Shown here: piece by piece, positions 1 to 47,674 of the stretch
How positions within the stretch are numbered: the first letter of the stretch is position 1
How the letters are laid out: the number at the start of each line of letters is the position of its first letter
Assembly (NCBI RefSeq): GCF_902459655.1
Contig: NZ_CABPSB010000030.1
Coordinates: forward strand, 1-47,674
From: Pandoraea anhela
GTDB lineage: Bacteria; Pseudomonadota; Gammaproteobacteria; Burkholderiales; Burkholderiaceae
Length of the DNA stretch: 47,674 nt
Direction: 5' to 3'
The notes under the pieces: model-generated
The model's database searches: none
What the model was told of the DNA's origin: nothing
The model's input: the letters and a program-made list of their open reading frames with translations, nothing else
Position numbers and translations under genes: made by a program

Positions 1-460
1 TCGAATCTGTGGTGTCGAAGGCAAATACGAAGCCCTGAGTGACTTCGATAATGCGTGCGACCGGTGCGCTCGCAATGCTGCTGAAAGCGCCAGTGAGGAT
101 CGACTGCTGAATCTTGTCAGTGCCATTCGTGGCGAGCGTCGCATTTCCGAACTGGCAGAACCGCCAGCGGTTTTCACCGCCGGTGTACGTCATTCCGGAG
201 ACGTCCGTTTGCGTCGAGCCGACGACCTCGATCAGCTTATTCGATGTGCCCACGATCGTCCGGTATGTGCCGAGAAGAAGTTCGCACGTCGCTGCGCCGG
301 TAACCTCAGACGGGAAGGCGTCGACGGCCAGCGGCGTCGGTGTGGGAGCGCCGCGCATACCGCGAAGCGTCGGGATCATGTTGGCGCAGTCGAGCACTGC
401 GCCTGGCGTCGTCGGATCGGCCGACGGCGTAAAACCAGCGAAAGGGATGGTGCCTGCCAT
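1..460 (-). CDS. Phage virion protein (stabilisation/tail-hub-like), 3' end outside window
   Basis: An open frame on the minus strand starts with ATG at 460 (residues MAGTIPFAGFTPSADPTT) and stays open to the left edge, so at least 153 residues are present and the stop lies outside. The start is 3 bases after the stop of the adaptor gene, which suggests translational coupling. The N-terminus, with its proline/threonine-rich start and later GENRWRFCQFGN stretch, resembles podovirus packaged-DNA stabilisation or tail-hub proteins, which close the connector below the portal and adaptor. That assignment is by position and style only. It could instead be another tail-tube component. Confidence 0.6.
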   Translation of the reverse strand, partial: MAGTIPFAGFTPSADPTTPGAVLDCANMIPTLRGMRGAPTPTPLAVDAFPSEVTGAATCELLLGTYRTIVGTSNKLIEVVGSTQTDVSGMTYTGGENRWRFCQFGNATLATNGTDKIQQSILTGAFSSIASAPVARIIEVTQGFVFAFDTTDS

Positions 461-462
461 GC

Positions 463-1068
463 TTACGCCCTGCGCATTGTGAGGGGTTGCTCCGGCACCT
501 TCGCGGCGTTGTCGTCATCAATCAATTCGCCGATGGCGGCGTCGCGCTTTTGCCCCCAAAGCGTGGCTCTGGCGTCGTCGCGTGTGTAGACTGCGGCTTC
601 GTGAAGTGCCCCGTAGAGGTATGCGTCCGGAGCATCCTCCAGCAACCAGTTAGATTCGTTTGAGTCCGCCAACGGCTCGATCAGCGTGTAATAGTCGAGA
701 CGCAACACTTGACCGAGTTGCGGCACGCTGAGCGTCATGTTGTTGCCCTGGATCTGATAGCCGAAGCCGATGTCCTGCTGTGGGCCGTTCGCATATGCCG
801 AATCGAAATCGTTTGGGAATGGCGACAGCGTGTTGCCGCCGTAATATGCGCGAATAATCCGGCGCCAGTCCGACGGCAAGCCAACGCGAGGCGAAGTCGG
901 CGTTATCTGGAACGTCGCGCGCGCATTGCGCGTATATATCGTTCGATCGAAATGGGCCTCGGCCAGCATGATGAAGTCGGGGAACAAATCCGCGAGGTCT
1001 GCCCGCTTGAGCCAGCGCTTCATGCTGGTTTGCAAGTCGCTGTAGGAGGCGATCCCCATGTCAGGCAC
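463..1068 (-). CDS. Phage head-tail adaptor protein (SU10/podovirus adaptor-like)
   Basis: This 201-residue protein has the features of the podovirus adaptor family: an alpha-helical N-terminus (SYSDLQTSMKRWLKRADLADL), then FPDFIMLAEAHFDR, then a beta region, and a C-terminal LYGALHEAAVYTRDDARA helix. Such proteins form the ring joining portal to tail. Its place just before a stabilisation/tail-like gene agrees. The start overlaps the end of the upstream gene by 8 bases; ATG at 1059 is an alternative. It appears intact, unlike the portal remnant upstream. Confidence 0.75.
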   Translation of the reverse strand: MPDMGIASYSDLQTSMKRWLKRADLADLFPDFIMLAEAHFDRTIYTRNARATFQITPTSPRVGLPSDWRRIIRAYYGGNTLSPFPNDFDSAYANGPQQDIGFGYQIQGNNMTLSVPQLGQVLRLDYYTLIEPLADSNESNWLLEDAPDAYLYGALHEAAVYTRDDARATLWGQKRDAAIGELIDDDNAAKVPEQPLTMRRA

Positions 1069-1468
1069 TCGCCTTGACTGCCGATACCACGCCAGCCGAA
1101 ACTGTTGCCACAGCGGGGCTGTTCAGGCCAGCATTGCCGCTCGACGTGGTTCCCGACGAATTTTGGAGCACGAGAGAGGCACCATTGGTGACGATGGCAT
1201 CGGTCGCCGCCAGGGAAACGACGCCGTTTGTCGCCGTCAGGCTCCGGGTGACGGTTCCAGCGGAATTTTGGACTGTCACAGGACCGTTAATCGCTACGGG
1301 GACGCCGTTACCGCTGCCGTCGCGTACCTTTACCCAGCCCGTCGTGAGTTTGACGTAGACGTCACTCGTCTGGTCATCCACGGCGGTTTGCCCCGGTGCG
1401 CCAACGTTCGCGTTGAGGGCCGCGACAGCGGAAAGAGGAACGTGCTTTTGCAGAAGAAATGCCATCAC
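1061..1468 (-). CDS. Hypothetical phage structural protein
   Basis: A 135-residue product, rich in Val, Ala, Thr and Ser, with no cysteine. Residues 20-60 (VGAPGQTAVDDQTSDVYVKL and following) and the repeated VTVQNSAGT / LVLQNSSGT segments suggest a beta-rich, possibly repetitive fold, as in head decoration or tail-spike accessory proteins. I do not recognise the family. It lies in a tightly packed virion-gene run, overlapping both neighbours by a few bases. Confidence 0.6.
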   Translation of the reverse strand: MMAFLLQKHVPLSAVAALNANVGAPGQTAVDDQTSDVYVKLTTGWVKVRDGSGNGVPVAINGPVTVQNSAGTVTRSLTATNGVVSLAATDAIVTNGASLVLQNSSGTTSSGNAGLNSPAVATVSAGVVSAVKASA

Positions 1469-1755
1469 ACTCTCCCGGGGTGAATGCGGAATAGGCTGAA
1501 TTGAGGGTCGTTAAGGATCGCCTTCAAGTGTTTCTGATCCGACCAGAATTCAGGCCACGAGATACCCGTCTGAAAGCAATACGCCTCGATGACGATCCCC
1601 GGGATGTTGGCCACGTGGCGCATTTCTTTATCGCCGAACTGCCGGGTAGCACGGAGCTCGGCATTGTGGTCGAGCAAACCATCGAACCGCTCGGTGTGAG
1701 CGATGATGGTTTGCTCCCGATCAGGGTCGGCGATGAACTGGGTCGTCGACGTCAT
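1465..1755 (-). CDS. Hypothetical phage protein (96 aa)
   Basis: A small soluble protein of a type often found between portal and tail genes in Burkholderia-type podoviral prophages. Features seen: FGDKEMRHVANIPGIVIEAY followed by WPEFWSDQKHLKAILNDPQF, an aromatic-rich helix, and a C-terminus RIHPGRV. The start and stop overlap the neighbouring genes by 4 bases each, which supports one polycistronic message. No enzymatic motif is visible and the role is unknown. Confidence 0.6.
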   Translation of the reverse strand: MTSTTQFIADPDREQTIIAHTERFDGLLDHNAELRATRQFGDKEMRHVANIPGIVIEAYCFQTGISWPEFWSDQKHLKAILNDPQFSLFRIHPGRV

Positions 1756-2087
1756 AGGAGTGCGCGGAACTTGTCCAACACGGCGGCGATCTCGGACTTG
1801 CCCATATGCTCGACGTGTTCGAGTTCTTCGAGCAATCTGTGCAGCAATGTCCCATGGTCCGGCAACGCTGCCGGACCATCGGGATTTCCAGCGACGGTCA
1901 AGGTCGCATCGAGATCGGGGCCGATTTTATCGGTTACACCGGCCACGTCCGCTTCCGTTGCGATGGTGCTGCTCGCAGAATCGCCTGTGTCCTCGGACTG
2001 CCCCGTCGGTTCGACGTCGGCAATGCTGAGCGTCGCGTCGGCGGTTGGGTCCACATCGGTGCCGGATGCTTGATCTCGAAATTCCAT
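1752..2087 (-). CDS. Hypothetical acidic phage protein, possible scaffold/assembly factor
   Basis: This 111-residue protein has an acidic, Asp/Thr/Ser-rich and probably disordered N-terminal two thirds, followed by a predicted helix (HRLLEELEHVEHMGKSEIAAV). An acidic disordered arm with a short helical C-terminus is common in capsid scaffolding or assembly proteins, but this is inference from composition and position after the portal remnant. Its start overlaps the upstream stop and its end overlaps the next gene. Confidence 0.5.
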   Translation of the reverse strand: MEFRDQASGTDVDPTADATLSIADVEPTGQSEDTGDSASSTIATEADVAGVTDKIGPDLDATLTVAGNPDGPAALPDHGTLLHRLLEELEHVEHMGKSEIAAVLDKFRALL

Positions 2088-2281
2088 CAGTGATTCCCCA
2101 GTTTACGCGTGCCGCTGTTTCCGGCGTTGCTGTTGGACAGTCCTTTCACCGAAAACGAGCTGCCTTTGCTGCCCGCACTCTTGACGGGAGGGACCTTCGG
2201 TGCAGCGCTCGATTGGTTGCCCTTGGCCGCAGTCGATACGGCCTTCTTAGCTTGGGGCAGAGCGTACTTATTACCTTTCAT
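2087..2281 (-). CDS. Hypothetical basic small phage protein (64 aa)
   Basis: A 64-residue basic protein rich in Lys, Ser, Ala, Gly and Asn (begins MKGNKYALPQAKKAVSTAAK), with low complexity and no predicted membrane segment. It sits between the portal C-terminal remnant and the acidic 111-residue gene, sharing a base with the latter. The composition suggests a disordered nucleic-acid- or scaffold-binding peptide, but I recognise no family. Confidence 0.45.
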   Translation of the reverse strand: MKGNKYALPQAKKAVSTAAKGNQSSAAPKVPPVKSAGSKGSSFSVKGLSNSNAGNSGTRKLGNH

Positions 2282-2290
2282 GTGACCTCG

Positions 2291-2612
2291 CTATGGGGAG
2301 GCCTGCGCCTCCCCGGCAGGATTACGACAGGTCGCGGATTTGGCCGCTCGACGCTTCGTTGCGTGCTTCGAGCGTGCCTTTTCACGCTCAACCTCGATCT
2401 GGCCTTGCACGAGTGCCATTTGGGGATCGGGTTTCGGTGGGGCCGGCGGTGGAGCAACGGGCTTTGAGAAGAATTGCGACGGCGTGCCGAGTTGCAGCGC
2501 CTTTACCAGTTCGGTCGCGGTGTTATAAATGTTCTCGGGCGTAGCGATGCTCTGGATCGCGGGGTTCGCGCTCTGCGCCATCTGCGTTTGCACCGTGAGC
2601 ATCTGCGTCCCC
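2291..2612 (-). pseudogene. Phage portal protein, C-terminal remnant
   Basis: The frame from about 2612 down to the stop at 2291 encodes GTQMLTVQTQMAQSANPAIQ, SIATPENIYNTATELVKALQ, then a proline-rich stretch and a basic tail. The TPENIYNTATELVKALQ segment matches what I know of the C-terminal end of podovirus portal proteins. The residues upstream in the same frame are out-of-frame primase sequence, so the first several hundred codons of the portal are gone. The deletion point is near 2605-2616. Confidence 0.7.
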
Positions 2613-2888
2613 GTCACGCATGTACGGGAAAATGACAAAGGTCTTCTCGCCGCGCACCTGCTCAGCAACTCTAAAGGCTGCAATCGTCGCGGCGCTCAAG
2701 CCACGAGCGCTGAGCCAATCGCCCACAAGCGATGTCGGCTTGTGGCACTGCGGCTTCGCAGGGCGCTTGTAGCTCGGCATCGGTCGTTGCGGCATGTCGT
2801 CACGGATACCGAGAAAGCGCTTGGCTTCTCGCATCGCCTCCGCGATCGACAGGGCACGGCATTCCATCCACAGGTCGAGCAGATCACC
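2613..2888 (-). pseudogene. Phage primase/helicase, internal fragment
   Basis: In this frame the minus strand encodes GDLLDLWMECRALSIAEAMR, EAKRFLGIRDDMPQ, then GDWLSARGLSAATIAAFRVA and KTFVIFPYMRDG. This is the pattern of DnaG/T7-gp4-type primases between the zinc-ribbon and the toprim domain. The N-terminal zinc-binding part and the toprim and helicase parts are absent. The left end runs out of frame into portal sequence and the right end is fused to the DUF1376-like gene. The fragment cannot be a functional primase. Confidence 0.7.
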
Positions 2889-3235
2889 TTTTCAGCGACA
2901 ACAGGGTGATACAACCGCCCATCGCTGCACTTCACCCACCCGTGAAGCGCGCCATCACGCACACTATTCCAGGTCTCATCCAGCTTTCCCTTGTGCCAAT
3001 AGCCAGTGCGCTTTGCGAGCCATTCGTCGTTGTCGGGGAGAGAACCTGCCGGCACTTCATGCCACGCGACGCACCACAACAAGACCGCAGACCAACAGGC
3101 CTCCGGTGACTCATCGTGTGCAAGATCGGAGCGAAGAAGACGCGGTACGTCGATTGGCATTTCCCGAAAGTTGCGTAAGTCGCAATCGGCGGGAGTCATT
3201 GGCGTGGGGTATTCAGACATGGCATTGCTGTCCAT
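2884..3235 (-). pseudogene. DUF1376-like phage replication-associated protein, truncated
   Basis: From ATG 3235 the frame encodes DCDLRNFREMPIDVPRLLRS, SPEACWSAVLLWCVAWHEVP and GALHGWVKCSDGRLYHPVVA, matching the N-terminal domain of DUF1376-type phage proteins near replication genes. After EKV at about 2884 the same frame reads into primase DNA out of register (CSTCGWNAVPCRSRRRC) until a stop at 2696. The protein therefore lost its C-terminal part through a deletion. A truncated product with a nonsense tail may still be made. ATG at 3220 is an alternative start. Confidence 0.65.
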
Positions 3236-3326
3236 CTCGCTGACTTGAATTGGGTCGGGGCGTGCCACGTGCACAGCGAACACATGGCGCGGCTGTACAT
3301 CCGCTGCCCCGTTAGAAGAAGGTCGG

Positions 3327-3434
3327 TCAGTGCCGAGAGAGGTCGAACGCGTCATACAGCTTCGCGACGATGCGCGGCGGCAAAATGCCGCGGCAATAGC
3401 CGGCCATGAGCAAGCGCTTCAGGACCCGCTTCAT
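3327..3434 (-). CDS. Small hypothetical phage protein (35 aa)
   Basis: A short frame from ATG 3434 encodes MKRVLKRLLMAGYCRGILPP and ends AKLYDAFDLSRH. Its start overlaps the stop of the 96-residue gene upstream (TGATG), a typical coupled arrangement in early phage operons. It is basic and amphipathic. No function can be assigned. Confidence 0.4.
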   Translation of the reverse strand: MKRVLKRLLMAGYCRGILPPRIVAKLYDAFDLSRH

Positions 3435-3724
3435 CAGAGCAACCCCAGGGCGGCTTCCATCCGTCGAACTTGATCCGCGCTTCGTTGGTGAATCTCGAAA
3501 CGAATCCGACGCCAGCAAAGGGATCGAAGAACGCGGTTGGGCGTGCTCGTCATGAGGGCACCGAGCAGCGTGATGCGCCGCTCGCGGGCCTCATCGTTTG
3601 CTCGGACCAGTTCAGGCACTTGTTCGCGGTCTTCGACGGACGGTCCCAGTGCGGAGAACGGAAATCGAGGGGCGAACGCCACCCCGCAGCGGCCAACGTG
3701 GAGCAGCGAAGTATGGATAGCCAT
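3434..3724 (-). CDS. Hypothetical phage early protein (96 aa)
   Basis: Starting at ATG 3724 (MAIHTSLLHVGRCGVAFAPR), preceded by a GGGGA ribosome-binding site, this frame gives 96 residues ending in a helical, charged region (RSADQVRRMEAALGLL). An earlier in-frame start at 3787 would overlap the AlpA-like gene by about 50 bases and lacks a good site. It lies 11 bases after the AlpA-like stop and is coupled to the following 35-residue frame. No family recognised. Confidence 0.5.
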   Translation of the reverse strand: MAIHTSLLHVGRCGVAFAPRFPFSALGPSVEDREQVPELVRANDEARERRITLLGALMTSTPNRVLRSLCWRRIRFEIHQRSADQVRRMEAALGLL

Positions 3725-3735
3725 GACGTCCCCGC

Positions 3736-3972
3736 TCAGGCAGTGGGCTGCGTGTACCCGAGGGGATCGGCGAAGTACCGGTGGCACTCCTCGTTGCTAT
3801 AAACCGTGCAACGGGGCGTCAACCGGATCGCCTTAGGCGCCCGCCCTTCAGCGGACATAGCTCGCCAAGTTTCGCGACAGACGGGGAGGAATGGTTTGAT
3901 CTGCGACCAGCGGGAGAATCCCGTTCTGGGGAGATCTTGTTGCAGTGGGATAGATTTCTTATCGGTTGCCAT
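3736..3972 (-). CDS. AlpA-family phage transcriptional regulator
   Basis: This 78-residue protein has the winged-helix DNA-binding pattern of AlpA/excisionase-like regulators: TGFSRWSQIKPFLPVCRETW (helix-turn-helix), then RAPKAIRLTPRCTVYSNEEC and a final HRYFADPLGYTQ. AlpA-type proteins activate early or excision genes in prophages. ATG at 3972 is preceded by GGAGG, 7 bases away. The tandem palindromes at 4037-4070 lie 65 bases upstream and could be its own control site. It heads the run towards the truncated replication genes. Confidence 0.75.
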   Translation of the reverse strand: MATDKKSIPLQQDLPRTGFSRWSQIKPFLPVCRETWRAMSAEGRAPKAIRLTPRCTVYSNEECHRYFADPLGYTQPTA

Positions 3973-4036
3973 CGCGTAGCCTCCTTAGGCGTCGTTTGCA
4001 ATGGCTTCCTATTATTCGCAGAATCGGCCGATTGTT

Positions 4037-4070
4037 TGCCAGTTGGCAAAACTTGTTGCCAACTGGCAAG
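4037..4070. promoter_or_regulatory. Tandem palindromes TTGCCA-N2-TGGCAA, candidate operator
   Basis: TTGCCAGTTGGCAA (4037-4050) and its exact reverse complement TTGCCAACTGGCAA (4057-4070) are separated by 6 bases. Each arm is itself a palindrome of TTGCCA half-sites around a 2-base centre. The site lies between the stop of the 298-residue gene and the AlpA-like gene, both on the minus strand. There is no T-tract on either side, so an operator is more likely than a terminator. Confidence 0.55.
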
Positions 4071-4073
4071 CGG

Positions 4074-4970
4074 CTACTTTGTGAGCAGGTCCAGCCCCGA
4101 CTTGATGTTTGCCCGAATGCTTGAGCTACTTAGACCGTTGTCATCTGCATTCGGTAAGGCCGCGATGACTTCTTCGATTGAGTCAGCGACCTGCTTTACG
4201 TTGAGCTTTCCGCCTCGCTGATATTTACCTGCTTTCTCTGACAACAGCAACGCGAGGGCGGCTAACTGCTTCTGTAGCGTGGCCTTTTCCCTACCCAACA
4301 GCTTCGGCCCATCCGACGGCAGATCTGCTCGATCTGCAGAACCAGCGAGCATACCCTTTTCCGACGCCCAATTGAACCAACTCGGCTCTATCCCCTTCCC
4401 AGAGGCCCACGCCAAAAAATATGACGGTGATGGTCTCTCAGGGTGCTCCCCGCTATCCCACAGTTCATTTAGCAGATCATAGTAGTGATTCGTCTCCCAA
4501 CAGTACTCTTTAAGTCTGGTAACTGGCGACGGTATCAGATCAGAGTAATCTGACCAAAGACTGAAGCCAGAGAGCGTACGAAATAGTCCGATATCGAGGA
4601 ACTCGCCAGCTTCAGTAATCATTTGCGTCGATGCGGATGCGGAGCTTGCTTTTCGCCTCGCGACTCGAGTCTGTTCAGAGCACGGCTCGAGACCTAGAAT
4701 CAGGGGAATCGCTTGATCGCGCGTCCAACTATCGAGCAGCAGCCATTTGGCCAGTAGTTCGGGTTCATCCGTACCGTTTAGGAACCTCTCAACTTCCTCA
4801 ACACGCTTCGATATTCTCTGCTCAAGATACTTGAGACGTAGATCCAGGTGCTCCTGCTTCCTGGCCCTACGTTCCTGCTCGAGTCTCGTCACCCGTTCGA
4901 ATTCCGCAAGCAACTCGTCACGTTTTTTCGCTACGACGGCACTGGTATCCACTTTGAATGGCTGCTCCAT
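4074..4970 (-). CDS. Hypothetical prophage protein with N-terminal coiled coil
   Basis: A 298-residue protein from ATG 4970, chosen because GAGGG lies 6 bases upstream; ATG 4985 has no ribosome-binding site. Residues 10-65 are rich in Glu, Arg and Lys (VTRLEQERRARKQEHLDLRL) and should form a coiled coil. The C-terminal 60 residues (KLNVKQVADSIEEV, then SSSSIRANIKSGLDLL) resemble a tail found in many uncharacterised phage and island proteins. Base composition is lower in GC than the backbone. The function is not known. Confidence 0.6.
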   Translation of the reverse strand: MEQPFKVDTSAVVAKKRDELLAEFERVTRLEQERRARKQEHLDLRLKYLEQRISKRVEEVERFLNGTDEPELLAKWLLLDSWTRDQAIPLILGLEPCSEQTRVARRKASSASASTQMITEAGEFLDIGLFRTLSGFSLWSDYSDLIPSPVTRLKEYCWETNHYYDLLNELWDSGEHPERPSPSYFLAWASGKGIEPSWFNWASEKGMLAGSADRADLPSDGPKLLGREKATLQKQLAALALLLSEKAGKYQRGGKLNVKQVADSIEEVIAALPNADDNGLSSSSIRANIKSGLDLLTK

Positions 4971-5089
4971 TGCGCCCTCACACATCTAGATATTGAAGCT
5001 AATCACCGGGAAAAGCGACGTCCAATCTTGCTTCTCTAGCCCAAGCTTGATTTCACCCATTCTGTCATTCAGTCGTAAAAGCGTTTGCA

Positions 5090-5470
5090 TCACTCTGTAC
5101 GCCTCGCCAACCACGGCTCACGTTCACCAAGGATCTCGGCACCCAGCTTCGCATCTTCGAACATATGCTCGGCCACCTCGTGGAGATGCGCGCCAACGAT
5201 CTCTAAAGCATTGAGCAGACCTAGGTGAGCCGGCGCCCCCAAAGGCTCGCCCCCAGACATCAAGGGTTCGGAGAGACTATTGTGCACAAGACGGGCAATA
5301 GTTGTCACGGCTGCTGACGCTCGTCGAATATCGGCAACGTTCCCCGAATGGACCAGATACCGCTCGGGTTCTCCTTCCGTCAACCAGTCCTTGACGAGCG
5401 CACCACGAAACCACGGTTTGTGGTACTCAGCTTCCTTTTCCTTTGCGGGTTTCATCTTCGGCACGCTCAT
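5090..5470 (-). CDS. Hypothetical prophage protein (126 aa), DUF3077-like context
   Basis: A soluble 126-residue product with a Lys/Glu-rich start (MSVPKMKPAKEKEAEYHKPW) and two helical stretches (DIRRASAAVTTIARLVHNSL and LGLLNALEIVGAHLHEVAEH). Its ATG overlaps the stop of the 117-residue gene upstream (ATGA), so the two are probably translated together, and the paired helical domains may interact. No known domain was recognised with confidence. Confidence 0.5.
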   Translation of the reverse strand: MSVPKMKPAKEKEAEYHKPWFRGALVKDWLTEGEPERYLVHSGNVADIRRASAAVTTIARLVHNSLSEPLMSGGEPLGAPAHLGLLNALEIVGAHLHEVAEHMFEDAKLGAEILGEREPWLARRTE

Positions 5471-5820
5471 TGTTCACCTCCCGCCTCGGCAGCTTGATCC
5501 ATCAGGGCATCCGCAACATCCTCGATTCTCCGGATGAGGGAATCCGAGGCGTATCGCGCCAGATTGACGAGTGATTCGACCGTTGTGGGCAGGAGCGGGG
5601 CGCCGTCCGCATCACTGGCGTCGCTTCCTGCGAGTGAAGTTTCGGTGATGTTGTTGCTCGTGATTGTGAGAACTGTCGACACCCCCGAAGCGACTGTTCT
5701 GACGTCTTCGAGTAGATCGGTGATCCGCTCCAAGCAGACTACGCCGGAGGGAATAGACTGCATCTTCTGGGCCGGGAACAGCCTGAAATCTGCATCAAGG
5801 GAGTTTTGATTAGCGCGCAT
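5467..5820 (-). CDS. Hypothetical prophage protein (DUF3077-like, 117 aa)
   Basis: Translation most likely starts at ATG 5820 (MRANQNSLDADFRLFPAQKM), preceded by AGGAGG. The frame is open further up to 5994, but that part covers an inverted-repeat-rich leader. The product has a short N-terminal segment, then helices (VCLERITDLLEDVRTVAS, LVNLARYASDSLIRRIEDVA) that resemble small DUF3077-type proteins of proteobacterial prophages. It is coupled to the next gene by a 4-base overlap. The family call is tentative. Confidence 0.5.
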   Translation of the reverse strand: MRANQNSLDADFRLFPAQKMQSIPSGVVCLERITDLLEDVRTVASGVSTVLTITSNNITETSLAGSDASDADGAPLLPTTVESLVNLARYASDSLIRRIEDVADALMDQAAEAGGEQ

Positions 5821-5869
5821 ACAGCCTCCTACGTTTGGTAGAAAGCCTGCTTTTCCGCTCTCAAACGGG

Positions 5870-6060
5870 GTGGGCAGGCACATGGCAGGGTTGAGAGACC
5901 GGAACGTAGGCACCGGCGTGCGCAAGCGCACCCCCACCATGGCCCGCCCGTTGAATGGGCGTGCGAAGGCGACGGACGTAAAAAAACCGCTCAACGGCGG
6001 CTGTCCGCCTACGTTTTACCGGCTCTCACCCCGGACCGCTGTTGTTTCAGCGGTGATTAA
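5870..6060 (-). other. Inverted-repeat-rich prophage leader region
   Basis: Successive perfect short stems occur here: GTGCGC-aa-GCGCAC (5917-5930), CGCCC-gttgaat-GGGCG, GGCGG-ctgt-CCGCC (5996-6009) and CCGCTG-ttgttt-CAGCGG (6036-6053). The region separates the Arc-type gene from the AGGAGG-led gene at 5820. Similar dense hairpin leaders lie in front of small early genes in P4-like and Burkholderia prophages (from memory). It may be a structured 5' leader, with the 5994 open frame an ash-like leader reading. Confidence 0.4.
5980..6009 (-). terminator. Rho-independent terminator or attenuator on minus strand
   Basis: Read on the minus strand, a GC stem (GGCGG with CCGCC, then CCGC with GCGG) is followed by seven T residues. 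It lies about 100 bases after the Arc-type gene and 160 bases before the AGGAGG-led start at 5820, so it could end the first gene's message or attenuate read-through into the next. Confidence 0.5.
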
Positions 6061-6112
6061 AGGTTAGTGACAAAAGTGGCATACGTCAAGAGGGCTTGCT
6101 CGGGAGATGAAA

Positions 6113-6628
6113 TTACTTCGGATCACATACAGGTTTTGCGAAGGGCTTCACAACGGTAAGGTCCAACCGTGCAAGGTAGCTCGACATTGCCTCTTTGTGC
6201 ATTGACGCCGCCGCAATCATTTCCGGATCAACGGCCGGCACTTTTGCGAGATATCGAAGAAGCTCGCCAAGCCTTTCGTTCGTGGAAACGAGCAACTCTT
6301 GGACTGCAACGTTTCGGTACCGCTCAGCAGCAACGGCCGTCTCGGATGACTTGCGAATCGCTTGCGACTGGATCCCGAGCACCACTAACCGGAGGGCTGC
6401 CTCCTCAAGAGACTCGTCGGCGCCTGCCGTAGCAGCTTCGATGATTTGCTGCAAGCCCTTGGGAATCTTAGGGGGCGGACCAACGCTTCTTTCGAGTCGA
6501 TCGACGATCTCCTGATTGAGACTGCGACCCGCCGCCTCAGCCTGCAAACCTAGTTCCCGGCGCAGTTCCGAGCTCATTCGGAGCGGATAAGCACGGGCCT
6601 GTTTGGCACTCGATTTTTCGGTTTCCAT
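6113..6628 (-). CDS. Arc-family ribbon-helix-helix DNA-binding protein
   Basis: The first 50 residues hold the Arc/MetJ ribbon-helix-helix fold: a short strand (ARAYPLRMSSELRRELGLQA) followed by AEAAGRSLNQEIVDRLERS, very like Arc of phage P22. The remaining 120 residues are helical, without a recognised domain, and may mediate oligomerisation. It is divergent from a second, shorter Arc-like gene at 6732; the 100-base AT-rich space between them contains palindromic sites. It probably represses one or both promoters there. Confidence 0.7.
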   Translation of the reverse strand: METEKSSAKQARAYPLRMSSELRRELGLQAEAAGRSLNQEIVDRLERSVGPPPKIPKGLQQIIEAATAGADESLEEAALRLVVLGIQSQAIRKSSETAVAAERYRNVAVQELLVSTNERLGELLRYLAKVPAVDPEMIAAASMHKEAMSSYLARLDLTVVKPFAKPVCDPK

Positions 6629-6681
6629 AGCACCTCTTGACTAAATCTATCTGATGTGACGATACTATCTATATGATTCAA

Positions 6682-6694
6682 AGTAGATTCTACT
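6682..6694. promoter_or_regulatory. Palindromic candidate Arc operator AGTAGA-T-TCTACT
   Basis: A perfect 6+1+6 palindrome sits in the AT-rich divergent control region of the two Arc-type genes. On the minus strand the flanking reads ATAGTAGAATCTACT, sharing the ATAGTAGA half with the P22 arc operator as I remember it. A further ATAGATAGTAT lies alongside (about 6663-6675, minus strand) and may be a second site. Confidence 0.5.
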
Positions 6695-6731
6695 ATGATT
6701 CTTTTTGTGGATAACAAGAAAAGGAGATCTT

Positions 6732-6899
6732 ATGGAGGTGCTGCAACCGAGTTCGTACCCGCTGAGAATGCCGGCGGACCTGCGGAATTTTCTGCAGGAG
6801 AAGGCCGACCGGCTTGACCGGTCGCTGCATTGGGTGATCGTCAATACGCTGAACGACGCAAGGAAGAAGGAGTCGCGCACGAAAGCGGAAGAACGATAG
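6732..6899 (+). CDS. Small Arc-type ribbon-helix-helix protein (55 aa)
   Basis: From ATG 6732, preceded by AAGGAG, a 55-residue protein begins MEVLQPSSYPLRMPADLRNF and continues LQEKADRLDRSLHWVIVNTL. The strand with PLRMPADLR and the following helices match the Arc/MNT fold and closely parallel the N-terminus of the divergent gene at 6628. It looks like a minimal Arc-like repressor controlling the antirepressor downstream, as Arc does in P22. Confidence 0.7.
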   Translation: MEVLQPSSYPLRMPADLRNFLQEKADRLDRSLHWVIVNTLNDARKKESRTKAEER

Positions 6900-6942
6900 A
6901 AAAAGCCCCGACCGAATATCTGGGGAGATGGGCGGTCAGGGC
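6900..6942 (-). terminator. Stem-loop with minus-strand T-tract before the antirepressor gene
   Basis: AGCCCCGACCG (just after 6900) pairs with CGGTCAGGGCT, with one mismatch, across a loop of about 16 bases. On the minus strand the stem is followed by TTTTTC, the form of an intrinsic terminator for leftward transcripts. On the plus strand it lies between the small Arc-type gene and the antirepressor and may limit read-through or shape the messenger. Confidence 0.5.
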
Positions 6943-6970
6943 TCGGTGTTCAAACTTGGAGAATGAACGC

Positions 6971-7666
6971 ATGTATCCTAGCACGCGGGCGTTGACGCCC
7001 CAAATTAAAGTGCCGTTTCACGGCGCAGAGTTGTTGCTTGTCGAACACGGCGGGCAGCCGTACACCCCGATGAAGCCCATCGTCGTGGGTATGAGTCTGA
7101 CGTGGCATGGGCAGCATGCGAAACTGAAGGAGAATCGGGAGCGGTGGGGTATTCTCGATTTGAGAATACCTTCCAGCGGTGGACTCCAAGACATGATTTG
7201 TCTCCCGCTTCGTAAGCTGCCTGGTTGGCTCATGACAATGGAGCCCAACAAGATCAAAAATCCTGATGTCCGGGCCCGCGTGATTCAGTATCAGAACGAA
7301 TGCGACGATGTGCTCTGGAAGTACTGGACTGAGGGGACCGCAGTGAATCCGCGCACCGGCAATGAGAGAAGCACGTCGGCCGATCGAGCCGACGCCTTGC
7401 GCTATGCAACCGAACTGGTGATCGACCGACATGTACCATTCAGCGCGGCCTATCGCGTGTTGAGGTTCTATGTCGGCACACCGAGTTTTCGCTTGATGAC
7501 GTGCGATCAGGTCATTAGAGCGACCGAATTTGCCAAGAGGCTATTGGCGCATCTTGACACGCGCGCCGACTGGATCATCATCGAGAAGCATAGAAGCGAG
7601 CTTGCCGGGGCGCCCGAACAGTTTAGCCTGGACCTGCATCCTCGTCTTGGGCCCACCCGAAACTAA
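6971..7666 (+). CDS. Phage antirepressor N-terminal domain protein (P22_AR_N)
   Basis: A 231-residue protein begins MYPSTRALTPQIKVPFHGAE with GGAGA about 8 bases upstream; the frame is open further 5' but lacks a start with a site. Residues 12-115 carry the P22_AR_N pattern (FHGAELLLVEHGGQPYTPMK, LKENRERWGILDLRIPSSGG, CLPLRKLPGWLMTM, ARVIQYQNECDDVLWKYW). Antirepressors bind and inactivate phage repressor during induction. The C-terminal 100 residues hold no ORF11/KilA-C domain that I recognise. It ends in a 4-base convergent overlap with the next gene. Confidence 0.8.
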   Translation: MYPSTRALTPQIKVPFHGAELLLVEHGGQPYTPMKPIVVGMSLTWHGQHAKLKENRERWGILDLRIPSSGGLQDMICLPLRKLPGWLMTMEPNKIKNPDVRARVIQYQNECDDVLWKYWTEGTAVNPRTGNERSTSADRADALRYATELVIDRHVPFSAAYRVLRFYVGTPSFRLMTCDQVIRATEFAKRLLAHLDTRADWIIIEKHRSELAGAPEQFSLDLHPRLGPTRN

Positions 7667-8376
7667 CCGCGTAGCAATATCAATCCGAATCTCGAGTAGA
7701 GGTGCGCCTGCCAAGGACGCGCCTCTCCGCATATTCGATGGGATTTGGAAAACGCCCGACGGCGTCGCAGAAGACCCTGCGCAGGGTGAAAATCTTCTGA
7801 CAGTAGTTCGATACCGTCAAACATCGATGGCTGCCTCCCCTCCAGTACCATCGCCCTGCGCAATCTTGTATCCAGCGTCCGAGGGCGAATCGCGAGGTAA
7901 TTCGCGAGTTCCGCCTTACCACCATGAAAATTCTGGAGCGTGCGGAGATATGCTACCGCTTCTGAGAAGCGTCCGGAAACGATTTCCTCTTGCTCCCGTT
8001 CTCGCTGCGCACGCTCGAGAATCTCAGCTGGCTCCGTCGAAACGTCAGCAGTCAGACGCGCTGCCACCGAGTTCACCACAAACTCGCCATCGTCAGTACG
8101 TGACTCCTGGTCGAGCCTATAAGCGCCTCGGTCCTTGTAGTTGGCGAAGAAGCCGAAGCGCCGCATCAGGCGAGTCAGAATGCCCTCCTGAAGAGCAGCG
8201 TCCTCTGGCGCCACGTCGCCATTTTCGGCGACGTAGGCAACCGCCTCCAGATATGCCTCTGACTCTAGGTCTTCGACCTCATATTCGTTTTTTGAGGCAC
8301 GGGCAATGCGTTTAAGCGCATCGCGCATCGGGGCGAGGAGTCGTGCCAAGAAGGTCCCGTCAAGTATATTTGCCAT
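7663..8376 (-). CDS. Hypothetical prophage protein, weakly sigma-factor-like
   Basis: A 237-residue product. The first 55 residues (LLAPMRDALKRIARASKNEY, EVEDLESEAYLEAVAYV) resemble sigma-70 region 2, which often carries an EDLxQE motif. Residues 155-185 (KAELANYLAIRPRTLDTRLR) look like a helix-turn-helix. A phage-borne sigma-like regulator is possible, but region 4 is not clear and the basic C-terminus (RRRRAFSKSHRIC) is unusual. It converges with the antirepressor gene, overlapping by 4 bases. Confidence 0.5.
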   Translation of the reverse strand: MANILDGTFLARLLAPMRDALKRIARASKNEYEVEDLESEAYLEAVAYVAENGDVAPEDAALQEGILTRLMRRFGFFANYKDRGAYRLDQESRTDDGEFVVNSVAARLTADVSTEPAEILERAQREREQEEIVSGRFSEAVAYLRTLQNFHGGKAELANYLAIRPRTLDTRLRRAMVLEGRQPSMFDGIELLSEDFHPAQGLLRRRRAFSKSHRICGEARPWQAHLYSRFGLILLRG

Positions 8377-8467
8377 TTCCCATGCGTGAGGCGTCCGTAT
8401 AGGTATGCCAGTACGCCATACGGGTTCTGATCCACAGTCTTTAGGACCAATCTGGTTTAGTGCACGT

Positions 8468-8498
8468 CAAAAAGAAAAACGGAGCAAAAGCTCCGTCT
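8468..8498 (-). terminator. Rho-independent terminator after the phage lipoprotein gene
   Basis: ACGGAGC (8479-8485) pairs with GCTCCGT (8490-8496) across AAAA. On the minus strand the stem is followed by TTTTTCTTTTT. It lies 21 bases past the lipoprotein stop. Confidence 0.75.
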
Positions 8499-8518
8499 TC
8501 AGGCTACATCTCCCCGAA

Positions 8519-8869
8519 CTACTGGGCAGGCGTCGGTGGCACAGTGGCATAGGCCCCACAACCTTTTGAGGCACGCAAATCATCCAATGCAGCGCGCCGC
8601 CGATTCGCGCTTTCCATCGCCGAGTCCTTTTCCATCATGTTACCGATGCCGAAGTCTCCCAGAAACGAAAGCACTGACCGACCGTCGAACTGACTCTCAC
8701 GATTTACGTGATCGATGAAGCCATTGACTTTGGCCGATTCTAGATCGATTTCTCGACACGTCATCGTGCCCTTCTCGTAGCCAGTGAGTTCCCCTTGGCG
8801 GCCATAGTTTTTTGTTGCGCAGCCGGAAATAGCCACGACCGCGATCACAGCAAACAGAACTTGCTTCAT
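8519..8869 (-). CDS. Prophage-borne lipoprotein
   Basis: From ATG 8869, with GGGGAAAT upstream, a 116-residue protein begins MKQVLFAVIAVVAISGCATK. ISGC is a clear lipobox, predicting cleavage before Cys17 and an outer-membrane lipid anchor. The mature part has a conserved-looking TCREIDLESAKVNGFIDHVN, a glycine-rich LSFLGDFGIGNMMEKD loop and a final helix. Similar lipoproteins occur in Burkholderia-type prophages. A role in superinfection exclusion is possible but not shown. A strong terminator follows. Confidence 0.65.
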   Translation of the reverse strand: MKQVLFAVIAVVAISGCATKNYGRQGELTGYEKGTMTCREIDLESAKVNGFIDHVNRESQFDGRSVLSFLGDFGIGNMMEKDSAMESANRRRAALDDLRASKGCGAYATVPPTPAQ

Positions 8870-9062
8870 ATTTCCCCAGTCTGAATTGTCTTTTTGTACG
8901 AGCGGCCGAATGTACACGCGACCAGCATCCGACACAACACGCTAAACCAATTCGAGTTCGTCGACTTTGGGGTAAAGCTCGATTTTCGTGGCGCGTTAGA
9001 TCAACAGCCGACCAGCCGATGGTCGATCGCCGTCTGGATCTCGTCGATAAGCGCCGCCTGGA

Positions 9063-9233
9063 TTAGGTCCAACGATTACCCTTCGCCTGCTTTAGTTCCC
9101 TGGTACCGAACGGCTCAATGAGTTCGACACCATCAAACGGTGTGACTCTGATCGTGATTTCCCGAACGGCGGGGTGATCCGTGATCTGAATGTCGACAGT
9201 GCAACCGCGATGCACGAACTTGAGGGAAGGCAT
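9063..9233 (-). CDS. Small hypothetical phage protein (56 aa)
   Basis: A short frame from ATG 9233 to TAA 9063 encodes MPSLKFVHRGCTVDIQITDH, continues AVREITIRVTPFDGVELIEP and ends in a basic GNRWT. The alternation of charged and beta-branched residues suggests a small beta-sheet protein and looks like real coding sequence. The ribosome-binding site is weak. It is oriented with the phage genes and lies close to the proposed attachment site, where accessory or excision genes are common. Confidence 0.5.
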   Translation of the reverse strand: MPSLKFVHRGCTVDIQITDHPAVREITIRVTPFDGVELIEPFGTRELKQAKGNRWT

Positions 9234-9449
9234 TGGAGGCACTCTTCATGAGGTGAATCTGGTCGAATGATAGTATCAGCGTCGGCCTACGACAGACTTC
9301 AGGAATTCGCCCTATGACAGGAACGTAGGCGCCCGATCGCTCGTACCGAGTTGCTGGCATGCTACATTGGGGCAACGAAACTCGGTTCGGGGGATTTTTT
9401 GGGGTATTTCTCAAACCACTGCCCTCCTGAAGCTTGTCAAATCGACATA

Positions 9450-9470
9450 TTCGATTCCTGTCGGGGACCA
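9450..9470 (+). other. tRNA 3'-end-like sequence, candidate prophage attachment site
   Basis: TTCGATTCCTGTCGGGGACC, followed by A, has the form of a tRNA T-loop, acceptor strand and CCA end, but no complete tRNA precedes it: upstream arms cannot be folded. Integrases commonly leave such a 3' tRNA copy at one prophage end. The intrinsic terminator 40 bases later would be the original tRNA terminator. The other attachment site must lie outside the window. Confidence 0.35.
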
Positions 9471-9505
9471 AAAGACTGCGCCTCATGGCGCTCCCGAATG
9501 ACAAA

Positions 9506-9540
9506 GAAAGCCCCGTGCAGCGAATGCTGCCGGGGCTTTC
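9506..9540 (+). terminator. Strong rho-independent terminator
   Basis: GAAAGCCCCG pairs with CGGGGCTTTC around an inner GCAGC/GCTGC stem with a GAAT loop, followed by TGTTT. The stem is almost perfect and works in both directions. It separates prophage from chromosomal genes. Confidence 0.75.
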
Positions 9541-9832
9541 TGTTTGCCGCGTCATTACGGTGTGACGCTCCCGCCACACTATCGCCCCATCGCTGCCCCA
9601 GTCACAGCGTTGTCACACGCGCACGCAAAACCCGCGACAACATCGCCTTTGCATCAGCAGCCAAACGACTCATGGTTTTTACTTAATCCTCACCTACGAC
9701 TCACGAAAGCAGCGCCGTAATCCATTCGTAACCCCCACTAATTTTGAGAGGGGATACGCGATTTACGCACGTGCTAGCATGCGGCGCGGAATGTTCTTAC
9801 GGAGCATTTCAGCATAGGAGTCCTACCATAAA

Positions 9833-9946
9833 TTGATCCCACTCCTGCTTTTTGGACTCCTGGCATTCGGCGGCGTCACCGACTTGGCCAAAACCCAAGC
9901 GTCAATCGGGTGCGGCAGCGCCGCCATTTCCAGAACAACATTCTAA
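9833..9946 (+). CDS. Possible 37-residue membrane peptide with TTG start
   Basis: A frame starting TTG at 9833 and ending TAA at 9944-9946 encodes a hydrophobic segment (LIPLLLFGLLAFGGVTDLAK) then a polar tail. AGGAG lies about 13 bases upstream, which is far. It ends 12 bases before the lipoprotein gene. It may be a small membrane peptide, an uncorrected signal peptide, or non-coding leader sequence. No homologue known to me. Confidence 0.2.
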   Translation: MIPLLLFGLLAFGGVTDLAKTQASIGCGSAAISRTTF

Positions 9947-9958
9947 AGAACTAGGAAA

Positions 9959-10825
9959 ATGGCACACCATCTCGTAAAAATCTCCGGTCTGCTGCTGGCA
10001 GCCGGACTCATGGCGGGTTGCTCGACCATGAACCAGGGGAGCAGCAGCGCCAAGACGGCCGCCACCGGTTCGGCCGGCGGCGCGAACTCCGAAAATGCCA
10101 ACGCCTCACTTGAGAAGTGCGATCGCCCGCTCGGCACGATCGCCGTCATCGAAGACACTTCAGCCCCCTGGTACGGCGTGCTGACCGGTCAGTACAAGCT
10201 CGGCTCGACCGTGCCCGTGCTCAAACTCCTCGTCCAGCAATCGAACTGCTTCGTCGTCGTCGATCGCGGTCGCGGCATGAACACGGTCATGGGCGAACGC
10301 GCGCTTCAGGAGTCCGGCGAACTGCGCGGCAAATCGAACTTCGGCAAAGGCAAGATGGTCGCCGCCGACTATGCGATCAGCCCGTCGATCACCTTCACGA
10401 ATAACAACGCCGGCGGTGTCGGCGGCAGCCTGACGGGCGTCCTGCCGGGCGGTATCGGTGCCGCCATCGGTGCCCTCGCCGGCAGCATGAACTCGAAGGA
10501 GGCCAGCACCTTGCTAACCGTCATCGATAACCGCTCGAGCGTCCAGATCGCCGCCGCAGAAGGCAGCGCCAGCGCCATGGACTTCGGCGCGCTCGGCCGC
10601 ATCGTCGGCAGCTCGGCCGGCGGCTCGCTCGGCGGCTATTCGAACACCGCCGAAGGCAAGGTCATCGTGGCAGCCTTCACCGACTCGTATAACAACGTCG
10701 TGCGCGCCGTGAAAAACTACAAGCAACAGACCGTCGCCGGCGGCCTCGGCACAGGCGGTCAACTCACCGTTCAGGACGACGACGCCCCGGCCCCCGCCAA
10801 AAAGGTCGTGCGCAAGAAGAAGTAA
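9959..10825 (+). CDS. CsgG/HfaB-like outer-membrane lipoprotein
   Basis: A 288-residue protein begins MAHHLVKISGLLLAAGLMAG followed by CS, a lipoprotein signal with lipobox LMAGC. The mature part starts with a Ser/Ala-rich linker. It then carries CsgG-family features: PLGTIAVIEDTSAPWYGV, LLVQQSNCFVVVDRGRGMNT (the conserved DRxR) and AADYAISPSITFTNN, plus glycine-rich segments. CsgG family members form oligomeric outer-membrane channels or scaffolds. No curli or holdfast genes lie nearby, so the partner is unknown. The basic end (KKVVRKKK) is unusual. Confidence 0.7.
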   Translation: MAHHLVKISGLLLAAGLMAGCSTMNQGSSSAKTAATGSAGGANSENANASLEKCDRPLGTIAVIEDTSAPWYGVLTGQYKLGSTVPVLKLLVQQSNCFVVVDRGRGMNTVMGERALQESGELRGKSNFGKGKMVAADYAISPSITFTNNNAGGVGGSLTGVLPGGIGAAIGALAGSMNSKEASTLLTVIDNRSSVQIAAAEGSASAMDFGALGRIVGSSAGGSLGGYSNTAEGKVIVAAFTDSYNNVVRAVKNYKQQTVAGGLGTGGQLTVQDDDAPAPAKKVVRKKK

Positions 10826-10844
10826 TTCGACGTTGCCCTCACCT

Positions 10845-10880
10845 CACCCCTCAAACTCTGTCGTCGACGTTTGAGGGGTG
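10845..10880 (+). terminator. Stem-loop after the CsgG-like gene
   Basis: CACCCCTCAAA (10845-10855) pairs perfectly with TTTGAGGGGTG (10870-10880) over a 14-base loop, 20 bases after the stop at 10825. There is no T-tract, so it may act as a weak or rho-aided terminator or simply protect the 3' end. Confidence 0.45.
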
Positions 10881-11050
10881 ACACCAACGTCGCCGGAGAC
10901 GCATCCGCCCGGCGGGAACCCGCTCTGCAACATCTCAGCCCGTCGGAACACCCCCGCCCCCGCAACCGCACGAGCCTTCGCGAAACGGCCCGCCGCGATC
11001 CCGCCAGCCCCCTTCCCGCAAACATCCGTCGGCCCAGCCCAATACCCGCA

Positions 11051-11083
11051 CCACGCCCCAGCCACGCCCCAGCCACGCCCGAG
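11051..11083 (+). repeat. Three tandem copies of an 11-base repeat
   Basis: CCACGCCCCAG is repeated at 11051, 11062 and 11073, the last with one change. It lies in a cytosine-rich stretch (about 10,880-11,170) with a strong strand bias and proline/arginine-rich open frames that do not look like protein. I see no gene in that stretch. Confidence 0.6.
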
Positions 11084-11173
11084 CAATGTCAGCGCAACGT
11101 CCACACCCTCTCTCGCCCATCACGGCACGCCAAGCGTCTCCCGTCTCCTCCCCGATCTGCCGCACCGGTCACC

Positions 11174-12427
11174 ATGCCAGCGGTACCCAACAGCGCGCTC
11201 GATACCGTCCGCTTCAAACCTCAAATATTTTGCCGTCCGGCAAACGAATCCGCCTCGGGGGCAAAAGCTTCGGTGCGGCGACCTGTTCCATCGCCCCTAT
11301 CATGCTCTTCGTGCCTCCCCCGATGTCCTAGCTGTAACGTTGCCGTGCACCCGCCGTCCGGTGCCGCGCTCCCTCCATTCCTTGTTCGCTCTCGACGCCA
11401 GGATTCGTATGACGAAGCCTTCGCAGCGCGCCGTCCCGCCCCCCTCTCCAGCAACGCCCCTGCCGCCAGTGAGATCGCGCACGCCTGGGCTCAGGTCGGC
11501 GCCGCACTCAGCCCACATCCGGATTGCCCGCTCCCGAACTGGGCCGGGGGTGGCGACACGCTCCATCAACATCTGCTGGTCATCGGTGCCGGGCACGATA
11601 CCGAAATGATCGATCAGTTGCGCCACCTCGAGACGGCCGCTGCACGCTTCGGCAAGATAGGCTTCGTGGGGCCGACGGAGGCGCGTCGGCTCGTCGAATG
11701 GTCGATGGGGGAACGCATTGTCGTGTTATCGCGAATGCCCCGCAATGTCTCGGACTGGGACCTGCGCTGCCCGCTCGCCGCACTGGCCCGCACCCTCGGG
11801 CCACAAGCCGCTCATGCGCACGCAGGACGCCCCTTCCTGCGTGTCACCGCCACCGCCGCGCGTCACTGGCGCGACCGACTCGCCGCGGCGGCGCAGCACG
11901 GCTTCTGTGTAGGTCTTGCAGGATGGGAAGCCTTTGACGACGCAGGCACAGGCCGAACGGATTCATCGCCGCACGTCTCACGGCCCTCCTCACTCTCTTC
12001 ACTCGCCCCGCTACTGCGCGTTCCGGGGGTTTCGTGGGTACCGCTGGGATGCCCTGGAGATGACGCATCGTCCGCCATGCCACCCCAATCGGTCGACTGG
12101 ATCGACTGGCGCGCCGACTGCGACGATCTGGCCGACGAAGCATCGCTCATCGACAATCTCGATCTTGTGATTGCGTTGGACTCGGCCCACGGCCATCTGG
12201 CCGACGGTCTGGGCGTGCCGGTGTGGCGTCTCGACGCCGCGCGAATCACGGCCTCGCAACGCGAAGGCGGGGGCGACACGCCATTCAGTCCGCAACGTCG
12301 GGCCACCATCGACGCGCTGAGCCGCTTCCCATTGCCCTGCGTCGCTGACGACTGGCCCGGGGCCGTGGGTGCCGCCGCCGACGTATTGCTCGCCATGGCG
12401 ACGGAATTTCAAGGCTGGACTCGCTGA
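11174..12427 (+). CDS. Glycosyltransferase-9/heptosyltransferase-fold protein, start uncertain
   Basis: The C-terminal 220 residues look like the second domain of GT-9 or TPR-linked glycosyltransferases: PQSVDWIDWRADCDDLADEA, then SLIDNLDLVIALDSAHGHLA and DGLGVPVWRLDA. In that fold the DLVIxxDSxxxHLAxxxGxPVW motif binds the nucleotide sugar. The upstream part (LLVIGAGHDTEMIDQLRHLE) may be a degenerate first domain. ATG 11174 was taken as start, but the first 100 codons are proline/arginine-rich and the true start may be near 11,400. The frame is open back to 10871. No partner glycan genes are adjacent. Confidence 0.5.
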   Translation: MPAVPNSALDTVRFKPQIFCRPANESASGAKASVRRPVPSPLSCSSCLPRCPSCNVAVHPPSGAALPPFLVRSRRQDSYDEAFAARRPAPLSSNAPAASEIAHAWAQVGAALSPHPDCPLPNWAGGGDTLHQHLLVIGAGHDTEMIDQLRHLETAAARFGKIGFVGPTEARRLVEWSMGERIVVLSRMPRNVSDWDLRCPLAALARTLGPQAAHAHAGRPFLRVTATAARHWRDRLAAAAQHGFCVGLAGWEAFDDAGTGRTDSSPHVSRPSSLSSLAPLLRVPGVSWVPLGCPGDDASSAMPPQSVDWIDWRADCDDLADEASLIDNLDLVIALDSAHGHLADGLGVPVWRLDAARITASQREGGGDTPFSPQRRATIDALSRFPLPCVADDWPGAVGAAADVLLAMATEFQGWTR

Positions 12428-12539
12428 TCGTCCTACCGACGGACAGCACCGCGCGCCGCCCCCCAGCGCATCGCGTATTCACGCCAGACCGTCATGCCAT
12501 TACGGTATTACGCCATTACGCCAATGCGCTATTACGCTG

Positions 12540-13013
12540 TTATGCCGTCCAACGATCCCCGACCTGTGCCGTCTTCACCCACGCCATGAAGGCGCTGGCT
12601 TGCGGCGTATCGGCCGGGGGCGACCAACTCGCGTAATCGGACTCCACGAACGGACGATAAGGCCCATGCTTCACCTCGAAAATCACCGCCCCTGGATCCA
12701 GCGAAAGCACGGTGTGATAAACGCCGACCGGGCTCTCGATCACGCTCGCGCCCTCCCCCAACACTTGACGGTCGACGACGGCACCCGCTTCGTCGAACGT
12801 CAGCACAACGACCCTGCCGCGCAACGCCGTCAGCAATTCCCAGGTGTGAAGATGCCGATGCGGGCGAATGTACGTTGCCGGCTCCATGGCGATCGCCAGA
12901 CGTTGAATGACGTCGTCCAGCGATTCGTGCAGGTTCTGGTTCATGCGGGCACGCGGCGATTGTGCGGCTTGCCCGGTCAACGCGTCGAGCGCGGCGAAGG
13001 TCAACGTTTTCAT
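12540..13013 (-). CDS. WbuC-family cupin metalloprotein
   Basis: From ATG 13013 the 157-residue product begins MKTLTFAALDALTGQAAQSP, with the WbuC signature ARMNQNLHESLDDVIQRLAI just after. The cupin barrel follows: TYIRPHRHLHTWELLTALRG gives the two histidines and glutamate that bind metal, and VYHTVLSLDPGAVIFEVKHG the later histidine. WbuC proteins occur near polysaccharide or sugar-nucleotide genes, but their reaction is unclear. Upstream in-frame starts at 13151 lie over the rpsU terminator and were rejected. Confidence 0.8.
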   Translation of the reverse strand: MKTLTFAALDALTGQAAQSPRARMNQNLHESLDDVIQRLAIAMEPATYIRPHRHLHTWELLTALRGRVVVLTFDEAGAVVDRQVLGEGASVIESPVGVYHTVLSLDPGAVIFEVKHGPYRPFVESDYASWSPPADTPQASAFMAWVKTAQVGDRWTA

Positions 13014-13100
13014 GGGGATATCGTGGGGTAAGCGGATGATGCGTTGTGCAGACGGCGATGGCCGCGAGTGTAGCAAATCGACCCGCCGCGTCCGACCATA

Positions 13101-13126
13101 AAAAAACCCGCCAGACGGCGGGTTTT
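13101..13126. terminator. Bidirectional terminator between rpsU and the WbuC gene
   Basis: CCCGCC (13107-13112) pairs with GGCGGG (13117-13122) across AGAC. A run of A residues precedes it and five T residues follow, so it works on both strands. It ends the rpsU message about 50 bases past its stop. Confidence 0.8.
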
Positions 13127-13169
13127 TCGACTTCGCACGACATTGCGCCAATGCGGCGCAATCGAGTGC

Positions 13170-13382
13170 TTAGTACATCTTCTTCTTCAGGGTCTGGCTG
13201 CGCAGACGCTTACGCAAACGGGCCACGGCAGCAGCCTTCTTGCGCTTGCGTTCAGCCGTCGGCTTTTCGTAAGCAGCGCGTGCCTTGACTTCCTTGATCA
13301 GGCCCGTGCCATCGATAGCGCGACGGAAACGACGCAGTGCGACTTCAACGGGTTCACCGTCTTTGATAACGATCTTGGTCAT
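13170..13382 (-). CDS. rpsU: 30S ribosomal protein S21
   Basis: The 70-residue sequence [20 protein letters not shown] and following [20 protein letters not shown], then a very basic end ([20 protein letters not shown]), matches bS21. It binds near the anti-Shine-Dalgarno region of 16S rRNA and helps initiation on natural messages. The length is typical. The gene stands alone, without dnaG/rpoD; Burkholderiales often carry more than one S21 copy, so this may be a paralogue. A strong terminator follows and a TATAAT box lies 330 bases upstream. Confidence 0.95.
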
Positions 13383-13711
13383 GCAATATCTCGAATAATG
13401 TTCGGCTCCGTAAGAGCCGTAAATTGGATTTACCGCGCAAAGCTACCCTTCTCCGCCCTGCCGGAGACATCTCTCCTGCCAGACGCGACGAACGGACTTG
13501 CTGCGGACTGCACTACACCACATCCGGCGGGACCGCGACTCACCTCCTCTGCGATCTCCCGATTGGCTTTCGACACCCTGCCCGCTGAACTGCGAACCCG
13601 GTATCGCGCCTTCCAGACTGGCTGAACGGTTGATTGATGGCGAAGCGGCGCACTCATCGTTCGTCAGTGAGTCCCGCTTCCCGCAATGCCCATATTTTGG
13701 ACAAGGTCGGG

Positions 13712-13717
13712 ATTATA
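13712..13717 (-). promoter_or_regulatory. Candidate -10 box (TATAAT) for rpsU
   Basis: A perfect TATAAT lies on the minus strand at 13712-13717, in sequence GTGTATAATCCCGACC. No convincing -35 box is seen at 16-18 bases. If used, it would give a leader of about 320 bases before rpsU. The 490 bases between rpsU and the porin hold no other supported gene. Confidence 0.45.
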
Positions 13718-13767
13718 CACATAAAGGACGTCGAATGCACACGTTTCGAGGCCCTGCCCTGTGAAAC

Positions 13768-13794
13768 GGGCCCTGCCAGGGGATGGCAGGGCCC
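13768..13794 (-). terminator. Terminator hairpin after the porin gene
   Basis: GGGCCCTGCCA (13768-13778) pairs perfectly with TGGCAGGGCCC (13784-13794). It is 78 bases past the porin stop. The following minus-strand bases are only GTTTC, so the T-tract is short. Confidence 0.6.
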
Positions 13795-13871
13795 GCAGCA
13801 ACGGAAAAGACGCCAGTCGGCCCTTCCCCGTTCCTGGAGCGGCAATCGTGCGATTGCGCAGGAAAACCCGC

Positions 13872-15056
13872 TTAGAACTTGTGGCGCACGCCCGCGATCA
13901 CGGCGATCTGCGACTGAGCGCCGGTGCCGGTCGGCCCGCCAACGTTGTCGATCGCGGCAACGACGGCGTCACCCGTGGCGCGTTGGTACACGCCGTTCAG
14001 GTACGTCTCGGTGCGCTTGCTGAAGGCGTAGGTCGTGCCGGCGTTGATCTGGAACCAGCGAGGCTTCGTCCCCTTCGTGATGCCGGACAGCGCCGTCGTG
14101 CCGCCCACGCTGCCATCGCTGTAGATGAACGCCAGACCGCCCAGCAGGTTCGGCGCGATCTGGTACTTGCCGTTCAGTTCGAACGTATTCACGCGAATCG
14201 ACGACTGATTGACGTAATTCACCTTGGCATAGCTGTACACGAAGCCGATGGTGGCTGCCTGGATCTGATACGAGACGCCTGCCGCCGCGATGTCGTGCTT
14301 GTCCACGGCGCTCGTGTAGAAGATGTCCGTAGCGCTGGAATAGTCGGTCGAGACGGCACCGGTGGGGTTGGCGGCCCCAGGACTCGACAAGTGCATGTAG
14401 GCGAGCGCGGCGGTCAGCGGGCCATTGGCGTACGAAGCGCCCAGGCTGAATGCCTTGTTATGCGCGAAGCCCGTCCCGTTACCCGTGTTCGCCTCGTTGC
14501 TGAAGCCGTACAAACCGCCGAACGAGAAGCCGTTGTAGTTCGCGCTCGTGTACTTGACCGAATTGTTTACGCGAAACGAGTTGTACAGGTTGTCGATATC
14601 GCCAATGTGCGCGCCATACTGCGTGGCCCACTGCTTGGCCGACGTGAGCGGGCTCACGAAGTCAACCACGGAGTCGTATTGACGACCGATCGTGACGCTG
14701 CCGGCTTGAGCGCTTTGCAGACCGACATATGCCTGACGACCGAACATGCGACTGTTTTGCAGCAACGCGCCGTTCATCAGGTTGAAACCGTTTTCCAGCA
14801 CGAACACAGCCTTCAGACCGCCGCCCAGGTCTTCCGAACCCTTCAGGCCCCAGCGGTTGCCCTGACCAATACCGCTCACGGCCTGGAAGTTATGAGCCCC
14901 CTTGGCGTTCAGCCCCCCTGCGACATTGTTGACGTAGGCAACGCCCGCGTCGATCACGCCGTACAGCGTAACGTTAGTCGTCGAGCTCTGCGCCATTGCA
15001 GGCGCGGCAACGGCGAAGCTGGCAGCGGCCAGCGCCGTGAGTTGGAAGCGCTTCAT
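13872..15056 (-). CDS. Trimeric outer-membrane porin (Gram-negative porin family)
   Basis: From ATG 15056 with GAGGAT upstream, the 394-residue precursor starts MKRFQLTALAAASFAVAAPA with a cleavage site after AMA. The mature protein begins with the typical SSTTNVTLYGVIDAGVAYVN of betaproteobacterial general porins (OmpC/Omp32 type). It then shows WGLKGSEDLGGGLKAVFVLE and FGRQAYVGLQS, and ends in VRHKF with a terminal Phe required for BAM-mediated insertion. It should form a 16-stranded beta-barrel for diffusion of small solutes. It is monocistronic, with an upstream inverted repeat that may be a control site. Confidence 0.9.
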   Translation of the reverse strand: MKRFQLTALAAASFAVAAPAMAQSSTTNVTLYGVIDAGVAYVNNVAGGLNAKGAHNFQAVSGIGQGNRWGLKGSEDLGGGLKAVFVLENGFNLMNGALLQNSRMFGRQAYVGLQSAQAGSVTIGRQYDSVVDFVSPLTSAKQWATQYGAHIGDIDNLYNSFRVNNSVKYTSANYNGFSFGGLYGFSNEANTGNGTGFAHNKAFSLGASYANGPLTAALAYMHLSSPGAANPTGAVSTDYSSATDIFYTSAVDKHDIAAAGVSYQIQAATIGFVYSYAKVNYVNQSSIRVNTFELNGKYQIAPNLLGGLAFIYSDGSVGGTTALSGITKGTKPRWFQINAGTTYAFSKRTETYLNGVYQRATGDAVVAAIDNVGGPTGTGAQSQIAVIAGVRHKF

Positions 15057-15188
15057 CTTTATCCTCTTTGATGGTGATCTTATATTTCTGGCCTGCATGA
15101 CAGGCGTCCACTGTCGCTACGGCCGCCTCGGCCTGAGCGACGAGGATGCTGCAACGCATATGCAATGGAGTGCTTACCAAATGACAAA

Positions 15189-15218
15189 CGGTGCTTTCCA
15201 TATTAAGGAACAGCACCG
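15189..15218. promoter_or_regulatory. Inverted repeat upstream of the porin gene
   Basis: CGGTGCT-TTCC (15189-15199) and GGAA-c-AGCACCG (15207-15218) form an interrupted inverted repeat around an AT-rich 7-base centre, about 130 bases before the porin start. It could be an operator or a leader hairpin. The rest of 15,057-15,570 holds no gene. Confidence 0.4.
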
Positions 15219-15446
15219 CCGGTCGTTTGCGAGCGGGTGCATTCTGACACGTTCGTGACACGGCTCGCACGCAAGTGGTGCATTTGCAACACATGAAATA
15301 GCCCCCCGGATGCCGCGGGGTTACGTCACTGTTTCGTCGCGCTTGATGACGCTCACCATGCTCACGCGACAGGCGACGTGGCATCGCTTTCGCAAGACGC
15401 GAGCCACCGCAATCGATAAGACCAACGATATCAACGAAGCAATGAA

Positions 15447-15480
15447 AAACGGCGCGTCACCGCTTGGGCACGCGCCGTTT
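15447..15480 (-). terminator. Terminator after the H1-like gene
   Basis: AAACGGCGCGT pairs with ACGCGCCGTTT over a 12-base loop. On the minus strand five T residues follow. It lies about 90 bases past the stop at 15571. Confidence 0.65.
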
Positions 15481-15570
15481 CCGAGATGAAGAAGGTCGTG
15501 AAATGTGTTCGTCGACCGCCGTTGAGCAGATCGAGGACGTCAGCACATCAATCGATCTCCGGTGACGGGC

Positions 15571-16266
15571 TCACACCTTCGCTACGCGCTGACGCGTCGT
15601 CGCCGCAGCGCGGGTAGCGCGTTTGCCCACACGCCCCGCCTTGGCCGAGACAGCGCCATTGACGGCTTTCGCCGGTGCGGAGGGTTTCACGGCCGCCGGG
15701 GACTTCGCGGGACCGACCGTCTTCTGCACCTTTGGTGCGCTTGGTACCTTGGGGGCCTTGAGACGCTGCACCTGAACGGCACCGCTCGCCGCGCTTTTTG
15801 CCGCCTCCACGACCTTCGCGACCTTCTCGACCTTCGCGACCCTCTCGGCCTTCACCGCCTTCACCGCCTTGGCCGGCTTCGTCGCTTTTTCAGCTTTCGG
15901 CGCTTTGGCGACTTTGGGCCGCTTTGCCTCTTTCGCGCCACTCACGCCGTTGTCCGTCTTTACGCGTTTCGCCTCGGGGGCGCCCGGCGCAGGTTTCGCG
16001 ACCGTCTTCGGCGCGGCCTTCGCTGCGGCAGCCAGTTCGAGATCGATGGTGTGTTTGAGGCCAGCGATCACCGGCGCGGCGAGATCGTCCGCAAAATGAT
16101 CGAACCAGCGTTTGGCCTGCAGCAGTTTTTTACCGCCGAGGCGTCGCTTGTGGCCCTCGTCACTGGCGATCACCTTGGCCGAAAGCCGGGCACGCCCTTT
16201 CGAGAGGCGCTCGAGAACGGTGATGATGGTGAACCCGCGATGCGACGTCTTCTGCTCTGCAGACAT
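15571..16266 (-). CDS. Lys/Ala-rich histone H1-like (AlgP-type) protein
   Basis: Start ATG 16266 has an excellent AGGAGG 8 bases upstream. The 231-residue product has a folded-looking N-terminal 85 residues (TIITVLERLSKGRARLSAKV, GGKKLLQAKRWFDHFADDLA) and then 145 residues made almost only of Lys, Ala, Pro and Val. This tail has KA/KV/PK motifs like eukaryotic histone H1, AlgP of Pseudomonas or BpH1 of Bordetella. Such tails bind DNA without sequence specificity. Here the ordered N-terminus is distinctive and may set the target. It is monocistronic. Confidence 0.7.
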   Translation of the reverse strand: MSAEQKTSHRGFTIITVLERLSKGRARLSAKVIASDEGHKRRLGGKKLLQAKRWFDHFADDLAAPVIAGLKHTIDLELAAAAKAAPKTVAKPAPGAPEAKRVKTDNGVSGAKEAKRPKVAKAPKAEKATKPAKAVKAVKAERVAKVEKVAKVVEAAKSAASGAVQVQRLKAPKVPSAPKVQKTVGPAKSPAAVKPSAPAKAVNGAVSAKAGRVGKRATRAAATTRQRVAKV

Positions 16267-16397
16267 AATGGCCTCCTGATGTACCTGCCGCACGGCAGGC
16301 CCGGATTAGGTCAAAGCCACGATATGAACCACGTGGATGCGACCGATCCTACCACGCCGGAATGTCGATGCCAGCAGGCATGCGGCTTTCGGAGACA

Positions 16398-17489
16398 TTA
16401 GTGTGTGGTGGACGCAACCTCGGGCGGGTTCGGCGCCTGCGCGAAATACTGAACGCTGGCCGGAATTGCGAAGCGGATGTCTTCCTTCAGGAACGCGCGC
16501 ATGAGCGCAAGGTTAATGTCCTGCTGCAAATCCATATAAAGGTTGTAATCGGGACTGAGCACAAAATAGACGACTTCGAAGTCGAGCGAACTCGCACCGA
16601 ACTGCTTGAAGTGCGCACGATCGAAGCGCGTCTTGCCGCTCGCCTGCACCACTTGCCTGACCATCGCAGGTATCTTCGCGATTTTGTCCGGCACGGTGTG
16701 GTACGTCACGCTAAAGGTAAATACGATGCGACGCTCCGACATGCGTTTGTAGTTATGCAGCGTGTTCTTGAGCAGTTCGGTATTGCCGCAGACGATTTCC
16801 TCGCCACTCAGACTGCGAATGCGCGTGGTCTTGAGTCCGATGCGCTCGATCGTGCCGGAAACATCGCCGAAGACGATAAAGTCGCCGACTTCGAACGGCT
16901 TATCCAGGCCGATGGCCAACGACGCGAACAAATCGCTCAGCACGTTCTGCACGGCGAGGGCGACGGCGACACCCCCGATACCGAGGCTGGCGACGAAGGC
17001 GGTGATGTTTACGCCGAAATTCGCGAGCATGGCGAGCAACAACACCGCCCATGCGAGGACCCGCACCGTCCACGCCGTCATGGTGACGATGACGGGATTG
17101 TCCGGCACCGTGGCGCGATGCTGCATGCGACGCGCCGACCACACGCCCACGGCGCGATTGACCCAAAGCGCCAGTTGCAGGCAGAAAAGCACCGTCCAGC
17201 CGCGAACGATAGCGGTGTCCCACTTATCGCCGAGATCGAGCATCTTCAGCCCGATGAGCAACGCAGCGAGCAGGAGAACGAAGTGACGCGTCGCCCCCAG
17301 CACCTCCGCAAACATCCCCGCCGCCTGCGATTGCAAACGCCTGGACAGCGCTCCGAAACGTACCAACGCGAGACGAAGCACACCGCTCATTACGCCGTAA
17401 CTCAACACCATGGCGATGACGGCGAACAACCCGTCCGCAGGTGAAATCCCCTCGAAAGCCTGTAATGAAGTAAGCGCGCCGATTTGCAA
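16398..17489 (-). CDS. MscS-family mechanosensitive ion channel
   Basis: This 363-residue inner-membrane protein has about five membrane segments (around 20-40, 62-82, 95-112, 133-152, 160-180). These are followed by the MscS pore and beta domain: GIGGVAVALAVQNVLSDLFA, SLAIGLDKPFEVGDFIVFGD, GTIERIGLKTTRIRSLSGEE. Length and topology match YnaI/YbdG-like members rather than the shorter E. coli MscS. It gates on membrane tension to release solutes in hypo-osmotic shock. It is monocistronic; the porin and H1-like genes run in the same direction but each has its own spacing. Confidence 0.85.
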   Translation of the reverse strand: MQIGALTSLQAFEGISPADGLFAVIAMVLSYGVMSGVLRLALVRFGALSRRLQSQAAGMFAEVLGATRHFVLLLAALLIGLKMLDLGDKWDTAIVRGWTVLFCLQLALWVNRAVGVWSARRMQHRATVPDNPVIVTMTAWTVRVLAWAVLLLAMLANFGVNITAFVASLGIGGVAVALAVQNVLSDLFASLAIGLDKPFEVGDFIVFGDVSGTIERIGLKTTRIRSLSGEEIVCGNTELLKNTLHNYKRMSERRIVFTFSVTYHTVPDKIAKIPAMVRQVVQASGKTRFDRAHFKQFGASSLDFEVVYFVLSPDYNLYMDLQQDINLALMRAFLKEDIRFAIPASVQYFAQAPNPPEVASTTH

Positions 17490-17706
17490 GCGTGGCCTCC
17501 TTGCGTAAAGGTCAAAACTCGTCAGGACGCAAGATATGTGCCGACCGGTCGATCCGTCGTCCGGCCGGTCGGGGAGGCACCCGGGCGATGCCGCAGGCGT
17601 GCAGATCTTTCAAACGGTGGAAGAAATGACAGCGACCGATCGCCCTCGCGCGAACCGGAGCGTCGGCGAAGGCGCGCGCTGCCGTGTGGTGCCATGTGGT
17701 GCCGAT

Positions 17707-17722
17707 CGGCACGGGGGCTGCT
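17707..17722 (+). promoter_or_regulatory. Candidate sigma-54 promoter for the sulfur operon
   Basis: CGGCACGGGGGCTGCT agrees at 14 of 16 positions with the sigma-54 consensus (TGGCAC, N5, TTGC pattern), with the invariant GG and GC 10 bases apart. It faces the metQ-like gene at 18007, about 285 bases away. The 517 bases from 17,490 to 18,006 hold no gene. An SfnR-like sigma-54 activator is encoded in the same island. Confidence 0.4.
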
Positions 17723-18006
17723 GGAATCGACGCAACCGGCCAACAGATTGTTCATTTTTTGCGCCCCTCACCGCACACCATCGCGTGGCGTCAACGCGGC
17801 CCTGCTCGCCACCGCCATCACAAAACTCAAAAACATCATTCAGAAATAATCACTTACACCACATCCGGGATGTGCATATGCAAACCATTTTTGCTTCGTA
17901 GTCGTCGCGCGGCCACAAGGTTTTAATACGCTCTCGGGGCACAGGCGATCCAGATTCCAGGGAGATGTCCTTATGCCGTAGATGGGGACCACCTTCTGAT
18001 CGGACC

Positions 18007-18837
18007 ATGACGAAGCAATCATTGCGAAGCCTTTCGCTTTCCCTCTTGTCGGCACTGTCGTTTGCGTTGTCGCCCGTGGTTTCGGCTCACGCACAACCGC
18101 TGAGAATCGGCACCAACCCGGGTATGCTCGGCGACACGCTGGAGGTCGCTGCACAGGAAGCCAGGAAGCAGGGCATCGACGTGCGTATCGTCGAAATGAC
18201 GGACTGGACCACGCCCAACGTGGCCCTCTCCGCCGGCGATCTCGATCTCAATTACTTCCAGCATTCGGCCTTCCTCGAAAACGAAATCCGCGAGCGGGGC
18301 TACAAATTCGCAAAAGCCGGTGTGGGCGTGCTACCGAACATCGGCCTGTTTTCCACACGCGTCAAACAACTCTCGGCCCTGAAAAACGGTGCGAGCGTCG
18401 CGCTCGCCAACGACCCGGTCAATCAGGGTCGCGGCCTGCAACTGCTGGCCCGCGCGGGCCTCGTCACACTCCGGCCGGGCGTCGGCAGCAAAGCGACACT
18501 CGCCGATATTACCGGCAATCCGAAGAATCTGAACATCAAGGAAATCGAAGGACCGCAGCTCGTTCGCGCGCTCGACGATGTCGACCTGGCGCAGGGCTAC
18601 CCCGCGCGCTTCGTCACCGCCGGGCGGCCCGATATCGCCACGCATGGCTTGCTTTACTCGACCACCGACGATGTGCAGTACGCCCTCGTGTTCGTCTCGC
18701 GCGCCGACAACGTCAACGATCCGCGCATTCAACAGTTCATCAGGATCTATCAGGAATCTCCGGCCGTAAGGGCCAAGATCGACGCCTCATACGTCGGCGA
18801 CCAGCGACTCTACAGCCTGCCCTGGCTCAAAAAGTGA
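18007..18837 (+). CDS. MetQ/NlpA-family ABC transporter substrate-binding protein (first copy)
   Basis: From ATG 18007 the protein begins MTKQSLRSLSLSLLSALSFA with a signal peptide ending AHAQ, but no lipobox cysteine, so it should be soluble in the periplasm. NlpA-family features are LRIGTNPGMLGDTLEVAAQE, VEMTDWTTPNVALSAGDLDL, NYFQHSAFLENEIRERGYKF and ALANDPVNQGRGLQLLARAG. The family usually binds methionine or related sulfur compounds. A second copy follows 51 bases later, then MetN and MetI. The neighbouring monooxygenases suggest an organosulfur ligand. Confidence 0.85.
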   Translation: MTKQSLRSLSLSLLSALSFALSPVVSAHAQPLRIGTNPGMLGDTLEVAAQEARKQGIDVRIVEMTDWTTPNVALSAGDLDLNYFQHSAFLENEIRERGYKFAKAGVGVLPNIGLFSTRVKQLSALKNGASVALANDPVNQGRGLQLLARAGLVTLRPGVGSKATLADITGNPKNLNIKEIEGPQLVRALDDVDLAQGYPARFVTAGRPDIATHGLLYSTTDDVQYALVFVSRADNVNDPRIQQFIRIYQESPAVRAKIDASYVGDQRLYSLPWLKK

Positions 18838-18888
18838 GCGCTATCCCCCTCCTCTCCTTCCACACGCTACCTGTTTCCGGAGTCTTAC

Positions 18889-19704
18889 ATGAAGCTTTCC
18901 TTCGTCCTGCGCACGGCGCTTGCCCCGTTGGCCGCACTCCTCATGCTCAACGCCAGCGCTGCCGACAAGTTGCGCATCGGTGTCGTCCCCGGCGCCTATG
19001 GGGACTCCATCGCCGTGGCGGCCAAAGAGGCCAAACGTCAGGGCATCGATGTGGATGTCGTCGAATTCACCGACTGGACGACGCCGAACATCGCCGTGAA
19101 TTCGGGCGATCTGGACATCAATTACTTTCAGCACCAGCCTTTCCTGAATAACGCGATTCAAAAGAACGGCTTCAAACTCGCCAGCGCGGGCACGGGCATT
19201 CTTGCCAACGTCGGTCTGTATTCGCTCAAGCACAAGACCATCGCCGAGGTGCCGGAGCGCGGCACGGTCGGCATCGCCAACGATCCGGTCAATCAAGGCC
19301 GGGGGCTGCTCCTGCTGCAAAAGGTCGGCCTCATCAAGCTCAAGAGCGGTGTGGGCTTCCTCGGCACGCTCAACGACATCGTCGACAACCCGAAAAAGCT
19401 GCGCTTCGTCGAAGTCGAAGGGCCGCAACTCGTACGTATCACGGGCGACGTGGACATCGCGCAGGGCTATCCGCACTTTATCGTCGCCGCGAAGGCGTTC
19501 GATCCGTCGAGCGGACTGGCCTATTCCGGCATCGAAGACGCGCAATTCTCGATTCAGTTCGTCGTCAAGGCCGATCGTGTCCAGGACCCCGTGGTCAAGA
19601 AGTTCATCCGCATCTACCAGAACTCGGACGCAGTGAAAGCGACTGTGAATCAGGCTTTCAACAACGACAAACGACTGTACTCGCTGTCGTGGGTCAAACA
19701 ATGA
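18889..19704 (+). CDS. MetQ/NlpA-family ABC transporter substrate-binding protein (second copy)
   Basis: A 271-residue paralogue of the preceding gene begins MKLSFVLRTALAPLAALLML, cleaved after ASA. It again has no lipidation site. It keeps the family motifs (VEFTDWTTPNIAVNSGDLDI, NYFQHQPFLNNAIQKNGFKL, IANDPVNQGRGLLLLQKVGL) and ends in KRLYSLSWVKQ like its neighbour. The two are clearly related but differ widely in sequence, so they may present different ligands to one MetNI transporter. It is 28 bases from metN. Confidence 0.85.
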   Translation: MKLSFVLRTALAPLAALLMLNASAADKLRIGVVPGAYGDSIAVAAKEAKRQGIDVDVVEFTDWTTPNIAVNSGDLDINYFQHQPFLNNAIQKNGFKLASAGTGILANVGLYSLKHKTIAEVPERGTVGIANDPVNQGRGLLLLQKVGLIKLKSGVGFLGTLNDIVDNPKKLRFVEVEGPQLVRITGDVDIAQGYPHFIVAAKAFDPSSGLAYSGIEDAQFSIQFVVKADRVQDPVVKKFIRIYQNSDAVKATVNQAFNNDKRLYSLSWVKQ

Positions 19705-19732
19705 CGCGCTTCGTCGCGAAAGGAGCCCGCTC

Positions 19733-20950
19733 ATGAGCGTGACAGCGACCGCAAGACAAACGCTGGCAGAGCACGCCGAGACGCCGGTCGTTCTCGCGAC
19801 GGCCGGCCGTGCCCCGTCTCCGGCAGCGACGCCCGCTGCGCGTAACGACGCGAGCCTCAAAGGCGCCGTGGCGTTTCGCGACGTGACGAAAACATACGTG
19901 TCGTCTGCCGGGCTCGTGACCGCGCTCGACGCCATCGATCTCGACATCCGGCCAGGCAGCGTTTTCGGCATCATCGGACGCAGCGGCGCGGGCAAATCCA
20001 GTCTGCTGCGCACCATCAACCGGCTGGAGCGCCCGAGCGGCGGACAGGTGCTCGTCGACGGTGTCGACATCGCTACGCTGAACGACGCACAGCTCGTACA
20101 GCTTCGCCGTCGCATCGGCATGATCTTTCAGCACTTCAACCTGCTCTCGGCCAAGACGGTCTTCGACAACGTGGCGTTGCCGCTGCAAGTCGCGGGCGTG
20201 CCGAAAGCGCAGATCGACGCCCGCGTGGGCGAATTGCTCGCGCTCGTCGGTCTGTCGGACAAAGCCGGTACGTATCCCGGTCGCCTCTCGGGCGGACAGA
20301 AGCAGCGCGTCGGCATCGCCCGTGCCCTCGCGACCGGCCCCGAGATCCTGCTGTGTGACGAAGCGACGTCCGCGCTCGACCCCGAGACGACGCACGCCAC
20401 CCTGCGCCTGCTGCGCGACATCAATCGTCAGTTGGGCATCACCATCGTACTCATCACCCACGAGATGAGCGTGATTCGCGAGATCGCCGATCAGGTGCTC
20501 GTGCTCGAGCAAGGACGCATCGCCGAACTCGGCGACGTGTGGCGCGTATTCGGCGCGCCCCGGCACGACGCCACGCGCGCGCTGCTCGCGCCGCTTCGAC
20601 ATGACTTGCCCGACGATCTGCGTCAGGCGATGCAGCCCGATCGGCCCGCCGGTCCCTGCGTGCAGATCCTTCAACTGACGTATCGCGGCGCGGACGGACT
20701 GGAGCCCGACTTCCCCCGTATTGCGCAAGCGTTGGGCGGGAGTGTCCGGTTACTGCACGGCGGCGTGGACCGCATTCAGGGTCACTCGCAGGGGCAGTTG
20801 CTGATCTCGCTCGCCCCCCCGCCACATCGCCCGGACGCCCCCGGCGAGCGCACCCCGCCGGATTGGCAAACACTGACGCGCGGGCCGAACGCCATCGCGC
20901 ATGACATCGAGGGACTCGGATATGTCGCTGACGCTGTCCATCTCCATTGA
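19733..20950 (+). CDS. MetN-type ABC transporter ATPase with C-terminal NIL domain
   Basis: This 405-residue ATPase has Walker A GRSGAGKS (82-89), signature LSGGQKQ (185-191), Walker B ILLCDE (205-210) and H-loop ITHE. Residues about 310-400 form the NIL domain (CVQILQLTYRGADGLEPDFP), through which MetN senses methionine and is inhibited. The N-terminal 40 residues are a nonconserved extension. It pairs with the permease overlapping its 3' end by 29 bases. Methionine-type transport is family knowledge; the true substrate here may be another sulfur compound. Confidence 0.85.
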   Translation: MSVTATARQTLAEHAETPVVLATAGRAPSPAATPAARNDASLKGAVAFRDVTKTYVSSAGLVTALDAIDLDIRPGSVFGIIGRSGAGKSSLLRTINRLERPSGGQVLVDGVDIATLNDAQLVQLRRRIGMIFQHFNLLSAKTVFDNVALPLQVAGVPKAQIDARVGELLALVGLSDKAGTYPGRLSGGQKQRVGIARALATGPEILLCDEATSALDPETTHATLRLLRDINRQLGITIVLITHEMSVIREIADQVLVLEQGRIAELGDVWRVFGAPRHDATRALLAPLRHDLPDDLRQAMQPDRPAGPCVQILQLTYRGADGLEPDFPRIAQALGGSVRLLHGGVDRIQGHSQGQLLISLAPPPHRPDAPGERTPPDWQTLTRGPNAIAHDIEGLGYVADAVHLH

Positions 20951-21584
20951 CCGCTACTGGAGCGCGCTGATCGACACGCTGATGATGGTCGGCGTGTCGG
21001 GCGCCATCGCCTTTGCCGCAGGCGTTCCGCTGGCCGTACTACTGATCGTCACCGCACCGGGCGGTTTCCTCGCATGGCCGCGCGTGAACCGCGTGGTCGG
21101 TGGCGTGATCAACGGGTTTCGCGCAACGCCCTTCATCGTGCTACTCGTCGCGCTGATCCCCTTCACGCGCCTTATCGCCGGCACCACCATCGGCGTATGG
21201 GCGGCCATCGTTCCGCTCGCCGTGAGCGCGACGCCCTTCTTCGCCCGCATCGTCGAGGTCAGCTTGCGCGAGGTCGATCCCGGACTGATCGAAGCCGCCC
21301 AGGCAATGGGTTGCGAGAAATGGGACATCGTGCGCCATGTGTATCTGCCCGAGGCCCTGCCGGGCGTCATCGGGGGCTTCACCATCACGCTCGTTGCGCT
21401 CATCAGCGCATCGGCCATGGCCGGGGCGGTGGGGGCAGGCGGGCTGGGCGATCTGGCTATCCGCTACGGCTACCAGCGATTCGACACCCAGGTCATGTTG
21501 ATCGTGATCGCCGTGCTGATCCTGCTCGTCACGCTCGTGCAAACCGCGGGCGATCGCTACGTGCACTGGCTTCGCAGCCGCTGA
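20922..21584 (+). CDS. MetI-type ABC transporter permease
   Basis: From ATG 20922 (MSLTLSISIDRYWSALIDTL) the 220-residue inner-membrane protein has five predicted membrane segments and the EAA loop LIEAAQAMGCEKWDIVRHVY, which docks to the ATPase. The glycine-rich AMAGAVGAGGLGDLAIRYGY is typical of MetI. An upstream ATG at 20901 is in frame but weaker. It overlaps metN, so the two are coupled. The downstream gene begins 45 bases later. Confidence 0.85.
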   Translation: MSLTLSISIDRYWSALIDTLMMVGVSGAIAFAAGVPLAVLLIVTAPGGFLAWPRVNRVVGGVINGFRATPFIVLLVALIPFTRLIAGTTIGVWAAIVPLAVSATPFFARIVEVSLREVDPGLIEAAQAMGCEKWDIVRHVYLPEALPGVIGGFTITLVALISASAMAGAVGAGGLGDLAIRYGYQRFDTQVMLIVIAVLILLVTLVQTAGDRYVHWLRSR

Positions 21585-21629
21585 ATAGCGCGCGCCCCCA
21601 CGCCCCGTCCCGCATCGAGGAAACGCCTA

Positions 21630-22964
21630 ATGACTCATCCAGACGCTACGATCTCCCGAAGCGCCCATAGCTCTCATAGCCCTCATAGCGCTCCGAATCC
21701 CGCCGTGTCGGCCGATCACACGGGCCCGGCCGCGCCCCCACGCACGCTCAACCGCCTGCCGCTACCCCCCAGCCCACCCCATCGCATTACCAGCGAAGCC
21801 GAAGCACTGACGATTGCTCAAACCCTCGCCGACACCTTCCGCGCGAGCGCCGCCGAGCGCGACAGCGAGCGTCGCCTGCCGTGGGACGAGATCGAGCAAT
21901 ACACCGCGAGCGGCCTGTGGGCCATCACCATTCCCCGGCAATACGGCGGGCTCGGCGCATCGTACGTGACGCTGGCCCAACTGTTCGTCACGATCTGCGC
22001 GGCCGACCCGTCGCTGGGTCAGATTCCGCAGAACCACTTCGCGGTGCTGCAAAACCTCTCCGACATGGGCGATGAGGCGCAACGGCAGCGCTGGTTCGCC
22101 GATGTCCTCGGCGGCCAGCGGATCGGCAACGCCGGCCCCGAACGCAAGTCGAAGGCGGCACGACTCGACTCGCCGACCGCGCAACTCACGCGCGACGCCA
22201 ACGGCACCCTGCGCGTGAGCGGCACCCGCTATTACTCGACAGGCTCCGCCTTCGCGCATTGGATACCGTTTCGCGCGGTCGACGAGGAGGGTCGCCCCGT
22301 GCAGGTGTGGGCGCGGCGCGACGCGCCCGGCGTCACCGTCTTCGACGATTGGGACGCCTTCGGCCAGCGAACGACGGCCAGCGGTGGCGTGATCTTCGAG
22401 AACGTCGCCGTCGAAGATCGGGACGTGGTGCCCGTCTGGCGATTTGGACAAATCCCCACGCTTTCTGGCCCGGTCTCGCAGTTGATTCAGGCGTCTATCG
22501 ACGCGGGCATCGCCCAAGGCGCGCTGCGCGATGCGCTCGACTTCGTACGCGACAAGAGCCGCCCCTGGATCGATGCCGGCGTGCGTCAGGCAAGCGATGA
22601 CCCCTACATCATCCACGAGATCGGCCAATTGCAGATCGAGGTCGACGCCGCACATGCCGTGCTGCTCGAAGCGGCGCAATATCTGGACACGCTCGCGCTC
22701 GGCCCCATCGACGAGTCGATTTGCGCGAGCGCGTCGGTCGCCGTGGCAGAAGCCAAGATCCTGACAACCGAAGCGGCGCTGAACGCGGGCGAGCACCTGT
22801 TTGCGCTCGCCGGCTCGGCGTCGAGCCGCGCCAGGTACAACCTCGACCGCCACTGGCGCAATGCCCGGGTTCATACGCTGCACGACCCGGTGCGCTGGAA
22901 ATACCACCTGCTCGGCAATTACGTCCTCAACGGCGCGCTCCCGAAGCGACACCAATGGAACTGA
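21630..22964 (+). CDS. SfnB-family sulfur-acquisition flavoprotein (acyl-CoA dehydrogenase fold)
   Basis: A 444-residue protein with a disordered Ser/Pro/His-rich first 50 residues, then the acyl-CoA dehydrogenase fold: YTASGLWAITIPRQYGGLGA, SLGQIPQNHFAVLQNLSDMG, GTRYYSTGSAFAHWIPFRAV, TVFDDWDAFGQRTTASGG and RHWRNARVHTLHDPVRWKYH. These are marks of SfnB/DszC-like proteins that use reduced flavin and oxygen, not CoA dehydrogenation. SfnB-type genes are induced under sulfate limitation in pseudomonads. It is followed by a close paralogue starting within its stop codon. Confidence 0.85.
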   Translation: MTHPDATISRSAHSSHSPHSAPNPAVSADHTGPAAPPRTLNRLPLPPSPPHRITSEAEALTIAQTLADTFRASAAERDSERRLPWDEIEQYTASGLWAITIPRQYGGLGASYVTLAQLFVTICAADPSLGQIPQNHFAVLQNLSDMGDEAQRQRWFADVLGGQRIGNAGPERKSKAARLDSPTAQLTRDANGTLRVSGTRYYSTGSAFAHWIPFRAVDEEGRPVQVWARRDAPGVTVFDDWDAFGQRTTASGGVIFENVAVEDRDVVPVWRFGQIPTLSGPVSQLIQASIDAGIAQGALRDALDFVRDKSRPWIDAGVRQASDDPYIIHEIGQLQIEVDAAHAVLLEAAQYLDTLALGPIDESICASASVAVAEAKILTTEAALNAGEHLFALAGSASSRARYNLDRHWRNARVHTLHDPVRWKYHLLGNYVLNGALPKRHQWN

Positions 22965-24352
22965 TGGGCACGGATTGCCCGGCCTTCGCAAGACATCCCG
23001 ACATGACATACGCCTCGACACTGGCGCGCCTCCCAGCGGCCGCTCAAGCCAGCCATGCCGCCAACGCGGACGCCCCCAATGCCCCCAATGCCCCTACCGC
23101 CCCCGAAGATCCGTTGCGAGCGTCGATCCGAACGGATCGGCCTGCGCCCGCGCCTGCCCCGCAACGAAACGCAGACGTGATTCGGGACGATGCCCACGCG
23201 CTAGAAGTCGCAAACGCGTTCGCCACCGACATCGCCGGCGACGCCCGCAAACGCGATCAGGAGCGCCGGCTCGCGTGGCGCGAGGTGGAGCAGTTCAGTC
23301 AAAGCGGACTGTGGGGCATTACCGTACCGAAGGCTTACGGCGGCGCGGGCGTCAGCACCGGTACGCTGACGAAAGCGGTAAGCGTCATCGCTGCTGCCGA
23401 TGGCAGTTTCGGTCACATCCCGCAAAACCATTACTACTCGCTCGAAGTGCTGCGCGTTGGCGGCACGCACGAACAAAAAACATTTTTCTACGACCGCGTA
23501 TTGCGCGGCGAGCGTCTGGGCAATGCGCTGGCCGAGGTCGGACAGCGCGACTTCAAGCGTCGCACGCAACTGCTGCGCGAGCCGGGCGGCTGGTTCGTGA
23601 ATGGGGCGAAGTTCTATTGCACCGGAGCGGTCTATGCACACTGGATTCCCACCCTCGCCGTCGCTCAGGAAGACACCGGCGAGCGGGGCTATCTCGTGTT
23701 CATCCCTCGCGCCGCGCCGGGCGTGACGATTACCGACGACTGGGACGGCTTCGGCCAGCGCGTAACCGGCAGCGGGTCGGTCCAGTTCGAGCGTGTGCGC
23801 ATCGAGCCGGAATGGGTCGTGCCGTTTACCGCATCGTTCGAGCGGGCGACCACCATCGGTCCGTTCGCCCAGATCATCCACGCCGCGCTCGACGCCGGTA
23901 TCGGCCATGGCGCGTTGCAGGCCGCGCTGCCGTTCATCCGGGAGCATGCCAGGCCATGGATCGACGCAGGCGGGCAACGGGCCGCCGACGATCCGCTGCT
24001 GCTCGAACAGATCGGTAACGTTCACCTGCGCCTGCGCGCCGCCGACGCCCTCATCGCGCGCGCCGCGCATGCCGTCGACACGGCGCAACGGGCGCCGGAC
24101 GACGACAGCGTGGCGGCCGCGTCGATTGCGGTGGCGCAGGCCAAGGCGCTGAGCACCAGCGCCAGTTTGCTCGCCAGCACCAAACTGCTCGAACTCAGTG
24201 GCACGAGCGCGACATCGGCGTCGCTCGGGCTCGACCGCTTCTGGCGCAACGCGCGCACCCATACGCTGCACGACCCGGTGCGCTGGAAGTATCACGCAGT
24301 GGGCAACTATGTTCTCAACGGCGTGCGCCCGCCCCGCCACGGGGCGATCTGA
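22964..24352 (+). CDS. SfnB-family flavoprotein, second copy
   Basis: Start ATG 22964 overlaps the stop of the previous gene (TGATG); ATG 22955 and 23003 are alternatives. After a low-complexity Ala/Pro/Asn leader the protein carries the same fold as its neighbour: FSQSGLWGITVPKAYGGAGV, SFGHIPQNHYYSLEVLRVGG, FYCTGAVYAHWIPTLAVAQE, DDWDGFGQRVTGSGS and FWRNARTHTLHDPVRWKYHA. Two tandem DszC-like proteins suggest different substrates or a hetero-oligomer. The intact GFGQR motif here is a useful comparison for the broken gene at 25776. Confidence 0.85.
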   Translation: MGTDCPAFARHPDMTYASTLARLPAAAQASHAANADAPNAPNAPTAPEDPLRASIRTDRPAPAPAPQRNADVIRDDAHALEVANAFATDIAGDARKRDQERRLAWREVEQFSQSGLWGITVPKAYGGAGVSTGTLTKAVSVIAAADGSFGHIPQNHYYSLEVLRVGGTHEQKTFFYDRVLRGERLGNALAEVGQRDFKRRTQLLREPGGWFVNGAKFYCTGAVYAHWIPTLAVAQEDTGERGYLVFIPRAAPGVTITDDWDGFGQRVTGSGSVQFERVRIEPEWVVPFTASFERATTIGPFAQIIHAALDAGIGHGALQAALPFIREHARPWIDAGGQRAADDPLLLEQIGNVHLRLRAADALIARAAHAVDTAQRAPDDDSVAAASIAVAQAKALSTSASLLASTKLLELSGTSATSASLGLDRFWRNARTHTLHDPVRWKYHAVGNYVLNGVRPPRHGAI

Positions 24353-24368
24353 GGCCAGGACTCTCGTC

Positions 24369-25745
24369 ATGACACAAGCTAAGCGGCACATTCACGTCAA
24401 CGCATTCAACATGAATTGCGTCGGGCACATTCACCATGGCCTATGGACGCACCCGCGCGACCAATCCACGCAATATCACTCCCTCGAGTACTGGACACAC
24501 ATCGCTCAGGTACTTGAGCGCGGGCTGTTCGACGGTCTCTTCATTGCCGACGTCGTGGGCTATTACGACGTCTATCAGGGCGGTGTGGATCTGACCCTGC
24601 GCGAAGGCATCCAGTTACCGGTCAACAATCCGTGGCTGGTCGTCTCGGCCATGGCGGCCGCCACGAAACACCTCGGCTTCGGGCTTACCGCCATGGTGGG
24701 CGCGCACCACCCGTACACGTTCGCGCGCGACGTCACGACACTCGATCAACTCACCCACGGCCGCATCGGCTGGAACATCGTCACCGGCTATGTGGACAGC
24801 GGCGCACGCGGGCTGGGCCAGAGCGGACTGGCCGAGCACGATAGCCGCTACGATCGCGCCGAAGACTTTCTCGAACTGAGCTACAAGCTGTGGGAGGGGA
24901 GTTGGGACGACGATGCCGTCGTTGCCGACAAGGCGCAACGCATTCACACGCTGCCCGGCAAAGTCCGCCCCGTGACACACGACGGACCGTTCTATCGCGC
25001 TCACGCCATCCACATGAGTTCACCGTCGCCGCAACGCACGCCGGTTCTGTTCCAGGCCGGTTCGTCCTCACGCGGACTGCGCTTCGCCGGGCGTCATGCC
25101 GAAGGCGTTTTCATCGGGGCGAACTCGCCGGAGGCCGCGCGGGCAGCGTCGCGCAAACTGCGCCAGGCGGCCGTTGAGGCCGGCCGCCGACCGGACGACA
25201 TCAAGATCTACGCAGGCATCGCGGTCGTGCCCGGACGCACGCAGGCCGAGGCGCGCGACAAATACGCCGAGTATCTGGCGCACGCCAGTGCCGAGAGCGG
25301 TCTGGCGCACTTTGCGGCCAGTACCGGCGTCGACTTCGCCAGATTCGCGCTGGACGAACCGATCCAGTTCGGTAACGCCAACGCCATCCAGTCGGCCACC
25401 CAAGCCGCGCAGCAACAAGGCTGGACCACACGGCGCAAGCTGCTGGAACAGTTCGCGCTGGGCAGCCGGTATCACACCGTGGTGGGCGACGCGACGCAGG
25501 TCGCGGATGAATTGGAACGCTGGATCGATGTGGGAGAGATCGACGGCTTCAATCTCACGCGCATCGTCGTGCCCGAAACGTGGGAGGACTTCACCGATCT
25601 CGTCGTGCCCGAACTGCAAAGCCGCGGACGCTACCGCACGCAATACGACACCGACACGTTCCGCCAGCGGCTGTTCGGCCGTGGCGACCGCCTGCCCGCC
25701 CATCACGCGGGCGCGGCCTTCCGTCACGTTGCGCAGTGCGCCTGA
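24369..25745 (+). CDS. NtaA/SnaA/DszA-family FMN-dependent monooxygenase
   Basis: From ATG 24369 a 458-residue protein has the bacterial luciferase-like TIM barrel of the NtaA/SnaA/DszA family. Motifs seen: HVNAFNMNCVGHIHHGLWTH, YWTHIAQVLERGLFDGLFIA, YDVYQGGVDLTLREGIQLPV, HPYTFARDVTTLDQLTHGRI and GWNIVTGYVDSGARGLGQSG. DszA-type enzymes cleave C-S bonds of sulfones with FMNH2; others open EDTA/NTA C-N bonds. Here the sulfur context favours sulfones or similar. It needs reduced flavin, and no dedicated reductase is seen in the island. Confidence 0.85.
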   Translation: MTQAKRHIHVNAFNMNCVGHIHHGLWTHPRDQSTQYHSLEYWTHIAQVLERGLFDGLFIADVVGYYDVYQGGVDLTLREGIQLPVNNPWLVVSAMAAATKHLGFGLTAMVGAHHPYTFARDVTTLDQLTHGRIGWNIVTGYVDSGARGLGQSGLAEHDSRYDRAEDFLELSYKLWEGSWDDDAVVADKAQRIHTLPGKVRPVTHDGPFYRAHAIHMSSPSPQRTPVLFQAGSSSRGLRFAGRHAEGVFIGANSPEAARAASRKLRQAAVEAGRRPDDIKIYAGIAVVPGRTQAEARDKYAEYLAHASAESGLAHFAASTGVDFARFALDEPIQFGNANAIQSATQAAQQQGWTTRRKLLEQFALGSRYHTVVGDATQVADELERWIDVGEIDGFNLTRIVVPETWEDFTDLVVPELQSRGRYRTQYDTDTFRQRLFGRGDRLPAHHAGAAFRHVAQCA

Positions 25746-25775
25746 TGCGTCTGCCGAAGCCGTGACTCCTGACTC

Positions 25776-26988
25776 ATGAGATCGATGTCCATTCCTTCCC
25801 CCGCGATTTCCTTGCCCACCCTTGACGACGCGCTGCAACGCGCGCAGACCCTTGCGACGCGCTTTGCCGAGACCGCCGTCGCCCGCGACGCCGCCGGGGG
25901 CACCCCCAAGGCCGAACGGGACGCCTTGCGCCACAGCGGCCTGCTCTCGCTGTCCATTCCGACGGATTACGGCGGTCAGGGCGCTCCTTGGGGCGAGACC
26001 CTGGAGACGGTGCGGATTCTGGCGCAGGCCGATAGTTCGGTCGCGCATGTCTATGGCTTCCACCATCTGTTGCTCGCGACCGTTCAACTGTTTTCGCAGC
26101 CCGCACAATGGGCGCCGTGGGTGGAGCAAACCGCGCGCAAACAATGGTTCTGGGGCAACGCCCTCAACCCGCTGGACGAGCGCACCGTGGTGCGTCGCAT
26201 GCACGATGCCGACGCCTGGTTCGAATTCTCCGGCAAGAAGAGCTTCTGCTCCGGCGCGCTCGACTCCGAAATGCTGATTGCGTCGGGCAAAGACGAGATC
26301 AGCGGCAAGTTGCTGATCGCCGCGATTCCGACGGCGCGTGCCGGCATCACGATCAACAGCGACTGGAACTGCTGGCCAGCGTCAGACCGACAGCGGGAGT
26401 GCGCGCTTCGAGCGCGTGCGTGTCGAAGCCTCGGAGATGTTGCTCGATCCGGGGCCGCTGACCACGCCGCGCGCATCGCTTCGCCCCCTGCTCGCACAAC
26501 TGGTGTTCGTCCATATGTTTTTGGGACTGGCCGAAGGCGCGCTTGCCGAAGCGAGGCATTACACGTTGCACGAAGCACGGCCGTGGTTCCGCTCGGGGGT
26601 CGCTCGCGCGGGAGACGACCCCTACATCCTCGCCCACTATGGCGAGTTCCACGTCGGGCTGGAGAGCGTGCGGTTGCTCGCGCGGCACGCTGCGGCGTTG
26701 TTCGACGACGCATGGCGGCAGGGCGAGTCGCTCGATGCCGACGGACGGGGTCGCGTCGCCCTCGCGGTCGCCACGGCGAAGGTGGCGGCGTCGCGCCACG
26801 GCCTCGATGTCGCAAGCCGTCTGTTCGAGACGACCGGCGCACGTGCCACGCACGGCGCGCTGCGACTCGATCGCTACTGGCGAAATCTGCGCGTGCAGAC
26901 GCTGCACGACCCTGTGGATTACAAGCTTCAGGACATCGGCAACTGGGTGCTCAACGCTCAGGCGCCGGCGCCATCCTTCTACTCGTGA
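25776..26988 (+). pseudogene. DszC/SfnC-like flavoprotein with a frameshift
   Basis: The reading frame from ATG 25776 encodes LLSLSIPTDYGGQGAPWGET, SSVAHVYGFHHLLLATVQLF, GKKSFCSGALDSEMLIASGK up to INSDWNC, then goes out of register. The C-terminal half continues in the next frame from GQRQTDSGSARFERVRVEAS to the stop at 26988. Compared with the paralogues (DWDAFGQR, DWDGFGQR) one codon has lost two bases at about 26370-26375. Either the gene is inactive or this is a sequencing error. It sits inside the operon, 2 bases before the regulator start. Confidence 0.8.
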
Positions 26989-26989
26989 G

Positions 26990-28177
26990 ATGACGCGCAT
27001 GGCGACCCTACCCGTCTGGCCTCAGCCCTGCGAGCGCTCGCTACGCCCTGACGCCGGTAACGACGAATCCCCGGACTGCGCCGCCGACTGGATCTTCGTC
27101 GATCCCCGGTCGCGCGAACTGCTCTCGGAGGTCGAACAGGTAGCCCCCAGCGACGCGAGCATTCTCATCACCGGCGAGACGGGAACCGGCAAGGAATTGA
27201 TCGCGCGCCACATCCATCGTCGCAGCCTGCGTCGCAGCGGGCCGTTCGTGAAGGTCAGTTGCGGCGCGTTCGCCGAGGCGCTCGTGGACGCCGAACTGTT
27301 CGGCTATGAAAACGGCGCATTCGCCGGCGCCTTCGGTTCGCAACCCGGCTGGTTCGAGCAAGCCAACGGCGGCACGATCTTTCTCGACGAGATCAACGAT
27401 CTGCCCCTGCCCGTGCAAAACAAGTTGCTGCGTGTGTTGCAGGATCGCGAGGTGAACCGTCTGGGCGGCCGGCATCCGCTGCCCGTCGACGTGCGCGTGC
27501 TGGCCGCCGCCACCGCCGATCTCGAACAACTCGTCAGCGAAAGACGCTTTCGCAAGGATCTCTTTTACCGCCTGAACGTCATCACCCTGAACGTGCTGAC
27601 GCTGCGGGAGCGCCCCGGCGACATCGTGCCGCTCGCGCGCTACTTCATCGACACCTACAGCAGACGACTGGGTTATCGCAAGCTCGCGCTCACGCCCGAT
27701 GCCGAGCAAATGCTGGTACAGGCCCCGTGGCACGGCAATGTACGCGAGTTGGAGAACGTCATCCATCGCACGCTGCTGCTCTGCGAACAAAGCGAGATCG
27801 ACGCGACGAGTCTGCGCCTGCCGGCCTCGCCCCCCGTGCCGGCGGCGTTGCCCGGCCCGACTGCGGTATCGAGCGCCGAAACGCATTTCCGCCCCGTTCA
27901 GGACGAAGAGGTGGCCGCATTGCATCGCGTCATCGCCAGGCTGTGCGAATCACGCGGCGCGAATCTGCATCAACTCGTGGAAGACGCGCTGGTGCGCGAA
28001 GTCTTCCGCTTCAGCAATTACAGCCAAAGCGAGACATCTCGTGTGCTGGGCATCAGCCGCAACGTGGTGCGTGCCCGGCTCATCCGCCTCGGCGAAATCG
28101 GCCCGCCGCGCAAAGCCGCGGGCGAGGCGCCGCACACCGACACCGCTATCGACATCGATCCTCGGAAACTGCAATGA
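26990..28177 (+). CDS. SfnR-like sigma-54-dependent activator without sensor domain
   Basis: Start ATG 26990, one base after the preceding stop, gives 395 residues. There is no receiver, GAF or PAS domain, only about 35 residues before the AAA+ module. Walker A is GETGTGKE (62-69), Walker [10 protein letters not shown] (127-135). The sigma-54-contact loop reads GAFAGA (109-114) where GAFTGA is usual. A Fis-like helix-turn-helix ([20 protein letters not shown]) lies near the end. SfnR-type activators lack sensors and are controlled through their own expression under sulfur limitation. Its stop overlaps the ssuD start by 4 bases. Confidence 0.85.
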
Positions 28178-29304
28178 CTCCCGACATCTTCTGGTTCCTG
28201 CCCACCTCGGGCGACACGCGTTATCTTGGCAAGTCCGACTTCGGACGCCCCGCCACCAACGCCTACATGCGTCAAATTGCGCAAACCGCCGAGCAGTTGG
28301 GATTCGACGGCCTGCTCATTCCCACCGGCAGTTCCTGCCTCGACCCGTGGGTGACGGCAGCGAGCCTGATCCCCGTCACGCAACGCATCAAGCTGCTGGT
28401 GGCGTTGCGCACATCGCTGGGCAACCCCACGGCATCGGCGCGCCAGGCCGCCACACTCGATCAGGCGCTCGGCGCCGGACGCCTGCTGCTCAACGTCGTG
28501 CCCGGGGGCGATGCGACCGAACTGGCGGCGGACGGCGTGTTCTATTCGCACGACGAGCGCTACACGGCGGGCGACGAGTTCCTGAGCATCTGGCGACGCC
28601 TGCTGCAAGGCGAAAAAGTCGACTTCGAAGGCCAGCATCTGAAAGTGGCCGGGGCGCAGAATTTCTTCGAACCGGCGACGTTGCCGCATCCGCCCCTCTA
28701 CTTCGGCGGCTCGTCACCGGCTGCGCACGAACTCGCCGCCAGACATGTGGATGCGTACCTGAGCTGGGGTGAACCTCCGGCGGCCGTCGCCACCAAGATC
28801 GCCGACGTTCGCGCGCGCGCCGAGCGACATGGCAGGACACTGCGCTTCGGCGTGAGACTGCATGTCATCGTGCGCGAAACGAGCGAAGAAGCGTGGGCGG
28901 ATGCCGACCGCCTCATCAGCCATCTGACCGACGACGACATTGCCGCCGCGCAGCGCAACTACGCGGGCATGGATTCGGTGGGACAGGCGCGCATGGCGTC
29001 GCTGCATGGGGGGCGTCGCGACAAACTCGTCGTCGGCCCCAACCTGTGGGCGGGGGTGGGACTCGTGCGCGGCGGCGCCGGCACCGCGCTGGTCGGCAAT
29101 GCCGACGAGGTCGCCGCGCGTCTGAAGGAATACGTCGACATTGGCGTCGACACCTTTGTCCTGTCGGGCTACCCGCACCTCGAAGAAGCGATCCGCTTCG
29201 CCGAACTGGTGTTCCCGCTGCTGCCGGGCAAAGCGCCAGTCACGCTGCGCGACCGTGCGCTGACCGGCGGCGCGTTCGACGTGCGGGCCAGTCGCGCGTC
29301 GTGA
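28174..29304 (+). CDS. ssuD: FMNH2-dependent alkanesulfonate monooxygenase, SsuD-like
   Basis: The ATG at 28174 overlaps the regulator's stop (ATGA). The 376-residue protein has the SsuD pattern: [80 protein letters not shown] and [16 protein letters not shown]. SsuD converts alkanesulfonates to aldehyde and sulfite. The gene length matches the family (about 380). The usual partner SsuE is not in the window. Convergent downstream genes encode an SsuCBA-type transporter. Confidence 0.85.
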
Positions 29305-29327
29305 GCCGGCGATTGCCGTGAACGTAT

Positions 29328-29361
29328 GCCCTCCCCGGCGCGTTTTCCGGGGCTGGGGAGG
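29328..29361 (+). terminator. Stem-loop between the convergent sulfur operons
   Basis: CCTCCCC pairs with GGGGAGG across an 18-base loop containing a second CCGG..CCGG stem, 24 bases after the ssuD stop. There is no strong T-tract. The 230 bases between ssuD and the ssuC-like gene hold no gene. Confidence 0.4.
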
Positions 29362-29533
29362 CAACGGGCTCGCCGTCGCGATTCACGTCGGGCATACGAG
29401 CCCGATCCCGATAAGACGCCATTTAACGCCATACAACGCTGTATGACCCGTTATGGCCCAGTCCGGCACGCCGCGCACCACGCAGCGACGGGTGCGGGTG
29501 CTCACAAGCCGCGCACAAGCCGACTACCACCGC

Positions 29534-30439
29534 CTAGACGCTCTGCATTCCCCAGCGACGCACGGTCACGCGGGCCAGGGTATCGAAGACGAGATGCTCG
29601 ACGATCAGACCGATGAGAATGACCGTCAGCAGCCCGGCGAAGACCTTGTCCGTGTAAAGCTCGTTGCGGTTCTGGTAGATGTACCAGCCAAGTCCGCCCG
29701 AACCGGTGTTCGCACCGAACACGAGTTCCGCGGCGATCAACGTGCGCCACGCAAAGGCCCATCCCACCCGCAACCCCGACAGTACCGAAGGCAGCGCCGC
29801 CGGCGTGAGAATCCACATGACCTGACGCAATCCCGAGAGACCGTAGTTGCGTCCGATCATCCGTAGCGTGGGCGACACGGATTCGAATCCCGAAGAGACG
29901 CTCAGCGCCAGCGGCCACAGCACCGCATGCACGAGCACGAACAGCAGGCTCCCCGTGCCCAGACCGAACCAGAGCAGCGCCAGCGGCAACAGCGCAATCG
30001 ACGGCAACGGGTTGAACATGCCCGTGAGCAGCGACAGCAGATCGCGCCCGACGGCGGTCGTCATGGCGAGCGACGTCAGCGCGAAGGCGCACAGCACGCC
30101 GAGCGCATAGCCGCGCAGGAGCACCCAGAGCGACGTGGCCGTGCGGGCGACGAGCTCGCCGTTGCGCAAGCTGCTCCACCACGCATGCGCACTCGCCGTG
30201 GCGCTGGGCAGCAACAAATCGTTGTCGACCCAGCGGGCGGCCAGCTCCCATAACAGGATGAGGCCGATGCCGATGGCCAGCTTGCGCCAGAAGGTCGGCG
30301 TGGCCCGCCACCATGTTCTCGCGTCGACGGGCGGCGACACCTGCGGCTTTTCGACGTTCTTGCGCGGCGCGGGCGGGAAAATGCGCTCCGGCCGCCGGGG
30401 CGGTCTGAGGCGGACGATATCCGACGGCGTTCGATTCAC
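29534..30439 (-). CDS. ABC transporter permease, SsuC/TauC-like
   Basis: A 301-residue permease starting with GTG at 30439, supported by GAGGAAG 8 bases upstream. After a basic, proline-rich 45-residue cytoplasmic leader come about six membrane segments (LAIGIGLILLWELAARWVDN, LWVLLRGYALGVLCAFALTS, LALLWFGLGTGSLLFVLVHA, GLLTVILIGLIVEHLVF). The coupling region MIGRNYGLSGLRQVMWILTP includes the EAA-type loop. SsuC/TauC-type permeases import aliphatic sulfonates or taurine. It is the last gene of a three-gene operon with SsuB- and SsuA-type partners. Confidence 0.8.
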   Translation of the reverse strand: MNRTPSDIVRLRPPRRPERIFPPAPRKNVEKPQVSPPVDARTWWRATPTFWRKLAIGIGLILLWELAARWVDNDLLLPSATASAHAWWSSLRNGELVARTATSLWVLLRGYALGVLCAFALTSLAMTTAVGRDLLSLLTGMFNPLPSIALLPLALLWFGLGTGSLLFVLVHAVLWPLALSVSSGFESVSPTLRMIGRNYGLSGLRQVMWILTPAALPSVLSGLRVGWAFAWRTLIAAELVFGANTGSGGLGWYIYQNRNELYTDKVFAGLLTVILIGLIVEHLVFDTLARVTVRRWGMQSV

Positions 30440-30466
30440 GGGGTCTTCCTCTGTTTTTCGTCGATC

Positions 30467-31345
30467 TCACGTCGTTTCATGCTCGCCGAAGAGCAAGTCA
30501 TGAATGCGTGCGGTGGCATGTCGGAATTCGGGGGATGCGACGTCGCCCGGTTCGAAGTCGCCGGCGTCCAGCTCGGCGCGCATTCGCCCGGGCTGACCGT
30601 CGAGCAACACGATGCGGCTGCCGACGATGAGCGCTTCTTCGATCGAGTGCGTGACGAACAGCAGCATGACGTGCGTGTCGTCCCACAGACGCAACAACTC
30701 TTCCTGCATGCGCAGGCGCGTGAGCGCGTCGAGCGCGGCGAACGGCTCGTCCATGAGCAGCACGCGCGGGCGCACGGCAAGCGCTCGGGCGATGGCCACC
30801 CGCTGCTTCATACCGCCCGACAGGGTGTGCGGGTAGGCATCGGCGAATCGGGCGAGTCCGACTTTCTCCAGGGTCTCGCGCGCACGCTCTCGCGCGTCGC
30901 GACGCGACATACCCCGCGCGAGGCGCAACGGAAACATGACGTTTTGCAGCACCGTTTTCCAAGGCGCGAGTTGATCGAACTCCTGAAACACGAACATCCG
31001 GTCGATGCCCGGGCCGTTCACTGGCTGTGCGTCGAGCGATATCTCGCCGTGCGCCGGTTCGACGAAGCCGCCGATCGCTTTGAGCAGCGTGGATTTGCCA
31101 CAGCCCGAGGGGCCGAGAAGCACGAAGCGGTCTGCGTTGTAGACGTCGAACGATATGTCGTTCAACACGGGAACGTGACGGCCGCGATGCCGAAACTCGA
31201 TGCCCAGGCCGCGCACTTCGAGCACACGCGAGCCGGCAAACGCCTCATCCTTCGGGGAGGCGGCGGGCCCGGAGGATGGGGTATGTGTCCGGACGGCTGG
31301 CGCGACATCCGGGCGAGCCAGCGTCTGAGCGCTCGACGTCGCCAT
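30467..31345 (-). CDS. ABC transporter ATPase, SsuB/TauB-like
   Basis: This 292-residue protein has Walker A GPSGCGKS (78-85), signature LSGGMKQ (175-181), Walker B VLLMDE (195-200) and an H-loop VTHS. A variable 40-residue N-terminus precedes the domain. The C-terminal part (LDAGDFEPGDVASPEFRHAT) resembles the SsuB/TauB/NrtD group. It would power import by the adjacent permease. The stop of the binding-protein gene is 1 base from its start. Confidence 0.8.
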   Translation of the reverse strand: MATSSAQTLARPDVAPAVRTHTPSSGPAASPKDEAFAGSRVLEVRGLGIEFRHRGRHVPVLNDISFDVYNADRFVLLGPSGCGKSTLLKAIGGFVEPAHGEISLDAQPVNGPGIDRMFVFQEFDQLAPWKTVLQNVMFPLRLARGMSRRDARERARETLEKVGLARFADAYPHTLSGGMKQRVAIARALAVRPRVLLMDEPFAALDALTRLRMQEELLRLWDDTHVMLLFVTHSIEEALIVGSRIVLLDGQPGRMRAELDAGDFEPGDVASPEFRHATARIHDLLFGEHETT

Positions 31346-31346
31346 C

Positions 31347-32360
31347 TCAACTCCCCTGCCCTAGCGCCGGATCGTCGAAGAAATAGTCCTTCCACGAATT
31401 CGCCTTGTGGCGAACGGCGCCCACGCGTTGCATGAACTGGGCGAGGCCCAACGTGTTCTGAGGGGCAATCGAGAAGTTGACCTTCGGGTCGGTGATGATG
31501 CTCACCAGCAGTTTCTTGTCGGTCTTCGATTGATTGACCCGAAGGTACGTATCGGCGGCCGCTTCGGGCTGACGTTTGACGAAGTCGGCTGCGCGCGCGA
31601 GCGCCAGCACGAAGGCGCGATACGTCTTCGGATTTTCGTTGCGGAATTTTTCGGTCGTGTAGAGCACCGTGGCGGAGCTCGGACCGCCCAGCACGTCGTA
31701 GGAGTCGAGCACGATGTGCGCGTTGGGGTTCGCGGCGAGTTCCTGTTCCTGGAACGGCGGCGTGCCGAAGTGCCCCGTGATCTCGGTGCCGCCTGCGATG
31801 ATCGCGGCGGCCGCGTCGGGATGCGCCATCGTCTGGGTCCATTTGTCCAGACGATCGAATGCGCCGTCGCCCCATTGCCTGGCCGCCGCGTATTGCAGCA
31901 CGCGAGACTGCACCGACACGCCCACCGCCGGCAGCGCAATACGATCCTTGTCCGTGAAATCGGCGATCGTACGGATCTTCGGATTATTGCTCACGAGGTA
32001 ATACGGCAGGCTGCCCAGCGACGCCACCCCACGCACGTTCTGACGCCCGTACGTGCGATCCCACACGGTGATCAGCGGGCCGACACCTGCACCGGCGATA
32101 TCGATGGCGCCGGACAGGAGGGCATCGTTGATCGCTGCCCCGCCAGACAGTCGCGCCCAATCGACTTTCACGTCGACACCCAGCTTGCGCCCCTCCTGCT
32201 CGATTAACTGCTGGTCGCGTACGACGTTGAGCAACAGGTACACGATGCCGAACTGCTCGGCGATCCGAATCCGCCCCTCCGCGCGCGCGGCGGGCACCGC
32301 CATCGCGAACGAGAGACTGACGAGCAGCAAACGAACCAGCGAAATACGAGCGAAGCGCAT
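31347..32360 (-). CDS. Periplasmic sulfonate/nitrate-type substrate-binding protein
   Basis: A 337-residue protein begins MRFARISLVRLLLVSLSFAM with a signal peptide cleaved after ARA. It is of the SsuA/TauA/NrtA type: RIRIAEQFGIVYLLLNVVRD, ARLSGGAAINDALLSGAIDI, AGAGVGPLITVWDRTYGRQN, then LPYYLVSNNPKIRTIADFTD. It is the first gene of the leftward transporter operon, facing away from ssuD. The exact ligand cannot be read from sequence; alkanesulfonates fit the neighbouring SsuD. Confidence 0.8.
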   Translation of the reverse strand: MRFARISLVRLLLVSLSFAMAVPAARAEGRIRIAEQFGIVYLLLNVVRDQQLIEQEGRKLGVDVKVDWARLSGGAAINDALLSGAIDIAGAGVGPLITVWDRTYGRQNVRGVASLGSLPYYLVSNNPKIRTIADFTDKDRIALPAVGVSVQSRVLQYAAARQWGDGAFDRLDKWTQTMAHPDAAAAIIAGGTEITGHFGTPPFQEQELAANPNAHIVLDSYDVLGGPSSATVLYTTEKFRNENPKTYRAFVLALARAADFVKRQPEAAADTYLRVNQSKTDKKLLVSIITDPKVNFSIAPQNTLGLAQFMQRVGAVRHKANSWKDYFFDDPALGQGS

Positions 32361-32669
32361 GGCGAACCTTGAGCTGTAGAGGGCAAAGCATCGAAATTAG
32401 CGACGCCCTCGACGAAGGTCGACGAAGCAAATCGCACAAGGTTATGCAGGCATGGGGGTATAAGGGAGTGCGCCGAGAGGCATGCCGGGCGTTCGCTGCG
32501 GCGACCGCGCGATGCGGCACCGCCGAAACGGCTATCGTAGTCGACGGGCAGCAGACGGCGCCGGGGCGAAACGATCCGATCTGACGCATGGGAATCCGCT
32601 AATGCGCGAGATCGACGCCTTGCCGGCCTCGCGCGGGATGGTACGTGACGTCAATGTCAATGCCGTCGC

Positions 32670-33077
32670 TCAGCCGGCACGCACCGCTTGAGAGACTGCG
32701 AAGCTGTCCTCGAACATCCGGTAGTGCGTAATTTTTTCTCCCGAGATTTCGAGAACTACGGCAAATGCCGTTTCAATGACCTGCCGGTTCGGTTGGTATT
32801 TCGACGCCAACTCCCCGAGGATGATCGCCCGGCGGTCGCTGGCAAGAATGTCATGTACCTCCAGTTTCAGTCGTTCAAGCAGGCGAGCGGAGTCGTGTAT
32901 GAAGTCGATGACCGCGCCGCGGCCCTGCTTCTTGCCGAGCCACGGCAAGGCGCCCACGTCGCCTGCGATTTCCCATTGCGCATCCTCGGCAAATAGCGCA
33001 GCAACCGCGCCCGCGTCGCCTTGCCCAAATTTGGTAAGAAATGCATGGGCAATTTCAAGATTCTTTTGTTCACTCAT
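32670..33077 (-). CDS. SnoaL/NTF2-like fold protein
   Basis: From ATG 33077 the 135-residue protein begins MSEQKNLEIAHAFLTKFGQG and shows the NTF2-like pattern (ALFAEDAQWEIAGDVGALPW, GRGAVIDFIHDSARLLERLK, ITHYRMFEDSFAVSQAV). Family members include ketosteroid-isomerase-like enzymes and accessory proteins, so substrate and reaction cannot be given. It stands alone, about 280 bases downstream of livM and 310 bases upstream of the ssuA-like gene. The 310 bases of 32,361-32,669 hold nothing I can identify. Confidence 0.65.
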   Translation of the reverse strand: MSEQKNLEIAHAFLTKFGQGDAGAVAALFAEDAQWEIAGDVGALPWLGKKQGRGAVIDFIHDSARLLERLKLEVHDILASDRRAIILGELASKYQPNRQVIETAFAVVLEISGEKITHYRMFEDSFAVSQAVRAG

Positions 33078-33159
33078 CACTCATATCCTTCCAGTGGCGA
33101 CGCCACCGGCAAACTCAACACGCGCAGCCGCCGCGCACGGAAATCATCGCAACGCATCG

Positions 33160-33351
33160 TCACCAATCCGCTTGCCTGTTTTCCTTGGCGGCGATGTCCG
33201 AAAAAGCGGGAGACTCATGCCCGCTTTGCCAATAAAAATGCGCTGCTACGTCTTCCGTAGTCAGCACGACGATTGTGCGACGATGGTAAAGAATTATCCA
33301 GTACGCACCTTCTGGTAAGTACTCCACAGCGACATCCGGTTCGACCGCCAT
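33160..33351 (-). CDS. Possible small protein (63 aa)
   Basis: A frame from ATG 33351 encodes MAVEPDVAVEYLPEGAYWII, continues LYHRRTIVVLTTEDVAAHFY and ends KENRQADW. The alternation of hydrophobic strands and helix looks like protein, but the start has no clear ribosome-binding site. It lies between the livM terminator and the NTF2-like gene. No known family. Confidence 0.3.
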   Translation of the reverse strand: MAVEPDVAVEYLPEGAYWIILYHRRTIVVLTTEDVAAHFYWQSGHESPAFSDIAAKENRQADW

Positions 33352-33360
33352 CGACGTCTT

Positions 33361-33382
33361 CGAGGAGGGCATGCCCTCCTCG
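33361..33382 (-). terminator. Palindromic hairpin after the liv operon
   Basis: A perfect 10-base stem of CGAGGAGGGC with GCCCTCCTCG around AT lies 9 bases after the livM stop. It has no T-tract on the minus strand, so termination may be weak. Confidence 0.5.
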
Positions 33383-33390
33383 CTTTCCTG

Positions 33391-34371
33391 TCAGCGCTGT
33401 CGGGTCGCCCAACGCATACGCCACGCCAGCCACTCGCCGACGATACCGCGTCGGAACATCAGCACGCACAGCACGAAGATCACGCCGGTCAACACGCTGA
33501 TCATCGAGCCGAGGCCTGAAAACGGCTGCCATCCGGTCGCCTGCGAGAGCCAGTTGCCGAAATCGCCGAGCTTCGTCTCCAGCGAGACGATGAGCAACGC
33601 GCCCACGACCGGCCCGAAGCGCGTGCCCAGGCCGCCGACAAGCGTCATCAGGATGACCGAGCCCGAGAGCAACCAGTGAACGTCGGAGAGCGTGGCGAAC
33701 CCCAGCACCAACGTCTTGAGCGCCCCGGCGAGCCCGGCAATCGCCGCCGAGAGAACAAACGCGAGCAACTTGAAGCGATCTGCCTCGTAACCCAGCGAGA
33801 TAGCGCGCGGCTCGTTCTCCTTGATCGCCGCCAGCACGCGACCGAACGGCGAGGAAATCACACGCGTGATCAGCACGAACGCCGCTGCCACCACCGCGAG
33901 CACTACGTAATAGAGCGTGAGATCGCGATCGAGCGAGACGCCCATGAGCGTACGGCGTGGCACGCCTTGCAGGCCATCCTCACCGCCGGTGAAAGGCGCC
34001 TGTAGGCAAAAGAAGTAGAACATCTGCGCAAACGCCAGCGTGATCATCGCGAAATAGATCCCTTGCCGACGAATGGCAAACAATCCGAAGAGCCAACCGA
34101 AGACGGCACCCGTTGCCACGCCAATGAGCAAACCGATGAGCGGCGACCACGCAAAATCGCGCATCGCATAACCGGCGAAGTACGCCGCGCCCCCGAAGAA
34201 CGCTGCGTGGCCGAACGACAGCAATCCCGTATAACCGAGCACGAGATTGAGCGAGCAGGCGAAGAGCGCGAAACACAACACCTTCATGGCGAAAACCGGA
34301 TACACGCCGAGCGCAGGCAGCGCGAGCAGCACCAACAACAGAACGAGATCGAAAGGGTATCGACGCATCAT
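33391..34371 (-). CDS. livM: Branched-chain-amino-acid-type ABC permease, LivM-like
   Basis: From ATG 34371 (alternative 34368) the 326-residue protein has eight or more membrane segments and LivM-type motifs: LNLVLGYTGLLSFGHAAFFG, GIYFAMITLAFAQMFYFFCL, FGRVLAAIKENEPRAISLGY and LKTLVLGFATLSDVHWLLSG. In this family many transporters carry aromatic acids, amides or other carboxylates instead of amino acids. It is the last gene of the catabolic operon, next to LivH. Confidence 0.85.
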   Translation of the reverse strand: MMRRYPFDLVLLLVLLALPALGVYPVFAMKVLCFALFACSLNLVLGYTGLLSFGHAAFFGGAAYFAGYAMRDFAWSPLIGLLIGVATGAVFGWLFGLFAIRRQGIYFAMITLAFAQMFYFFCLQAPFTGGEDGLQGVPRRTLMGVSLDRDLTLYYVVLAVVAAAFVLITRVISSPFGRVLAAIKENEPRAISLGYEADRFKLLAFVLSAAIAGLAGALKTLVLGFATLSDVHWLLSGSVILMTLVGGLGTRFGPVVGALLIVSLETKLGDFGNWLSQATGWQPFSGLGSMISVLTGVIFVLCVLMFRRGIVGEWLAWRMRWATRQR

Positions 34372-34378
34372 CGAAGAC

Positions 34379-35269
34379 TCACTTGTGTGCATAACCACCG
34401 AACAGACCATGCGGGCGCACGAGCAGTACGAGCGCCATGACCACGAACACGACCGTCGCCGAAGCCTCCGGATACCAGAGCCTGGTCAGACCTTCGAGCA
34501 CGGCGAGCACCAGCCCGGTGATGACCGACCCCGCGATCGAGCCCATTCCGCCGATCACCACAATGGCGAAGACCGTCACGATCATCGGCTGCCCCATGAT
34601 CGGCGAGACCTGCATGATGGGCGCCGCCAGCACGCCGGCGAACGCCGCCAATGCCGCGCCAAACGCATAGGTCAGCGTAATCATGAGCGGCATGTTCACA
34701 CCGAACGTCTCGACCAGGCGGGCGTTCTCGGTGCCGGCACGCAGCAAGGCCCCAATCCGTGTGCGCTCGATCGCGAACCACGTGAGCACACACGCCGCCA
34801 GCGAGGCAAACACCACCCACGCACGATAGTTCGGCAGCACCATGAACGGCAGACGGGTCGCACCGTCGAGCAACGCGGGCCCTTCGAAGGACATGCCCGA
34901 GACCCCGTATGCCGACCGCCCCAACCCCTCGATGACGAGAGTGAGCCCCAGCGTGAGCAACAAACTGTAGATGTGATCGAGTTTGTAGATGCGCGAGAGC
35001 AGCCCGCGCTCGATCGCCGCCCCCAACAGCGCGGCCGCAAGCGGTGCGAGGACCAGCATCGCCCAGTAGTTAAGACCGAGATACTGCTTCCCCATCCAGG
35101 CCACCAGCGCCCCGATCATGAACAGTGCTCCATGCGCAAAGTTGATGACGTTGAGCAAGCCGAAAATGACCGAGAGCCCGAGGCTGAGCACCGCATAGAA
35201 ACAGCCGTTGACCAGCCCGAGCATTAGTTGGCTGAGCAGCGCCGGCAAAGGAATATCGAATGGATTCAC
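34379..35269 (-). CDS. livH: Branched-chain-amino-acid-type ABC permease, LivH-like
   Basis: A 296-residue permease with GTG start at 35269. LivH features are LVNGCFYAVLSLGLSVIFGL, NVINFAHGALFMIGALVAWM, and the coupling-loop region LRAGTENARLVETFGVNM. The later segment FAIVVIGGMGSIAGSVITGL is diagnostic. It forms a heterodimer with LivM and docks the LivG/LivF ATPases. It lies between livF (15 bases) and livM. Confidence 0.85.
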   Translation of the reverse strand: MNPFDIPLPALLSQLMLGLVNGCFYAVLSLGLSVIFGLLNVINFAHGALFMIGALVAWMGKQYLGLNYWAMLVLAPLAAALLGAAIERGLLSRIYKLDHIYSLLLTLGLTLVIEGLGRSAYGVSGMSFEGPALLDGATRLPFMVLPNYRAWVVFASLAACVLTWFAIERTRIGALLRAGTENARLVETFGVNMPLMITLTYAFGAALAAFAGVLAAPIMQVSPIMGQPMIVTVFAIVVIGGMGSIAGSVITGLVLAVLEGLTRLWYPEASATVVFVVMALVLLVRPHGLFGGYAHK

Positions 35270-35284
35270 GGTAGAAGCCCCTGA

Positions 35285-36022
35285 TTACACGTTGAGCAGT
35301 CTTTGCAAGGTCTGCGTATGCGACGGCAACTGGGCGGCGTCGAACTGCATGGCGACGCGTCCGTGTTCCATCACATAGAAGCGCTCGGCGAGCGGCGCGG
35401 CGAAGTGGAAGTTCTGCTCGACGAGCAAGATCGTGTAGCCGCGCGACTTGAGCGTCTCGATCATCCGGGCGAGCGTATGGACGATGACGGGCGCCAGCCC
35501 TTCAGAAATCTCGTCGAGCAACAGCAGACGCACGCCCGTGCGCAGGATCCGCGCAATCGCGAGCATCTGCTGTTCACCGCCCGACAGGCGCGTGCCCGGA
35601 CTGTGACGACGTTCCGCCAGGTTTGGAAACATCGTGTAGATCTCATCGAGCGACATCCCGTCGCCCGCGCTCAGCACCGGCGGTAACAACAGGTTTTCCT
35701 CGCACGACAGGCTCGAGAAGATGCCACGCTCCTCCGGACAGAAGCCCACGCCGCAACGAGCGATCTTGCGCGTGGGCAGGCCGATGGTCTCCTGCCCGAA
35801 TACGCTTACCGAGCCGGTACGCGCATCCGTCAGGCCGAGAATGGCGCGCAGCGTGGTACTGCGCCCGGCCCCGTTGCGACCGAGCAGACTGACGACTTCG
35901 CCCTGCCCGGCCACCAGTTCCACGCCGTGCAGGATGTGCGATTCGCCGTACCACGCCTGAAGGCCGCTGACGGCCAACGCCGGAACGCTCGCAGAAATGA
36001 GAGAGGGTTCGAGCATCTTCAT
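35285..36022 (-). CDS. livF: ABC transporter ATPase, LivF-like, with Arg in Walker A
   Basis: This 245-residue ATPase of LivF type has a Walker A loop reading GRNGAGRS (48-55). The lysine that contacts nucleotide phosphates is replaced by arginine (codon CGC). The signature RLSGGEQQMLAIARIL and Walker B LLLLDEISEGLAP are intact. It overlaps livG by 4 bases. The partner LivG has a normal lysine, so the transporter may have one degenerate and one active site. Confidence 0.85.
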   Translation of the reverse strand: MKMLEPSLISASVPALAVSGLQAWYGESHILHGVELVAGQGEVVSLLGRNGAGRSTTLRAILGLTDARTGSVSVFGQETIGLPTRKIARCGVGFCPEERGIFSSLSCEENLLLPPVLSAGDGMSLDEIYTMFPNLAERRHSPGTRLSGGEQQMLAIARILRTGVRLLLLDEISEGLAPVIVHTLARMIETLKSRGYTILLVEQNFHFAAPLAERFYVMEHGRVAMQFDAAQLPSHTQTLQRLLNV

Positions 36023-36798
36023 GCGTGCGCCCCTTCGAGCGCGACAGCGGCCGACCCCATGTAGGCTTCGCGCACACGGGCATCGGCCGTGACCGTCGCG
36101 TAGTCGCCCTCGGCCAGAATCTCGCCGCGTTGCAGCACCGTAATGGTGTCGGCGATGCCGGACACCACCGTCATGTTGTGCTCGACCATGAGCACCGTGC
36201 GCCCCACGGCGACCTGCCGGATCAGCGCGGCCACACGGGCAACGTCTTCGTGCCCCATGCCTTGCGTTGGCTCGTCGAGCAGCATGACATCGGGTTCCAT
36301 GGCGAGCGTCGTGGCGATTTCCAGCGCTCGCTTGCGCCCGTACGGCAGTGAGACCGTCAGTTCATTGGCATACGCCGCGATGCCAACTTCGTCCAGCAGC
36401 GCCATTGCCCGTGTGTCCAGATCGCCGAGCCCACGCGTGCTGCGCCAGAAGTGGTACGACTGTCCGGTCGCGCGTTGCAGCGCTACCCGCACGTTTTCGA
36501 TCACGGACAACCGCCCGAACACGGCGGATATCTGGAACGAGCGGATCATGCCGCGCCGCGCCACCTCCGCCGGCGCAAGCCGTGTGATGTCCTCCCCTCG
36601 GTAGACAATCTGCCCGGACGTCGGCGTGAGGAACTTGGTCAGCAGATTGAAGCACGTGGTCTTGCCAGCGCCGTTCGGTCCGATGAGCGCGTGAATCGCG
36701 CCGCGCCGTACCTTCAGGTCTACGCCGCTCACAGCCGTGAAACCCCGAAATGACTTGGTGAGCCGGTGCGTCTCCAGGATGATGTCGTCGTGATGCAT
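36019..36798 (-). CDS. livG: ABC transporter ATPase, LivG-like
   Basis: A 259-residue ATPase with normal Walker A GPNGAGKT (40-47), LivG-type switch FLTPTSGQIVYRGEDITRLA and signature LPYGRKRALEIATTLA. It has Walker B VMLLDEPTQGMGHEDV and the C-terminal helix ARVREAYMG typical of LivG. It begins 4 bases after the DUF2848 gene and overlaps livF. It powers import through LivH/LivM. Confidence 0.85.
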   Translation of the reverse strand: MHHDDIILETHRLTKSFRGFTAVSGVDLKVRRGAIHALIGPNGAGKTTCFNLLTKFLTPTSGQIVYRGEDITRLAPAEVARRGMIRSFQISAVFGRLSVIENVRVALQRATGQSYHFWRSTRGLGDLDTRAMALLDEVGIAAYANELTVSLPYGRKRALEIATTLAMEPDVMLLDEPTQGMGHEDVARVAALIRQVAVGRTVLMVEHNMTVVSGIADTITVLQRGEILAEGDYATVTADARVREAYMGSAAVALEGAHA

Positions 36799-36802
36799 GC
36801 CC

Positions 36803-37510
36803 TCACCCCATCATCGGCAACGGCGTGATGCCGTAGCCATGTTGCAGGCGGCGCGAGAGCACCGGATCTTCCAGTTCGAAGTCGAACCGCTCGGCAAAGC
36901 GAATTCCGCCGATGGCAGCGAGCGTGCCGCACAGCATGGCCGTGCCGTCGTCGAACCGTCCCCCGGCCGCGACGAAGCGGTCGATCAGATCCTGCGGCGA
37001 GAGCATGGTCGTGACACGCCCCTGCTGATACAGCACCTGCTCACCGCCGATGTTGGCGTAGCTGCGCAGTATGAGTGCCTCCCAGTGCGCCTGCACTTCG
37101 GCCAGCGGCCAGAGCACCGTTGCACACGGCTTCTCGCACATCTGCTTCGAGACGGTCACGTCGTAGGCCTCGACTTCGCGGTCGGTGTGATCCGACGCCA
37201 CCCCGACATACGTTTGTCCGCCGCAGCGCACCAACAGCAATTCGACCTCGCCGCTGCTCGCATGTCCACTGGCCTCGATCTGCACCTGCGTCGTCAGCCG
37301 ATCGCTCGATACGCGGTAGAACATGGGCGTGGACGCCGGGCGTTTCACGCCCAACGCTTCGAGTTCCCGGATGTGACGCTCCATCGCCTCGGTGTCGCGC
37401 CCGGTCCAACCGGCGATCACTAACTGCTTGATCGCGATGTCGCGATCGACCAGGCCCTGCGCTGTTTGCAACACAAAATGCATGAGATTCATCTTGCCGA
37501 CTCCGATCAT
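36803..37510 (-). CDS. DUF2848-family protein, possible catabolic enzyme
   Basis: This 235-residue protein matches DUF2848 (VIAGWTGRDTEAMERHIREL, VKRPASTPMFYRVSSDRLTT, VGVASDHTDREVEAYDVTVS, CEKPCATVLWPLAEVQAHWE). The GDG-type end (GGRFDDGTAMLCGTLAAIGG) and order of elements suggest a fumarylacetoacetase-like fold, by memory and not certain. It is tucked between the LivK-like and LivG-like genes, so it is likely to act on the imported compound. ATG at 37492 is a second possible start. Confidence 0.7.
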   Translation of the reverse strand: MIGVGKMNLMHFVLQTAQGLVDRDIAIKQLVIAGWTGRDTEAMERHIRELEALGVKRPASTPMFYRVSSDRLTTQVQIEASGHASSGEVELLLVRCGGQTYVGVASDHTDREVEAYDVTVSKQMCEKPCATVLWPLAEVQAHWEALILRSYANIGGEQVLYQQGRVTTMLSPQDLIDRFVAAGGRFDDGTAMLCGTLAAIGGIRFAERFDFELEDPVLSRRLQHGYGITPLPMMG

Positions 37511-37514
37511 GGCG

Positions 37515-38756
37515 TTACTTCCTGATAAAAGCGCACTGGCTTTGCGAGAGCGGACGGAACGCTTCGCTGGCGGGAATGGTCTGCAAGACCTTGTAGTAGT
37601 CCCATGGCTTCTTCGACTCCTTCGGCGACTTCACTTCCACGAGGTACATGTCGTGGACCATCAGGCCGTCGGGGCGAATCTGCCCACCCCTGGCGAAGAA
37701 GTCGTTGACGGGTGTCTGTTTCATGGAGGCCATGACCGTATCGGCATCGTCCGTGCCGGTGCGCTGCACCGCCTGGAGGTAGTGCATCACCGACGAGTAA
37801 GTGCCCGCATGCACGAGCGTGGGCATCTTGCCGGTCTTGGCGAAGAAGCGTTGCGCCCACGCGCGCGATGCGTCGTCGCGATCCCAGTAGAACGCAGTGG
37901 TAAGCGTCATGCCCTGGCCGGCTTCGAGCCCGAGGCTGTGAATGTCGCTGATGAACATGTGCAGGCCCGCGATCTTCTGCTTGTCAGGACCGGTAATTCC
38001 GAACTCGCGGGCCGTCTTGATGGCATTCACCGTGTCGGCGCCCGCATTGGCCAGCGCGATCACCTTGGCGCGCGAGGCCTGCGCCTGTAGCAGATACGAC
38101 GACAGATCGGACGAATTGATCGGATGTTTGGCGCGGCCGACGACCTTGCCGTTCACTTGCTGCAGCGCCTCGCTGGCATCCTTCTCGAGCGAGCCCCCCA
38201 GCGCATAGTCCACCGTCAGGAAATACCAGCTGTTGTTCCCGCCACGCGTCATTGCCTTGACGGTGTTGGATGCGAACGCGTAGGTGTCGTACGAATACTG
38301 CACGGTGTACGGGGAGCACTCTTCATTGACCAGTCGCGTCGTGCCGGCGCCGGTCACGATGGCGATGCGACGCTTGGCTTTCGCCACATTGGCCACCGCC
38401 AGCGCAACGGACGACGGCAGCAGATCCTCCACCACATCGACTTGCTGGTTGTCGAACCAGTCGCGCGCGATCGTCGCCGCCACGTCGGTCTTGTTCTGAT
38501 GGTCGGCGGCAATCACCTTGATCGGGACGCCATTCACCTTGCTGCCGAAATCGTCGACCGCCATCTGTGCGGCGATCACCGAGCCTTTGCCGCCGATGTC
38601 CGAAAAGATCGACGACATATCGGTCAGTACCCCGATTTTCACCACCCCGTCGCTAATCCTGCCGGGCTGCGCCTGCGCGGGAAACGGAATGGAAAACGCG
38701 GCGGCGAGCGCCAGCGAAGTGAATGATGTGAGACGGCGTGCGCGAGACGTAAACAT
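37515..38756 (-). CDS. Periplasmic binding protein, LivK-like
   Basis: A 413-residue protein with signal peptide (MFTSRARRLTSFTSLALAAA, cleaved after AQA). It has the type I periplasmic-binding fold: VVKIGVLTDMSSIFSDIGGK, AAQMAVDDFGSKVNGVPIKV, IAADHQNKTDVAATIARDWF, YSYDTYAFASNTVKAMT. Members with HxNK and DYA loops bind aromatic acids and amides as well as amino acids. It is followed by the DUF2848 gene 4 bases on and preceded by the cupin, so it likely captures the operon's substrate. Confidence 0.85.
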   Translation of the reverse strand: MFTSRARRLTSFTSLALAAAFSIPFPAQAQPGRISDGVVKIGVLTDMSSIFSDIGGKGSVIAAQMAVDDFGSKVNGVPIKVIAADHQNKTDVAATIARDWFDNQQVDVVEDLLPSSVALAVANVAKAKRRIAIVTGAGTTRLVNEECSPYTVQYSYDTYAFASNTVKAMTRGGNNSWYFLTVDYALGGSLEKDASEALQQVNGKVVGRAKHPINSSDLSSYLLQAQASRAKVIALANAGADTVNAIKTAREFGITGPDKQKIAGLHMFISDIHSLGLEAGQGMTLTTAFYWDRDDASRAWAQRFFAKTGKMPTLVHAGTYSSVMHYLQAVQRTGTDDADTVMASMKQTPVNDFFARGGQIRPDGLMVHDMYLVEVKSPKESKKPWDYYKVLQTIPASEAFRPLSQSQCAFIRK

Positions 38757-38861
38757 GATGTGTTCCCGTTGGCGTGTTGCGGTTTGCGTGTGAGTGACAG
38801 TCCGGGGTGGCGCGGCAACGCCCTCGGGGTCGCCGCGCCGGGTGCCCTCGCCTTGAACGAA

Positions 38862-39242
38862 TCAGGCGGGATCGTAGTAATGGATTTCGAGAAGCAGACA
38901 GCCGCCGTTCGACTTGAACGGGCCGTGGAACGCGCCGGGCGGGCGGCATGCATAAGTGTTCGGCGCGAAGGCTACGCCACCCTCGCCTTGTGCGTTGTTA
39001 CCGACGGTCAGGTCGCCGCAGACGAGATAGACCTCTTCCCAATACGTGTGCACGAACGGCGCCTTGGTGTAGATGCCCGGCGCGAAACGCAGCAGGCGCG
39101 TGCGGCTGCCGGCTTGCCTGTCCTCGTCGAGCGAGCCTGCGAGAATCTTCTGCTCGATGCCGGGCGGATAGCCGGGCGGCACCTCCCAGCCGTCTTTCAT
39201 GTCGATGGTGTGGAATTCATCGTGCCGTTTGTTGATCGCCAT
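38862..39242 (-). CDS. Small cupin protein (ChrR-like)
   Basis: From ATG 39242, with AAGGAG upstream, 126 residues form a single cupin barrel: SRTRLLRFAPGIYTKAPFVH, TYWEEVYLVCGDLTVG and YACRPPGAFHGPFKSNGGCL. His, Glu and later His of the two cupin motifs are present, so it may bind metal. It might be an isomerase, decarboxylase or ring-cleaving accessory enzyme; a small one-cupin protein with WEEVYLVxG is typical of degradative clusters. It lies 68 bases downstream of hpaB. Confidence 0.7.
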   Translation of the reverse strand: MAINKRHDEFHTIDMKDGWEVPPGYPPGIEQKILAGSLDEDRQAGSRTRLLRFAPGIYTKAPFVHTYWEEVYLVCGDLTVGNNAQGEGGVAFAPNTYACRPPGAFHGPFKSNGGCLLLEIHYYDPA

Positions 39243-39309
39243 GGAAACTCCTTGTGTCTGGCTGAAAGTGAGTTGCACTGGAACAGAACGCGACAACCTT
39301 TCGCCGGCC

Positions 39310-40791
39310 TCAGGCCGCTGCTGGCTGCCGAACGATTTCGTCGGAGAGCGCGTACGTGCCGAGCAGGCTGTCGACCAGACGTGTCGCTTTCTGCCAGTCG
39401 TACGTGCGGTAGGCGTGGCCTTTCGTGACGAACGCGGCCCCTGCGTAGAACATCTCGTATTGGTTGTGGCGCGAGGCGAATTCGGAGCCGACGGCGTCCC
39501 ACGCGAGCTTGAAGAACTTCACTCGCTCTTCGGCGTTGGCTACCGGGGACTTCTGCGTCTTCTCGATGATGCTGGCGAGCATCGGGTTCTCGAAGTCATG
39601 GATGCTCGACGGGAGCATGATCATTCCCCCGCCGGCGAGTTCGCGCAGTGTGCTGAGCACTTTCGTGTAGAGCTGCTGGGTGAGCACTTGCGAACCGTAG
39701 AGCAGACTGCGATCGGGCACGTAGTAACCGTTCTCCACATGCCCCTTCGCCTCCATGCCGTGGACCCATGCCTCGACCATTGCGGCTTCGGCGGCCAGTT
39801 GCCCCAGCGATTCACGCACCTGCGGAAAGGCATTGGTGCCGTTGATTTCGGTGATGCGCAAGGCAATGCCGACCAAAAAGCGCAGCTTGACCATCAGGCG
39901 GACCTGGCACTGGTAGTTCTGGTAGCTGTGTGCCGGCGTGGCGTGGAACTGCCTGGCGCACATGGTCGTATCTCCGGCCACGAAGATACGCTCCCACGGC
40001 ACCTTCACATCGTCGAAGTACAGTACCGCGTCGTTTTCGTCGAAACGCGATGCGAGCGGGTTGTCAAACACCGACGTGGAACTGCCCTCGTACGACTTGC
40101 GCGAGAGCACGCGCAAGCCCTTGGCGTTCATCGGAATCGCGAACGACAGCGCATACATCTCATCGCCCGCCTTGAGCGGCTGAATGCAACTGCAGAAGAC
40201 CTCGTTGGCCATGATGCCGCTCGTGGCCAGCATCTTCGCACCGCGCACGGTGATGCCCTCGTGATCCTGATCGACGATGCCGACCGCCAGATATTTGTCC
40301 TCCTGCTCATGCGCCGCTTTCGACTGGTTGGCCTGCGGATTGACGATCACGTAGGTGAGGAAAAGATCGTTGTCGCGGGCATACCTGTAGTAGTCGCGCA
40401 GCGCGCCGGCGCGCTTCTTGTCATACGCTTCGAAGACATCGATGCCCATTACCATGCCGGAAAGGCAAGACGCCACGTGATCGGGCGAGCGGCCCATGAA
40501 GCCGTAGTGCAGTTCGCTCCAGGCTTCGAGCATTGCGCGACGCTGCACCAGCTCGTCATAACTTGTGGGCAGTTGCCAGATGCGCGAGACGCTATTCCCC
40601 GTGTCGGGCGACACGAAGGTCATTGCGTCCAGATGCTCGGGGCGTGCCTGGAAGTCGTACAGGCTGGCGAAACTGCGGATCGAATTGCGAAATGCCGGAT
40701 GCGCGGTGACATCCGCGACAGGTTTGCCGTCGATATACACCTCGCGCCCGTCGCGCAGTTGGCCGATATGTTGACTACCGTTCTTTACCAT
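39310..40791 (-). CDS. hpaB: HpaB-type FADH2-dependent monooxygenase, large subunit
   Basis: This 493-residue protein begins with RDGREVYIDGKPVADVTAHP and carries HpaB signatures: WSELHYGFMGRSPDHVASCL, YYRYARDNDLFLTYVIVNPQ, AKMLATSGIMANEVFCSCIQ, VPWERIFVAGDTTMCARQFH and ELAGGGMIMLPSSIHDFENP. It belongs to the 4-hydroxyphenylacetate 3-monooxygenase family, which hydroxylates phenols next to an OH group using FADH2. The usual LTH is LTY here, so the substrate may differ. Start ATG has AGGAG upstream. It follows the reductase gene. Confidence 0.85.
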   Translation of the reverse strand: MVKNGSQHIGQLRDGREVYIDGKPVADVTAHPAFRNSIRSFASLYDFQARPEHLDAMTFVSPDTGNSVSRIWQLPTSYDELVQRRAMLEAWSELHYGFMGRSPDHVASCLSGMVMGIDVFEAYDKKRAGALRDYYRYARDNDLFLTYVIVNPQANQSKAAHEQEDKYLAVGIVDQDHEGITVRGAKMLATSGIMANEVFCSCIQPLKAGDEMYALSFAIPMNAKGLRVLSRKSYEGSSTSVFDNPLASRFDENDAVLYFDDVKVPWERIFVAGDTTMCARQFHATPAHSYQNYQCQVRLMVKLRFLVGIALRITEINGTNAFPQVRESLGQLAAEAAMVEAWVHGMEAKGHVENGYYVPDRSLLYGSQVLTQQLYTKVLSTLRELAGGGMIMLPSSIHDFENPMLASIIEKTQKSPVANAEERVKFFKLAWDAVGSEFASRHNQYEMFYAGAAFVTKGHAYRTYDWQKATRLVDSLLGTYALSDEIVRQPAAA

Positions 40792-40818
40792 GACTCTCTC
40801 CTGAAACCCTTGTGGAAG

Positions 40819-41337
40819 TCACGCCGCGATGGGCGTGGCGCCGAGCGAGTGATACAGCCCGCCGAAGAAAATGAGCGGCCGTCCGTCGTGGCGCGCCGTA
40901 TGGCGCACCACCCGTCCGACAAAGATCACGTGGTCGCCGCCGTCGTGCCTGGCATACGGTTCGCACTCGAAGGCCGCGAGGACGCCGGGCAGGCGGCCGA
41001 CACCCTCCGCCGCGAACGCCACACCGTCCCACTTATTGCCGCGCGCCGTGGCAAAGCGGTTCGACGTCTCGCGTTGACTCTCGTCCAGGACGTTCACCGT
41101 GTAATGGCTCGCGCGGCATAGATCGTCGAGGCTCAGGCAGCGGCGATCCACCGAAAACAAGATCAGCGGCGGCGCCAGCGAGACCGAATTGAACGAAGCG
41201 ACGGTAATGCCGATGGACGGCCCGTCGGCACGTGGCGCCGTAATCACGGCCACGCCGGTCGCGAACATGGCGAGCGCGCGACGAAACAGTCGCGCCTCGT
41301 CTTCCTGGGGGGGCACTGCCGTCGATATGTCGTTCAT
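40819..41337 (-). CDS. hpaC: HpaC-type flavin reductase
   Basis: From ATG 41337, with an AAGGAGG site, 172 residues form the flavin reductase domain (FATGVAVITAPRADGPSIGI, TVASFNSVSLAPPLILFSVD, YTVNVLDESQRETSNRFAT, DHVIFVGRVVRHTARHDGRP). It supplies FADH2 to HpaB by NAD(P)H oxidation. It is the first gene of the leftward operon, transcribed from the AT-rich region near 41,400-41,460. Confidence 0.85.
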   Translation of the reverse strand: MNDISTAVPPQEDEARLFRRALAMFATGVAVITAPRADGPSIGITVASFNSVSLAPPLILFSVDRRCLSLDDLCRASHYTVNVLDESQRETSNRFATARGNKWDGVAFAAEGVGRLPGVLAAFECEPYARHDGGDHVIFVGRVVRHTARHDGRPLIFFGGLYHSLGATPIAA

Positions 41338-41416
41338 CACAACCTCCTTTTTCAAACCCGAACGAGGAACAAATGCGCGGAAATTTTCGTCGCGCAATAC
41401 CAACACACTTTCATAT

Positions 41417-41463
41417 TTAGCTTTATTTGTTAGTTATTATTGAATGCAAAATAAATTAGCTAA
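41417..41463 (-). promoter_or_regulatory. AT-rich inverted repeat upstream of hpaC
   Basis: TTAGCTTTATTT (41417-41428) is mirrored by AAATAAATTAGCTAA (41449-41463), with a 2-base difference in spacing. The sequence is unusually AT-rich for this region and lies 80 bases before the hpaC start. It may hold the promoter and operator, possibly for the MarR or another regulator. The remaining 41,464-41,654 holds nothing clear. Confidence 0.4.
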
Positions 41464-41654
41464 TCAAGCAAGGTAAACCCTGAGCTCAATATCGGTGCGT
41501 AAGACATGCGCCGATGCAACGGCCGCGAGAAGAATAGAAAAACCATTAATAAATAATGACTTGCAACAACTCCCAACACATCGAACGCAACGGAATTGTG
41601 GGCGGCGCGTGCGGCATTCCTGTCGTTTACCCGCATCGAAAATGCGTTTATCGC

Positions 41655-41676
41655 AGGGTTGGGAGACCCTTTTTTT
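41655..41676 (+). terminator. Terminator/attenuator in the leader of the IscS-like gene
   Basis: AGGGT pairs with ACCCT across TGGGAG and is followed by TTTTTT on the plus strand. It sits 85 bases before the IscS-like start, where an intrinsic terminator is unexpected unless it attenuates or ends an upstream transcript. Confidence 0.45.
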
Positions 41677-41760
41677 AATGTGGGAGAGTGCGAATCGGGA
41701 GAGAGGCGGTGCTACACTCGGCCGCAATTCAAGCAGTCCACCGGACAACTCGAGGTCCCC

Positions 41761-43017
41761 ATGAGCACTCCTGCGAACGTCACAGACCAGTCTCCAGCCC
41801 CCTCGCTTTTCGAAGCGCCTATCTACATGGACTACAGCGCGACGACCCCGGTCGACATGCGTGTCGTTGAGAAAATGGTGCCGTTTCTGAGCGTCAACTT
41901 CGGCAATCCCGCCTCGCGCAGCCACAGCTACGGCTGGTCGGCGGAAGCGGCGGTCGAGACGGCCCGCGAGCACGTCGCGGCGTTGCTCGGCGCGGATCCG
42001 CGCGAGATCGTCTGGACGTCCGGCGCCACGGAAGGGAACAACCTCGCGATCAAGGGGGCCGCGCACTTCTATAGCGCGAAGGGCAAGCACCTCATCACGG
42101 TCAAGACCGAGCACAAGGCGGTGCTCGACACCATGCGGGATCTGGAGCGTCAGGGCTTCGAGGTCACCTATCTGGATGTGCGGGAAGACGGATTGATCAC
42201 CGTCGACATGGTGCGAAATGCGCTGCGACCGGACACTATCCTCGTGTCAGTGATGATGGTGAACAACGAGATCGGTGTCATCCAGCCCATTGCCGAGATT
42301 GGCGAACTTTGCCGGGAGCGCGGCATCTTGTTGCATTGCGACGCCGTTCAGGCGGCCGGCAAGATCCACATCGACCTGAAAACGCTGAAGGTCGACCTGA
42401 TGACGGTGACTGCGCACAAGCTGTATGGGCCGAAGGGCATCGGTGCGTTGTACGTTCGTCGCAAGCCGCGCGTTCGTATCGAGGCGCAGATTCACGGTGG
42501 GGGACATGAGCGCGGCATGCGCTCGGGCACGCTGCCGACGCACCAGATTGTCGGTATGGGGGAGGCGTTCCGTCTGGCGATGCTGGAACTGGATGAGGAA
42601 GCCGCTCGCGTGGGCGCGTTGCGCGACCGATTGCTCACGGGGCTTCAGCAGATGGACGAGGTCTATGTCAACGGCAGCATGACCCGGCGCGTGCCGCACA
42701 ACCTGAATGTGAGCTTCAACTTCGTGGAAGGGGAATCGCTCATCATGGGGATCAAGGGCGTGGCCGTATCGTCGGGCTCGGCGTGCACATCGGCATCGCT
42801 TGAGCCTTCGTTCGTGCTGCGCGCGCTCGGGCGCAGCGACGAGCTCGCACACAGCTCGATCCGCTTCACGCTGGGGCGCTTCTCAACGGAAGCGGAGGTC
42901 GATAGCGTGATCGAGCAGGTGCGAGGCACCGTCGGAAAACTGCGCGCGATGAGTCCGCTGTGGGATATGTATCAGGAGGGTGTGGATCTCAACTCGATTC
43001 AGTGGGCGGCGCACTGA
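41761..43017 (+). CDS. IscS-like cysteine desulfurase
   Basis: A 418-residue protein with ATG 41761 after GAGG. It matches Isc[39 protein letters not shown], the PLP lysine in [14 protein letters not shown] (K220) and the catalytic cysteine in [20 protein letters not shown] (C342). The usual isc genes (iscU, iscA, hscBA, fdx) are absent, so it is a stand-alone desulfurase. It may serve tRNA thiolation or deliver sulfur to the nearby oxygenase systems. Pathway assignment is open. Confidence 0.85.
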
Positions 43018-43053
43018 CCGTTCGATCGGGGCCGGACTGGCGCGATCGTTGAT

Positions 43054-43596
43054 TTAGTGTTTTTCCCGTGTCGCGAGCAGGTGACTGAGTTCCAGCGTGG
43101 CGCGATCGCCGTTGGCGACCAGACGGTCGACGACGGCGCACAGCACTTTGAATTCGGTGCGCGTCACACCATCGAAGAGTACGTCGTTGATGCTTTGCTG
43201 CGAGGGCGTGAGCGCTTGCAGCAGCTTCGCACCCGCCGTCGTGACGGTCAGACTCAACTTGCGCCGGTCTTCCGGGTTCTGGCGTTTGTCGATAAGTTTG
43301 AGTGCCTTGAGCTTGTTCGTCTCGATGGTCACGAACGCGCCTGAGAGATGCAGATGCTCGGCCAGTTGGTTGACCGTGACGTCGCCGATGGACGACAGAT
43401 GCACGACCGATTGCAGCAGCGAGTACTGAATGCCGGTGAGGCCGATCAGGCTGCCAAAGCCATCCCGCACGGACAACAGGCGTGCGGCAAACGGCAACAG
43501 ACCATTGATCAGATGGCGGAATTCGGCGTCGGAATCGTCAACGAGACAAGCAGGATTAGTGACGGTCAGCGCTTTCGGGGCTGGCGTTTTAGGCAT
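43054..43596 (-). CDS. MarR-family transcriptional regulator
   Basis: From ATG 43596 the 180-residue protein has the MarR winged helix: GIQYSLLQSVVHLSSIGDVT, VNQLAEHLHLSGAFVTIETN, KLKALKLIDKRQNPEDRRKL. Upstream in-frame ATGs (43677, 43737) lie within the promoter and operator and were rejected. The perfect inverted repeat at 43643-43678 spans its -10 box, so autoregulation is likely. HpaR-like MarR regulators control hpa operons; here the direct target is unproven. Confidence 0.8.
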   Translation of the reverse strand: MPKTPAPKALTVTNPACLVDDSDAEFRHLINGLLPFAARLLSVRDGFGSLIGLTGIQYSLLQSVVHLSSIGDVTVNQLAEHLHLSGAFVTIETNKLKALKLIDKRQNPEDRRKLSLTVTTAGAKLLQALTPSQQSINDVLFDGVTRTEFKVLCAVVDRLVANGDRATLELSHLLATREKH

Positions 43597-43642
43597 AAGA
43601 ATGTGAGGGTAAGCAGCAAAAACCGGCACGGGGCGCCGGAAC

Positions 43643-43678
43643 AATGACTTTGAAATAAAATTATACTGCAAAGTCATT
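43643..43678 (-). promoter_or_regulatory. MarR autoregulatory operator around TATAAT
   Basis: AATGACTTTG (43643-43652) and CAAAGTCATT (43669-43678) form a perfect 10-base inverted repeat with a 16-base centre. TATAAT on the minus strand occupies 43660-43665 inside it. Bound protein would block the polymerase. The -35 box is weak. Confidence 0.7.
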
Positions 43679-43756
43679 ACCGTCCTGGCTGGCGGCGCAG
43701 TCCGGTATGCACGGCGTCTCCCCGTTTTCAGTAGCACTAGGCTTTAGAGTCCGGGG

Positions 43757-43995
43757 TTAATGTGACTCTCTCTCCACCAGTTTCCGGGCGTAGGATGAGG
43801 GCGTTAATCCGCCCAACGATTTCTTCGGTCGTTCTTCGTTATATTCTCGTCGCCATGCCTCGATAACTACCCTTGGGGTGAGTCAGACTGGCGAACCAAT
43901 GCTCATTTAGGCATTTATCGCGGAAGCGCCCCATTAAACGATTCAATGTAAGCGTTCTGGTTCGGCTTGCCCGTGACCTGACGGATTTCTCAATG
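43757..43995 (-). pseudogene. IS3-family transposase (OrfB) 3' remnant
   Basis: In pieces the minus strand encodes GKPNQNAYIESFNG, FRDKCLNEHWFASLTH and a final part (EAWRREYNEERPKKSLGGLT, PSSYARKLVERESH) of IS3 OrfB, including the last Glu of the DDE triad (IESFNG). Extra bases near 43,935 (in the FNG codons) and 43,876 shift the frame, so it cannot be translated whole. The 5' part of the element is missing. It ends at a TAA at 43757. Confidence 0.8.
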
Positions 43996-43999
43996 CAGA

Positions 44000-44491
44000 T
44001 CACCGCTGCTTCGTTGCAGCCACGAGATCGGCAGAGCTGGCTTCCGCTCCCAGATCGCGCAACGAAGTCAGTTTTCGCAGTGTCGGCAGCGGATAGACGA
44101 TTGCCCACGGCGCGAGCCGTTTGGAATCGTTGAAGCGGATTATCGCGGCATCCCGGGCGTCGCCGAAATACGTTACCTGACTGTCTTTCGCCGCTCGTAC
44201 TAGACGCCATTCCACTTCATACGAAATCAGCCCGCTGAGCGCACGCGGCGCCAGCAGGAGGCCCGAAAACAACAGCGTTTCCGAGAACTGCGGATTAAGT
44301 GCGAACGGTCCCTCCAGCGCATAGTAAGGTCGGCCCCCCACCTGTCGATACCAAGGATTCAACACGTCATTGAGACCACCCTGAATTTTGGAGCCAACCG
44401 GATACCCGATCGCCGTCCCCGCCGCTGCGCCAGCCATCGCTGAGTTCGGTGACCATGAACCGGCCATCGGGCATATGAAAGCTGAGGGCAA
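44000..44491 (-). pseudogene. Hemagglutinin/FHA-type C-terminal fragment
   Basis: A 163-residue open frame contains NSAMAGAAAGTAIGYPVGSK and IQGGLNDVLNPWYRQ, which matches the conserved region near the end of two-partner-secreted hemagglutinins or contact-dependent-inhibition exoproteins in Burkholderiaceae. After the RQ the sequence differs (YYALEGPFALNPQFSETLLF, SYEVEWRLVRAAKDSQVTYF) and may be from another gene. The N-terminus has no plausible start. It is bounded by IS remnants on both sides, so a rearranged fragment is likely. Confidence 0.5.
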
Positions 44492-44701
44492 ACTAGGCCG
44501 GAACTGGCTGAAGGGATCGATTGGCGATGCGTTGAACGCTATAACCTGCGGATGATCCTGAGGAAGCTATGGCTTCTTTACGCCCTGATTCTGGCTGCTG
44601 TTGTGTGCGGGAATTGCAGACGGCGCTCGCGTGATGCCGTCAGTCCGCGAAAACGAATTGTTCAGAGCCGACTATTGAAAATAGCCGGTCTATTCGATTA
44701 G
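44475..44701 (+). pseudogene. IS5-family transposase C-terminal remnant
   Basis: The plus strand encodes MKAEGKLGRNWLKGSIGDAL with NAITCG, then, after a frame shift at about 44,540, ERYNLRMILRKLWLLYALIL. This is the C-terminal end of IS5-type transposases, where GRNWLKGxxGDAxNA and a hydrophobic NLRMILRKL stretch are conserved. The shift and the missing 5' part show it is dead. The stretch 44,702-44,984 that follows holds no gene. Confidence 0.75.
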
Positions 44702-44984
44702 AATCCCATCCAGCGAGAATCGCCTGGGCGGTGTCATTTCTTGGAATCAAGAAAATACAATCCCAAATGAAAAAATCTAATCGCGATGCTCAAGGGATGT
44801 TTTTCCGATTGTTTTGCTGGAGCGGGGCCTTTAGTAGTCTTCAAGCACGGGGTAAGCCCTGCGGTTGGTCTTAGCGTCTTTTCCTGAAGTTATCAATTCC
44901 TGATGTGCCGATCAGGAGGGGCATGGGTTCGGTTTGCGCCGAGCCTGAAAGGCTCAACTCAGCCTTACACATATGAATAATATG

Positions 44985-45003
44985 GTTAATGATAATCATT
45001 TGT
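44985..45003 (+). promoter_or_regulatory. Fur box upstream of the microcin-like locus
   Basis: GTTAATGATAATCATTTGT agrees at 15 of 19 positions with the Fur consensus (GATAATGATAATCATTATC). It lies 48 bases before the ATG at 45051, where repression by Fe-Fur would cover the promoter. No other such site was found nearby. Confidence 0.75.
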
Positions 45004-45050
45004 ATTTTCATTAAGTTTTTCGCAGCGTAAGCGCGACATGGAGTTTTGTC

Positions 45051-45694
45051 ATGCCACTTCAACTGGGGCTCTCGCGAGAGGCGTTTTATTCGGATTATTT
45101 CGAGAAGACGCCATGCCATCTAACAAACGTTGTCACCTGAATCTCAAGACGGTCGCGAACGGTTATGCCGCATTTGGCGGAAAAGGGACCTTCGGGCGTC
45201 ATTGGGACACGCACGACGTGGTTGCTATTCAGTTGATGGGGCGCAAAAAATGGAAGGTATTTCCACCGACCCTGCCGAATCCACTTGATCACCAGAAGAG
45301 CAAGTACAGGAAAGATGAATGCCCGGACGAAGCGTTTCATGAGCTGGTTCTGGAGCAGGGTGATGCGTTGTACATCCCGAGAGGATGGTGGCACGAGGCA
45401 ACGCCCATCGCGGGGCAGGAGACGTTTCATATCGCCGTTGGACTGCATACCGCCAAAGTCGCTGACTATCTTGCGTGGATCGCAAGTCAAATTCTCCCAA
45501 GTCTGGAGCCCGCCAGGCGATCGTTCTATCCATTCAATGACGACTCTCAGGCAATGATCAACATTGCGGAAAGCATCCGCGAGGAAATTCTGAAAAAAGA
45601 TAATCGCGATTTGTTTTTGAAAGAGGTTTTTAATTTGAACAACAAATTTAAGGAAGTAGATTTCGGGAAAATATCATCAAGAAGCTTGAAGTAG
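45051..45694 (+). pseudogene. JmjC/cupin-4 oxygenase gene with internal deletion
   Basis: The first 29 codons from ATG 45051 encode MPLQLGLSREAFYSDYFEKT and PCHLTNVV, which is the usual N-terminus of cupin-4 proteins. The frame stops at 45140. From about 45,140 another frame gives VANGYAAFGGKGTFGRHWDT and HDVVAIQLMGRKKWKVFPPT up to 45694. About 90 codons between these parts are missing. The HxD and later His iron ligands (HWD, WWHEATP) remain. A shortened protein could start at ATG 45113. The full family are 2-oxoglutarate/iron hydroxylases. It precedes the peptide gene by 27 bases. Confidence 0.75.
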
Positions 45695-45721
45695 GTGAAT
45701 AAATAATTAAAAGGCACAATT

Positions 45722-46054
45722 ATGCGCCCATTGACTTTAGACGAGATTTCCTCTGTCTCCGGGGCTGAGACGATTACGTACTCCCTACCTACTGGGTCCA
45801 CGGTTACCACAAGGCTTGAGGGGAATTCCTCAACAACCATCAATATCAATGTGCCCGGTGTTGGTAGTTATTCTTGGAATAGCGGCACATTCCTAACCTG
45901 CTTTCTGATCGGCAATGGTTTCGGCATAACGGCCGGCATCCTGTCGGAGAATCCAATGGTGGGGGTACTGACCCAGCGAATGGTCCAGATGGGGTGTAAG
46001 TACGTAATGGACAATATCAATACGCCTCAAACAAATGATGACGGGGATGGTTGA
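45722..46054 (+). CDS. Class II microcin-like peptide precursor with double-glycine-type leader
   Basis: The 110-residue product begins MRPLTLDEISSVSGAETITY. The leader MR-L-T-x-x-E-I-x-x-V-S-G-A is the double-glycine type cleaved by peptidase-ABC exporters, here after GA at 14-15. The remaining 95 residues are rich in Gly, Thr, Ser and Asn and include a hydrophobic stretch (TFLTCFLIGNGFGITAGILS) and two cysteines that could pair. The end is acidic (NTPQTNDDGDG). AAAGG precedes the ATG. It lies downstream of a Fur box and a JmjC gene. Antibacterial action is inferred from class, not shown. Confidence 0.65.
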   Translation: MRPLTLDEISSVSGAETITYSLPTGSTVTTRLEGNSSTTININVPGVGSYSWNSGTFLTCFLIGNGFGITAGILSENPMVGVLTQRMVQMGCKYVMDNINTPQTNDDGDG

Positions 46055-46082
46055 ACGAAAACGATTGCGTTAAGGAGTCTTG

Positions 46083-46466
46083 ATGAAAAAATACCGACAT
46101 AGACTGGCGTGGTACTTCGCGGTTTTTATAATAAACCTCGGGATTTTATTCTCTGGTAGCAAGTTACTGTTTTCGGCATCCTCTTCGGCACTTTTGTACT
46201 ACTTGCCGACGTCTGTATTTTGGCTGTTCGCCGGGCCGTGGTTGTTTGGGCGCCGATTTCGATCGAGTTCGGTGTTTGGCATTAAAGCAGAACGATTTGG
46301 GTTTTGGATTATCGGTATCGCTACTTTCGGCACGGTGATCTTTCTGCTCCAGGGTAACGACAAGCTTGCGGCCATCGCAATCTTCGCTGTCATGTGCGGT
46401 GTCGAGGATGTGATTTGGTCCAGGGAGGGTCGGTGTTCCACCGACCAGCCGGGATTCCAGTCCTAA
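46083..46466 (+). CDS. Small membrane protein, candidate immunity protein
   Basis: From ATG 46083, with AAGGAG upstream, the 127-residue protein has about four membrane segments (LAWYFAVFIINLGILFSG, ALLYYLPTSVFWLFAGPWLF, GFWIIGIATFGTVIFLLQ, LAAIAIFAVMCGVEDV). It directly follows the peptide gene, the usual place for a microcin immunity gene. No specific family was recognised. Its lower GC agrees with the rest of the locus. Confidence 0.5.
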   Translation: MKKYRHRLAWYFAVFIINLGILFSGSKLLFSASSSALLYYLPTSVFWLFAGPWLFGRRFRSSSVFGIKAERFGFWIIGIATFGTVIFLLQGNDKLAAIAIFAVMCGVEDVIWSREGRCSTDQPGFQS

Positions 46467-46546
46467 ACAATAAAAAGTATTGGGGATGCCCTCTGCTTCG
46501 AGCCTCGCAGTGATGACGAGCATGAGGCAGGGGGTGCCGAACAAAA

Positions 46547-47209
46547 ATGAGCTACGTTGACCCCGCGAAGTCGAAGTTGTTTCGTCAGGAAGCGTTGGAC
46601 GCCCGTCGAGATCGCTTCCAAGGCAGTGTGTTACTGACCTTTCCCATTTCCAGTTGGCTGATCTCGGCGTTTGCGATTGCCGTATTCATCTTGATTGCGG
46701 CGATCGTGGTGTTTTGCTCCTACACGAGGCGTGTGACGGTGTCTGGGCAGGTCACGCCAAGCTTGGGGGTGCTGCGCGTCTATCCTGCGCAGGCAGGCAT
46801 CGTCGTCGAGAAGCGCGTTGTGGAGGGGCAGCACGTGCGCGCGGGCGATGTTCTGTATGTCCTGTCCAGCGATCGTTACAGTTCGGCGATGGGGGGAACC
46901 CAGGTTGAGGTTAGCAATCAGATTTCGTATAGGCGGGCGTCGCTTGAGAGCGAGCTTGAAAACGCTCGACGGTTGCAGACCGAGGAGGCGGTACGGCAAG
47001 TCATCGTACAGGGATTTGACATACTTAAACTCGTCCGAATTGAGACGACAGTATTCTCGTGGAACGCCGCCTCAGCCAGGGTGTTGACCAAATGTGGATT
47101 TGAGCATGAAGGGCGACTGAGAATGAGCTTCAATAAGAGCGGAGAAATCGCAGACAGAGATGTGTTTGCACTACTCTGCCCACAAAATCTTGGCCACCAC
47201 TCAGTCTAA
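46547..47209 (+). CDS. Chimera: HlyD-family adaptor N-terminus fused to GNAT acetyltransferase C-terminus
   Basis: Residues 1-145 are the N-terminal part of an HlyD/CvaA/MchE-type membrane-fusion protein: SKLFRQEALDARRDRFQGSV, a membrane segment at 36-58, SGQVTPSLGVLRVYPAQAGI and the biotinyl-like VEGQHVRAGDVLYVLSSDR. From about 146 to 210 the sequence is RimJ-like GNAT (VIVQGFDILKLVRIETTVF, SWNAASARVLTKCGFEHEGR). The join is in frame, near 46,978-47,003. The adaptor's second half and the exporter ATPase are absent, so the microcin locus probably cannot export. Alternatively, an active exporter is elsewhere. Confidence 0.8.
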   Translation: MSYVDPAKSKLFRQEALDARRDRFQGSVLLTFPISSWLISAFAIAVFILIAAIVVFCSYTRRVTVSGQVTPSLGVLRVYPAQAGIVVEKRVVEGQHVRAGDVLYVLSSDRYSSAMGGTQVEVSNQISYRRASLESELENARRLQTEEAVRQVIVQGFDILKLVRIETTVFSWNAASARVLTKCGFEHEGRLRMSFNKSGEIADRDVFALLCPQNLGHHSV

Positions 47210-47298
47210 GCCGCTCGCCTTGGTCGGATAGATGCCGTTCCTGATTTTGCCAACGCGAGCGGTAGATAGAGGACTCAACACTAGGATGGTCGCCTATT

Positions 47299-47580
47299 TC
47301 ACTTTTGCAGGATACGGCTAAGAACGTACTCAACAAGAGGTGACAGCGAATCTCGCATATCGCTGGTTGACGTTTCGATTCTCAGGTCTGGAGAGAGTGG
47401 GGGTTCGTAAGGTGCACCGACTCCGGTCAACCCATGAAGTAGGCCTGCACGCAGGACATCCCCGTCGAGAACATATGCCGCGTGGCCGCGTTGCAGTAGC
47501 TCTCGGGCTAGTCCGTTTGCTAAAGTCGATTTTCCGGAACCCGACAGACCGGTCATCCACACAACGGCGCCCGTTTGCAT
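47299..47580 (-). pseudogene. cysC: Adenylylsulfate kinase (CysC) with in-frame internal deletion
   Basis: The 93-residue frame has the CysC start ([20 protein letters not shown], Walker A at 11-18; [13 protein letters not shown]) and the CysC end ([20 protein letters not shown], then TS). About 100 residues between them are missing, including the catalytic and APS-binding part. The join is near 47,428-47,442 and keeps the frame. CysC phosphorylates adenylylsulfate; this version cannot. It is at the right edge, with sulfate-activation partners outside. Confidence 0.8.
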
Positions 47581-47627
47581 GCGTCGAATAACGTAGTTAT
47601 GTATTGACCTAGCAAAACCTGCACAGG

Positions 47628-47674
47628 TTAAGCGGCTAAAGCGAATGCCTCGGCCGGGGTCTTCATCTTTAGCG
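47628..47674 (-). mobile_element. Possible transposase 3' end
   Basis: On the minus strand one frame, open to the right edge, ends [14 protein letters not shown] at a stop at 47628. That resembles the end of IS30-type transposases (RPRKxLxxxTPAE). Only 14 codons are visible, so this is weak. Confidence 0.3.

Follow-up and report, generated by a model that had tools for sequence, protein, structure and literature searches.

The window, the whole stretch of DNA analysed here, is one complete contig of Pandoraea anhela (NZ_CABPSB010000030.1, 47,674 nt). A preliminary description had placed on it, in order, a Fur-box-like site, a cupin-4/JmjC_2 gene, a gene for a 110-residue precursor, a gene for a small membrane protein and the start of hlyD, and this order was confirmed (Table 1).

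Table 1. Features of the microcin-type locus, in window coordinates
Feature	Positions	Strand	Basis or remark
Fur-box-like operator	44985..45003	.	15/19 consensus positions
Broken cupin-4/JmjC_2 oxygenase gene	45038..45694	+	Pfam JmjC_2 match, frame comparison
Microcin-type precursor, open, 110 aa	45722..46054	+	homology to P. pneumonica copy
15-residue double-glycine-type leader MRPLTLDEISSVSGA	45722..45766	+	sequence
C-terminal Asp-Gly tail TNDDGDG	46031..46051	+	motif common to precursors of cupin loci
Small membrane protein of 127-128 aa, candidate for immunity	46080..46466	+	open in 4/4 Pandoraea loci
hlyD 5' part (membrane-fusion adaptor)	46547..46990	+	cut off near residue 150
GNAT acetyltransferase-like fragment	46991..47209	+	in-frame fusion to hlyD remnant; PF13302 7.9e-06, ORF residues 145-186

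The ORF at 45038-45694 matched Pfam JmjC_2 at 5e-27 and kept the HxD...H iron ligands. Two adjoining remnants in different frames, 45048-45134 and 45134-45682, correspond to residues 1-29 and 118-300 of the intact protein, an internal out-of-frame deletion, and reading from the ATG at 45051 ends at a stop after 29 codons. Nucleotide similarity to intact hlyD stops at about 46990; the 220-codon ORF at 46547-47209 is a chimaera, since its remainder beyond the hlyD part matches GNAT acetyltransferase models. Among matches up to E 1e-20 the genome yielded no peptidase-ABC exporter; all 19 ABC matches begin at query residue 155 or beyond, leaving out almost the whole C39 domain (30-157). Damage to both the enzyme gene and the exporter had been proposed earlier and is borne out, as is the picture of a decaying operon of microcin type that includes a cupin-4 enzyme gene. 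We regard the locus as very probably what is left of a class II microcin operon with an associated cupin.

The Fur-box-like site was scored by matches to the 19-mer Fur consensus. It is the best match in the window, and no first-order Markov resample reached its score of 15, whether of the window (60) or of the local 240 bp (5000). The 19-mer is identical in a sister genome (G005, region L009). No Fur box was found at the intact locus of P. pneumonica described below, where the best match (13/19) lies inside a gene. Since two of the four Pandoraea loci have the box and the intact locus is not among them, the earlier label "iron-linked" is firm only for this sub-lineage, where the site would add iron control to the operon.

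Intact relatives had been called for, and one was found: Pandoraea pneumonica LMG 31114 carries a complete operon of cupin, precursor, membrane protein, HlyD, C39-ABC transporter and TolC, with the domains JmjC_2, HlyD, Peptidase_C39 plus ABC, and OEP. Its precursor is 83% identical to that of the window over the whole length, differing at 64 of 81 synonymous and 29 of 249 non-synonymous sites. At related loci the leaders are equal or nearly equal in length and follow the same pattern. Precursor matches in three other genomes (G001, G021, G030) were rejected as unrelated (E 0.008, 37% over 53 residues, inside 356-codon frames). Class IIb siderophore-microcins such as MccE492 and MccH47 have a Ser-rich C-terminus and siderophore-attaching glycosyltransferase genes; assignment to that class was likewise rejected, as the C-terminus TNDDGDG is without a Ser run and the P. 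pneumonica operon has no glycosyltransferase.

The P. pneumonica cupin matched JmjC_2 at 1.3e-26. Eight aligned microcin cupins have H140, D142 and H204 invariant and contain HWD[TA][RH]D and PRGWWH; among seven other cupins of the wider alignment, non-microcin or distant, both motifs are complete in L041 only. By domain and ligands the microcin cupin is an Fe(II)/2-oxoglutarate-type JmjC_2 oxygenase, with oxygenase activity predicted. The solved structures nearest to the microcin-cupin profile are ribosomal oxygenases, NO66 (2e-15), MINA and the L16 arginine hydroxylase YcfD, which share the JmjC_2 domain and the HxD...H ligands with the microcin cupins. Ribosomal oxygenases of the JmjC_2/cupin-4 family act on ribosomal proteins. 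A joint AlphaFold model of the P. pneumonica cupin and one partner sequence had a mean pLDDT of 36, too poor for inspection. Within the genus, 26 of 32 genomes gave a cupin match at 1e-5, the microcin type being present only in G007, G000 and G005; the other matches scored 26-32 bits, and a reading of the microcin cupin as a generic RoxA/YcfD-type enzyme was rejected. A class-wide scan of 369 genomes with P0001 gave five other matches (58-81 bits) and no further high-scoring microcin cupin, a scan of 377 genomes with the cupin alignment found nothing beyond the window's own, and the same alignment found no relative in viral contigs. Homologous cupins do adjoin HlyD/C39-ABC genes in Acinetobacter, Moraxella, Neisseria-like and other Burkholderiales genomes.

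Comparison of the four Pandoraea loci reveals a pattern of decay. The small membrane protein is open in every one, and three of them have a broken cupin, with exporter genes degraded or missing. Retention of this gene alongside loss of cupin and exporter suggests an immunity role, and the small membrane protein is probably the immunity protein. Its dN/dS was 0.11-0.14 in all six pairs, with dS above 1.6, near saturation, in five and only nine changes in the sixth; the precursor also has far more synonymous than non-synonymous change, so the constraint is not special to the membrane protein. Pandoraea is an environmental genus that also infects cystic-fibrosis patients (excerpts of PMC12144892). 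Among the matches listed from the open-licence literature, represented by titles and the starts of abstracts, there was no Pandoraea microcin locus or JmjC-modified microcin. The term 'hydroxyaspart', which would link beta-hydroxyaspartate to a Pandoraea siderophore, had 0 matches in the text of PMC12144892.

Comparison with relatives ties the puzzling cupin gene to a concrete peptide feature, the Asp-Gly tail. The motif DG.[NDG] within the last 12 residues was found at 12 of the 16 leader-bearing cupin loci, versus 0 of 25 cupin-less exporter loci (Fisher 2e-7); counted by genus, the figures were 6 of 7 versus 0 of 21 (2e-5). None of 2000 residue shuffles was as good as the observed tail signal. 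Half of the 12 tail loci belong to one Neisseria-like genus. The leader-bearing cupin loci without the tail are L036, where the cupin is broken, L038, L151 and L152. In the last two the tail-bearing end lies in another frame, so these precursors are broken, and the leader ORF of L038 is the same as that of L151. The tail-less Moraxella precursor comes from a locus whose cupin has a stop and a frame break.

The cupin set comprised 19 loci, counting three without a leader peptide (L041, L161, L162). Left out were L037, which showed neither a C39 peptidase nor a leader, L045 and L046 (80-95 bits), L149 (cut at the record start), L099 (the same locus as L042) and the decayed L009 and L010. Among the 23 cupin-side peptides, one ORF in L155 and one in L156 seem to satisfy the leader rule by chance; both were kept in. 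Five of the 54 cupin-less regions (L083, L089, L093, L094, L114) are whole contigs of 4.5-6.8 kb, so that a cupin past their ends would have been missed.

The tail-cupin association makes peptide modification more likely, and testable. Our overall explanation, to which we give a probability of roughly 0.6, joins a cupin-type operon, tail maturation, immunity by the membrane protein, and decay. In the intact form the precursor would be made with its 15-residue leader, the cupin would act on the C-terminal Asp-Gly tail, most simply by Asp hydroxylation, and the C39-ABC transporter would cut off the leader and export the peptide via HlyD and TolC, the producer being protected by the small membrane protein. 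The lineage of the window would then have lost cupin, adaptor and exporter, keeping the protective gene and, for now, the precursor. From the association we infer tail maturation by the cupin, at slightly under even odds; perhaps the cupin hydroxylates the tail Asp. The peptide itself is presumed to be antibacterial.

The damage to both enzyme and exporter genes in the window, taken alone, would fit an unrelated cupin gene lying by chance beside a small secreted peptide. That reading was already disfavoured by the intact P. pneumonica locus, with the same gene order, and the cupin-microcin association recurs in six other genera (Acinetobacter, Moraxella, g53, g74, g94, g108; g53 is taken as Neisseria-like from a named relative), leaving chance proximity very improbable indeed. 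Shared ancestry is a more serious rival: the tail could have come down with the exporter lineage as a signal for export or receptor recognition, its match with the cupin reflecting common descent only. Cupin-bearing exporters are indeed clustered on the exporter tree, to a degree equalled in none of 500 label shuffles, and the single genus supplying half of the tail loci also speaks for ancestry. Cupin loci nevertheless require four changes on the tree, three of them forced, and both cupin clusters enclose a cupin-less exporter (L087, L102) whose peptide has no tail. Moreover, Acinetobacter and Neisseria-like precursors have the tail in common while their cores gave no BLAST match at 1e-3, and the Moraxella exporter groups with that of Acinetobacter, yet its cupin is broken and its peptide tail-less. 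The tail goes with the cupin and not with the ancestry of the exporter, and we think inheritance with the exporter a doubtful account.

Slightly better placed, but still unlikely, is a reading of the cupin as an immunity factor, as for McaB. It would bind or modify the incoming peptide, or hydroxylate the microcin's target in the producer; the tail would be a receptor-binding module only and the membrane protein would have another role. Published roles of the cupin conflict (excerpts of PMC10333792 and PMC8853679): the mcaB cupin alone protected a sensitive A. baumannii mutant against Mcc17978, which favours cupin immunity over our main explanation, whereas deletion of the cupin gene mctC abolished the Stx2a-amplifying activity of Mcc1229, for which immunity lay in mctDE. 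The immunity reading also draws on the nearest solved structures, whose enzymes modify cellular proteins, and on an Acinetobacter plasmid locus without an annotated separate immunity gene between precursor and exporter. It predicts the opposite of what the three decayed Pandoraea loci present, a broken cupin beside an open membrane-protein gene, and the tail tracks the cupin. Improbable, in our judgement, is a signalling, autolysis or biofilm peptide exported by the C39 system without antibacterial action. Double-glycine peptides of the gonococcal nap island do drive autolysis with no detectable antimicrobial activity (excerpts of PMC11798529), but the closest studied loci of similar gene set, those of Mcc17978 and McbC, inhibit competitors (excerpts of PMC10333792 and PMC2761928), and the kept orphan membrane protein fits immunity.

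The two published experiments disagree on the role of the cupin, and the tail makes the maturation hypothesis directly testable by mass spectrometry. Were the tail hydroxylated, a ribosomal peptide family modified for iron binding or receptor docking would belong among the class II microcins now regarded as unmodified. A bolder and speculative extension, which we doubt as a whole, is that cupin-associated microcins represent a third chemical route into TonB-dependent receptors. The JmjC_2 oxygenase would hydroxylate the tail Asp, or a neighbouring Asn, Asp or Tyr, to give beta-hydroxyaspartate-like iron ligands, and an otherwise unmodified class II peptide would thereby display a ribosomally encoded siderophore mimic. 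From Acinetobacter to Neisseria and Pandoraea, toxic cores unrelated to each other would then carry one modular tail, and the cupin's handling of it would lie behind both the immunity and the activity reports.

Microcins of this kind are already known. The combination had been put forward as not known to be described, a view that finds no support: Fur-linked loci of cupin, microcin and exporter are in print for Acinetobacter baumannii (Mcc17978) and E. coli (Mcc1229), as seen in excerpts of PMC10333792 and PMC8853679. New, as far as our searches show, is the Asp-Gly tail shared by most of the precursors adjoining such cupins and absent at the cupin-less exporter loci compared. Mcc1229 (mctABC plus mctDE) is a microcin under Fur control whose operon, like the Pandoraea locus, includes a cupin gene; it enters through CirA, and its immunity consists of two DUF proteins (excerpts of PMC8853679). 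At the locus of pHUSEC41-3, taken as Mcc1229-related by gene set, the cupin is distant (30% over 218 aa), the transporter has a weak ATP-binding-domain match only (27% over 142 residues), and a search for HlyD gave no match. Its precursor is Cys-rich at the end and without the Asp-Gly tail despite the distant cupin, an observation that counts against our main explanation.

The McbABCI system of Moraxella catarrhalis pLQ510 shares C39-ABC and HlyD, a double-glycine bacteriocin and a small immunity protein, McbI (excerpts of PMC2761928). The word cupin had 0 matches in the text of that paper; pLQ510 also has a cupin gene upstream, but one disrupted by a stop and a shift of frame, and McbC, unlike the Pandoraea precursor, has no Asp-Gly tail. 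Similar in gene set, too, is Mcc17978 (mcaABCD, A. baumannii ATCC 17978), where a Fur box, class II precursor, cupin, HlyD and SunT-type (peptidase) ABC transporter stand together, a combination seen in Pandoraea with the Fur-box-like site at only two of its four loci; its entry point is the catecholate receptor Fiu/PiuA (excerpts of PMC10333792). In that system the gene order starts with the precursor and the cupin reportedly suffices for immunity, whereas the Pandoraea operon opens with the cupin gene and also contains a TolC gene and a dedicated small membrane protein. A similar locus lies on the A. baumannii plasmid pMC23.1, and its cupin shares about 33% identity with the Pandoraea cupin across 93% of the latter; the published Mcc17978 Fur box is absent from this plasmid locus, which is therefore another locus. 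Pandoraea joins the known carriers of cupin-type microcin loci, and a natural intact copy exists.

The window is a complete contig, and the microcin locus lies at its right end, with the gene layout and coordinates that the preliminary description had correctly given.

Features of the window microcin locus and its flank
Feature	Order	Position	Remarks
Integrase remnants	upstream of locus	43740–44210	resemble insertion elements (by eye)
Fur-box-like site	1	44985–45003	15/19 consensus positions
Cupin-4 ORF	2		JmjC_2 match, 5e-27
Precursor, 110 residues	3		leader MRPLTLDEISSVSGA
Small membrane protein gene	4
Chimaeric ORF	last		HlyD start, GNAT acetyltransferase fragment end
GNAT C-terminal fragment	within last	46990–47209	joined in frame to hlyD remnant

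The enzyme gene and the exporter had been judged damaged, and this was borne out. Stretches matching residues 1–29 and 118–300 of the intact cupin are adjacent in different frames, the frame from ATG 45051 reaching a stop after 29 codons; the iron ligands are retained in the remaining part. Similarity of hlyD to the intact gene stops near 46990, and a search of the window's genome for a C39-peptidase exporter, run at E up to 1e-20, revealed none. Open frames remain for both the precursor and the small membrane protein. The chimaeric hlyD-GNAT open frame could be taken for a gene by annotation.

The locus or its remains were found in 4 of 32 genomes of the genus. An intact relative, suggested earlier as a check, exists: P. 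pneumonica LMG 31114 holds cupin (301 aa), precursor (110 aa, 83% identical to that of the window), membrane protein (127 aa), HlyD (440 aa), C39-ABC (726 aa) and TolC (499 aa) together in a whole operon, all genes in the same direction. In genome G005 the N-terminal part of the cupin abuts the C-terminal part of the precursor, and hlyD stops close to a transposase-like ORF; these deletions differ from those of the window. By eye, transposase-like ORFs lie at the G005 hlyD break point (region L009, 8124–11461). Genome G013 has remnants of cupin and precursor, adjoined by two similar tandem ORFs of 935 and 903 codons (L010, 10464–16603).

The small membrane protein gene is open in all four Pandoraea loci. 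Its dN/dS was 0.11–0.14 in 6/6 pairs, with dS above 1.6 in five and only 9 changes in the sixth. Constraint is also seen in the precursor when the window is compared with P. pneumonica (64 synonymous differences over 81 sites, 29 non-synonymous over 249), so dN/dS by itself does not set the membrane protein apart. Rather, the decay pattern does, based on three decayed loci: the gene is kept while cupin and exporter decay, as would be expected of an immunity gene still protecting against neighbours.

Precursors adjoining cupins carry a short C-terminal Asp-Gly motif, the tail: TNDDGDG in Pandoraea, NDGDGY in region L040, ADGDGE in L039, GNDYCEDGGNY in Acinetobacter, GANYQDGSNYQK in L043, and GNNYDGTNY, GNNYCDDGTDY and GNDYGDGCNY in Neisseria-like loci. 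The motif, chosen after inspection of eight loci including the window, was scored as DG.[NDG] within the last 12 residues, with a single leader rule for both sets: 19 cupin loci, of which 16 have a leader peptide, and 54 cupin-less C39-exporter loci, of which 25 do, the latter set coming from 399 genomes sampled evenly across the order. It was present in 12/16 cupin loci, six of the 12 being from one Neisseria-like genus, versus 0/25 cupin-less loci (Fisher 2.3e-7). By peptide the counts were 15/23 versus 0/39, and collapsed by genus 6/7 versus 0/21 (1.9e-5). When the mature residues were shuffled in 17 precursors listed by hand (15 tailed), a list that excluded those of L036, L038, L151 and L152, the mean was 0.45 and 15 was reached in 0/2000 shuffles. 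Among all reading frames of at least 60 codons in cupin-less loci the motif occurred in 30/7097. Of six regions fetched after the motif was chosen (L151–L156), four had the tail.

Cupin-bearing exporters clustered on a tree of 66 exporters, where the 12 of them imply four changes, of which well-supported branches force three. The cupin-less L087 exporter groups with those of P. pneumonica and L040. The likewise cupin-less L102 exporter clusters with the Neisseria-like ones, and its genome also holds cupin locus L042. In neither L087 nor L102 do the leader peptides carry the tail. By BLAST at 1e-3 the Acinetobacter, L039 and Pandoraea precursor cores had no match to Neisseria-like cores, though their tails agree; the Gly-rich L043 core matches several Neisseria-like precursors. 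These comparisons argue that the tail-cupin association is more than exporter ancestry.

Other arrangements were seen. In L042 (9214–14636, genome G326), downstream of one complete cupin gene come two C-terminal cupin fragments, of 205 and 207 codons, with two separate tailed precursors lying among them, so that the microcin genes form an array of tandem cassettes. In L041 (8662–14070, genome G213) a run of repeated ORFs of 234 and 205 codons ends with a related cupin gene that has no leader peptide, a further context for the microcin-type cupin group. The microcin-cupin model gives the cupins of L161 (8857–9783, G1130) and L162 (8778–9743, G1107) roughly 300 bits; ABC ATP-binding-domain matches lie nearby, and there is no leader peptide.

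The proposed iron link stood in part. None of the resamples, 60 of the whole window and 5000 of the local stretch, scored as high as the window Fur-box-like site. The same 19-mer occurs in G005, over a stretch 94% identical between the two; ahead of the intact P. pneumonica operon no match exceeded 13/19, and that one falls inside the gene. Among 17 other loci scanned, 15/19 was reached in one, that of G005, and 14/19 in L039 and in L153 (inside the gene); the rest had 10–13, scores that in most cases their own resamples also reached. Since an E. coli site published as Fur-controlled scores only 13 in the same scan, a low score does not exclude Fur control. Iron control is likely, from sequence, for the window/G005 sub-lineage and unproven for the other loci.

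The JmjC_2 family comprises Fe(II)/2-oxoglutarate hydroxylases, and FIH hydroxylates Asn and Asp at the beta-carbon. The solved structures nearest to microcin cupins are NO66, MINA and the L16 arginine hydroxylase, FIH being more distant. Asp-Gly is the invariant part of the tail, and on the simplest reading the cupin would beta-hydroxylate the tail Asp prior to export. Beta-hydroxyaspartate serves as an iron ligand in siderophores; such a tail would suit peptide entry by iron-siderophore receptors, an iron-ligand role there being speculation.

Homologous cupins with HlyD and C39-ABC occur on A. baumannii plasmids, on Moraxella pLQ510, in a gonococcal record and in Burkholderiales genomes. The Fur-linked mcaABCD of A. 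baumannii ATCC 17978 comprises microcin (Mcc17978), cupin, HlyD and SunT, with Fiu/PiuA as receptor, and mcaB, the cupin, is protective on its own (PMC10333792), which favours the cupin being plainly the immunity factor. We consider this the less likely role. The Stx2a-amplifying activity of E. coli Mcc1229 requires its cupin MctC, and immunity comes from mctDE (PMC8853679). Binding or alteration of incoming peptide by the cupin would reconcile the maturation role with protection by the cupin alone.

In pLQ510, McbC is active and the small protein McbI protective (PMC2761928). The pLQ510 cupin is interrupted by a stop near its start and a frame break towards its end, and McbC lacks the tail; the damaged gene lies upstream of mcbA (L036, 1–1120), and the word 'cupin' is absent from the text of the McbC paper. 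From these sequences, the published system may represent a cupin microcin whose cupin has been lost. In two A. baumannii plasmids (NZ_CP017649.1 and NZ_CP017657.1; H45 and H46) the cupin match is split in two and overlaps an annotated ISAba10 transposase, which makes cupin loss look recurrent.

Overall, the earlier observation is confirmed and its interpretation is right in part. The combination, of which the preliminary description knew no account, had already been published in the Mcc17978-type mcaABCD and Mcc1229 systems (PMC10333792, PMC8853679), which make a cupin beside a Fur-controlled microcin a known arrangement with a contested cupin role. The Pandoraea locus joins this known kind, and what is new is the comparative clue to that role.
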